A DNA stretch of 64,000 nt, taken from Bolinopsis microptera. Its lineage: Eukaryota; Ctenophora; Tentaculata; Lobata; Bolinopsidae. A model generated the notes under the pieces. That model saw only the letters and a program-made list of their open reading frames with translations. It had not been told where the DNA came from and searched no databases. Numbering within the stretch: position 1 is the first letter of the stretch; the number at the start of each line of letters is the position of its first letter. Positions 1 to 64,000 of the stretch are shown here, piece after piece. Position numbers and translations under genes: made by a program. The stretch lies in contig NC_087078.1 in assembly GCF_026151205.1 (NCBI RefSeq), forward strand, positions 16,075,118 through 16,139,117, in the 5' to 3' direction.

Positions 1-1078
1 AGAACCCCTGTTTTACGACAGATTGTCGTGATATATATATACATACATATTCAGGGATAGACGCTTTGCCAGTCAATTGTAGCCTGTATTTAATTGTCCA
101 TAGATTCAAAAGTATAAAAGATAAAGCCATTTCCGACCACAGGTCTTGCGAATAATTGTTTACACTTTAGTTTACATTGTATAAAAAAATTATTTGACGT
201 CATAAACACCCCTTGATGACGTCATCAAGTTAACCGTTTTTAAAACTTGATTTTTGACAAAGTAATAACTTTTAAAATTAATTTTAAACCATTAAGGAGT
301 AATTTTATTCAAAATCTGAGGAGATTTTCATCTTAGATAATTGTTCAAGCATTCTGAAAATCTACCGGAAAGTTTTTCTAGCTTGCTCCTTCATAAAGAT
401 ATTCGTCATTGAAGTTTGTGCTTTTTTGAAGAATTATTTTATAAAAACGTCAATTTTGCGATTTAGTATTCTCTGGTGTTGGGCCATGCCTTGAGTTGAG
501 GAGCTCAGTTCTGCTTTCTATAGGTATAAATTGTGCATTAGGCTAGTTTTGAAGTTGAAAATCGAAAAGTTGCACACGTGGGGACACGCCCAAATTGATA
601 GAAAATTGCTAAAATCACTGAAAATTGCTGTTTTCGTCATTTTCTGTCAACTTTAGAGTGCCATTGTGATTACAGTTCTTCTTGAAATACTTTAAAACTT
701 TGCATGCTTATCAAGCTATATATAAAACAATTACATGAAAAAATTTACGGCGATTCAATATTGGATGCGCACGCAACGTCCGCTCAAAGTTTGCACGTGC
801 GAAAGGTGAGAATTTTGCTCATTCGTGATTTCCAACAAATTCTGCTTTGCCACGACAGTTTAATGTCATTATATATGAATTTAATGCCAACTTGAATGAG
901 TATTAGGTGGCATATTCAGTCAGTGATCGACCGATATGCTTACCTAAACACAAGGAAATGTTTTTAAAGGAAAATTTCGAAATCGTTGAAACTTCCTCCT
1001 TATTAATTAATGAAGATATCAGTTTATATTTCGACTTTATAAAGTACCCTGACATTATAATCAAAAAGAGATGATATT

Positions 1079-1583
1079 TTACCAAAACCCATATTCATGG
1101 GTAGAGTGGACCGCTGCCAGTGTCTCTCTTTCCCAAACAAAAGGAAATGATATTAATTTGATTGACCGTTCTCAAATGCAAAATGATACCGAGAATGAAA
1201 TCGGTCGCTCGCTTTTCCCATTCATTTACAATTGTAATAGATTAAGAAGATCTACCCAAAGGCAGCTGTACTCGGCAATAAAGATTCAATAAACTTCAGC
1301 TAATTCAATAAGCAATAACTACTACCCTTACCCCGAAATACTAGGTATCGATCCGAACGCAACCCAAAGAGATTTTTACAGCATCTGACTGATGTAATCA
1401 ATCGAAATTTATTACAATTCGTAAGCCGTGAATGAATGGAAAAAGCGAGCGACCGATTTCATTCTCGGTATCATTTTGCATTTGAGAACGGTCAATCAAA
1501 TTAATATCATTTCCTTTTGTTTGGGAAAGAGAGACACTGGCAGCGGTCCACTCTACCCATGAATATGGGTTTTGGTAAAATAT
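1079..1583. repeat. Inner hairpin 1 of the palindromic element
   Basis: The ~147 bases at 1079-1225 (starting accaaaacccatattcatgg) recur as their reverse complement at about 1433-1583, leaving a loop of ~200 bases. The arms are nearly identical, so the hairpin is either young or homogenised. A diverged second hairpin with the same sequence lies at 2800-3122. Confidence 0.85.
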
Positions 1584-1761
1584 AATAATATAAAATTACT
1601 TATTGGTTTAGTTTGGTGACATAGGAGAGCCCAGTTGAGTTTTAGTTTAGGTTTAGGTTTTAAGTTATAGTTTAAAAGGTTAGCCATGTTTCATGGCAGA
1701 GAGAGATATCATGTGTGCAGAGCCGTACCGGATTTAGAATTTGAGATATAATATAAAGTAG

Positions 1762-2745
1762 TTACCATGTATTAGGGTCATCTCGATTTTGGAGGGATAG
1801 CAAGTGCTTTTTAAGGTTAGATTCAATAATACCTGACGAGGCTGACAAGTCTGAATTCTTGGAAGAACCCGGGATTATTATCCCATCTTCATTAGCATCA
1901 CAAATTTCGAATACATAGGGGCTGAGGTCATTCCAAATTTTCGTAGAGGTGTAAAAAAAAATCTGTTGGGAGATATCTAACCTCAGTAATGGGACAATCA
2001 GACGAAGTTTTTCATTTCTAGGACAGAACTTGAAAAGATCTTTAATTGACTGGGGGACATCAAATTTAAGAATTTTGAATAGTTCCATAAATGTATGGTA
2101 CATGTGCAGATTCTCCAGGTTCATAATTTTCTGCTCAGTGAATAGCGGTTTAGTGTGTTCAAGACAGTAGTTCTTGCTAGCCATATGTTCGTTATAAGTT
2201 CTTGAACGTGCACAGGTTAAATAGTATTCTTTATGATCAAAATTGGGAATGTTACCAAATAGCAGTCTTATACATCGTTTTTGAATTGCAAAGATTTTAT
2301 TCAGCTTATGTTTAGGGATCCCACCCCAGCAACTTATACAATAGCTAAGATGTGACATAAAAAGAGCATTGTATAGTTTCAAATATTCAGATTTGGGAAT
2401 GAATTTGCAAATTCTCTTAATCGATACAATACTGGAGTTCAGCTTTAAAGATAAATGATTAAGATGTGGTTCCCAGCTTAGCTGTTCGTCTATTATCACC
2501 CCAAGAAACTTTGTACATTGAACTTTTTCTAGCTTTTTGCCATCTATTAAAATCGTTAGATTCCTGTTAAAGGGCCGTGTTCTGGCACAGGTCTGTGTTG
2601 CTCTTGACAAACCTGGCTGAAAATGCATATAACAATTTTTCCCTGCATTTATATGTAACTTGTTAGACTCCATATAGTTACTGACCTGTTTCATTACATT
2701 GAATTGTGCCAAGTTCTGCATATTATTATAACAAACCTTCTGCAA
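1762..2745 (-). pseudogene. C-terminal fragment of a LINE reverse transcriptase (CR1/L2-like)
   Basis: A 327-codon open frame matches the end of non-LTR reverse transcriptases. It has the post-catalytic KFLGVIIDEQLSW segment, then SHLSYCISCWGG and the IQKRCIRLLFG thumb/C-terminal motif, followed by the conserved 'CARSR...HTKPLF' region. The intact LINE at 59723-63076 carries the same ordered motifs (KFLGVIIDDQLNW, SVWGG, TQKKCIRILFG, CARTRP), so both come from the same or sister families, though they are well diverged. The endonuclease, the fingers and the FADD catalytic box are absent, so this is a 3' fragment. It sits at the centre of the palindrome between the two inner hairpins and was probably inserted into or captured by it. 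Its unbroken frame is notable for a fragment. Confidence 0.85.
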
Positions 2746-2799
2746 AAGTCAAAACATCGAATTCATCGATAACAAACTAAAATATTTAAGTAAATTTGA

Positions 2800-3122
2800 C
2801 CAAAACCCATAATCATGGGTAGAGTGTACCGCTGCCAGTATCTCTCTTTTCCAAACAAAAGGAAATGATATTAATTTGAGGAACAGTCCGCTAATACAAA
2901 TTGATACCGAGAATGAAATCGGTGGCTCGCTTTTTCAAATCAATCAGCTTTATTACAATTCGTGAGCCGTGATCGAATGGAAAAAGCGAGCGACCGATTT
3001 CATTCTCGGTATCAATTTGCATTAGCGGACTGTTCCTCAAATTAATATCATTTCCTTTTGTTTGGAAAAGAGAGACACTGGCAGCGGTACACTCTACCCA
3101 TGATTATGGGTTTTGGTCAAAT
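2800..3122. repeat. Inner hairpin 2 of the palindromic element
   Basis: 2800-2940 and 2972-3122 are inverted copies of each other with a ~30-base loop. The sequence is a diverged version of hairpin 1 (shared 'ctgccagt.tctctctttcc' and 'gataccgagaatgaaatcgg'). Together with hairpin 1 this makes four related arms in one element. Confidence 0.85.
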
Positions 3123-4559
3123 ATCATCTCTTTTTGATTATAATGTCAGGATAATTTACACAGCTAGTCGAAACTTCATTAACAAGGAGGTAATTTCGAC
3201 GATTTCGAAATTCTGCCTTTGAAAACGTTTCCTTGTGTTTAGTTAGGTATATCTGTCGATAACCGACTGAATATGGCACTTTTTACTCATTCAAGTTGGC
3301 ATTAAATTCATATATAATGCCATTTAAATATCGTGGAAAGCAGAATATATTCGAAATCACGAATGAGCAAAATTCTCACCTTTCGCACGTGCAAACTTTG
3401 AGCGGACGTTACGTGCGCATACAATATTGAATCACCGTAAATTTTTGCGTAGTGGTATTTAATATATAGTTTGATAAGCATGCAAAGTTTCAAAAGATTT
3501 CAAAAAGAACTTGGATCACAACGGGACTCCAAAGTTGATAAAAATCGTGAAAATCAAAATTTTTAGTGATTTTAGCTATTTTAAATCAATTTGGGCGTGT
3601 CCCCACGTGTGCAACTTTTCGATTTTTAACTTTAAAACTAGCCTATAACACAATTTACACCTTTAAGAAGCAAAATTGAGCTCCACAACCCAAGGGATAG
3701 CCCAACACCAGAGAATACTAATTCACAACTTTTGTGTTTTTATAAAATTATTCTTCAAAAAAGCACTAACTTCAATAGCAAATATCTTTATGAAGGAGTA
3801 AGGTAGGAAACTTTTCCGGTAGATTTTTAGAATGCTTGAACAATTATCTAAGGTGAAAATGTCCTCAGATTTTGAATAAAATTACTCTTTAATGGTGTAA
3901 AATCGATTTGAAAAGTTGTTGTTTTGTCAAAAATCAAGTTTAAAAAACACTTAAATTGATGACGTCATCAAGTGATGATGATGATGATAAATTATTTTTC
4001 AATATAAAGTAAACTAAAGTATAAACGATTATCTTTAAAACCTGTGGTTCGAAATGACTGTATCTTTTATACTTTTGAATCTACGGACACTTAAATGTAG
4101 GCTACAATTGACTGCAAAAAGCGTCTATATATATCTTCACGACAATCTGTTGTAAAACAGGGGTTCCAGAAAACCCACTTCCCGATACTCCTGAAACACT
4201 CCTGCGCGCAGTGTTGTGACCTCCCTTCGTCGTAATTAGCTCGTATTCAGATTGAACAATTTTGAAGTCAAATAAATGTTGTTTCTTTTAGACTTAAATA
4301 AACAATATGGATGTAGTCCGAAAGTAATTTGTCTACTAAATAACATTTTGAAACTATGAACAAAATTGGCGAAAATTTGCCGTAGATGTGACCAAAAAAC
4401 TACGCGCAGAACTAAATATTTCTTCATAGACGCGTGAAAATTTTTGAGTTTAACATTGAATATTTTAGCTTGGTTATTGTAATACTTAATTTTCAAGTCT
4501 CTATCCGATAACTAAATATTTTATCTTTACGACAGTATACAATTTGTTTGTATATTTGC

Positions 4560-5764
4560 TAAATTAAAAAAACAGTAGGAATAGAAACGTCGAAGGTCTT
4601 GCGCTTATTTCAGTCCCAAAATATACTCTAATCATAAACTTCATAAAACCCACTGAAAATGATGTCTACAGGCATATTAAGCCCTTACACCTTCCCAAAT
4701 CATTTAGCAAGGATTCAGAGCCAGTTTTTGAAATTAGCTTTCGAATATCATTGTTAAGACATAAAACTATAAATAAATGAGTGCCTTTTTCTCTTTCGTC
4801 TCGATAGTTTCTCTTTCATTTTAACATTATACATTAGTAAAAGCAATCAGCGATCTTTATTAATCATTGAAGGAGTAGAGTAATTGGTCCTCGTCAATGT
4901 TTAGTGTCTGATTACAGTTTCGGTCCGACCTCCACAACTGAAAAGATATTGGGGGTATTATCAGTTATGTAAATGGAAAAATTATATTTGCATCATAAAA
5001 CTATGAAAACATTGAAACTAATGTTTTTGAAGGCTCGCCTATTCGTTTAAGCAATCAAATAGTCAGTGCATGCACAGTAAAGAACAGTTGAAGGCACCGG
5101 GAATGTTTCAAATATAACCTCTGTCTACTATCAAGTATCAGACCACACACTCCACTGTCCACTTATATGTACTATAATGTACAATGGCAATTAAAATGTG
5201 TTCCCGCAATTTTAAAATGCGCGCATCTTGCGCCGTGACCATGATGGTCACAGCGCATGCTGGTGAACGGAGGTAGGCTGGTGAACGAGTTATTGGGACA
5301 AAATTGGAACATTTTGGAACATTGGTTACATCGGTTGTAGACATGCAGTGATTCCCAAATTTGGTTTGAGTGGTCCTAGGACCAATCTAAACGCTTTCCG
5401 GCCAGTTTTAAACCGTTCTGAGCACTTTTAGTTTTAGGAGAATATTAATTTTTGTTCATTTTCGTGCATTCCATGAACCTGGGTAATTTTCATGCTCATT
5501 GGAATTTAGAAGGTAAAATAACTCACATAACAGTGCTCCCGACAAGTTTCACGGATATAGTGATTGAGTTTCTAGTCACCTAGCCTCTTGGCCTGAAAGA
5601 TTTCTTGTTCGGCAGGGTGACTGCTTGAACGTCAACTTCAACCTTTCCCACTGTGCACTGCATCGAATCGAGGTAGAGTTGTTAACTGAAATATTACATT
5701 CAGTCTAGCGACCTTTAAATCTGGGTCAAACTTAGTATTTCTGAAAGTTTCGCAAAATTTTATT
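4560..5764. other. Gene-free stretch
   Basis: Only short open frames occur here and none resembles a known protein. A small CG-rich palindromic patch lies near 5215-5260. No RNA gene was recognised. Confidence 0.5.
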
Positions 5765-6180
5765 GATTACAGAGGGTGTGTCACGCCACTCTCTCCTTAA
5801 GATCTTGCAGATGTTAGCACCATACCGTACCTGTTCATTATAATAGCCCTAGACTATTGCATGAGACAAGCCTTAAGCAAGCACCCTGAAATAGGATTTA
5901 CCATTAAGCCTTATAGGAGTAGGAGAGTCAAGGTGGAGAAGATATCGGTCACTGGTTTTGTGGATGACATTGCTCTGATAGCAGATACTGAAAAGGAGAC
6001 AGAGACGCTGATGCAAGAGATAGAAAGGGTTGCTGCCACAGTGGGACTTAGAATGAATGAAGGGAAAAACTAAATTCATTACTCAGAACATCGAGAACCC
6101 TGATACCATCAAGTCTCTGGGTAACCATGCTGAAAGAAAGCCTGTCTCTGAAGAAGGAGAGATGATAAATACGTGATACG
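5765..6180 (+). pseudogene. Relic of a LINE reverse transcriptase around the catalytic box
   Basis: The reading frame across ~5815-6073 gives LFIIALDYCMRQAL followed by VTGFVDDIALIADT, the FVDD/YADD catalytic core and its upstream '..PYLFI..LDYV.R' segment, as found in jockey/RTE-like reverse transcriptases. After codon ...RMNEGK the frame shifts by one base into TKFITQNIENPDTIKSLG, the expected continuation. Further stop codons follow and the remains run directly into the satellite array. It is a non-functional fragment from a LINE lineage different from the intact element at 57-63 kb. Confidence 0.75.
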
Positions 6181-6184
6181 AAAC

Positions 6185-9100
6185 GGTATGCGAAAGCTAT
6201 GTAGTTGATCAGACTTAAAGTTACGTGTTCTTAAGAGGGTGAGAGGTTCTTTAGTAAGGCCGACTGATTAAATGAGGCTCTGAAATGAACAGGAATCTAG
6301 CAATAATAGCATGGAGAGTGGGGAAAATCAAAACGCGGAATAATAATCTAACTCTAAGTTAACGATAAACTGGTACAGAAATCAAAAGTCCGAACACGGA
6401 GTCTAGGAGTAGGAAATAGCTGTGAACCAAACAAACAGAATGGCACCCGTGCATGATATATTAAAATATGTACCGTTCTAGGATGCCTCCGCAAACTTTT
6501 GCTCCTCTGTAAATGCACGTGTTAGTGCTGTAGCGAAAGCTATGTAGTCGATCAGACTTCAAGTTACGTGTTCTTATTAGGGTGAGAGGTTCTTTAGTAA
6601 GGCCGACTGATTAAATGAGGCTCTGAAATGAACAGGAATCTAGCAATAATAGCATGGAGAGTGGGGAAAATCAAAAAGCGGAATAAATAATCTAACTCTA
6701 AGTTAACGATAAACTGGTACAGAAATCAAAAGTCCGAACACGGAGTCTAGGAGTAGGAAATAGCTGTGAACCAAACAAACAGAATGGCACCCGTGCATGA
6801 TATGTTAAAATATGTACCGTTCTAGGATGCCTCCGCAAACTTTTGCTCCTCTGTAAATGCACGTGTTAGTGCTGTAGCGAAAGCTATGTAGTCGATCAGA
6901 CTTCAAGTTACGTGTTCTTATTAGAGTGAGAGGTTCTTTAGTAAGGCCGACTGATTAAATGAGGCTCTAAAATGAACGGGAATCTAGCAATAATAGCATG
7001 GAGAGTGGGGAAAATCAAAAAGCGGAATAAATAATCTAACTCTAACTTAATGATAAACTGGTACAGAAATCAAAAGTCCGAACACGGAGTCTAGGAGTAG
7101 GAAATAGCTGTGAACCTAACAAACAGAATGGCACCCGTGCATGATATATTAAAATATGTACCGTTCTAGGATGCCTCCGCAAACTTTTGCTCCTCTGTAA
7201 ATGCACGTGTTAGTGCTGTAGCGAAAGCTATGTAGTCGATCAGACTTAAAGTTACGTGTTCTTATTAGGGTGAGAGGTTCTTTAGTAAGGCCGACTGATT
7301 AAATGAGGCTCTGAAATGAACAGGAATCTAGCAATAATAGCATGGAGAGTGGGGAAAATCAAAACGCGGAATAATAATCTAACTCTAAGTTAACGATAAA
7401 CTGGTACAGAAATCAAAAGTCCGAACACGGAGTCTAGGAGTAGGAAATAGCTGTGAACCAAACAAACAGAATGGCACCCGTGCATGATATATTAAAATAT
7501 GTACCGTTCTAGGATGCCTCCGCAAACTTTTGCTCCTCTGTAAATGCACGTGTTAGTGCTGTAGCGAAAGCTATGTAGTCGATCAGACTTAAAGTTACGT
7601 GTTCTTATTAGGGTGAGAGGTTCTTTAGTAAGGCCGACTGATTAAATGAGGCTCTGAAATGAACAGGAATCTAGCAATAATAGCATGGAGAGTGGGGAAA
7701 ATCAAAACGCGGAATAATAATCTAACTCTAAGTTAACGATAAACTGGTACAGAAATCAAGTCTAGGAGTACGAAATAGCTGTGAACCAAACAAACAGAAT
7801 GGCACCCGTGCATGATATGTTAAAATATGTACCGTTCTAGGATGCCTCCGCAAACTTTTGCTCCTCTGTAAATGCACGTGTTAGTGCTGTAGCGAAAGCT
7901 ATGTAGTCGATCAGACTTCAAGTTACGTGTTCTTATTAGGGTGAGAGGTTCTTTAGTAAGGCCGACTGATTAAATGAGGCTCTGAAATGAACAGGAATCT
8001 AGCAATAATAGCATGGAGAGTGGGGAAAATCAAAAAGCGGAATAAATAATCTAACTCTAAGTTAACGATAAACTGGTACAGAAATCAAAAGTCCGAACAC
8101 GGAGTCTAGGAGTAGGAAATAGCTGTGAACCAAACAAACAGAATGGCACCCGTGCATGATATGTTAAAATATGTACCGTTCTAGGATGCCTCCGCAAACT
8201 TTTGCTCCTCTGTAAATGCACGTGTTAGTGCTGTAGCGAAAGCTATGTAGTCGATCAGACTTCAAGTTACGTGTTCTTATTAGGGTGAGAGGTTCTTTAG
8301 TAAGGCCGACTGATTAAATGAGGCTCTGAAATGAACAGGAATCTAGCAATAATAGCATGGAGAGTGGGGAAAATCAAAACGCGGAATAATAATCTAACTC
8401 TAAGTTAACGATAAACTGGTACAGAAATCAAAAGTCCGAACACGGAGTCTAGGAGTAGGAAATAGCTGTGAACCAAACAAACAGAATGGCACCCGTGCAT
8501 GATATGTTAAAATATGTACCGTTCTAGGATGCCTCCGCAAACTTTTGCTCCTCTGTAAATGCACGTGTTAGTGCTGTAGCGAAAGCTATGTAGTCGATCA
8601 GACTTCAAGTTACGTGTTCTTATTAGAGTGAGAGGTTCTTTAGTAAGGCCGACTGATTAAATGAGGCTCTAAAATGAACGGGAATCTAGCAATAATAGCA
8701 TGGAGAGTGGGGAAAATCAAAAAGCGGAATAAATAATCTAACTCTAACTTAATGATAAACTGGTACAGAAATCAAAAGTCCGAACACGGAGTCTAGGAGT
8801 ACGAAATAGCTGTGAACCTAACAAACAGAATGGCACCCGTGCATGATATATTAAAATATGTACCGTTCTAGGATGCCTCCGCAAACTTTTGCTCCTCTGT
8901 AAATGCACGTGTTAGTGCTGTAGCGAAAGCTATGTAGTTGATCAGACTTAAAGTTACGTGTTCTTAAGAGGGTGAGAGGTTCTTTAGTAAGGCCGACTGA
9001 TTAAATGAGGCTCTAAAATGAACGGGAATCTAGCATGGAGAGTGGGGAAAATCAAAACGCGGAATAAATAATCTAACTCTAAGTTAACGATAAACTGGTA

Positions 9101-9420
9101 CAGAAATCAAAAGTCCGAACACGGAGTCTAGGAGTAGGAAATAGCTGTGAACCAAACAAACAGAATGGCACCTGTGCATGATATGTTAAAATATGTACCG
9201 TTCTAGGATGCCTCCGCAAACTTTTGCTCCTCTGTAAATGCACGTGTTAGTGCTGTAGCGAAAGCTATGTAGTCGATCAGACTTCAAGTTACGTGTTCTT
9301 ATTAGGGTGAGAGGTTCTTTAGTAAGGCCGACTGATTAAATGAGGCTCTAAAATGAACGGGAATCTAGCATGAAGACTGGGGAAAATCAAAAAGCGGAAT
9401 AAATAATCTAACTCTAAGTT
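6185..9420. repeat. Tandem satellite, ~343-bp unit, about 9.5 copies
   Basis: The phrase gaaagctatgtagtcgatca starts at about 6190, 6535, 6877, 7224, 7565, 7894, 8243, 8583, 8927 and 9265, giving a period near 343 (one copy has a short deletion near 7760). Copies differ at a few diagnostic sites (cttaaag/cttcaag, acgcgg/aagcgg, gatatatt/gatatgtt). Copies 3 and 8 share a rare set of variants (attagagtg, aatgaacggg, aacttaatg). The array begins inside the RT relic, so the unit may derive from a LINE 3' region. No coding potential is seen. Confidence 0.95.
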
Positions 9421-10500
9421 CTCCACTACCTGAATATTGATCGGGAACAGGTTAGCCGCGTATGTGGAAAGAGTGAGTTAGATTATAGGTAACAACGGGT
9501 AGTCTCAAGCTACCCGTCTTTGCACCGTAACTTAGCCATCTGATCTAGAAGAGGAAGGGAGGTTATCATCTACACATACTGTATTAGGAAGTTAATCGTG
9601 TCCTAGCTACAGATCATACCTTATTAAGAAGTTTATCGTATCCTGAAAAAAATACCTTATTAGGAAGTTTATCGTGTCCTAGAAACAGGCCATATAACAG
9701 AATTATCACTTTCTCCTCCTCCCAATCCACAGTATTCCGGAGTTTCTGCAACGTCACTAAAACTGCAAAACATTGTAAGTTCATATGTAGATTCTATAAA
9801 AGGTTTGAATTAAAGCAGAGAGGTTAATAAGCACTTATCATATTTAGATTATAGTTCAGTCAGTTTTTTTTGAGACGCCTCCATGAACCACCACGGGGCG
9901 ACCTGCCCAGTAGTAAGAGCTGCCCAGTAGTAAGAGCTGCAGGAAATCACAAAAGCAATGAGGAATGTTGAAATTAAATGACTTTTGTCATTTATGGGTG
10001 CTTGTATAATAATTTTACCGCAAGATTTTGATAATCTTTGTAATAAACTAGTGCAATGATTGGACAAGTCACAATCAACAATGATAAAAGTGTTTTATAT
10101 AAAATAACCTAAAGCGAGAATGTCGTTAGTTAACTATAAAATACAGTACCAAGCGATGTATTAAAGTAACACAATTATACTCGTTCTAATTGATATTAGC
10201 TTACTTTGATTCAACGAAAACCTACCTTTTATCTGCTTTCGTGAAATTCAAAAGTGATGTTAAAGTAACACGAGCCCTTTAAAGCTTGCAGGGGTTCCTC
10301 CTATTATCGTTGATCAATTATGTACCAAGTACACTATGTAATACAGCAAAGTCGTCAGTCGATAACTGCTGTTAAAGCCATGAAAGTTCAAAGCGAGTGC
10401 AGAAACAAGAAATGGCGCGAAATCATAATGTTCAAGCCACACGTACAACGTATGATCTGCATTATGCTCCTTCATCAACTAATTCTAGTTTTAAACGATT
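9421..10500. other. Gene-free stretch with short local duplications
   Basis: Three imperfect ~42-base repeats based on 'ttaggaagtttatcgtgtcc' lie at 9580-9690, and 'gcccagtagtaagagct' is doubled at 9905-9940. No convincing gene was found. Confidence 0.5.
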
Positions 10501-10858
10501 TTGACACGCTAAAATGCGCGCGTGGATTTGCGCGGCGCGTAGAAAAATTTTAAAGCTGTCGGATAGAGGTTAATAAATTTTTCTACTGTCAACACAGCCC
10601 AAGTTATTCATGTTTTAATCTCAAAAAATGTCCGATTTTTTTGTATTATTTTTAACTAATTTCCTTTTCAAATCGCTGCCACATCAAAATTATTTTACGA
10701 AAGTACATTAAATTTTCACAGAAATCAAGCTTAATCGTTTTAGAACTAAATTAAAAAAGAATTTAATATAAAAATGTTAAAACTTTAAAATTATCGAAGG
10801 AATAAATTGCCAACGTCCAAATATGTGTAAAATACGACGAAGGGAGGTCACAACACTG

Positions 10859-12730
10859 TCGACTTGGACAAGGTCAGGACGCCCTGCAAAGTTTCAGATC
10901 TCTAACTCAATTTTAACATGGTTTTTAAGGCACCTGAATATGGCGATTTTGGGTTTTTAACCTAATTTCGTATAACATGCTGGCGCGTATTTTGCGCAAA
11001 TTTCTTAAAAACCTCCATATAACTATTTCTTATTCCTGTCATCTTTAACATTGAATCAGAATGTTTTGAACTTAAATGTACCTGCTGAATTACTTTCGAA
11101 AAAGTCTTAATGCCTGGAAAACAATAAAGGGGATATAATAGTATAGGGGGTAAATAGTATTGTGAATATAAGGGCGACGGTAATGCTTGCCAGCATTGTG
11201 ATTTTCATGTCTCATTGACATTAGTATTAGATGGGCAAAAAATAAACAATTGGCATGGCGCTGCGGCTGGATATTTTATTATAACTGTTATTTTGCCAGT
11301 TAATTATGTTAATCTGTCATGGATACAAGGATACAAGGATACAAAACGTTTTGACACATCATACATATTAGTATTTGTACAATCATGATGCATGAGTAAG
11401 ATTTTAATCGTTCACAGCTCGGCGAAGCTCAGTGGTTCATCGAGCGCCAATTTTACCTAACTTGTTATAACTTTTCGCTCGATGGACGGTGATCGCTTAT
11501 AATTGCACAATATCAAATATAAACGTTCGAAAAGAGCGCGGCCGAGCATGCATATGGATATAAGCTCGTCCGTCTAGCATCTAGTAACGCCGATTTTGCA
11601 ATAATGAATAAACATTATTTGATGCGCTTCGGCCCAATAAAGTAGCAAGTAGTGCATCACGGCATCACGCTCGCACTACAATTTTACATTTTTGCACTTA
11701 TATATTAGTAACTAGTAAGCTTGGCAATATTCTCTCCGCGCGCGCGGCGCGTTCGTTTCACTTATTTTTTGTGTAATTGGTAATAAAAAATGATGATGCA
11801 AACAATATTACCCACCATCTTCCAACAAATTAAAACTGCGATTATTTTCATGTTTTGGAATGTATGCAGTATGGTGTATAGTTAATGGTGTTGAGTAATG
11901 AGTACAACATTTTTTTGTTTTTCTAATCCTTCACTGCTTGTAGCGCCCTTGACGGATGTTACTCGTCTAAATTTCTTCGAAGTAGCGCGCGCCGCTTTCT
12001 TCTCGAAATGTTATGGCCCGATGGCAAGTGCTACGAAGTAGCGCGCGCCGGGCCAGATCATTAACAATGGTCAAGTAGCGCCCTACTAGTTTAATACAAG
12101 TATCGCTACTATACTACTATACGCTTAGGCAATCTGTGGTTGGCGAGAATTATTTGATGTGCTGTGCTCTTACCTCATTTCTTCATCCTATATGTTTTAA
12201 AAATATGTTAGCTGCTATGAATTTTCTCATGTCGGTTCATTTTGTATCACGTTGCGACCCCCACGGTCGTCCTGACGATACAGGGGGAGCGTGCGCGGCG
12301 GGTCATACAACGTATGACAAGGTTCATTAATATGATGTCCGTCGAGAATATCTCAGAATGACATGGAAAATGCAAAAAGCATGTGTGATCACTTTAGCAA
12401 GTGGCGTGTCAAAAGAAGCTAATAGAAGGAAAACTGTGGAATCTGGTTGCGGCTCATGGAAGTTGGGAGATTGCCCTGAAGCTGTAGAGCGTCCAGGGGT
12501 GGTTTACACGCCTGAGCAATAAGATTGATACTCTTTCATACAGCCGCAGACTGAAAATCCTTAATTTGATAATGCTGGCAGAACAGCAAATACACGGTGA
12601 CCATATAATAGATGTTTTCAAAGTAACCAATGGTTTGACTTATTGTTTGTTCGGAATGATATGAGGAGATCCTCTGTAATCTTGTTTCAAGCAACTGATG
12701 TAGTAAAAGTGTAACTATGATTAAGATACC
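10859..12730. other. Gene-free stretch with CG-rich islands
   Basis: I see no coding exon or RNA gene. Between 11,500 and 12,060 there are several short CG-rich words in otherwise AT-rich DNA, including 'gaagtagcgcgcgccg' twice (near 11980 and 12035). Confidence 0.45.
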
Positions 12731-12734
12731 TGTA

Positions 12735-13165
12735 TCAAGATGGGATATTAGAAACATGAAAAGAATCATTTGAACCCCTTTTTATTTTGAATCTAGCTCT
12801 TTTTTTCTTAATGTCCAAGAGTTCCCCTTGCAACTGAATTACTGATTTCTGAGCATTAATCATGCCATTTTTTATTTCCTCCATTGTTGTCGCTTTTAGA
12901 AAGAGTTCCTCACATACGTATATACAACAATACCCTGAAACGCATCGAAGGTGCTTTACTAAAACGTCCTTGTATCGTTTCTTGAACTTGTCTAATGCAA
13001 TATGATTATCTTCATCACAGTCTATTGTCTTCATCACTTCCTCAACCCAAAAACCAAGATCATTTGCATTAGCAGCATCAGCAAACATGCCCAAATATTC
13101 ACTGACCACATGGTAGAGTCAAAGTCCACATTTGCCATAATGTACTCAGAATTGTATAGCACCAG
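12735..13165 (-). pseudogene. Possible retroelement ORF1 relic, frameshifted
   Basis: A 124-codon frame (start near 13109) ends in a charged stretch (TTMEEIKNGMINAQKSVIQ, then LQGELLDIKKK) predicted to form a coiled coil. That is typical of N-terminal proteins of non-LTR elements but not diagnostic. A preceding frame (MANVDFDST at ~13140) joins it with a one-base shift, giving a longer decayed protein. The RT relic just upstream on the same strand (13287-13620) makes a retroelement origin more likely. It could also be a fragment of an unknown host protein. Confidence 0.35.
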
Positions 13166-13286
13166 ACACAAACTAGCAGCTAAGGTCGTTAAATTGTAGC
13201 AATAAGAGATGAGATAAGAGAGCTCAATAATCAACGCGTAACAAAACTACATGTCACTACACAAAAAACTTTACACTACAAACTTT

Positions 13287-13620
13287 TTAGAAATCTTTCA
13301 TAAATCCTTCTAATTTAACTTTTAAGACTAAAAACTGTCTCTGAGCTCTTGATGTCGGAAGTTTGTTCCAATATGGTCTAACTCTCTCCGGAAGAAAAGA
13401 AATATAGAGATTCTTTATCTTCGTACTACTTTTACTGTATCTACTATTTGATACCAGATTAAGACCGGATTTGCTCATTCCGAGCAAACCAATCCATAAT
13501 CGGCCAAACCGCTAATAACTTTGAAAGCTTTGATAAGATCACCACATATTCGCCAATCTGCCAGCATTGTTAAATTGAGGAGATCCATTCGACGGCCCGG
13601 CTGTATGGAAGAGTACCCAC
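13287..13620 (-). pseudogene. C-terminal relic of a LINE reverse transcriptase
   Basis: Read on the minus strand from ~13,600, the conceptual product runs RMDLLNLTMLADWRICGDLI, then KAFKVISGL, and after a frame shift near 13480 SNSRYSKSSTKIKNLYISFL with RVRPYWNKLP. This is the well-known end of many LINE RTs (R..L...L..RR..GDLI..FK, then F..R....WN.LP). There are frameshifts and no catalytic region. It is a dead fragment. Confidence 0.8.
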
Positions 13621-13919
13621 CTCCTTAACTATTATAGTGTCATGTGTACTGTAAACAACATCAATTTACAAATTAGATTAGCAGTATTTGAATCACAATT
13701 GTAGCAGCTATTTGTTTGGATCGCTGCAACAGGTGGACCTGGTTCTGATAGATTTGTAGTAGTGGGATTGGAAATTTTAGATACTGTTTACAATTCTGTT
13801 GATGAAGTTGTTGAGCCCTAGCAATTAGCATTTGATGATTTTGGTTATGAAGCAGAAAGGAAGTGATAATGGGGGGGGTGTCACGTCCGTCTATGTCCGC
13901 TTGTCTCATAGAATCCAAA

Positions 13920-14165
13920 AAGGACAGGACATAGGCGGACATAGGCGGACATAGGCGGACATAGACGGACATAGGCGGACATAGACGGACATAGGCGGAC
14001 ATAGGCGGACATTAATGGACACCTAAATTGCTAAATAAAATGTTCAATTTTTGCTGTTATAGGGGGATCATGTTTTTTGTCCGTTCGGTACCCTATATTT
14101 TCAAAACGGACAAAAAATAGAGCGGACAAAAACGGACAAAAATGGACAAAAACGGACAAAAATGG
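13920..14165. repeat. Short tandem arrays: GGACATAGGC (10 bp) and CGGACAAAAA-type units
   Basis: About eight to nine copies of GGACATA(G/G)(G/A)C occur at 13926-14012. From 14103 to 14162 a second array of 'cggacaaaaa/tggacaaaaa' units follows. Both share the GGACA word with the element's terminal repeats. Confidence 0.85.
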
Positions 14166-15469
14166 AAATAACATTTAGATGCTTCCTCCTACTCTTCCTC
14201 CTCCTCCCCCTGGCACAGTGTGCCCGCGAGCCCAATTTTCTGCAAAAAGTCAGTATTTTTCTTCAACCAGCCTATTTTCAATTTAAAACCACCCTATCCA
14301 ACCTAAAATTGCATGAGAAATCGTTTAAAGGGGTTTTCAAGATGATTAGAAGGATTTTTGACCTCATATATTGATTTAACCTGATTTTTTGTGTAAAATT
14401 ACATTTTTTTGCCGTTTTTTCCCATATTTTTGAACAAATTACAAAAATAAGTGACAAATTCACTTTGGTGAGCATCCATAATTTACGCTATCTGTAAGTA
14501 TAGGACATTTAGAGTAATCTCAGAAAAATTTACAGTGTGATATTGTGGCATGATTTTTTTATGGGCCATCAAAGGTTTAAGATTAGACAGAAATTTTGTG
14601 AATTTTAGGACTTTTTGATTCCATTTTTAGACCATTTTATCACTTATATCAATTATAAACTACTTCTTTGTGTTTTAAATGGAAAGAGGTTATCAAGAGC
14701 TTTCATTCGATATCTCCATACATGGCTTTTGATCAAAATTCGAATTTTCTGGGACAAAAACAATGTTATTTTGAGCTAAATTGAGTTACGCGGTTACAAA
14801 ATAGGGTAATTTAGCCCCAAATTGCTGATATTTTCTTTTTTAAAGCCTTTAAATCACCTCAACAAGTGTTTCCGGACCTTACAATGACCAAAAACACTTA
14901 AAAAGCAATCTTGATGCTCTCAAACAGTTCAGAAATCATTATTTTTGCAATTTAAGGTCTAAAAATGGTACATTTAGCCCTTTTTTAACTTTAAAGGACC
15001 CTAATTTCAATAAAATTACCAAAATTTTAGGGCAGTAGCTGAAAATAGTTCCCAAATAATCATTCTTAGGCATAACCATACCTAAAGGTTACTTTAAAAC
15101 ACATGTGGAGACTCTTAAACTGCCCCCAAGATTAGTTAAGGGTAAAATAGTGATATCCCCATATTTTGGCAGTAAAATTTTTTGAGGGAGGCTGGGGGTA
15201 CTTAGGGCCATGGGAAGGTGTCAGATGACAAATTCTGGTTCCCCATTATGTTTTTTCTGTCAATGTAAGGTATCAGGCATAACAAATAACTTAGTTAATA
15301 GTTCCCAAAACTGCGATCTGGAAGTTGATTCTGCACTTTGGTACCATGCGAACGAAATTTTGTCCTTCAAAAATGATAAAAACATCGAATTTTGCCTGCA
15401 AAAATAGAAATTTCAATTCAAATATCACCCAAAATACTTTTTGCAGCCTCTGGGCACACTGTGCCTGGG

Positions 15470-16590
15470 TCTTCCTGATCTTCCTCAGTCCTCTTCCTCC
15501 TCCCCTCCTCAGTCCTCCTCCTACTCCTGCTCCTCGTCCTCAGTCCTCCTCATCAGTCCTCAACAGTCCTCCTCCTCCCCAGTCCTCCTCCTCCTCCTGG
15601 GTCCTCCTCCTCCTCTTCATCCTCCTCCTCTTCCTCCTCAGTCCTCAGTCCTCCTCCTCATCCTTCTCCTCAGTCCTCCTCCTCCTGGGTCCTCCTCCTC
15701 ATCCTTCTCATCAGTCCTCCTCCTCCCCAGTCCTCTCCCAGTCCCCCTCCTTCTCCTCCTCCTCTTGAGTCCTCCTCCTGAGTCATCCTCCTCAGTTCTC
15801 CTCAGTCCTCCTTCTCATTTCTCCTAAGTCCTCCTCCTGAGTCCTCCTCTTCCTTCTGAGTCCTCCTCCTGAGTCCTCCTCCTCCTCCCTCTCAGTCATC
15901 CTCCTCAGTCATCCTCCTCAGCCATCCTCCCCAGCCATCCTCCTCAGCCATCCTCCTCAGTACTCCTCAGTCCTCCTCCTTCTCAGTCATCGTCAGTCCT
16001 CCTCCTCAGTCCTCCTCCTCCTCCTGTGTCCTCCTCCTCCTCCTCCTCCTCCTGGGTCCTCCTGGGTCTTCCTGATCCTCCCCAGTCCTCTTCCTCCTCC
16101 CCTCCTCAGTCCTCCTCCTACTCCTCCTCCTCGTCCTCAGTCCTCCTCATCAGTCCTCAACAGTTCTCCTCCTCCCCAGTCCTCCTCCTCCTCCTGGGTC
16201 CTCCTTCTCCTCCTCAGTCCTTCTCCTCCTCCTCATCAGTCCTCTTCCTCCTCTTCCTCCTCCTCCTCCCTCTCAGTCATCCTCCTCAGCCATCCTCCTC
16301 AGCCATCCTCCTCAGTCCTCCTCCTTCTCAGTCCTCCTCAGTCCTCCTCCTGAGTCCTCCTCCTCCTCAGTCATCCTCCTCAGTTCTCCTCCTCCTCCTC
16401 CTAGGTCCTCCTTCTGGGTCCTCCTCCTCCTCCTCCTCCTGGGTCTTCCTGATCCTTCTCCTCCCTCTCAGTCATCCTCCTCAGTCATCCTCCTCAGTCA
16501 TCCTCCTCAGCCATCCTCCTCAGCCATCCTTCTCAGCCATCCTCCTCAGTACTCTTCAGTACTCTTCAGTACTCTTCAGTCCTCAAAATG
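15470..16590. repeat. 1.1-kb polypyrimidine (TCC/CAG-TCC) tract
   Basis: The plus strand is almost purely C and T, built from 'cagtcctcctcctcc' style words with occasional G. Open frames here encode only Ser/Pro/Leu low-complexity strings and are repeat artefacts. A larger duplication is visible: the words around 15465-15610 recur near 16065-16205. Confidence 0.9.
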
Positions 16591-16800
16591 TTTGTCCGCT
16601 AATGTCCACCAATGTCCGCTAATGTCCACCAATGTCCATCCAAGTCCGCCAATGTCCGTCCGGGTCCGCCAATGTCCGTCCGAGTCCGCCAATGTCCGTC
16701 CGAGTCCGTCAATGTCCGTCCGTGTCCGCCAATGTCCCAAAAAACACGTCCGTTGTCTCATAGAATCCAAAAAGGACAGGACATAGGCGGACATAGACGG
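16583..16800. repeat. 10-bp array (tgtccgtccg / tgtccgccaa)
   Basis: About fifteen degenerate 10-base units on the plus strand ('aatgtccacc', 'aatgtccgtc', 'cgagtccgcc'), the complement-side equivalent of the array at the left end of the same element. Confidence 0.85.
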
Positions 16801-17175
16801 ACATGACACCCCCCCGATAATGGAGTTCCTTTTGTGCAGTGTGCAGGGATTTGTTGAAGAATAACTTCCCAGTCTGTTTTTTTTTGGCATGGGACTTGAC
16901 ACTGACATCAAGAAGGGTTGAGGTTTGTGTTGAACCATTATGTTGTGATCACAGATATGAGTGATTAAATTCTGAAGGCAGCAGCTAGCATGTCTGAACA
17001 ACATTATCAAGGTGTACCCTGTTAATCTCTTCCAGTAAGAGATCTTGTGATGCTGTTCTGTAGAGATGGGTGGTGCAGGAGAAAGATTCGTAAAGCCTAG
17101 TATAGAAGTTACCCAGTAAGAAGCTACCTTCAAACAAATTGCATCACACAAGAGATTCTTCCACACAGTTTTCAT

Positions 17176-17907
17176 TTGCTATGATGGCTTTGCATGCTCT
17201 TGTTTTCTTTCATTCATCAGATTATATTGCTGACAAACTTATAGTGTGATGGCTGTCATTAGTTATTATGTTACCTTGGTGAGCACCTGCCAAAGACTGG
17301 ATTGTCAAGAAGGAGTTCAACTTTCAAGTGTCAGGAACCATCAAAACTACATTTAAAGATACTACCTGATTCCCCTTGAATTTTTCAAACCAATGACAGG
17401 AGTTTCTGGTGAGTGAGCATGCATACCTATTACTCTGGAGATGTCTCCTTCTGTGGCTGGCAGGCAGGGCATTAAAGAAAAGGTTTGAGGTTCCAATCAT
17501 TAAAATGCAGATGTAAAGTTTCTGACAGACCTTACTTTACACACTCTAATGTTATTGGAATATTGATTTTGTTCTATTGAAATCGTGTAAGAATACATGT
17601 ACACTTCTCTTTTACAAGCATCTAACGGAATCTAGTTTTAAAAGTTTTACTTTCTAGCTGGAAAGTACTATGGACAGAACTGTTTAAACCTAATAGAATT
17701 AGTAAAAATATAAATCGTGCTCGCACGTTTCTGCATCATTATATTATATCACCCAAAGATATGTATAATATAATAATAATATAACAAAACTGTTCCTGCT
17801 ACTTACAGTCTTTCAGTTGGGTAGCTCCTACAGAGTACAAAAAAGGTCATATTTTTGTCCCTCTACTGCACTACCCAACAATTTTAACAGTTGCAGACTG
17901 CTGTACC
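17176..17907. other. Gene-free stretch
   Basis: No supported gene, RNA or repeat longer than short AT-rich runs was seen. Confidence 0.4.
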
Positions 17908-17911
17908 TTAA

Positions 17912-18456
17912 GGGGGCCGGGGGGGGGGGGGGTCTTCATCAAAATTCTCTCGAAATTGATTTTATAGTTGTTTCTGATAGAGGGGAGTGATATCTATCAG
18001 CTGCTTTTGGTCCCATGGAAAAATATTGTTCCCAAAATTATCGCCAGTCAAAGGTCAGCGCTTATGTGTAATTGTATTGCGCGAGCGATTTTCAATCGCG
18101 CGCCCTGAAAATCGAGTCTAAAAATCTATCTTCTCCTACATTTTTTGAGCAATCACCCTGAAACTTTCAGGATAGGTTCTATGGATCATTTAGAAGATAT
18201 CTGTCGAGCCGAATCTTGAGATAGGCCTTAGAAGATTTTTTATTCAATTTTGAAAATCTTGGACCTCATTTTTTTACGATTTTTCCAGGTCCAAGATTTT
18301 CAAAATTGAATAAAAAATCTTCTAAGGCCTATCTCAAAAATATTTTTCCACGGGACCAAAAGCAGCTGATAGATATCACACCCCTCTATCAGAAACAACT
18401 ATAAAATCAATTTCGAGAGAATTTTGATGAAGACCCCCCCCCCCCCCCCGGCCCCC
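17912..18456. mobile_element. Foldback MITE-like element flanked by TTAA
   Basis: The left end GGGGGCC plus G14 and TCTTCATCAAAATTCTCTCG is mirrored by the right end, which closes with C16, GG and CCCCC. TTAA flanks both sides (17908-17911 and 18457-18460). A second inner inverted pair (18213-18275 against 18290-18345) makes most of the element self-complementary. TTAA duplications are the hallmark of piggyBac-type insertion, but the G-rich ends are unusual for that group, so the class is only a suggestion. Confidence 0.75.
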
Positions 18457-18460
18457 TTAA

Positions 18461-19009
18461 GGCCAATCAATTTAGTCACAAATTTTTAGCCTGCAACAAT
18501 TTTAGTCAAATTTTTCGTCTTTTCGAGACCATTCTCCATTCCATTTAATTTATTTTATTATAACATATAGCAGCGGTTTTTAAGGCTAAATTCTAGAAGG
18601 GGTCGTTTCACACAATTACTTCAATGAGTTAAACTAGATGCAAGTACTGCCTGATGGGAAAAGGAAGTAAGAGAATGTGAAAGCATAAAAGCAGTGGATT
18701 ACACGTCTAATAGTCAAAGTAGTTCAGCAGTACGAACAGTGATGTCTTATATTAATTATAAACAATTATAATCAATATAATTGCTTTTATATTAAAGCTC
18801 AATAATAGTCATGTCATATATGCTCTACTGAAATTTTGGTCTGCTTTTAAATTAGTCGCCGAAACTTTAGTCTCAATAAATCTGGTTTACAACAATTTTG
18901 ACTAAATTTATGGTAGACAAAATTTGTCGTTCTTAATGTATCAACAATGAAATTATCAAAAGTAAGTATCCTAAAGAATATTTCAACAGAGGGTAGCAAT
19001 GGAAAAGAT
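18461..19009. other. Upstream region of the following gene
   Basis: AT-rich DNA with no coding exon that I can support. A promoter and 5' untranslated exon for the 19010-23968 gene would be expected here. A small ATG-containing piece near 18948 followed by GTAAG could be an upstream non-coding or short exon. Confidence 0.3.
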
Positions 19010-22000
19010 ATGACGTTTTTACTGCCTCAGACTGAGGCACTGGGATTTACATCTGACGATATAAATTCCTCTAACTCACTCCACGATGCTTTCTTTGATG
19101 AAAGCAAACAATTCAAGTAAGTCTTTCAGTTGTATTTGATCACTGCAAATGTACAATTATTATACATAATGTACAAGTCATGATATATTCAAAGCTGTAC
19201 TTTACTATACATATATTATATTATTATAATAATGATCACTATTCGGTACAGTTCTCATGACTAAATATGTATGATTAATGATGTTCACTATGACAAAAAC
19301 GGTACATAAAGGCTGTTGTATTCGTTCATGCCATAATTGTCTTCCGTTTGTCATGGAATGAGTCATGGCATTTCTCTTCTTATCAATAAAATAAAATTAC
19401 CTAACAAAATTTCACAGTAATTTCACCTTTTTTCTGCGAAAAATGTTTCTCGGAAAAACTGCAAAATTCAAACAATTAAATTGTACTTTCAGCGATTATG
19501 ACGAATTTACCAACGATTTCCTCGGATTTCCCCTTTCACCCACGCTGCCTGACTACGATGATCTTACCGGACAGTCGTATGAAATAGTTCCTGACTCCAA
19601 CCTTAAGGTATTTAGGCTTATCAACATTTGATATATAACTTCAGTGACTCCTGTGATAACGTGCCAAGTGTCGCATATCACAACACTTACAATGTTCTCG
19701 TACCAGTTGTACTGTGAGATTGTATCTTTTGTATTAGCACTGCAAGCTCTGATCATGCTGTTCTCTACGTAAAGACTCTGATTTAGTCTCTGATAATAGA
19801 TCTTTTTAGACCGTTCAGTTGTATAGTCCACGTCCCTATGTTGTGTTCTTGTCTACTGACTTACTCAGTTTTCCTTAAATTTCCATCTGTAACCCGTGTA
19901 TGAAACCACAGCAAGAAAGAGAAGGACTACGTTTGAAACTGCGAGTATCGAACAGTGTGAGTCTACCTGGTCCTGGCAGCTCGGGTTCTAGTCCACACGA
20001 CCTGCCTGATGACACGGAGATATTCAATGTTGAGGAGTTCCTGAACTTTCCTAGCAACAACGACTTTGTAACCATTGAGGAGAGCAAGCAGGTTTGTAAC
20101 GACAGAATATGGATGTAGTTTGATTACTCACCATTACTAACCATTTTGTAGTTTGGTTAGTATGGTTACTGACCAAATTCCTCGTGGTCAAAACCCTATT
20201 TTTCAATGAAGCTGATAGTGATGAAATTACCCTTGTAACATTACGCTCGTGTCATGAGAGAGTGACAGTGCCATACTAAATCAAATAAATGTACTGTTAA
20301 TTGTTTAATAGATTGGTAATTCATATAATCAATGGTCAAAACCCACAGTCAAAGTACTGATTTGGAAGTTGTTTAGAAGAAACATTGTTTTAGGAGCAAT
20401 GATAATGAAATTTATGGCATACTACAAAAAGTAATCATTAAAAGTAACCATTAAACAGTTGTTTATCTAAGTGTGTCATCTAATAAACACATTCCTTCAG
20501 GTGGCCCCATCACCAGCCTACTCCCTATCCAGCTACTCCACAGATCCTAGCCCCCTCCACTCGTCCTTTAGTCCCGGACCTAGCAGTAGCAGTGACACCT
20601 GCAGTTCCAATAGCTCACAAATCCCGTCTCAGCCCGGTGCTCCAGCTCAAGTTGGTTTGACCAGCGTCTCACAAGCGCTGAGCGGTGCTGGAGCGGTGCC
20701 TATACCCGGTGTTCCTGTAAAGATTGGAGATGTTGGAGGGTCTGGTGGTGTTGTGGAGACAACCCACGTGGTGGAGAGTGATGTAGTTGTTCACTCTAGC
20801 TCTGGTAAAAGTTACCGGTACCCCAGCAACATTGTGCCAAGTAAATCAGTGCCAGGAAGCTCGGGTAAAACCAACTTAAGGCGCCACACAGCAAGTGGTT
20901 CAGGGAGTGCTGGGTCACGTGATGTTAACATTGTGCCGAGTAAGAGTTTACCAGGGAGTGGTCCACAGAGTGCTGCTGCTGCAGGGAATGTAACCAAACG
21001 GAAGATCAGCGAGTCTTCGGTGTCTTCTTCACCTAAAGCTCATCGCAAGACAGGGTCTCAAGTTTGCAGGGTTATTCCTGTAAGTCCGAATGTGAGAATT
21101 TCTGTATGCTTGTCTTGATAAAATCAATTATATGTTTTTCTTTCGGTGTGACATTGAACATTTTTGACTGCCAAAGTTTCTCTTATCTTATCAGTAACAT
21201 ATAATCCTCTCTTATCTTATCAGTAACATATAATCCTCAGAGGTATGCTCATCTACAAGAATGCAAATTGTTTAAAACTTAATCTGATATATTGTTTAGA
21301 TTGCGAAAGTGGCGCCAGAAAATGTTAAGGAGAAGGAGGTGACCGAGACAGTTACCGTGAAACCCAACAAAAACGTCCTAAAGAAGTACTACGAGCAGGC
21401 TGATATCCTGATCAAGAACCGGGAGAAGGAAATCATTGAAGTGGAGAAGTAAGTTAATGTTTTTAAAAATCTTATTTAATTTAAAGTTAAATCTAGATCT
21501 CAGTTGATAAGTGCACTGTCATAAATCTTGTAACTAGCCCCTGGTGAGTTATTTTCAGGTAATTGTAATTTAGAATCTGCTAACTTTAATTCTAATTAAT
21601 CAAGTGCCAATACTTTCCCCGTGACAACAAATGGTTGCTTGTTTAAGAAAGTAAGAGCTTATCTGAACTCTGACGTGCCCCAGAAAAGAGTCGGTGAGTA
21701 AGTTGAAGCAAGGAGCAGTGATCGGGTCCATGGAAAGAGGGCCCAGGATGTTCGGAGTGAGGTACGGACCCTGTGACAGACCCTCTTTTGATGGAGAGGA
21801 GTTGGTTACGGAGGTTAAACCGGTGTACGATGTGGCGAACAGATACAAGAACAACCCGGTATGATATGTTTGGTTTATCTTGAGGTTGTAGAAATTTTTC
21901 TTACGTAAATCCTCGATTAAACCGAGCCACTTTAACAGGGAAAATTGTACAATTGAGGTCAGATCATCAGAGGTAAGATCATCAAATTACGCACAAATCC

Positions 22001-23968
22001 AAATAAGAAACTAATGCCCGGCAAATCGAATAAGTACCTGGCAAATCGAGGGTACTGTATGTAGAAGACACTAAAATAGTTTGTTCTGAGAGATTTTATT
22101 GAATAGTTACTATCGTACCACCACCAAAACTTTACAAACTTTACAACCAACAGTTGCGTCAAAATACCCAGATTTATATTGTAACAATTTAACAGTCACG
22201 TTTTCAGAATCCGGAGGCGGACACGAGTCACGGCAGTCAAATGGTCCTGAACCAGCAACTGAAACTCAATGCTAATTCTCATTCCCCCAAACTACCCTCA
22301 AGGTCTTTCTACGTCAATCAAAACGTCAAAACGTCTCCTGATCTCACCTCCAAACGGTAGGCAACATTCCTTTCTCTCACAATCTTACAATGCGGTTAAA
22401 TTCGGTGTACGAACCGAATTTGATAACATGACGTTGTGTTTAGCATGATTTATTTGCCTACGTACTGTTGTCTTCGAAACGAAGCTATACACTTTCGTTT
22501 TCGGGTAAAATTCGTCAGAGATTAATCTCATCATGGAATATATTATCTCAATTCTCGAGAGAATCTAAACTATTTTCCTCAGTGCGGTATGTGATACCCC
22601 TGCCAAGCAATGGTCTTGTCCCGTTCCTAAAGCTAAGATCGAGCTACCACCGTACCGTCCCAACCGACTAACGTAAGCCTCTCATTTTCTCTCCTCGTTT
22701 AGTTTTATCTCACAATTATGGTAATCATGTTTCAAATTCCCAAAATTCTTGCGCGATTTTTTCATCCGATGACGTGATATCGTATGATTTCACTAGGTTG
22801 AAAGACGGGAAATGTCGGAGGAAAGAGAAAGACGGTAATAGTGTAATTGATATGTTATATCAGAAACACCTTTATTGTAGTGTTGAGAAGCCCCTTTTTG
22901 AGTCTGATCCTGAAATTCTAAAGGCGTCTGAAACGTAAGTATTACCACTTTACCAGTGTTAATCTGTACTAATGATTGTTACGATTTACTTTGTAGCTTG
23001 GCATACTTTGTATGCACTTTTAAAAGTTGAATTATCATTTCTTATTATCATTCCGTCTGCGTACATAGCACCGGGCATTTTGTTGGAAAACGTTAGGATT
23101 CTGTTAAATACCTTTACATATTCTAGACGTTGATTCTCTTTCTCTCCCATGGTGCGTGCGTGTTAAGTGTAACTACAACGTAATATTTCACTTTTTCAAC
23201 ATGCAGCTACACTCCACTGATAAACGTTTCACGCCCGCTTTAAAATAATTGAACTACTTTTCGTATCCAGTTAAAATGTTAGATAACCACTAACCAGCGG
23301 TAATTGTGTTAGGTACCAGATGTTGCTGAACACGTACGTATCTCTGGAAGCTCAGAGAGCCACTGCGTTGAGAGATATCGATAAGATTGGTAATCTCAAA
23401 CATGCTGCTACAAAGCGCCCATATAAGTTCATCAAACAGGTGAATGTCATTTATAAAATTACGTAATTCAAAAGAAATAACGATTTTGGTAATTTACCTA
23501 TGCTTCCTGACGAGATCAATTTTTTGTTGACAAATTGAATATTTGCTTTTCTATAATCTACTCAACACTCACTTTGATATCTTCTTGCAGCTTAAGAAGG
23601 GAGAAATTGTATTCCCGACACGGCAGCGGATTGTCAAAATACCTGAAGTAAAGCTGACGCATCGGAATAAGGAATTAAATCTTTGTCATTTCAAGACGCC
23701 ATCAGGTGAGGCCCCTATTCAGTCGTCGGTCACAATGAATTGAACGCGGTAACTTTGGCTTTTGGAACGCGCGAAGCCAAAGTCTCATAAAAAAGCTCAA
23801 TTTTCTGATTTATGAATGCGCGCGATTGCTTTTTCTACACGTCCATCAACACGTGGTCGTCCCACTGAACTGGATTTTCTGATCATTATTTGTCTTGCAG
23901 GTCACATGGTAGCGAAGGCATCCGAAGAATTCGCAAAGTCGACACGCTTGAAAAAAGAACCCTACTGA
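19010..23968 (+). CDS. Unrecognised 12-exon gene, predicted 663-aa nuclear-type protein
   Basis: Twelve exons join with GT-AG junctions in one unbroken frame: 19010-19116, 19493-19607, 19912-20091, 20501-21079, 21300-21448, 21684-21858, 22208-22356, 22583-22672, 22797-22934, 23313-23439, 23591-23705 and 23901-23968. All phases match (1992 nt), which is strong support for the model. The start ATG at 19010 is the first in frame. The N-terminal third is acidic (DDYDEF/DLPDDTEIFNVEEFLNF-like segments). Then comes a Ser/Pro/Gly-rich low-complexity region of ~200 residues holding the repeat NIVPSKS(V/L)PGS twice. A basic, helical part follows (KNVLKKYYEQADILIKNREK), and then a more ordered C-terminal half with RYGPCDRPSFDGEEL, YQKHLYCSVEKPLFESDPEI and EAQRATALRDIDKIGNLKHA. 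The composition suggests a transcription or chromatin factor. I recognise no named family and assign no function. Confidence 0.8.
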
Positions 23969-25266
23969 CATATTTTAAAATTGACGGGGGTTCAGTCTTT
24001 TTACATAATTTATTTAACTCTGATCCTATTTAAATCTAACTTTTTAAGTTATTGTAACGGTTTTTTATTGGCTTTGTTATCACTAGGGTTTTATATATCG
24101 TTTTATTCGATTTCTTGGGAAAACATTTTCAACAATGTGATGTAACAGCCACCGAATAATCATCACAATGACTACAAGGAAGTAACGACTTGCTACTGTG
24201 CACTTTAGGTATGGAAGGCGGAAGCTTTACCGGTTCATTTTGGCCGGTTAGCTGAAGCGATTTTATTTGTGGATGGATGCAGATTGCTGACCGATTGTTG
24301 CCCGTAAACTAAATACTTTTCACAACCGGTTTTTTATGTGAAAGTTTTATGTGGTTAAGCTGTCCGTTGGCTTCGATTTTACTGTATAACATCAAAAATG
24401 GGTGGTTACACTTCGATTGCATTGTTTTTTAGATCTACATCTAATACCGTTATCCATTTCTAATAGAATGGAAGTAGTGTTTAATTCGCTCCCCTCATTT
24501 ATTTATTATCGAGCGGATTAACACGGATAACCCTATTATGCATATTTTAATTGAAGAAACCGCCCGAAATTGGAGATGTTTGTCAGTAACATGAAGCTGA
24601 CACGGACAGCCTTTTATTCCAACTTTGTTGAGGCGACTTTTTAACAGTTTTGCTAAGTGCTGCGTTAACTTATTGTATTTAAGAACGATTTTTATAGTGA
24701 TTCTGATCAGACTTAACTTATTTTAACCAATTTATCGTCTACTTTGGTTGCAAAGATGAGAGGGAGATCATCGCCCGAAGCTTTTTATCTGGGAAATTCA
24801 TAAATAGCACAGCCAAATGACAATGATCTCCTCCTGAATCAATAAATAAAACGAACATTTTAAAGCTCTCAATAATTATCATAACAGCAACTTAATTATG
24901 TTATACTCGTTCAAATAAAATGTCTGTCCAGCCCATTAAAAATAAGTTATAACTTTCAATTAAAACTCTATCAGTTGAACGTCATGGAGAAACTGCTACC
25001 CAATTAAAATAGGATAATATCTCATCAAATTGAAATTTGCAGAGAAGCATACAGCACAAAATATTAGGCGAAGCTGAAAATCTTCGATCGATATTACAAA
25101 ATGATGTCCCGACTGTTACAATTATCCAAGTCTACATGTCACTGGTGATAATGAATATTAATGTTCATCTTGAGATATCACAACAGGAGTCTTTTACACT
25201 GAATAGTACATAAATTTATCTACAAGGTCCGTCTCGGCGTCTTCGTCACTTCGTTGTACTCCGAAG
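23969..25266. other. Convergent intergenic region / 3' UTRs
   Basis: AT-rich, with no coding frame of note. It lies between the stop codons of two convergent genes, so it should hold both 3' UTRs. AATAAA-type signals occur around 24840 on the plus strand. Confidence 0.4.
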
Positions 25267-27426
25267 TTAGTCCCCCAACCGATTAAATACTGACCGTCTG
25301 AAAATAGACATGTGTGAGAACAATAGTGGTCGAAAGGCATAAACCAGGTTATAAGGCTGAGACAATAAATTTCAACAACTTACTCTTTATCCTGAGATCT
25401 TAATGAACCAGAAGTTCGTCCTGAGCTAATTCTCTCTGAGATTCGTCCGGAGGTTTTTCGCAGAGAAGCTCTGTTACCGCGGGCCGAAGATAACCTGAAA
25501 AATTGTGTTTATTATCAGTGTAATTGGTTCAAGCTGTAGTCAAAACTGCATAACAAATTAACCTGTTTCTACACGGGCTTCCTCACGAGCAAGTTCACAA
25601 CGTTCTTTTGTAAGGGTTTTTCTATTTTATAGAAGCTATTGGCATGATCGTTTTGCATTCTCCGCATAAAATTTAGAAGTTTACCTGTTTTCGCTAAAAA
25701 CTCTGGCAGCAACACCTCCAAATTTGGTCGGAAGAGATTTACGGAGATCAGAGCCTCTTGCTGATCCTAATCTGCTGCTCAACGAGGTCTTGGTCCGTCC
25801 TGGCGAACATAAAGAATATTAAAACATATTCCAACAATTACGTAACAGACCGTTAAATATGACATCAGCAGGATTTTAAGCTCCCCTCAGTCAGCAAGTT
25901 TACACTCAGTTACATTTCCGTCAGCATTTCCCCATTTTCAACAACACTCCATCTCCCTAGGTGCTGACGTAATATGTGAATGATCCCTAATCTAAGGTAA
26001 CTTTGCAACGTCTGTCAACAAGTAATTGCTGAAAATGCTCCTGCTAATAATTCCTGATAACCGCACTCACCATCTGAAAAGCTACGAGACCTCACTTTTC
26101 TTCTGATCTGGGCTAGTTTCTGAAAGCAATATGACATAAGGGGGGGGGGGGACATGACACCCCCCCCCCCCCACAGTGGTCCACCAGGCTATAATTGAAC
26201 CAAAATCGAGTATCATGAAATTCTGTTTATTTATTTGTTATTTATCATAAATTATCAGCCGGTACATATGCTGAAGACGATAATTAAAAATCTTTCAAAA
26301 TGTGGAAATGATGTACGATAATATCAACGATTTTTTTACACAGTCCGAAATTCAAGCAATTGGCAGTAAAAATTGGCCTACATCTGACTGGATATTCATA
26401 AAGCAGTCTATATTTGCATTCACTTACTCTTGTTGTTGCTGTTGTACGTGTTGAATACCTGTCTAATGAAAAAAAATTCATGTTGATATCTATTTTGGTT
26501 GATTTTTCATTTGCCCTCAAATTTTAGACCCACTTTTTAACTAAAATTTTGGTTTTAAAATAAAAAAATGTTAGGTAGTGCGCTCGAGTGCACCTAAACC
26601 ACCTATGGCATCCTAAAGTTCAGATAATTATCTAACTAGCCATAAAAAATTCAACCTGGGACAAGCTGGGACTTTTTTTTAAATCAGCCACGCCCATATT
26701 TGGTCCCAATTATCCCAATTATGCAAAATCACCTTAACAAGCTCAAAACCATGCTTTGGGGTGCTTTACTTGTAGCTTCTAGTCTCCTGAACACAAATAT
26801 AAAGTTTTATCATAATTTGATAAAAATTGGCTGAGTTATGAGCAAAATACTATATGACCGTATTTGGGCATACGCGCCAATTTTGATAGATTTTTATAGA
26901 TTTTAGCCCATAATTTGACCAATTATCAATATTTTTGGATGAGACAAATGTTATATGTTAGGTAAGCCTATACTGCACATTCTCTATGAATATCAGCTCA
27001 ATATCTACCTAACTGTGGATTCTGTGTTCAAATAATGGCAAAAAATGAACAAAATTGCCCATATCTCAGTTCGCGACATTCGCGAAACTGATGTCGCTCA
27101 AAATAATATATAACTCAATAGGGTTTCAATATTTTTTAATGAAATTTTCAGAATCAACGTAGAATTGCCTGAGGACTTTAAGTTGTGGAGTAGAATTTTG
27201 AGTCAGGCCTTTTAAACAAATTTAGCGGCCAAATTCTAAAATTTTCAGGGTATTTTTGGAAAAAATAAATTTTTTGATTTCTCATTTTCAGCCCTTCTGG
27301 TATATTTTGAGGTCTTCTAAGTGCTTTTAAACGTCTTTTTGGGCGAAAATACTCCAGGAAACATATCCTGAGACAACAAAATGACCTAGAAGGGGTCTAT
27401 TATAGCCTGACCCCCCTTCGCGGACC

Positions 27427-27462
<36 letters not shown>

Positions 27463-30400
27463 TAAGGCATGAGTACCGAATACCCAATAATATTCACTAT
27501 AGTATGGTTCATAACTTTCACTATCCATCAATACACTGCTGCATGGAAGCAAGGCCAATGACTGGATGAATCTATAGATTTGGGGACGCGACGTACGTTG
27601 CAGATTTTAGTTCTGATCTAGAATGCGCGCGCGTATTATCGTGACGTGCGCGGTAAAGCATCTAACATTTTGGCAAATGTCTGCTGGTAGTTGAGGCGCG
27701 CGCAATCCGCACAATATGATTGGTGAAAATAAGAGGCACGTAACACATGGATAGATTAAACGGTCGGTAAATTAATTGGCCAAATGCCAATGGTGAATGG
27801 TTAATTTAGCCCACGAAAAGAAGTAAAAGTTAACTGTACACACCTTTTCTTGGACAATGTCGAACGAATCATCCTCGCTCCTGAACTTATTGTTGCTGAG
27901 TAGCTCAGATATTTCGGCATCGCTGTGAAATTTAGGGTAAGCATTTAGTGACACAACAAAATTGTCTGCTTGGTGAATAATAAAGTGTCCATTCTAACAG
28001 TTTTATTTTCTAATGTTCATGGGATAAACAAGTAAATGCAAGGAGCCAACTCTCCAAGCCATACACACTCCACTAGCTCACTAGATAATTTCAAAAACCC
28101 ACCTTCTGAAAGAGTTATATTTCTCAGACTTCAAACCGCCCGTATCTTGGTGATCAGCCATTTTAGGGGAACTATTCTTGTTACGTTTGGGAGAATGTCG
28201 GGGAGAACTGGCGTCTAGATGTCTCTGTACCACTCTAGTTAGGGTGGTTTTACCATCGTTACGGGGTAGTACCTTCCGCTTCCTATCTACCTGTTAGATA
28301 ACACAAGCTGAGAGATAACACAAGCTGAGAGATAACTCAAGCTGAGAGATAACACAAGCTGAGAGATAACACAAGCTAAGAGATAACACAAGCTGAGAGA
28401 TAACACAAGCTGAGAGATAACACAAGCTGAGAGATAACACAAGCTGAGAGATAACACAAGCTGAGAGATAACACAAGCTGAGAGATAACTTAAGCTGAGA
28501 GATAACAAAAGCTGAGAGATAACACAAGCTGAGAGATAACTCAAGCTGAGAGATAACACAAGCTGAGAGATAACACAAGCTGAGAGATAACACAAGCTGA
28601 GAGATAACACAAGCTGAGAAATAACACAAGCTGAGAGATAACTCAAGCTGAGAGATAACACAAGCTGAGAGATAACACAAGCTGAGAGATAACACAAGCT
28701 GAGAGATAACACAAGCTGAGAGATAACACAAGCTGAGAGATAACACAAGCTGAGAGATAACTCAAGCTGAGAGATAACACAAGCTGAGAGATAACACAAG
28801 CTGAGAGATAACTCAAGCTGAGAGATAACACAAGCTGAGAGATAACACAAGCTGAGAAATAACACATCTTGATAAATATATTTTTAAGTAACATTACTAA
28901 CTTAACAGACGTAAGATACACTATAAATAGCACATCTTCACAAAAGTGCACATCTATTATTTCTATAACTATTAGTCTACTTTGATCACGTTTTCAATTT
29001 ATCACGTTTTCAATTTATCACGCATTCCGATTATCACGTACTCTAGACAAGCAAGCACAAAATAACAGAATTATCAACAACTGCTCCTTGAAGACAAACC
29101 TTCATGTCTACCGGAGGAGATACAGGTCTGACACTACATTTCCCTTTGGTGTTGAGGATAATAGTGGTAGTTTGCTTCCTGTAGGAGAGACACACTTTAC
29201 ACCACAGTGAGAGGTAATGTGGGTGCTAAAAAACCAACCAACTACAGTACAGATTGTAACATCATTGGTAGGGTCTAATGGCTTAAAGCGGTTTATTACA
29301 GATTGTAGCAAGTAAAGAAGTCCAAGTTTAAGTCATATATTATTATCTGCTAGAACTCTGAAATTTTCTCTCTAAGGATCGTAACGTACGGTTTAGGAGG
29401 AGGAGTATCAGTAGTAGAATCAGGCGAGACACAGCGCACTGTTTGCACCGTGCGCGTAACGTTTCCAGACACATTGCGAGTAATGCCAGAGACGTTACGC
29501 GAGATCGCGCGGGGATCCTCCGGTAAAAGTCGTGTTATGGTGCACGGCTCTTCTGGTAACCGTCGCGTCATCACTGGTTCATTTGAAGACTGGGAATAAA
29601 AAGCGAATTAGAAAATGGAAGACCATATAACAACATTTTATTTAGCAGGAGAAGTCTATGTGATTAGTTCATTAATTGACTAATTAATCGACGGTCTATC
29701 ATTAGCTACCTGTATAGAGGAGTAGGAGTCCGCAGGAGGTCTCCTAACGAAAACAGGAGACCTATCACCCTCTGACTCGGATGAGTCACGTGGTATTCGC
29801 CCACGTGACGGCAGCTCTGCCACGTCGCGTGACACCACCTCCGTGTTGCGCGCAGCACCACCAAACACACGACGTGATACGGGGGAGTGCTGTCCACTTG
29901 ATGAGTCAGAGTCCTGGAGATGGAAAGATTTTAGTTTGTTGAAGTGTTCAGGTGACTGGAATTACAATAAATCTTAAGATATTATGAACAAGTTGTTATT
30001 TTGTGATTGACCGACTGTACAGTCTGTTATTCCATCGTTTGGTAACGTTTTTACTTGGTTACAATACCTCAGATTCCAGTTCCTCGTGATGTCGCTTTAC
30101 AAGGTGAGCTTTCTGAACCACCGGTCTCACCCTTTGTTCTCTATCCTCCATAATAGTCACGTGTTTCACAGTAGCTGGAGTCACGTGATGTTTCACTGAT
30201 GTAGTCACGTGTTTCACAGTCTGGGCCAAGTGCACGTGTTTTACGATGGGTGTCACGCGTTGTTTTACATGCGTGCTTGCTTTTCTGACTTGAGTTTTAT
30301 CAACTTTTGGAGGGGTACTGGAGACGGTTCTCCTGGATTTGTGTTCTGGTTTGGTTGGAACTGATACAGTTCGCGTTGACTGTACTTCTTTCTTTACTTT

Positions 30401-33049
30401 CGATCGCTTCACTTCCTGTACAATAACAACAGTTAGAAGTAAAGCAAGATGATAATTATATACCTTGATACTATTACAATAGCCTGATCAAATTCAAACT
30501 GATTTCCACTTTCATCTGACAGCAATTTCAGCACCGTGAAACCATACCAGCTAAATTTTAAGTTTAAGTTCAAAATATTTGTTCACTAAAATAATACGAT
30601 CATGTACATATCATTTTGAAAATTAACCTGTTGCGGAGCTGGTTCGTCTGAAGTTCTCTCTTTAGTCATTATCTGATCAGTTATTCTGACTTTTCTTGGG
30701 GGTTTGTCTGTTTCTGAGAGAGGGTCAAACTAGAAAGCAAAATCTAGAATTAAGTACTTGTTTCTCAGATATCATAAATTTGTGGATGTAGTAGTCAATG
30801 TTCAGACTGCTTTTAGTAAGAACTTATTATATCTATAAAGCTATAAGAAGAGCTGAGCCTCAAAATAACGAACAAGGGTTGCTTGATTGGGTATTATGAC
30901 ACACTGTCATCATTCCCTAAATGGTAATGCAGAATCATCGCGTCTCTTGTTATTTGAGATCTTTCAATTTTGACCGACAACACTGCCAACAAACCAGCAT
31001 GAGGATAAAATGGTAGGTTACAAAATCAGATAGTTCAAATTATACGTTCTCACTTGTAGGGGGTTGGGTGGGTTTTCTCTCTGTGTTGTGTCCGACTTTG
31101 AGGATGGTCTTCTCTCTTTTTACTTTACAAAGCCTGAATACAAATTCAAACTGGATTTCCACTTCAACTGACAGCAATTTCAGCACCGAAACATACAGTA
31201 AATTTAAGTTTAAGTTCAAAATATCAATTACAATACTAAAAGTATAACGATATTACAATTATTTTGAAAATTAACCGCATGCGGAGCTGTCGTTGCGAGT
31301 TAACTCTTTAGTCCAATGATCATTATTCTGACAATTCTAAAGAGGGTTGTCGTTATCTGAAAGGTCAAACTTAGAAACAAAAACACGAATATTGAGTATT
31401 GTTTCTTCGGAATCATAAACTTATGTGGATAATATCAATGTTCAATGCTTTTATAAGTACTTATTATATTATAAGCTTAAGACTGAGCTCAATAACGAAC
31501 AGGTTTATTGGTATTGGAGATGACACACTCATCAGTTCCTACATGGTAATGCTAATTATCATCGAGTCCTGTATTTGAATCTATAATTTGACCGACACAT
31601 GCCAAAACCAGTTGGTTAAATCTTCGCAGCTTGTTTTTCTTCAGTTTTCTTTAGAGGAGCTGGGATAGTCTCTGCTTTCTTTTCTGGCTCAACTTTTTTA
31701 CTTTTCCTCTCAGAACTGGGTCTTCTGGAGTGATGAAATATGTATTACTATGATACATGAACACATAAATTTGTGTAGTTGGAGAGGATACCGGTCGGGT
31801 GCCACAGGGTAGTTATATTATCATCAGAATAGTCCCTCTAGTATTATAAAATATATAATGCTATCCGCTGCCATATCACACTACTTGGGATTTGATCTCC
31901 AAACAAAGATATGATCTCCAACACATGACCAGATCATAGTGCAATTAACCTTGTATCACGTTCGTTTCGAGTGATACTGATATGACGACCTATTCAATAC
32001 CGAAATTAGGATGATGCCCGACCGGCGCCCTACCGGTAGCGACTAGCGGTATCCGCTTGAATTACCTAAATTTGTCTTGGTCAGCTGTCAAAAGTCTAGA
32101 TTTTGCCGGATTGACCCATCAGTGAAATCTAGAATTTTCGAAGAAATAATTACGTATTTATCGTGAATATTCTAGAATAAAATGGCACCTTTTCTCAGGT
32201 TTCTGTTTCTTTGAGTTTCTCTCCTTTCTCTCAGCACTAGCCTCCTCCGTCACATGTATAGCGTGTTTCAGGATTGCTATTACATCGCCGATAATTGTAA
32301 TCCCCAGATCTATCAGCACACTCTAAAAATATCACATATTAATAGGATTCCTTCCCACAGTTGGCAGTTATCTCGCACCAACAACGTATTTGTCAACTGT
32401 CAAGGCCAGTGTCATGGTGAGGTCATACTAAAAGGTAAATATGCTTAAAGGTTAGCTCGAAATTAAGTTGTCATGTAATTGTGAGATGTATGCATTGGGT
32501 ATGGATTTGTGGATCGTAATTTAGGAATGGACTTCACTGAAGAAACTGAACTTCGTTTTGAAATGGAAATCGCTGAACAGTCTTAAACCGCTAAAAACCG
32601 ACAGTGACATTGAATTTAGCACATGCACGGAGCTTTGTGTTATTCATGGAGCCTTGAAGGGTTCCTTTGCAATACTAAGGATACGGTCGTTATCATTTTT
32701 TCCATAGCTTTCAGCCGCAAAAATGAGATCATCGATGAACGAGCTCAAAATTGAGTACAATTCAAAATGCAAATGTAACAAATACCTCAAATACCTCAAA
32801 CGGCTTTATTAAAACTGTCTCTTGATCAACGAAAATATCGATTTAGGGAGAACTTCAGTCAATAATATAAAATCAACACTCAACAGCGATAAAACCAACA
32901 ACAAAATAAATAACAATTCGAACCTTGCTAAGATCAGGAACCATGCTCTCAGAGATGCGGTTATCAACAAAGGAGGAAGTGTAACTATCAGCTGCTTTCA
33001 CCGGGATACCAGCATCTATCAGGAACTTCTTCCAGTAACCTCCTGGCAT
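25267..33049 (-). CDS. C19orf47: C19orf47-like protein with N-terminal SAM-like domain
   Basis: Exon 1 (33049-32924) encodes MPGGYWKKFLIDAGIPVKAA then SFVDNRISESMVPDLSK. Exon 2 (32322-32189) continues SVLIDLGITIIGDVIAILKH. Together they match the SAM-like domain of vertebrate C19orf47 (..FF.EAGIP......MFVDNRI..SM..DLNK.....LGVTVVGDIIAILKHAK). Later exons, given approximately, lie at 30727-30629, 30415-30068, 29912-29710, 29583-29345, 29179-29106, ~28293-28083, ~27915-27843, ~25790-25687, ~25495-25384 and 25297-25267. They encode low-complexity basic and Ser/Pro-rich sequence, including TTTIILNTKGK and a terminal RSVFNRLGD, like the SVFDRLG motif of the human protein. One exon is rich in VKHVT/VKHH repeats. 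The ~31.0-31.8 kb part of the model is uncertain because of a damaged duplication there. The exact role of this family is little known. Confidence 0.75.
26142..27460. mobile_element. TIR element with long G/C-run ends in an intron, CATAAGG duplication
   Basis: The left side reads G-run, acatgaca, C13, then ACAGTGGTCC...CAGGCTATAAT. The right side reads ATTATAGCCTGA...GGACCACTGTG followed by ~28 C. CAGTGGTCC and GGACCACTG are inverted, as are the CAGGCTATAAT words. CATAAGG flanks both ends (26135-26141 and 27461-27467). The interior is AT-rich and non-coding. It sits in an intron of the C19orf47-like gene. CAGTGG-type ends recall hAT elements, while the outer homopolymers resemble the element at 13872-16815. 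Confidence 0.7.
28295..28866. repeat. 17-bp minisatellite, ~33 copies
   Basis: The unit ACACAAGCTGAGAGATA is repeated almost without error, with occasional variants (actcaag, agaaataac, aagctaaga). The long minus-strand open frames here (Leu/Ser/Cys repeats) are products of the array. It lies in an intron of the C19orf47-like gene, just upstream, in the direction of transcription, of the VDRKRK exon. Confidence 0.95.
30480..31625. repeat. Direct duplication with a degraded second copy (possible assembly artefact)
   Basis: 30505-31020 and about 31140-31615 are the same sequence in the same order and orientation (for example 'tgacagcaatttcagcacc', 'aagtttaagttcaaaatat', 'ttttgaaaattaacc', 'gtggat', 'catggtaatgc'). 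The second copy is shorter and carries many scattered one- to few-base deletions and a few substitutions throughout. That pattern resembles uncorrected long-read error or a badly merged haplotype more than neutral decay. The duplicated block includes the exon at 30629-30727. Confidence 0.8.
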
Positions 33050-33955
33050 GTTATCAAAAATAATACTATCGAACTGACAAACAAAATATATAATACTTAG
33101 CTTTTTCAACTGACATATTCTGATGTATATGATAAAATGTAGCAGTTTTAAATGTTTCGTTTAAAACGGTGCTAAAGTCGAGTGTTAATATAACAGCTGG
33201 GTTGTTTGAAATCCTGTCTTCTTATTGGTTACTCCAAACTTACTTGACATGTTGATTGTTGATGGAGGGTATCGTTTGTTGGCGAGAAGGAACTAGGAAG
33301 GAAGGGTAAACTTGGCGACTTTACATGCTGTAGCTACTGAAATAATCATTATTAATATTATATCTGCGGCTGATTGAAAGAACGTACCAATCTAACGTTA
33401 TATTTAGTGCGGGACGGGGATTTTGCAATTTCAATCATGAATAATAAAAGGAAACTGCACGTTGACGTTAACGCATCTATTGCAATTTGTAATATTGTAG
33501 TCCTTGAATGCTAGAAATAGCTGAGTTGGTATTTTATAAAAACTGATAGCAAATTGCAAAATATTTTTACAGTGAATCAACATACAATGTCATTCGAAGT
33601 TGAATTCTAATTTTATAATACTAGAAAATCTAAAAAGTACTTAAAATACGCAATGACTTCGACCATCGATATATTATATTACGCTAGGAAAGCGACAATT
33701 AAAGTATTAAAATGGCAGGCAAAATTAAAGGTACTCTTTCACTGAATATAATATGGTTAAGATAAGAAATTAAATCTGTGAGTCAATTCATAAAGTCGTT
33801 AAAAAACAAAATGTTAAAAATTTAAAAGAAGTTTAAACTCCCAGAAACTACGTTAGTATTATTCCATCAAATATCACAAAAAAATCAATTCACATAATAC
33901 TAATATTAACAGAATTTAACAGAATCGAACAATCCCACTACTAATATAATTGACC
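33050..33955. other. Intergenic region
   Basis: AT-rich, with no supported coding exon. It lies between the start of the C19orf47-like gene and the stop codon of the BTB gene, both on the minus strand, so it should contain a promoter and a 3' UTR. Confidence 0.4.
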
Positions 33956-35428
33956 TCATCCGTCTTCAGAAGCCATGACGGAATGCCTGGGATGAAAAAC
34001 AGGATTGTTAGTCATAGGACCCATACAACACACATAAACCCTCTGAATCCTAGCCAACACAGTCTTAATCTGATCCAGTGAGTTAGTGATCAGAGATATT
34101 ATCTCGGTGCCATCCTCTGATAACCACCAATGAGGTGGTAGAGTGTGGTAGTGACAGTTGGGGGAGTAGTTGTTGAGGGTGGGGGTGTAGCAGGGTGTGT
34201 TGTCGCTTAGTTGGAAACACAGCCCTTGTGGTGTGGTTTCCTCGCATTCGCAGATGTTACAGTGGTGTTCCAGTGATATGGGGTGTCCCAGCCGCAGTGC
34301 GTATGTTTGATGTTCTGTCAGGTAGAACCCGTAACCCACATAATGGGTGGTTTTAGGTGGAATCTCTAGATTCAGCTGTTCCCCACGGCAGAATTTCTGA
34401 AATGTTGCCTTCAGATCGAACAAAAATCCTCTGCTTAGTTTTTGGAAATTTACCAACTCCCAGATCTTCTGGATGAAGGGAGCTTTCTTGCTTGGATCGT
34501 TGAAACGAGCTTTTAGCCAGTCAATAACCAGCTCGCAATACACAACATCCATAAGATTCAAACGGCTCTTCAGTTTCAGCATCTTATCGGGCGACAAGGC
34601 TAAGCAAGCTGCCCTTTTTTCAGGTGCACCAAAATACTCATTGCTGGTCAACAAAGGCATAATCCTGTAGCGAGTTGTTGATACCGTTTTTAAAAGTTTC
34701 TCCTGAATCTTTATGAGAACAATGAGATGCTTGGTCTCGGATTCTACTAGAAAACATCCGAGACGAGGGAGGAAGGTGGCAGTGAAGAGTTTATTGTTTC
34801 TCAGAGTGGAGAGTATTTCACAATTGTTGATCAGGCCTAACATGAACTCTGCTTTTAACCTGGTACAGGTGAGTTTGTGGAGAAGGGGTAAAGTAGTCCA
34901 AATAAACCTGGGATCCACGAACAGCTCAATGAGGCTGTTGTCGAACTCAGACACTGAAGTATGATCCAACTCCTTGTCTATGATGAACAATCCACGGCTT
35001 TCAAGCAGGTCACAACAAAGCTCCCGTATTGCGGTACGTTGTGGATCAAACGCCACTATAAACTGAGAGTATTCATGCAGCTTTACAAACTTTATCCTCT
35101 CCCATTTAAATTCGTCTTTCAGCCACTCCACAAGTTTTTTATACAAGGTTTCTACTTCACACACAACAGAAAACTTCAGCAGACCTTGATAGTTCACCTG
35201 ATCTACCACCACTTCCTTACCCTTCAGCAGATCCAGACCGAGCTGAAATATGTGCGGAATGTCGTGAAATTCTATGAACATAATGACGCTCTCTTCGTCT
35301 AGTCGCTGGGCAAGGTACGAGCTGTGGTGGGTGATCAGGGCACGAGGGGCGTAAAACTGCTGGTCTGCTACACAAAACAGAATCACATCAGAGTACTCCA
35401 GCAAAGCTTCTTCGACTTCCAACTTCAT
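33956..35428 (-). CDS. Intronless BTB/POZ-like protein, 490 aa
   Basis: The single open frame starts MKLEVEEALLEYSDVILFCV. A BTB/POZ-type fold is suggested at residues ~10-110 by YSDVILFCVADQQFYAPRAL, the 'SSYLAQRL' turn and a helical region. A second similar stretch near residues 150-230 and a long helical middle part resemble BACK-like architecture. The last ~100 residues are Cys/His-rich (EHHCNICECEETTP, SPNCHYHTLPPHWWL). No Kelch repeats are present. BTB-BACK proteins often serve as Cullin-3 adaptors, but nothing here proves that role. The absence of introns matches its neighbours UBE2J and RPL34. The subfamily is not identified. Confidence 0.7.
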   Translation of the reverse strand: MKLEVEEALLEYSDVILFCVADQQFYAPRALITHHSSYLAQRLDEESVIMFIEFHDIPHIFQLGLDLLKGKEVVVDQVNYQGLLKFSVVCEVETLYKKLVEWLKDEFKWERIKFVKLHEYSQFIVAFDPQRTAIRELCCDLLESRGLFIIDKELDHTSVSEFDNSLIELFVDPRFIWTTLPLLHKLTCTRLKAEFMLGLINNCEILSTLRNNKLFTATFLPRLGCFLVESETKHLIVLIKIQEKLLKTVSTTRYRIMPLLTSNEYFGAPEKRAACLALSPDKMLKLKSRLNLMDVVYCELVIDWLKARFNDPSKKAPFIQKIWELVNFQKLSRGFLFDLKATFQKFCRGEQLNLEIPPKTTHYVGYGFYLTEHQTYALRLGHPISLEHHCNICECEETTPQGLCFQLSDNTPCYTPTLNNYSPNCHYHTLPPHWWLSEDGTEIISLITNSLDQIKTVLARIQRVYVCCMGPMTNNPVFHPRHSVMASEDG

Positions 35429-36386
35429 GACAAAACGTTTTTTTTTCTTCTAAATTAGACGTTGTTAGCTAAAAGGCAGATGGATGTTGGAACTGAACTT
35501 ATCGAACATTAGAGCTGCTGTCCTTATTTAGTCTGGTAGAAACATTTCCAGGTAAGGCGCTGTCTGGATATATCCTAATAAAATAGTATTATTTTAAGTA
35601 ATATAAGTAATATAAGTCAAGTTAAAATAATATAATACATTACAAAGTAAAGCCACTTTAATAGATTACTAGAGATATAATGCTATGCGATAGAGCCATA
35701 CAAACAGGATAAATTATTTCATCTACTTTAAATAATAACTAACTATGCCGCTATGCGCCTAGTACGCACTACGCAGTATAATTATAAAATGGATAGTACG
35801 GCATTGTGTACAAATTTGTGGATTTTAATTTAGAATTGCAATGAAGAAACTGAACTTTGTTTTGAAATGGAAATCACTGAAAAATTAAAAAACGTGAAAG
35901 AATTTATCTTGAACAATCAAATTATATTCAACTATTTAAACATTATTAATACAATCATCATTATCTAAATAGCTTTGTCTGGTTAACACCGGTAATTAGT
36001 TTCTGTTAATTAAGGGTAGAGTGCTAGAATAAAATCTACATTATCCCTTTTCTAATTTAAGTACTATTCAAAATTCGTAACGAGAAATTGCACATGCAAT
36101 ATGCATGTACTTAAAAATCGATGAGTAAATTTCCCTTCAAAAGAATATTTATACACGATTACAGTCATACACAAACACTCTTATTCACATCGCCGTTCAA
36201 GTTTTAATAGAGGATTCTAATACAGTTTATCTACATTTAGTTCCAATACCATGCTGTCTTAAAAACATTCAAATTTCGAAGCTATAATTTACAAATTCTA
36301 AATCCAAAGTGACCAAACGTTAAAATAAAATTCTGCATCATCCGAGGGTAACGGTAACTATCAACTAATATTCTCCCAAAATCTCC
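35429..36386. other. Intergenic region
   Basis: AT-rich DNA between two minus-strand genes. It should contain the BTB gene's promoter and the UBE2J 3' UTR. No further gene was seen. The words 'ttgtggattttaatttagaa' near 35817 also occur near 32505, with an adjacent 'gaagaaactgaacttcgttttgaaatgg'-like stretch, suggesting a short dispersed repeat. Confidence 0.45.
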
Positions 36387-37259
36387 CTACACTAAATCAG
36401 GTTTGAAAAACTCCTGATAAATCGTCCTCCCTGCCCGTCTCAAGAACAGTGCTGATATTATTCCAACTAAAAAGTACATGATAAAGAGGGTCCATATTCC
36501 GCCGGTGGGAGGGGGTCGTTCTGTTAAACTAGCATTCTGAGGAGCTGTTTCAGGGGTTGCTACAGGAGCATCAGGAGCAGGAGCAACAGGAGCAGGTGAC
36601 ACGGCTGCGTTAGAGTTTGGTTCAGTAGTAGGAGGAGGAGCGGTGACTGAGGCCGCAGATTCCACCGGAGGATCTCCCGGTTTAGATTTACTCTTCTCAG
36701 CAGTAAACGCCATTTCAGAAGCCGCTTTATCAGCCTCCTTCTTCAAAGACTCGCCACTTTGTTTAGTAACCGGTAACAACACATCTGCGTTATCAGCTCC
36801 ACACCCTCTACACGACCACTTTACTGATTGCAATGCTAGCTTCTTCCTCTCAGCATCAGTCCAGTCCAGCGCTCCTATAGCTCCCTTCCCAGGGGTGGGC
36901 ATGAAACCGACTATAGCCAACAATACAGTCCTGATACTCCAACTAGGTTGCCAGGTCTCCGGATGGTACTCTGACATACTCAAACATATCTTCCTGTTGA
37001 TCTCGAACCTTCCATTAGGAGTGAGCAGCATGACACTGGGCGGTTTCAGGGGGTACTCCGGTGGGAACATAATCCTCCCGTGGTACAAACCCCCCTCAAA
37101 CGAGCTCCCTTCTTGTCCTCTGACGGTGAAGTGCCATTCGAACAGGTTGTCCTCGAGAGGTGCTGCGTAGTAATGCTCGGTTGGTTCAGCCAGCTCTGCT
37201 GCTTCACGCATCAGCCTCTTAACACCGGGACAGTTCTTATTAACCTTCTCCTTGCTCAT
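36387..37259 (-). CDS. UBE2J1: UBE2J-type ubiquitin-conjugating enzyme E2 (ER tail-anchored)
   Basis: Tail-anchored E2 enzymes of this family pass ubiquitin to ER-associated degradation ligases at the ER membrane. I place the start at MSKEKVNKNCPGVKRLMREA, 30 codons inside the longest frame, because this matches the family N terminus. The UBC fold covers residues ~10-165: NLFEWHFTVRG, FPPEYPLKPPS, the active-site Cys at ~92 in INRKICLS, then ETWQPSWSIRT and the GAIGALD loop. All are typical of UBE2J1/J2. A Pro/Ala-rich linker precedes one C-terminal membrane segment (IWTLFIMYFLVGIISALFL). The length of 290 aa is close to the human protein (318). There are no introns. J1 fits better than J2, but the assignment is family-level. 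Confidence 0.9.
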   Translation of the reverse strand: MSKEKVNKNCPGVKRLMREAAELAEPTEHYYAAPLEDNLFEWHFTVRGQEGSSFEGGLYHGRIMFPPEYPLKPPSVMLLTPNGRFEINRKICLSMSEYHPETWQPSWSIRTVLLAIVGFMPTPGKGAIGALDWTDAERKKLALQSVKWSCRGCGADNADVLLPVTKQSGESLKKEADKAASEMAFTAEKSKSKPGDPPVESAASVTAPPPTTEPNSNAAVSPAPVAPAPDAPVATPETAPQNASLTERPPPTGGIWTLFIMYFLVGIISALFLRRAGRTIYQEFFKPDLV

Positions 37260-37649
37260 AGTGTAACAGTAGTCCACTGTGTCGTGTGAGCTGTAGCACG
37301 CTGGTTGGACTAATATGTCATTCCTAGGAGATATTAGTGTTATTGTCATACGATTTATCAGGAGTTCAGAATTTGAAATTAAATGTAGAGTACCTTAAAC
37401 GTGCAATGAATGAAGACGGTAATATTAAATAACATGGATACGATGCCAAACATGTAACAGTGCGATAAGTACCATCTATCGACTATATATTATCATATTG
37501 AACACAGTTACAGTTGTTACATTGAAACCATAATAGATCTACCTCCTGGACACTCATTTTTACAATCAAAACTTTGAGACTCTAGAATAAAACAACGACT
37601 ATTTCTTTCAAATATTATAAAAATCAGCTAAAAATCATCATCCAACTGC

Positions 37650-37991
37650 TTATGCCTTAGAGGCCTGAGCTTTCAAGACTTTAGCGACAATCTTCTGTTC
37701 CTCAATGAGAAAAGCTCGGATAATCCTACTCCTGACGCACTTGCCACACTTGCTGCCTCCATAAGCTCTGTTAACAGTCTTCACCCGTCGTGAGAGGGAC
37801 GCTAACTTAACAGGTCGTACAGCAGGGATACCCCTCAAACCTTGCTTGCAGTCCCCACACTTGCTGATGTTGGTTTTCTTGGTGGCGTAGTGGACTACAA
37901 GCTTACCACCGGGTGTCTTGGTTAGGTGGGTTTTGTTGGATTTAGTGTTGTAGGACAGACGACGTCTGTAGGTTACTCTGTTCAGCACCAT
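37650..37991 (-). CDS. RPL34: 60S ribosomal protein L34 (eL34)
   Basis: The 113-aa frame starts [20 protein letters not shown] and matches eL34 along its length: [14 protein letters not shown], the [10 protein letters not shown] and [11 protein letters not shown] cysteine pairs that bind zinc, and the end [17 protein letters not shown]. It is a component of the large ribosomal subunit. It is uninterrupted by introns in the coding region. The full-length frame without damage argues for a working gene, although ribosomal protein retrocopies are common in animals. A 5' leader intron cannot be excluded. Confidence 0.95.
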
Positions 37992-38361
37992 GGTGATTTG
38001 AAGCTACTGGGTTGTGGGTGGGTGTTAGAACTTATAATAGGGTTATTTGATGGGGATTTAATTTAGACTTTCATTGATTTTTATACATTTATTAACAAAT
38101 GTTCAGCTTTTATTTTAACTACTACTTGGGTAACATTTAATCAAGATACAATCACCTAAAATAGGGAGATTCAGTGAAAAACAAGGCAAGATAACGATCG
38201 GTGTAAGAAGCAAATTCAAAGATCGTTTATGACGTTATGAAAAATAAAATTATTCGTCGTGTTAAATATCATGAGTTAAAATATTCACAGGCAAAATCTC
38301 AAAATCTGACAACAATAACGAAATAAAATCTCAAACAAAAGTCATCCAATATTTAATAATA

Positions 38362-38943
38362 CCTTACAAGACATTTTTGTGGCGGACCAATTTGCGACGA
38401 CCGAAATTTTGGCGGTCCGAAAATATGGCGAAATTGAACAAAAACCGTCACATTTCGGACGTCACAGAAAATAAGGGTATTTTTCATCATTTTGTTTTCT
38501 GACACAAAGGAAATTCAAAATTTTCTAAAAATCGGTAAAATCATGTTGAAACAAAATGAAACTTATAAATCGATTTCTTCATCTTCCTCTAAGGAGTCCG
38601 GCTCGACTCTTTCAGTTTCACTTATTGAGTTTGGTATTAAATTGTTCATCTTGACTTAGTCTCTTATAAGACGTTTATGTTAGCACATAAATGTAATTTA
38701 TTGTAAATTTAAAACGTATTACTTGACATTAAATTCATCATGGAATATTGTGTTTATTTGTCCCACCATCATATCACTAACTTTTCAAGAACAAAATGAA
38801 TCGATGAAGCCACAATTATTGAAATAAGCTAAAAATAATGCGACGGATTCTATTACGACGACCGAAATTTTGGCGGTCCGAAAATATGGCGAAATTTCGG
38901 GAAAACCGTCGCATTTCGTACGTTATGAAAAAGTCTTGTAAGG
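38362..38943. mobile_element. Tc1/mariner-like MITE with TA duplication
   Basis: The ends CCTTACAAGAC and GTCTTGTAAGG are inverted copies flanked by TA. A ~75-base subterminal segment (gacgaccgaaattttggcgg...) occurs near both ends in direct orientation (38397-38463 and 38855-38930). There is no coding capacity. Confidence 0.8.
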
Positions 38944-39280
38944 TATAAAATGTTTGTCAGCATTTCTTACATAACCATGACAGGGACATTAGAGCATTAG
39001 CAAATTTAGCTAAAACAACTCAGTTATTTTTTAACGCTCCCCATACAATTTTAATTAGTCACATATCATTCAGTCACGTACATGCTTAATTTCCACTGAA
39101 ATATAATAGAACAATTATGAAATGTGTAAGCAAGCAACCTAAATAAAATCTCGTACCGCATTTTACAAGTCCAGTGTTTAAACTGGTACGAACCCCAAAA
39201 TATCACAAATAAAACGTTACAAAATTTACAGAAGATTTAAGTCACATATCGCCTACCCCAAAAATTGGGTATAAAATCCC

Positions 39281-42200
39281 TCATTTTCTGATCATCATAA
39301 CGAACTCTTGGAAGTCGATATCCCCGTCTCCGTCAACATCAACCTCTCTAACCATATCATCTATCTGCTCCTCATCCGTTTGTACTCCTAATACTGTTGT
39401 TATGTGCTTTAACTCCTTTGCATCTGGGGAAAAGGAGGTTAGACGGGAAGAGTGGGTCAAGTGTTATTATAAATTAAATTGGATGAGGTCAAGTTTAAAA
39501 AACTTTGAAGCAAATCTCAAGTATATTCAAAATACGTTCAGACAAATAATGACACGTAAATATTCTTAGAATTTAAAAAAATGTAACATAACAATTTCAC
39601 AAATATCCTTACAACAGCATAAGTCCAGGGTTGCCGGCATTTTTGAGAGTCATTTTTAAGGTTTTTTCACGTCTTTTAAGGCCCCTTTTGACCCATTTTT
39701 AAGGTCCAAAACAGTTAAATTCAAGGTTTTTTAAGGTCCACAGGGCGAAAATTTGGACAAACGTAATGCAATAAAGGTGCAAATTTAAGGTTTTTCAAGG
39801 TTTTCCGATACAGAAATTGCAATCATATCTAAAGGGGGAAAGTATAATTTCAGAAAACCCCAATTAGATCTACAACAAGCTAGGTATAATTCCAGAAAAA
39901 CCCAATTAGATCTACAACAAGCTAGGTATAATTTCAGAAAAACCCAATTAGATCTACAACAAGCTAGGTATAATTTCAGAAAAACCCAATTAGATCTACA
40001 CCGAGCTAGGTATAATTTCAGAAAAACCCAATTAGATCTACACCGAGCTAGGTATATTTTCAGGAACCCAATTAGACCTACAACAAGCTAGGTATAATTT
40101 CAGAAAACCCCAATTAGATCTACAACAAGCTAGGTATAATTTCAGAAAAACCCAATTAGATCTACAACAAGCTAGGTATAATTTCAGAAAAACCCAATTA
40201 GATCTACAACAAGCTAGGTATAATTTCAGAAAAACCCAATTAGATCTACAACAAGCTAGGTATAATTTCAGAAAAACCCAATTAGATATACAACAAGCTA
40301 GGTATAATTTCAGAAAAACCCAATTAGATCTACACCGAGCTAAGCATAATTTCAGAAAAACCCAATTAGATCTACACCGAGCTAGGTATATTTTCAGGAA
40401 CCCAATTAGATCTACAACAAGCTAGGTATAATTTCAGAAAACCCCAATTAGATCTACAACAAGCTAGGTATAATTTCAGAAAAACCCAATTAGATCTACA
40501 ACAAGCTAGGTATAATTTCAGAAAAACCCAATTAGATCTACAACAAGCTAGGTATAATTTCAGAAAAACCCAATTAGATCTACACCGAGCTAGGTATATT
40601 TTCAGAAAACCCCAATTAGATCTACAACAAGCTAGGTATAATTTCAGAAAACCCCAATTAGATCTACAACAAGCTAGGTATAATTTCAGAAAAACCCAAT
40701 TAGATCTACAACAAGCTAGGTATAATTTCAGAAAAACCCAATTAGATCTACAACAAGCTAGGTATAATTTCAGAAAAACCCAATTAGATCTACAACAAGC
40801 TAGGTATAATTTCAGAAAAACCCAATTAGATCTACACCGAGCTAGGTATAATTTCAGAACATCCAATCAGATCTACACCGAGCTAGTTATAATTTCAGAA
40901 AATCTTATCAGGTCTACACAGAGCTAGGTATAATTTCAGAATATCCAATCAGATCTACACCGAACTAAGTATAAATTCAGAAAATCCAATCAGATCTACA
41001 TCAAGGTAGGTATAATTTCAAAAATTTTTACTAATCCGGAAAATCCATTTAGATCTAACATCAAGCTAGGTATAATTTAGGTATGGAACCTTAAAAAACC
41101 TTAAAAACCCGAAAATTTGCCCGTTTTTCACGTCTTTTTTAAGGTTTTTTGCCCAAAATTGCCGTTTTTAAGGTTTTTAAGGTTTTTTAAGGTTTTTAAG
41201 GTCCCCCGGCAACCCTGAGCATAACATAATACATAAAAACATAATAAAATGCAAATAAGGTCTGAACTCTAGCTCTCTACTGCAATGTAAAAAACATTTA
41301 TTCAAAAAGCTGATGGTTTCAACGCAACATAGGTTATAAAAATCTCTTTGAAACCCCTCACTTGACGACGGTACATTCCATGATCGTTTGAAACTCCCTC
41401 ACCATAACCTCACTAACTCCCTCCACCCCCACCTCCCTCCCCTTCTCACGTGACAAACTCGTGACCCCTCTCCCCTCAATACCACACGGCACTATACTCT
41501 CGAACCAGTCCAGGTCCGTGCTACAGTTCAGTGCTAACCCGTGTGTGGTACAGCGGGTCCGGATATTGACACCAAGCGCACACACCTTGTTGGCTCCCAC
41601 CCAGATCCCCACGTGCTCACACCGCGCAGCGCTCACCCCCATTTCACCACACGTGGAGATAACGAGTTCTTCCAGCTGGTTAATGTACCATTTAGCACTT
41701 GATTTAAAGTTCCTCAGGTTCAATATAGGGTAGCACACCAACTGTCCGGGCCCGTGGAATGTAGTGAGTCCACCGCGCGGCGTGGTATGACATTCTGCAC
41801 CAAGTCCCTGGAGTCTTCCTATCTCAATTGAGAGATCACCTTGTGATTGTCTCTTCCCAAACGTGTAAACTGGACTGTGCTCACATAGGATAAGATAGTT
41901 GAGACGGTGATCTTTGGACAGAGTCCACAGTCTATGTTGAAGTTTGAGACCCTCACTGTAGCGGAGTAGTCCAGGGATCTTAACTAACTTTACTAACTTG
42001 TTCGTTGCCATGTACCTTGTGAGCTAGCAAACACCATGTCATAAGTTTATATCGAGATCTTAGAATATAATACAAAATATAATCAATACAATATTGGATA
42101 ATCAATGTGATGTTCTATTCATTCATCATTGCCTTTCCAGACACTAAATCTATTTCCAATACGTACCAATAGTTCCTCGGCCCTCCTTATCGAACATCCT

Positions 42201-42908
42201 GAACGCATCCATGATCTGTGCGTCACTACACGCCATTATCTGGTGAGCTATAACAGCAGTAAAGGTGCTGAAGTGAAGGTCAGTTCCACGGTTTATGTTG
42301 AGGTGCTCGCTCACTACAGCTAGTTCGCCCTCTGACACAATGTAACCCACTGCAGCGAGGGCACTCCCCAGGTCATCACTGTTTATGTACCCGTCATTGT
42401 GGTAGTCGTACAGGTTGAATCCTGGGAGGGAGAGGGTGACGTGAAGTTTTATTTAACTTTGTTTAAATGGATATCATTAAATCAGTTATTAATGTTTTTA
42501 TAGATGATTAGACTACAACGTTTGAAATTATCTCTGATTACAGCACAATAACGTTAGTGTTACGAGCGAAGAAATAAAGCTACTCCTATAATTATGAAGC
42601 ATAGATTAAACTAAACTCCACTACCTACCCTCAATCCTCTCCGGGTACTTCTCCAGAAACTTATCACTAGTCATGAAGGTAGTGATAGACCCCTTGAGGA
42701 GCTGAGTACACGCTCCACACCCTGACTCATCCTGGTCACATGACCCCATCTGATCTGACCAATTAGATTCCTCCGGAGATAGGAACGCATCGTCTCCATC
42801 CTCAGGCATATCCGTGGAGTTGATGTTGGTTTCAGGGTTCTCGGCTTCCTTTTTTTGTTGGGTTTGTTTCTTGGTGTCTGGTTTCAGGGACTTACGGTGT
42901 CCCGGCAT
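39281..42908 (-). CDS. Calmodulin-like EF-hand protein, 225 aa, three exons
   Basis: Exons 42908-42629, 42421-42167 and 39423-39281 join in phase with GT-AG junctions (678 nt). A Lys/Glu-rich N-terminal extension of ~80 residues precedes four EF-hand-like units. The first loop is near-canonical (DYHNDGYINSDD). The second is degenerate. The third (DKEGRGTIDAKE) has Arg in a ligand position. The fourth (DVDGDGDIDFQE) is fully canonical, followed by FVMMIRK. The arrangement matches the calmodulin/troponin-C superfamily, but several loops should bind calcium poorly. The second intron, ~2.7 kb, contains LIPT2 on the same strand and a TIR element with a 42-bp minisatellite. The cellular target is unknown. 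Confidence 0.85.
39626..41217. mobile_element. hAT-like non-autonomous element carrying a minisatellite
   Basis: The ends CAGGGTTGCCGG and CCGGCAACCCTG are inverted, a pattern common in hAT elements. AGCATAAG lies two bases outside the left end and AGCATAAC directly follows the right end, a plausible 8-bp duplication with one mismatch. Subterminal regions are rich in 'aaggttttt' words, inverted between the two ends. The centre is a 42-bp tandem array. No transposase is present. Confidence 0.75.
39838..41080. repeat. 42-bp minisatellite, ~29 copies
   Basis: The unit aattagatctacaacaagct plus aggtataatttcagaaaaaccc is repeated, with 'acaccgag' variants. Because 42 is a multiple of three, the array is open in a minus-strand frame (Cys/Arg/Ser/Asn/Leu repeats at 40372-40866), which is not a gene. 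The last copies near the right edge are more diverged. Confidence 0.95.
41358..42011 (-). CDS. LIPT2: Octanoyl-[acyl-carrier-protein] transferase (LIPT2/LipB)
   Basis: This enzyme moves octanoyl groups from mitochondrial ACP to the lipoyl domain of glycine-cleavage H protein, the first step of lipoate synthesis. The 217-aa frame carries the LipB signatures: EHSPVYTFGKR, the TTPRGGLTTFHGPGQLVCYP loop, NKVCALGV with the conserved Lys, and THGLALNCSTDLDWF followed by IVPCGI with the catalytic Cys. It starts MATNKLVKLVKIPGLLRYSE, which may serve as a weak mitochondrial presequence. It is a single exon and lies wholly in the second intron of the calmodulin-like gene on the same strand, so it needs its own promoter or must be processed out of that transcript. 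Confidence 0.93.
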   Translation of the reverse strand: MATNKLVKLVKIPGLLRYSEGLKLQHRLWTLSKDHRLNYLILCEHSPVYTFGKRQSQGDLSIEIGRLQGLGAECHTTPRGGLTTFHGPGQLVCYPILNLRNFKSSAKWYINQLEELVISTCGEMGVSAARCEHVGIWVGANKVCALGVNIRTRCTTHGLALNCSTDLDWFESIVPCGIEGRGVTSLSREKGREVGVEGVSEVMVREFQTIMECTVVK

Positions 42909-43060
42909 GATGAGGTATGGAGGGTTTGAGGTACAGGTGAGATGAGGTATAGAGGGTGTGAAGTACAGGTGAGATGAGGTATGGAGGGTGTGAGGTACAG
43001 GTGAGATGAGGTGATGTGATTGTCGGTGGTATCTGAATCAGCGTCTTACATTCTGTGATG
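42909..43060. repeat. Short ~36-bp tandem repeat upstream of the calmodulin-like gene
   Basis: Three copies of 'gatgaggtatggagggt.tgaggtacaggtga' stand just outside the start codon and probably fall in its promoter or 5' UTR. Confidence 0.8.
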
Positions 43061-43264
43061 AAATTAACTATAGCTTTAGCCTGTATTAACTCATTGTAAT
43101 GTTGAATGAAAACAAAGCAACTTTCTTTATTCCTCCTTTTTAAGAACACTGAACATTATACGCTACTGCATTACGATCCAAGGGCTTTATTTCATCTGGG
43201 CCCAATTTTCTCTAGGCCCAATTTTATCATATCTGGGGCCAATTTAATCTCACAGCTCTTTAGA

Positions 43265-43684
43265 CCCATATCCAAAAACCCGCATTCTCGCATTCTAAGA
43301 ATGTAGGAAATTTTTAAAAGTAGGAAATTTTTGACAAAAAGTAGGAAATTCGAGAGCCAACTCTGAGAATTTTCGATAATATTTCAGTAGGAATTTAAAT
43401 GAAAGAGCAGCTAAAATCGTTCTCCATTGTCAGATTCGTTCCAGGAGGCCAAATCTAGTTTAAATTTCCAAAATTTTCGGGGGCTTCGCCCCCAAAAGTA
43501 ACCTAGGATTATCTATTAAAAAGCATTCCGGGCCCTAAAAAAGTAAAATTGAGAATCTGGAATCCGCCATGAAAAATCTTTGAACCGCGCGAATACAAAG
43601 ACTTTTTATGCGAGCGAAGCGAGCGGGCCACAGAAAACGAAAAAATTGAGAATGTAGGAAATTAAAAATTTTTTGGATATGGGT
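43265..43684. mobile_element. Small TIR element (MITE-like)
   Basis: GACCCATATCCAAAAA at the left is mirrored by TTTTTTGGATATGGGTC at the right, with TTTA on both sides. 'gaatgtaggaaatt' occurs just inside both ends. The interior has no gene. The class is uncertain. Confidence 0.65.
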
Positions 43685-43689
43685 CTTTA

Positions 43690-45210
43690 GAATTTTCTGT
43701 AACCATTGTTAAACGTGACACTTCTATACTATGCAGCACATAAATTGTTCAGGTATTACCATGTTTCCTGGAGTGACTCTCTACTGTAAAAGGTACCGCC
43801 GCGCTTGGTGCAATCAACAAGATTGTTAATTTCAATAATTGCACAGCATCAAATAAAACACGTACGTTGCAACTTCATCACGTGATCTATTCTTCGGAAG
43901 AGACTGTCTTTTGTTCCCCGATTGGTACTGCAAACCCAGCAAATCTCAGAAAGCCATTGTTTTTAGAAGGTGTTTTGTAATGCAAGAAAACAGCAAGGTA
44001 CGATATTTCAGTGAATAAATTCAACTTCAAACTTTCAAATCATAGATTCATTAAAGTACATAATATTTTTACTTTTAACATATTTTAACGTTATCATTCA
44101 GGGCAGTACAAAATTCATAAGGTCGAGCACTTAATCCCAGAATGGCGTGAGGCATCAATTCTAATACTTTTATTTACAAATCGAGACAAATTTAAGCTCT
44201 AAAATGCTGAATCTCACAGAAACTCGATCCTCCAAATTGCAAGTGCACTCGATACATTTAAGTGTGGGTATACCAGATACATGTTACCTGTATAATATAC
44301 GTGAAACAAGTTTATATATATCGAATGAAATCTGTAATCGAGTTCATAGTGCGGCAGTAAAACTTAACGTCCTACTTTCTAAGAAAACCTGAACTGAGAA
44401 CTAAGACTTTAGAGGTTCTCGCACTGTTTCTAATGTCTTCTAATCAAATCTAAGATTGCAAAAATAGCACTGCAAAAAAAGCTGTTAGCAAAGCTGAACT
44501 GGCTACTAAACAGCTTTCAAACTTCCAAAAAGCACAAATATTTAATCCTAGAAATACAATATTATATCAATCAAAACTTATCGCAATATTTGATCGGGAT
44601 ATAAACAAGCACTTAGCACACGATGAATGGCACCAAATTATAGCCCCTAGATTTATGCTCTAAAACATGTTATTTTTTCAATAATCATCATTTCCAATTT
44701 TGAGTCTTCTCCCGTAAAAGATGGTGCTATGAAAGGAAAGTTCTCTATGAAGTATGAACATACAATATTATATTAAGATAATATTATTTCAATGATAATT
44801 ATGATAGCAGGCATAAGTCATGAGATATCGATTAAATCTGATAAATTTAAAAATAAGTACCATGAGTAAAATCATATTTTTTCCTTTTAAATGGCGGCCG
44901 TAAATATTGCCAAAAGAATAGCCAAATCTAAGGATAAATAGATATATAATGGTTATCACATTAATAAGAATTATGAGAATCATAAGCTGTGACCAAATAT
45001 CTGACAAACTGTATATTAGAAAATAACATAAACATCATGATCAGGTTTCTGAGATTCAATACAATCCAAAATAAAGAAATTATGAATCGCATGTCAAACC
45101 AAATCAAACGAATGCATAATCTCAAAATGTACTATAAACTTTAATTACACACCAATAGATTGAGAAATAATCTGTACAGAACTGAACATCAGAGCTTGTC
45201 AATTCACCAC
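43690..45210. other. Gene-free stretch
   Basis: AT-rich DNA. I found no exon supported by splice signals, family motifs or length. Confidence 0.4.
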
Positions 45211-45217
45211 GTGCAGT

Positions 45218-45350
45218 TCACCGCGCGTAGCTCACCGTGCGCAGCTCACCGCGCGCAGCTCACCGCGCGCAGCTCACCGCGCGCAGCTCACCGCGCGCAG
45301 CTCACCGTGCGCAGCTTACCGTGCGCAGCTCACCGCGCGCAGCTCACCGC
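45218..45350. repeat. 14-bp CG-rich minisatellite
   Basis: About nine to ten copies of CAGCTCACCGCGCG / CAGCTCACCGTGCG lie downstream of the synaptophysin-like gene. The unit is strongly CpG-rich in an AT-rich setting. Confidence 0.9.
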
Positions 45351-45414
45351 GCATTGAACGTGCTGTCCACTTAATGCACATCACGTGATCATACTATTTT
45401 ACTAACGTTCCAAT

Positions 45415-46517
45415 CTAAATAGCGCCAGGTTGAATGGTAGCACTATCAGTGCCGCCCACCTCCAAGTTAACATCCTGCATGTCAGCAGCGGGTCCAGGTC
45501 CGGCGCTGTCTGTCCGGATCTGCAGCACTCCTCCAACCAACTTCTCCGGCTCCGCATGCCATTCTGTATCCTTGAAACAATACCAACAGTTGACTCCGTA
45601 AAGGAAGATACAGAGATACCCGAACACCACGCTGCCGTATAGCTTACTCCAGGAGTCGGTAGTGAGACAACTGAAGTTTTCGCAGACTTTATCATCGCCT
45701 ACCTCTATTCTTATGCGCGCTATCAACGAGACGTAATCAGAGGGCGGGTTGAGGTCGTTGCGCAGCGCGCTGAACCCAGCGCTCCACAGCGTCGTGGAGA
45801 GAAACCAAAAGAAGGTCAGCACGACTGTCGAGATCAAATCCACCTTGGTGAAATAGATTGCAAAGTGGTCGCTCATCTTCTCAAACTTCTTGTAGAAAGC
45901 ATAACTGATGATAGCTGCAAGGGTATAAAGGAAGGACATCACACCCACGAACACATAAAATTGAGATTCAGATTGGAACCCATCTTTGAACATCATGTCC
46001 TTGTAAGCGTGATCTTTGCTTTCGTTTTCGTTATCGTAGTTGTGGTTCCAGTCGTATTTCGAGAAGGGGTATTTGGTAACGAGGACTCCTTCTACATCGT
46101 TTTTTAGCTTGCCTGCTGCTTTTATCAAGAGAGTCGACTCACCTGGACAGTGGTCGTGTTATCTAACTTATTTTAGCGTTATTATTATCATTAAACATAT
46201 TGAAAGTAGCATCAGCAATCTGCATAATATGTTACATATCCTCCTTCAGCCCATTCAGAGGGGTAGCGAAATTGATAATTTGAATACTAGTTCACGTGTC
46301 GCATAGAATAATATAAATATTATGAGAATATGCAAAAGAAAATGCTAGAAAAGATGTGAATTGTGAACCCACCTTTTGCACTGGTTGTCATAGCAAACGC
46401 GCATATCACCACAAACAACTGAACGAACTTCATCATTCCTTTGGGAGTAAGAAAGACATCTTTGTGGAGCTCCGCCAATATCTCGTTCTTTGTTGCGTTT
46501 AGCCGGTCCACGTCCAT
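45415..46517 (-). CDS. Synaptophysin-family (physin) four-span vesicle membrane protein
   Basis: Two exons (46517-46373 and 46142-45415) join in phase to 290 aa. The start is MDVDRLNATKNEILAELHKD. Four membrane spans are visible: MMKFVQLFVVICAFAMTTSA, FVGVMSFLYTLAAIISYAFY, LISTVVLTFFWFLSTTLWSA and VVFGYLCIFLYGVNCWYCF. The vestibule sequence VEGVLVTKYPFSKYDW resembles the EFEYPF segment of synaptophysins, and SVVFGYL...N.WY.FK(D/E)T.W before the cytosolic tail is the family's strongest motif. Paired Cys residues lie in the second lumenal loop (VCENFSCL). The tail is short, without the Tyr/Gly repeats of synaptophysin, closer to synaptogyrin/pantophysin-like forms. It probably acts in secretory or synaptic vesicles. 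Confidence 0.88.
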
Positions 46518-47299
46518 CCTACAAACACAAGATACAAGCTACAATATTATATTAAAATAAAATGTCTATGTTTTAACAATTATGGTCTAATTTTTCTAGT
46601 TTCAGATCAGTGTTCACGATTTGAATATGTGTTCAAATTTCAAATTAATGTTTAAAGTTCATACAGATTTCACAAAAAACTAATTGACTTCCCAAAGTAA
46701 AATACATCAACAAATTTTGGTCCGGTGGCAAGCACAAGCACGCACGTTACAGTAGATAAATCATCAACATTTTACAACATATCGAATAAAACTCCTGATA
46801 TATAATTCAAAATATTCAACGCACACAAATCTTTTCATCATAGCGTCAAACAACAAAACAAAGATTTTGACAGTGAAATGTCTTCAAAATGGTACAATAA
46901 GAACGGCGAGTGGCGAATCTCGCTGCTAATTGGTCCACAAAAGAGATCATGATAATGCTAGCAACTACAGCAGTGCACACTGGGAATACAATATTGTACA
47001 CTGTGTACAATATTGTACACTGTGTACTGGAACTAATGTCACTAGTGGCTGCTGCTCGACATATGGCAACTCATGTACTAAAAAAGTCAAATTACTTGCG
47101 GTATTGTTGGAGCTTGTAGAAAAAGAAATCTTACTTGATTCATGTTACAAACTGCTGATTAAAAACGGGGCAAAAATTCAGAATATTTAGCAGCTGGTCA
47201 ACATTCCCAACATTGTTAAAAAGTATAAATTAGATAAAACACAATGAGTAATAAATTAAATAATTTTATTAAAAAAATTAAAAAGTGTTTTGAACGATT
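46518..47299. other. Intergenic region with a short repeat
   Basis: No supported gene. 'tacaatattgtacactgtg' occurs twice in tandem at 46987-47030 and is partly palindromic (AATATT inside TACAATATTGTA). Confidence 0.5.
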
Positions 47300-53772
<6,473 letters not shown>

Positions 53773-54300
53773 AGCTAGAGGGTTGGAATGTCAACACGAT
53801 TCTTCTATAAAACATTTAATGGTAATTTTTAAAGAAAATAGGATATCACTTCTAATCACTTCAAATAATATACTTTCATGACTTCATCTGATAAATTTGT
53901 ATACATTACCAGCCCAATTTTAACTTTTTCTTTGGGAATGGCAGCAAATAAAATAAATACTAAAGCTCACTGAATATGTTTTTGGTAATATAATGACCTA
54001 TTACTATCTTTATCATGTTCAGGAATGACAGCAGTGATAAAAAATTCTTAAAATTAAAAAAAAACAAACATTTTTGAAAAAAATCAGCATTCTATAATTT
54101 AAATCAAAAATCTGACTATGGACTCAGAATAGCATTGGTCAACAATGCAACTCAATATGAATGTACCATGATGGAATCTGAACCCTTAAAGTCGTACAAT
54201 TGTACTATCTTTGAAAAGATAAAAAGTATAATTATAAATCTAATTAAATTAATACAAAAAAAATAAACAATTATGATCAGGAATTGTATAATCAGAAAAT
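53773..54300. other. Intergenic region
   Basis: Very AT-rich DNA between the RECQL start and the stop of the phosphorylase-kinase-like ORF. No gene was seen. There is no clear poly(T) tract on the plus strand that would mark a retrocopy tail. Confidence 0.4.
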
Positions 54301-57300
54301 TTAATAATATAACTGAGCAATAGCTTGGGCCAAATAGTTCAAAGTTCCATATTGTCCAGTGGGTGGGGTCAAATAAAATTCTTGACTTATTCCACATAAA
54401 AGCGAACTTGAGTTGTGGTTGACACAGTCATATACAAATGTACCATGAGCCTTATACAAAATAGCATGAAGTTCTATAACATCAGGGAATTTCTTTATCA
54501 TCTTCTGCAGTGAGCCTAAAATCATGATTGTTTCAACATACAACTGACGGAGCTGAGGTTGTGGGATTTTGTCGAGCCAAGTGGATATGTTGATAGCAAA
54601 TTGGGGTTCACCGGCAGTCATTTCGTCTGTCAAGGGAAAAGATCTTAGGATGTTGCCCCCAAGATCTATTCCAGATGTTGCATTCATAAGAGCGTACAAA
54701 CTATGATGAAAGTTTTTAGGAAGCCTGTTTAAGGACCCATCTATATATCGTATTCTTTCCCAGGTAAGCTCTTTCTCATCGTCACCTGCCGATATACCTC
54801 CACTGAGCAGGCTAAAAATTAGCTGATATAATCGAATGGGTTTTAGCTCACACATTTTGTCAAACACTTTCTCGTCCCCAGATGTTTCTTTAGCAATGAG
54901 TTTCACAAGTAAATCTATTCTTATTCTCAATATGCCTTTGAATAGAGCTGGATTTTTCTGGGCAAGTTGAGACAAATAATTGAGCAATTCTTGGTAGATG
55001 GAAAATAAGACATTACACTTTTTACTGTGTCGTACAATGACATCAAGAAACTCAGCAAGTGGAAGAGGTTGTGATATTGTTTCCTCATCTGTACCTTCCC
55101 CAAATGAAATTTGCCTTTGAGTGACCAAGATATGAAGAACACTTTCATTAATGGATGGATGTACTTTGTGTAAGAAGGCAGAACAGTGTCGTAATACATA
55201 CCAGCATGTCTCTTCAGATGCAAGTTTGTAAAGTTTTTGTACCTCTGGAATCAAACCAACAGGTAAATGTCCCATTTCTTTGTAAATCTTGTTAAGACAG
55301 TTCCACTTCTCTGATACTGTTGATCCTGTCAGTTGCATTAATTTCTCGGCACCAGAATAGATCTCACAATCTTCAGTAGTTTCTTGAGAGCTTGTTTTGG
55401 TAGAAAAAGACAAATTTGTTGCCTCAGAGGTCCCTAAGATGAAAATTCCATTATCTTTTTGTACTAGAGCTGGGACAGTAGGCAGCAGCTGTTTGAAAGA
55501 TGTTGCCAAAGCAGTCTGAGTGTGACATAGTTTAACTTGCACACCTTGGAAAGAGCCAGATTTCAATGTATCAAGGAAGCGAGAAGTTGATTTGTCAGCA
55601 CATTTTTCAGGAGTTAAGAAAATTATCAATATTGGCCTGCCTGGAAAGCACCATTGAGATGATAGGTATGAAAGTCTGGCAATGGTTTTCTGGATGAATA
55701 TTTCATTGTCTAAGTTGTTGTAAAATGAAGCACCAAGAGAGTATTCTGGAAGAGATAAAAAGAACTGATCTTTAAACTGATAAACAACGCTTGTACGTAG
55801 TGAACTCACTCTCTGTAAATTAGTCATATCAGTTTTGACATTTGATTTCATGCCTAGATCAATCCACATTTGAACCACAACTTGTGGGGTGACCATTTTT
55901 ACACCACAGTCATGTACTGGAGAACAAGGAATGTCATGCTCATCTGCAAAGGATTGACACTTCTCATTTGCGGATAATAATACTATCTGCACAATCGAGG
56001 AGTTTCTTTTGGACATGCTCAGTCTACGGTTTAGTGGATCAATGTTGCTAGGACTGATAAATTCATTTTGCAAGAGCCCTGCAACAATGAACAAAGATTG
56101 GGCCCATAAAAAGGGGATTTTCCCACCACAAAGCCGAACCTGAGAGCCATTTGAAGATTTTTCTTCTTCAACCTTCTCACTTGGGACAAAGTAAAATTCG
56201 GGGACCAATGGATATCCATCCTCATCAGGCACCTGAAGTTTCTCAATATGTAGTTTTATATTGTTTGCTGATTCCATGTTTTTTGAGAACAGTTCATCAA
56301 TCCACTCATAGATGAAATATATCGGCCACTCACACTCAATACCCTCAAAGTTTCTCAGTTCTCCAAGGTTATAATGAAGCCTATTCTTGTCCTCCACAGC
56401 TGTCTTGTAGCCATCAAGCAAAAATCGTTTGTATCCATAATGGCCTTCAAGGCTTCTTTTTAATGAATCTTTAGTTTGAGCAAGAAGCATATCTTTTTCA
56501 ACGGCAAAGGCTGGATATGATATGATGCTCCACAGCGAGCTCTCTATCTCTTTACTTTTACTACTACGAGGAAGGATTGCCTCAAGCACTCTATTACACT
56601 GTCTTGACATGTCAGGAGGCACGTAAATTACTGATCGAGCTCCACCCTGTGCACCAAACAAGTTAAGACCCCTGATAGCGCAAAGAGCTGCTTTCGTCAT
56701 ACCAACAGAACAAGCACTAAGTTCCCTGATACCACGGTTATTCTTGTCACCACGCTCATACACACCATAATCAGGGGTCTGATAGGCAAAATGTATGTAC
56801 AATACCAGGCTTTGAATAAAGTCAACCTCTGAAAGAGATTGCACAATAACGAAACCTGATGAGGTAATTTGAGCCAAAGTCAACACATATAAAGATGTTG
56901 CATCAAGCTGCAAGTGTCCCCATTCATCGTCACCAACAACGGGTTGCCCTGTGCTAGTATCATATTTGGCATGCAAACAATCCAAATATGATTGAGAGGC
57001 ATTGAATTTCATGACCTTATCTTTTTGATTCATCAATGATTGTAACAAACCTCGCATGCCTTTTATGGTTCGAAATTTCAATTCATGGTAGAAACTACGA
57101 TTAGTCGCAGAGAGCTGCTTTTCAAAAGCTAATGACAATGCCCACAAGGAATGAAGTGCGTAAGTGCAATCGCGAACCCATGTGTCTGCACCCGGATGAG
57201 CAGGAATAAGACCAGTAACAGGATGTTGCAGCTCAATAATACTTTTCTTGGCAAGAGAATACCAGTAAAATAGGTCTTCTTGAACTCCACATTTCTCAGT

Positions 57301-57360
57301 TGAGACCAATCTTTCTCTGCACGGTAACATATACTGCAATTGTACCCGTTTTACATTCAA
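54301..57360 (-). CDS. PHKA-like: Phosphorylase b kinase regulatory subunit, alpha-like, intron-free
   Basis: The single frame of 1019 codons covers nearly the whole alpha/beta family. The GH15-like N-terminal domain shows HPVTGLIPAHPGADTWVRD, WGHLQLDATSLYVLTLAQIT, ERGDKNNRGIRELSACSVGM, ISYPAFAVEKDML and FEGIECEWPIYFIYEWIDEL. The C-terminal part shows DGSLNRLPKNFHHSLYALM, IPQPQLRQLYVETIMILGSL and PPTGQYGTLNYLAQA. Wording such as SVIYV..D...C, LPRSSKSKEIESSLWSIISY and 'VVGDDEWGHLQLDATSLY' is nearer to alpha than beta. Vertebrate alpha is ~1235 aa and ends in a farnesylated CaaX box; this one stops at AQLYY with no CaaX and lacks the long variable insert. These subunits tether calmodulin and restrain the catalytic gamma subunit. 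The missing introns suggest a retrogene, but the intact frame suggests function. Confidence 0.88.
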   Translation of the reverse strand: MNVKRVQLQYMLPCRERLVSTEKCGVQEDLFYWYSLAKKSIIELQHPVTGLIPAHPGADTWVRDCTYALHSLWALSLAFEKQLSATNRSFYHELKFRTIKGMRGLLQSLMNQKDKVMKFNASQSYLDCLHAKYDTSTGQPVVGDDEWGHLQLDATSLYVLTLAQITSSGFVIVQSLSEVDFIQSLVLYIHFAYQTPDYGVYERGDKNNRGIRELSACSVGMTKAALCAIRGLNLFGAQGGARSVIYVPPDMSRQCNRVLEAILPRSSKSKEIESSLWSIISYPAFAVEKDMLLAQTKDSLKRSLEGHYGYKRFLLDGYKTAVEDKNRLHYNLGELRNFEGIECEWPIYFIYEWIDELFSKNMESANNIKLHIEKLQVPDEDGYPLVPEFYFVPSEKVEEEKSSNGSQVRLCGGKIPFLWAQSLFIVAGLLQNEFISPSNIDPLNRRLSMSKRNSSIVQIVLLSANEKCQSFADEHDIPCSPVHDCGVKMVTPQVVVQMWIDLGMKSNVKTDMTNLQRVSSLRTSVVYQFKDQFFLSLPEYSLGASFYNNLDNEIFIQKTIARLSYLSSQWCFPGRPILIIFLTPEKCADKSTSRFLDTLKSGSFQGVQVKLCHTQTALATSFKQLLPTVPALVQKDNGIFILGTSEATNLSFSTKTSSQETTEDCEIYSGAEKLMQLTGSTVSEKWNCLNKIYKEMGHLPVGLIPEVQKLYKLASEETCWYVLRHCSAFLHKVHPSINESVLHILVTQRQISFGEGTDEETISQPLPLAEFLDVIVRHSKKCNVLFSIYQELLNYLSQLAQKNPALFKGILRIRIDLLVKLIAKETSGDEKVFDKMCELKPIRLYQLIFSLLSGGISAGDDEKELTWERIRYIDGSLNRLPKNFHHSLYALMNATSGIDLGGNILRSFPLTDEMTAGEPQFAINISTWLDKIPQPQLRQLYVETIMILGSLQKMIKKFPDVIELHAILYKAHGTFVYDCVNHNSSSLLCGISQEFYLTPPTGQYGTLNYLAQAIAQLYY

Positions 57361-57581
57361 ATTCTTAGTATTAAGGTATTATATTATATTAGTAAGAGCA
57401 ATCGTATGACAGAATATTGTAATTAATAACTTTCAACACTACTATATAACAAATAATTTGAGGGTCATCTACACTTTACTAGGGTCATCAACTCTGAAGT
57501 CCTAATCTCCTCCAAAACAAAACACTTAACGGGAGCCGACCCCAAGTCGGATCTATTTGGTCAGTATTACTTACATTTGAT

Positions 57582-59726
57582 TTGAAAATGGCGTCAAATT
57601 CTAGGAAGACTTCAGGTACTCCTAAAACATCTAATAGCTTGTCTCGCAACATTTTAGCCGAATCTACAGTGGACAATGAAGATCAGGTAAACAGGAAACA
57701 TAGGGACAAGAAGAAATGTCCATGTCAACGCTCTTTTAACGGTAAAGTTTACCTCATTGACTGTTCTAAGTGTCATCAAGAGTGGCATGTGGACTGCCTG
57801 TCTATGAAAGGTATAACGAGGTCAGCTATCAACTCCATGGTAGAATGGCTGTGCCCATACTGCTTCGTGGCACCAGTATCAACACTGAAGAAACAGAGAG
57901 ACGAATTTTGTTACAGCTGCAGGAACACAAGGGCTTTGCAACAGGCCAACTCAGATTTTGAAGCATCTACAGCTGTTAAGAATCTTGAAACTGTCAGTGC
58001 ACTTGTGGCATCAGCAAGCTCAGCAGGCTCAGCTCTTGAAAAATTTGACTTCGAACAGTTCTCTAGGAACCTTGACACTCTCTCCCAGTTCGACGTTCAC
58101 CTTCAACACCTGCTTCTTAAAGAGAACTCCCTTAATGGCCTAAATAATGAAATAAAGCTCCATGACAAATCATTAGAATCAATAAATACCAACATTGCTG
58201 AACTACAGAGGGACCTTAAACTTTTAGCATCTAGACCTTCCCCTGAATCATCCCCATCTACAGACTCATCTGAGCAGTTTCTGAAGAGCATCTCAGAACA
58301 ACTCACCGCACTTTCTGCAAATGAGCCCACTGTAGCTGCAGGCATTGCTGAACTAAAACAGTCTATAAGTTCTATACAGCCATTGCATAACCCTGGTCCT
58401 TGCATTCCTCCCAACCTACCTCCTGCACAGCATCCTCGTCCTCCAGCACCACCTGTCCTTTTGCAGCCACCTCATCATGAGCAGAAACCTGTGGAACTGT
58501 TCAAAAACGATTTTATAGATCAGAAGACTGCGGAAGAACTAGTTGACCTATTTGATTTGAGCAGCACAGACTTCAAAATTGAAAACGAACGCTCCTGCCT
58601 ATCATATGGGGAACGGTACGATTATCCTGGATCTAAGTCGTCCAAGACACCAAAGGCAATACCACCACCCTTGAGAAAACTCATCGACAGAATCAACAGT
58701 GAGTTTTGTTCAGGTGACCAACCTCAGGTTAACAGCTGTTTGGTGAATCGGTTTGACGGCACAAGCAGCACCTTGCCTAGACACTCTGATAACGAGCCTT
58801 CTATCCACCCGGAATCAAGTATCTTTACAGTCTCTCTTGGTACTGCATGTCATGTTTCTTTCTCTGATGCTAGTACAGGTATTGATGAGCACAAGCAACT
58901 ATGTGGCCCAGGATCATTATATGTAATGACTCGTCGTAGCCAAGCACTGTTCCACCATCGTATCGATGCAGGCGAGATAACTGGGCTGCGCTACAGTATA
59001 ACATTGAGATCAGTCAGTTCCCTGAATAGAAACGCTACATGTATCATTGGGGACTCGAACACCGGCGGACTGAAATTCGGTTCTGATCCTGCCAAGTCAT
59101 TCGGCAAATGGCTTCCTGGAAAACGATTCTTTGCCCCAACTGTCGATAGCATTGATCCTTATGTGTCCTGTGGCTATAGAAACTGTGTTATATTGTGTGG
59201 GGTTAATGACCTGAAACAAACAGATGTAAAAAGCCAAAACGATATTGATATAATCTACAACCATCTAGTTTCAAAAATTGCCCAGATTCAATCTATTAAT
59301 CCGGGTGTGCATGTATATGTTTGTCCAACAATTCCTTCTAAACGTGCTGATTTAAATAGAAAGCTTATATACTTTAACAGTTTGATTCGATGTAGGCTGC
59401 TCCCGTCCAATTTTGGTGTCAGTTATGTGGATGGATTTGATGAGTTCTGTGATAGGGATGGTCTCCTTGACCGCTCTCTCTCTCGCGACCTCAACAAATA
59501 CCAAAAACCGGACTTCCTTCACCTCAACTGGAGGGGACTAGCAAAGTTAGGTCAATTTATTCGTAACACTGTTCTTCTCAGGATTAACGGTGGTATCGAC
59601 AAAAGGAAGAGGAGGTCCACAAGGGTAGACGATAGATCCTACAGGGATGCGACTGCTGGAAGAGAAACTGGTCCTGTTGTTCCTGCTGCTGCTAGTCAGG
59701 GTCACGTGGATGGTTACCAACCATGA
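57582..59726 (+). CDS. LINE ORF1: PHD finger + AlkB-like dioxygenase + SGNH esterase
   Basis: 714 aa. A PHD finger at residues 46-94 has C46, C48, C61, C64, H69, C72, C91, C94 (C4HC3). A helical linker follows, then a Pro-rich stretch (~270-305). Residues ~305-480 look like an AlkB/2OG-Fe(II) oxygenase: LFKNDFIDQKTAEELVDLF, the NRFDG...LPRHSDNEPSI segment with metal ligands H401 and D403, GPGSLYVMTRRSQALFHHRI with the distal His at 458/459, and GLRYSITLRS with R470 and R476 for 2OG. This pattern is closest to the plant/viral-type AlkB group. Residues ~484-670 form an SGNH hydrolase: IIGDSNTGG (Ser492), CGVND (Asn542), and DFLHLNW (Asp644, His647). The tail is basic. Two in-frame Met codons begin the frame (57582 and 57588); the second has the better context. 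The role is probably RNA binding and protection or membrane-lipid chemistry of the RNP, but this is inference. Confidence 0.85.
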   Translation: MKMASNSRKTSGTPKTSNSLSRNILAESTVDNEDQVNRKHRDKKKCPCQRSFNGKVYLIDCSKCHQEWHVDCLSMKGITRSAINSMVEWLCPYCFVAPVSTLKKQRDEFCYSCRNTRALQQANSDFEASTAVKNLETVSALVASASSAGSALEKFDFEQFSRNLDTLSQFDVHLQHLLLKENSLNGLNNEIKLHDKSLESINTNIAELQRDLKLLASRPSPESSPSTDSSEQFLKSISEQLTALSANEPTVAAGIAELKQSISSIQPLHNPGPCIPPNLPPAQHPRPPAPPVLLQPPHHEQKPVELFKNDFIDQKTAEELVDLFDLSSTDFKIENERSCLSYGERYDYPGSKSSKTPKAIPPPLRKLIDRINSEFCSGDQPQVNSCLVNRFDGTSSTLPRHSDNEPSIHPESSIFTVSLGTACHVSFSDASTGIDEHKQLCGPGSLYVMTRRSQALFHHRIDAGEITGLRYSITLRSVSSLNRNATCIIGDSNTGGLKFGSDPAKSFGKWLPGKRFFAPTVDSIDPYVSCGYRNCVILCGVNDLKQTDVKSQNDIDIIYNHLVSKIAQIQSINPGVHVYVCPTIPSKRADLNRKLIYFNSLIRCRLLPSNFGVSYVDGFDEFCDRDGLLDRSLSRDLNKYQKPDFLHLNWRGLAKLGQFIRNTVLLRINGGIDKRKRRSTRVDDRSYRDATAGRETGPVVPAAASQGHVDGYQP

Positions 59727-62700
59727 CTCCCCTCATTAAGGAGGTATGTCCTGTCTGTTCTAAGAACATAGTCATCGGCCAAACAATAGTTGAATGTTTT
59801 CACTGTGACTGCATAATGCACCATAAATGCTATCGCAAATCAAATCCAAATAGCCAATCTAATGAGTTTTACTGTACTCGTTGTATCCATTTAGACAAGG
59901 TTAAATACAACCCATTTAAACTACTCACTGACAATGACGACGACGACAACAACCTAGACGAATACACAACCAAAATCTCAAATACTTTAAATGATTGTAA
60001 CTCATACACTGCATCTGACCTTACAAATATTCTCTGCAACCAAGTAAAGAAACAATCATCTATTCTCTTTCAAAATATTGATGGAAATAAATCAAATTTT
60101 GACAACCTTGCCATTGAAACCTGTAGGTACAAAACAAAATTCTCCGTAATAGCCCTAGCTGAAACCAACACTGGAAAAGAATTAAGCAATCTATTTCAGC
60201 TCGACGGTTATAATAGTTACTATCAGGACACAGCACCTAACAAACAAAAGGGCACTGGAGTAGCCCTTTATGTTGACGATAAATTAAATGCTACTGTAAT
60301 TGAGAATATATCACAAGTCACAGAACATCTAGAAATACTTGTCTTATCATTAAGTAACGAAGATCAACCTGTTAATGTAGGTGTTTTGTATCGTCCACCA
60401 AGTGGCTGTATTTCTCAAGCTCTAGTTGAACTTTCTAACCTTCTTGATCACATGCCGAAGTTTAGTTATCTAGCTGGAGACTTTAATATCGATCTTCATG
60501 ATAAAGATAACAAAAATGTTCAAAAATATGAAGAAATATTATTCAGTAAAGGATTTTGTCCGTTAATATCAATTGTTACCCACGAAAAACCAGGCTGTAA
60601 AGCATCCTGCATAGATAACATTATTACTAACGATATTGAGAATGTGATTACTTCAGGCACCCTAAAAGAACGAATAACTCATCACTCACCTATTTTTAAC
60701 ACATTTAACTGGAATGTTGAAGTCAACTCTGAAAAAACTTCTTTTAAACAATATTACGACTTCTGTCAATCAAATGTTAACGGCTTCCTAGTGGATCTTG
60801 AAGATGAGCTTAAAACTAAAACAATCCATAACTTTACTGAATTCCATGACACTTACAAAAACTGCGTCGAAAAATCGTTTAAATTAGAGACCCCGAAAAC
60901 CTCTAAGAGAACTATTCAGGTTAACCCTTGGATAACTCCCGGTCTCATTTGCTCAATTAATAATCAGCATAAACTGTACGAAAATTGGGTTGAGATAAGA
61001 AATAGAAAATGTAAACTCGGGGAAACTGATAACAAGGGCGGCATTTGCCAGTGCCCTGAATGCTCACTAAAACGTAGTCGCTACCTTATCTACAAAGAAT
61101 ACAGAAAAGTCCTAAAGAAAACACGTCAAACTGTGAAAACAGAATACTTCTCTGGTAAATTTGCTGAAAATAGCGGTGATAGTAAAAAGACCTGGGAACT
61201 AATAAATCGTATAAGAGGTAAACGGCGGCGTGAAATAAAGCCGCTGTTCACCATAGACAACGTTAAGATAACAAATAGAAGGATCATAGCAAACGAATTC
61301 AATAAATATTTTGTATCATTAGCCTCTGACCTAAATACCGCTTACAATGATCTTGGACAAATTAACATAAACAGTATACCTAGTTTCTATGATTATCTAC
61401 CGCTTTCAAACACTTCCAGCATTTACATGCATGACTGCACAACAGACGAGGTTAGCAAAATCATATCTGAACTTAAAAATGGCAAGGCAAGTGACATACC
61501 GATTCATGTAATTAAGCAGTCCTCTAAAATAGTTACTCCTTTACTCACTGTACTGTATAACGAATGTATGAAAGATGGCATATTTCCAGATGACCTTAAA
61601 GTTGGAAGGATTAGTCCCATTTACAAGAAAGATAACCAGGAACTCCTTGAAAACTATAGACCTGTATCAACGCTAGCTGTGTTTGGTAAAATATTTGAAA
61701 AGATTATATTCAATAGATTATACAGCTTCTTCCATTCACAGAACTCCTTATATGAAAACCAGTACGGATTCCGTAAAAATCACTCGACCAGTTATGCCCT
61801 AAATTACTCAGTGAACCACGTAGAATCTTGCCTCAAGAAAAAACAACACGTTCTTGGAATATTTATTGATCTTAGTAAAGCCTTTGATACAATATCACAT
61901 GAAAAGTTACTGCATAAGTTAGAAAATTATGGAATCCGTGGAAATGCAAATAACCTTATAGCAAGTTACCTGTCGAACAGATACCAGTATGTCTCGGTAT
62001 TAGGTGAAGAATCCGAGAAACTTCCAGTAGTCTATGGAGTGCCGCAGGGGAGCTGTCTTGGTCCCTTACTTTTTATTATTTATATTAATGACATCCGTAA
62101 CTCATCAATTATAGGAAAGTTTATACTATTTGCCGACGACACTAACATATTTATAGAAGACACATGTGTCAAAAGACTATACGAAAAAGGAAATGAAGTT
62201 CTATCATTTGTGTACAAGTATATGAAACTAAACTTATTACATATTAACATTAAGAAATGTTGTTTTATTCATTTTAAACCCTCACGGGCCAAAGAGGAAG
62301 TAGAAAATGACGAGAACATACTAACTTTAAATAATGTAGTTATTAAAAGAGTTCAAGAAGCTAAATTTCTAGGCGTTATTATTGACGACCAACTTAACTG
62401 GAAATCACATACGCAGTCACTTAACTCAAAACTTAAATGCGAAGTAGGAAAGCTGTGCAGAATACGACACATTGTCCCAAAGCAGTATTATAAGGATTTA
62501 TATCATACTCTATTTGAATCACATTTAGGATTTGGAATATCTGTGTGGGGTGGTATTAGCAATAACCGACTTGAACCTATCTTTAAAACACAGAAAAAGT
62601 GTATAAGAATTCTGTTTGGGGATAGAGAAGCTTACCTAGAGAAGTTTAAAACGTGTGCCCGAACACGACCTGTTGATAAGCAAAGACTGGGGGTGGACTT

Positions 62701-63076
62701 TTACCAAAAAGAACACTCCAAGCCCTTGTTTAAAACCCACAGGTTGTTGACGGTCCACAATCTGTACAAGTACACTTGTCTCTTAGAACTATTCAAAATT
62801 AATAAGTTAGAGGAACCATTATCACTGTACTCATCATTTAACAGGTCACCACGACGAGAGGATTATTTCATTACATCACAACCATCCTCACAATTCATCT
62901 ACCAATCATCCTACATGTGGAACAGCTGTCGACAAACATCAAGTAAGATAAGTTTTAATACTCCGACAAACGGGTTTAAGAATATATTGAAAATTGCCTT
63001 ACGAGAATTGCAATTCAAGCATGATACACTTGATTGGTGTGAGCTTAATTTTGCCACAAATGAGCTCAAGTTCTGA
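59723..63076 (+). CDS. LINE ORF2: PHD finger + APE endonuclease + reverse transcriptase
   Basis: 1117 aa. A second PHD-type finger opens the protein (CPVC...CFHC....HHKC...CTRC, residues ~9-55). The APE endonuclease (~115-335) keeps every hallmark: FQNIDG, ALAETN, GVLYRPPSG, AGDFNID, CIDNII and THHSPIF. The reverse transcriptase (~560-860) has ENYRPVSTLAVFGKIFEKII, NQYGFRKNHST, GIFIDLSKAFDTISHEKLL, VPQGSCLGPLLFIIYINDI and the catalytic FADD. The C-terminal domain holds KFLGVIIDDQLNW, TQKKCIRILFG and CARTRP. It nicks target DNA and copies the element's RNA there. Its ATG overlaps the ORF1 stop (ATGA at 59723-59726). All catalytic residues are intact, so it may be active. Confidence 0.95.
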   Translation: MTPLIKEVCPVCSKNIVIGQTIVECFHCDCIMHHKCYRKSNPNSQSNEFYCTRCIHLDKVKYNPFKLLTDNDDDDNNLDEYTTKISNTLNDCNSYTASDLTNILCNQVKKQSSILFQNIDGNKSNFDNLAIETCRYKTKFSVIALAETNTGKELSNLFQLDGYNSYYQDTAPNKQKGTGVALYVDDKLNATVIENISQVTEHLEILVLSLSNEDQPVNVGVLYRPPSGCISQALVELSNLLDHMPKFSYLAGDFNIDLHDKDNKNVQKYEEILFSKGFCPLISIVTHEKPGCKASCIDNIITNDIENVITSGTLKERITHHSPIFNTFNWNVEVNSEKTSFKQYYDFCQSNVNGFLVDLEDELKTKTIHNFTEFHDTYKNCVEKSFKLETPKTSKRTIQVNPWITPGLICSINNQHKLYENWVEIRNRKCKLGETDNKGGICQCPECSLKRSRYLIYKEYRKVLKKTRQTVKTEYFSGKFAENSGDSKKTWELINRIRGKRRREIKPLFTIDNVKITNRRIIANEFNKYFVSLASDLNTAYNDLGQININSIPSFYDYLPLSNTSSIYMHDCTTDEVSKIISELKNGKASDIPIHVIKQSSKIVTPLLTVLYNECMKDGIFPDDLKVGRISPIYKKDNQELLENYRPVSTLAVFGKIFEKIIFNRLYSFFHSQNSLYENQYGFRKNHSTSYALNYSVNHVESCLKKKQHVLGIFIDLSKAFDTISHEKLLHKLENYGIRGNANNLIASYLSNRYQYVSVLGEESEKLPVVYGVPQGSCLGPLLFIIYINDIRNSSIIGKFILFADDTNIFIEDTCVKRLYEKGNEVLSFVYKYMKLNLLHINIKKCCFIHFKPSRAKEEVENDENILTLNNVVIKRVQEAKFLGVIIDDQLNWKSHTQSLNSKLKCEVGKLCRIRHIVPKQYYKDLYHTLFESHLGFGISVWGGISNNRLEPIFKTQKKCIRILFGDREAYLEKFKTCARTRPVDKQRLGVDFYQKEHSKPLFKTHRLLTVHNLYKYTCLLELFKINKLEEPLSLYSSFNRSPRREDYFITSQPSSQFIYQSSYMWNSCRQTSSKISFNTPTNGFKNILKIALRELQFKHDTLDWCELNFATNELKF

Positions 63077-64000
63077 TTTATGTGAGTTACTAAAATGACC
63101 ATATATCTTTTCTCATACATATAACCACTGCACTCCAACCAAAAACATTACTTACACCATACTCCACAAATGATATATATATATATATACACAAACACAC
63201 TATTACCGAGCAATCGCACTGTAAAACATGCTCACGATACACTCAAAATTGGAAATATTCAACGGCTTGTATATGAAACTTACACTTACACTCAGTGTAC
63301 ACCCAGTGTTAACTAGTATTACACACTGGTAAACTCTACGTAACGCGCGAAAATAATAATTCTATGGCGTTTTCATTGTCACATTTCACGTCGACGGGAT
63401 TAAACGCGCGCGCGCGTAACATCTTATCTTACTGCTATCTCAACGAATAAACACACAACGACTTTGACAATTGACCGACGACTTAACGATTGTGAGTTAT
63501 GACGGACTTAACTGTATGGGTCAACTACTAAAACTGCATTGTATACTATCTTAATCATTATACTGGACATGAGATGACGAAGTATCTTGAGCAGCACTTT
63601 ATACCTCCACTTAGAACTTGATTAGTCACGAACAATAGAATCATTATAAATCAATACAATAAAACATCTTGATCAATAAATGCCTAGCAGCACCAGACAG
63701 CAGCCGTGTACCTTTTTCGACTCCACGGAGTCCCTGATGGACTTTTTTTTACTTTTGTTAATAATTTGACCGCAACCTTTCTTTCTCGAAACACAAATCC
63801 TACTGTACTTCATTACAGTATTAAGATAATATAATATAAAGCAAATCATGTGAATATATGACTACGAAATAGATCTATAGACTTGTCCATAATATTTAAT
63901 ACCGTATTGATGGTTTTGAATTTTGTATATTGAATTTTAATGTGAAGCGTTTACTCTTCCCCCTCGGCAATTAATTAGAAAGTTAGATTAATGACAATAA
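63077..64000. other. LINE 3' flank and gene-free DNA
   Basis: Holds a short (TA)n run at ~63173-63189, a CG-rich patch near 63405, and AT-rich DNA. No gene or clear LINE 3' repeat tail was identified. Confidence 0.45.

Follow-up and report, generated by a model that had tools for sequence, protein, structure and literature searches.

A LINE retrotransposon contributes two reading frames, both intact and overlapping, at 57588-63076 on the forward strand of the window, the 64-kb stretch of DNA analysed here, as seen in its open reading frame list and sequence. ORF1 (57588..59726, +), supported by the ORF list, Pfam and alignment, is intact and encodes 712 amino acids from its ATG; ORF2 (59723..63076, +), supported by a reverse transcriptase match and by its relatives, is intact and encodes 1117. 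The TGA of ORF1 ends at 59726 and the ATG of ORF2 lies at 59723, so that four bases, ATGA (59723..59726, +), form a stop-start overlap common to both frames. The original prediction, which described an ORF at 57582..59726, had the frame and coordinates right but not the TTG start; that codon is merely the first ATG, GTG or TTG after a stop in the ORF listing, and the natural start is the ATG at 57588 (context GAAAATGGCG). Residues are numbered here with this ATG as 1, the numbers of the original prediction being higher by two, and the Pfam ranges quoted for ORF1 domains are in TTG numbering.

ORF2 encodes a reverse transcriptase (RT; 61625..62383, +; RVT_1 in Pfam, E 2e-36) and an endonuclease (Exo_endo_phos) region (60143..60634, +), the latter with a Pfam match (E 3.1e-4, 21.0 bits) below the 24.5 cut-off; PF03372 is precomputed in many ORF2 relatives among the 120 matches listed. 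With an RT and a sub-cut-off endonuclease match, ORF2 fits a non-LTR retrotransposon with a putative APE-type endonuclease. At its N-terminus, weak Pfam matches, both below cut-off (Prok-RING_1, E 5.6e-4; PHD_2, 0.025), and the sequence itself point to a PHD/RING-like zinc finger (C9-C54; 59747..59884, +). Counting the PHD finger of ORF1, the element seemingly has two zinc fingers, each with weak matches.

A search with ORF2 returned 1690 proteins at E <= 1e-20, and among the 120 of these that were listed the four organism names were all Mnemiopsis. Across the region compared, the closest relative shares 96% identity with ORF2; it represents 70 member sequences clustered at 90% identity. Because both frames are open and so close a relative has 70 member sequences, we suggest that this LINE belongs to a multi-copy family that was active recently. 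A second copy was not found within the 64-kb window, which holds only an ORF2-like fragment, a diverged remnant at 1762-2745 (-) that gives 38.5% over 257 amino acids (1930-2697, minus strand) against ORF2 residues 826-1067 and has no Pfam match. The window sequence yielded no convincing element ends or target-site duplication, only two 10-base matches.

Kapitonov and Jurka reportedly described, in 2003, type IV (esterase) and type III (PHD) ORF1 proteins in LINEs of the CR1/L2 lineage. Like those proteins, the ORF1 protein described here has a PHD finger and a C-terminal-side SGNH esterase preceded by long helices, with no RRM among its Pfam matches; unlike them, it carries an AlkB dioxygenase between the helices and the esterase. 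The PHD-type zinc finger (C4HC3, C44-C92; 57717..57863, +) matches PF00628 at E 8.8e-4, below cut-off, over 46-94 (TTG numbering). All eight zinc ligands are present in 29 of the 47 rows of an alignment of the query with 46 homologues; elsewhere ligands are missing, some rows being truncated, and P0024, P0025, P0040 and P0046 (616-665 amino acids) are also without them. The helices, possibly a coiled coil, are predicted with low to moderate confidence over residues 109-261 (57912..58370, +), at 109-151, 155-177, 179-215, 227-244 and 246-261 in the structure model. The SGNH/GDSL esterase domain (residues 484-664; 59037..59579, +) is supported by a Lipase_GDSL_2 match at 523-652 (TTG numbering; E 5.4e-6, below the curated cut-off) and by its catalytic residues S490 (45/45 rows), N540 (44/44), D642 (42/43) and H645 (43/43), which mark the protein as a probable esterase-type (IV) LINE ORF1. 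Searched against the PDB as a single sequence, the esterase had no match at E <= 10. Profile A4, built from ten rows (the query and 9 of 12 segments, leaving out P0010, P0036 and P0047), matched 8gr2 best (E 4.2e-7) and the esterase of the ZfL2-1 LINE ORF1 (4c1b) fifth, at E 0.0012, behind other SGNH-type or related proteins.

According to Metcalfe and Casane, the ORF1s of CR1/L2 LINEs shuffle PHD, RRM, CCHC, coiled-coil and esterase modules, and esterase ORF1s occur in two vertebrate groups only of the Repbase sample that they surveyed; their Table 1 lists neither an AlkB domain nor a pairing of PHD with esterase (PMC4120745). A second zinc finger opening ORF2, as appears to be the case here, is a feature of L2 subgroup 5 in the same work.

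The AlkB-type Fe(II)/2-oxoglutarate dioxygenase domain spans residues 296-479 (58473..59024, +). As the original prediction had anticipated, Pfam matches ORF1 to 2OG-FeII_Oxy_2 (PF13532) at 336-476 (TTG numbering), with E 4.8e-16 and 60 bits (cut-off 31.2), and the same family is precomputed in 45 homologues out of 46. Against the stricter AlkB equivalog of NCBIfam the query scores 19.9 bits, far under the cut-off of 231; NCBIfam matches to AlkB are weak (query, E 5.8e-4; P0034, 9e-4), with none for P0015 and P0047.

Residues expected of the active site are conserved throughout the 47 rows, which include proteins as low as 23% identical to the query. Iron ligands H399 and D401 (HSD, 58782..58790, +) are each present in 47/47 rows, as is E403, so that the H, D and E of HxDxE are all invariant; the third ligand, H457 (58956..58958, +), is present in all 45 rows that cover it, and the 2-oxoglutarate-binding arginines R468-x5-R474 (58989..59009, +) in 45/45 and 44/45, R474 being absent from one divergent homologue, P0047. 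The asparagine N387 (58746..58748, +), of the motif that stabilises 2-oxoglutarate, is likewise invariant (47/47). These near-invariant positions bear out the AlkB ligand set and esterase residues proposed from the single sequence, with two amendments. Of the histidine pair offered as third ligand (His458/459), the second is the conserved H457 and the first, H456, is variable; and the N-x-F-x-G segment placed before HxD is better written N-x-[YF], a form that holds in 47/47 rows. Translated in all six frames, the window contains a single instance of a loose AlkB ligand pattern, written post hoc, and it lies in ORF1.

The predicted structure and a fold comparison identify an AlkB-type fold. The model superposes on ALKBH2 and ALKBH3 at 2.1 A over 171-173 residues (~20-24% identity), which implies that the iron ligands come together in the model. 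Both the profile similarity and the structural similarity to AlkB on which the original prediction hinged were thus found. A degenerate AlkB domain was ruled out by the retained active site.

A search with the AlkB domain retrieved 46 proteins at E <= 1e-3 among 470 candidates, and the same domain order was found in these other ORF1-like proteins, as the original prediction had proposed looking for. Three carry organism names, two being from Mnemiopsis leidyi and one from Bolinopsis microptera; Mnemiopsis and Bolinopsis are ctenophore genera, which makes a ctenophore the probable source of the window. AlkB and esterase domains of at least 150 residues each are present in 43 of the 47 rows, the remaining four (P0004, P0012, P0030 and P0035) being short, or cut inside or before the esterase. 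The homologues are known here as proteins without genomic context, and their probable origin from LINEs rests on the shared PHD/esterase architecture; two scans of viral_contigs, with 135 and 20 pattern matches, none of them confirmed, turned up no locus encoding a relative. Host gene read-through was ruled out, since the domain recurs in 46 homologues. That the arrangement is an artefact, a chance fusion of a host AlkB gene fragment to a LINE or a degenerate domain, is hardly credible: the lack of R474 in P0047 and the relatives' being seen as proteins alone would speak for it, yet the number of homologues, the 43 rows that keep both domains, the intact frame and the conserved active site all speak against it.

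To place the domain, a tree was built from 45 of the 47 family AlkBs (P0004 and P0030 were dropped as truncated) and 55 stand-alone AlkBs, proteins of 165-250 amino acids out of 68 matches (P0086-P0153). Relatives were retrieved by shared five-residue words, so the stand-alone set leans to HSDNE-type AlkBs; seven of its members carry organism names, all bacterial. In this quick tree a branch with SH-aLRT 87, not starred, separates the 45 family AlkBs from the stand-alone ones, with warnings that long branches meet among the latter, some of them the rows nearest the family. One origin of AlkB for the LINE family is therefore supported but not proven, given the unstarred branch, the quick tree and the long branches of the nearest stand-alone rows. 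AlkB and esterase were co-inherited: across the 43 rows with at least 150 residues in both domains, their tree distances correlate at r 0.745, and 0 of 9999 permutations reached as high a value (maximum 0.246). Together with the one-sided AlkB branch, this correlation is most simply explained by a single old capture of the domain, which would since have been inherited along with the esterase. Over the 47 rows, the mean frequency of the commonest residue is 0.546 in AlkB, 0.546 in the esterase, 0.545 in the PHD finger and 0.421 in the linker.

Within the family, ORF1 can be mosaic. P0002 and P0003 share 94% identity across residues 300-664 and 34% across 40-150, the level changing sharply near residue 155, and the N-terminal part of the query (57588-58049) pairs with that of P0003 at 93%. 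So large a gap in identity was seen in only 2 of 90 pairs, P0002 with P0003 and P0002 with the query. PHD/N-terminal modules seem to have been swapped between elements in the group of P0002, P0003 and the query, the AlkB-esterase half moving as a unit.

Which AlkB class the domain belongs to was addressed by profile and by structure. As a single sequence it matches the PDB weakly (ALKBH2, E 0.041). Profile A3, made from 18 AlkB domains out of 31 diverse family rows, ranks ALKBH2 (2.6e-16), ALKBH3 (2.5e-13) and ALKBH8 (6.3e-13) highest among PDB sequences, followed by a DNA 6mA demethylase (5.6e-8), AlkB (3e-5) and ALKBH6 (1.2e-3); the 38 PDB sequences that it matches at E <= 1 include neither ALKBH5 nor FTO. 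The fold comparison also places ALKBH2/3 nearest, with ALKBH6 within 2 Z units. Profile and model alike thus favour a domain nearer ALKBH2/3 (m1A, m3C) than ALKBH5 (m6A), although unlike ALKBH2 and ALKBH3, from which it differs at the ~20-24% identity noted above, it is embedded in a retrotransposon ORF1 protein. Both m1A and m3C are substrates of ABH2 and ABH3, and human ABH3 prefers single-stranded DNA and mRNA (PMC11431407). Because the profile ranks ALKBH2/3 first and these are the substrates of ABH2 and ABH3, a Watson-Crick-face demethylase class fits best, as a prediction for a substrate that is not readable from sequence alone. A library of viral structures contains three models labelled Picornavirales sp. 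that superpose on the AlkB part at 1.6-2.0 A across ~150 columns with 21-29% identity, the top identity among the 50 viral models listed being 29% over 149 columns. These are a possible donor or a parallel capture, and we take a viral origin as a lead only.

We put at about 0.5 the probability of the following reading: that this ORF1 belongs to an intact LINE, probably active in the recent past, and that an ALKBH2/3-like dioxygenase captured long ago now serves to clean the element's template in cis. The ORF1 protein (ORF1p) would package element RNA and multimerise through its helices, with the PHD finger and esterase acting as a tether. The AlkB domain would then oxidatively strip Watson-Crick-blocking methyls (m1A, m3C and similar) from the packaged RNA, be they marks placed by enzymes or the result of alkylation damage, and perhaps demethylate the cDNA too. 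The ORF2 protein could then copy several kilobases of RNA into cDNA without stalls or errors, the AlkB domain being in effect a template-cleaning module carried in cis. Somewhat more tentatively, and at a little under even odds, the family would represent a deep LINE lineage with a built-in template-repair enzyme, in which demethylated RNA lets target-primed reverse transcription reach the 5' end. Evidence that such methyls matter to an RT of this kind comes from OTTR, which uses the RT of R2; R2 elements are non-LTR retrotransposons (PMC5035012). The R2 RT is impeded by m1A, and in OTTR, treatment with AlkB removed m1A and m3C and raised the capture of most 3' tRNA halves, with only a modest change for intact tRNAs (PMC12140624).

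Demethylation could instead serve to erase m6A or other regulatory marks from element RNA, so that host readers that destabilise or silence it are evaded. Escape of this kind has proposed precedents in orchid Gypsy elements and some plant viruses, and the m6A arm of the original prediction is possible. It is weaker than template cleaning, however, because ALKBH5 inhibits retrotransposition of human L1 (PMC7873242) and the orchid eraser is itself ALKBH5-like (PMC9289625). In human cells m6A promotes L1 retrotransposition, and by sequence and structure alike the domain described here lies nearer to ALKBH2/3 than to ALKBH5; we therefore regard mark erasure as unlikely. Less probable again is an action on DNA, through repair of m1A and m3C in single-stranded cDNA and target-site intermediates, or through removal of 6mA from insertion-site chromatin chosen by the PHD finger. 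ALKBH2, a double-stranded DNA repair enzyme, is among the nearest solved relatives, the DNA 6mA demethylase is also matched, and PHD fingers are known to read chromatin (PMC4120745). Against this, ORF1p is, by analogy, an RNA-packaging protein, and the PHD finger is inconstant over the family (even allowing for truncated rows), whereas AlkB and esterase are kept.

Esterase-type ORF1 proteins are described as being without any defined RNA-binding domain (PMC3905857), and the AlkB domain could supply the RNA binding that they are missing. The orchid AlkB protein still binds RNA once its demethylase activity is abolished (PMC9289625), as would be expected had the domain been recruited chiefly to bind nucleic acid, with catalysis secondary. 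Binding alone would need none of the iron ligands, N-x-[YF] or R-x5-R, yet these are (near-)invariant down to 23% identity, and we consider recruitment for binding improbable as the main explanation.

An AlkB-family dioxygenase is also encoded by an orchid Ty3/Gypsy retrotransposon (paALKBH5-like), but there it is a separate, additional ORF of an LTR element, is ALKBH5-like and is described as having been acquired recently in Phalaenopsis (PMC9289625); here it is fused into the ORF1 of a LINE, is nearer ALKBH2/3 and is diverse. AlkB domains of RNA viruses, for which a role in RNA repair has been proposed, are likewise found in selfish elements that copy RNA, and Bratlie and Drablos regard those of plant viruses as recent, repeated integrations without co-evolution (PMC544882). 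In contrast to those domains, which lie within viral polyproteins, the LINE AlkBs fall on one branch and were co-inherited with the esterase. Insect Jockey/TRAS LINEs captured viral-type RNA helicases in ORF1 or ORF2 (PMC5563155), and resemble the present family in keeping a captured RNA-acting enzyme, although here it is a demethylase-type domain and not a helicase. Among the matches listed in open-licence PubMed Central literature, none describes a LINE with AlkB, which does not prove priority.

If the template-cleaning reading is true, nucleic-acid repair would be an intrinsic step of the LINE life cycle. RNA base methylation is a possible barrier to every retroelement. That so deeply diverged a LINE family has kept an ALKBH2/3-like enzyme suggests that retrotransposition in these hosts is limited by methylated nucleic acid, and an iron-ligand histidine offers a single-residue switch with which to test that limit. 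LINE ORF1 proteins, which are presumed to be mainly RNA packagers, gain a further enzyme class with this domain, and it may provide a natural demethylase partner for the reverse transcription of modified RNA.

Several other features of the window were recorded. Rfam and tRNA scans of its 64 kb were empty. Repeat arrays include a 344-bp satellite at 6190-9420 (9.5 copies, 96% matches) and two arrays with shorter units, of 42 bp (39842-41024) and 17 bp (28296-28866). Single-frame, host-like genes encode a ubiquitin-conjugating enzyme (36387-37349, -), a lipoyl ligase (41358-42011, -) and a MARVEL-domain protein (45415-46128, -), from which the genes in the window may be intron-poor. Head-to-head with the LINE lies an intronless, uninterrupted frame of 1019 amino acids (54301-57360, -) that resembles the phosphorylase kinase beta subunit (Glyco_hydro_15, KPBB_C) and is either a retrocopy or an intron-poor host gene.
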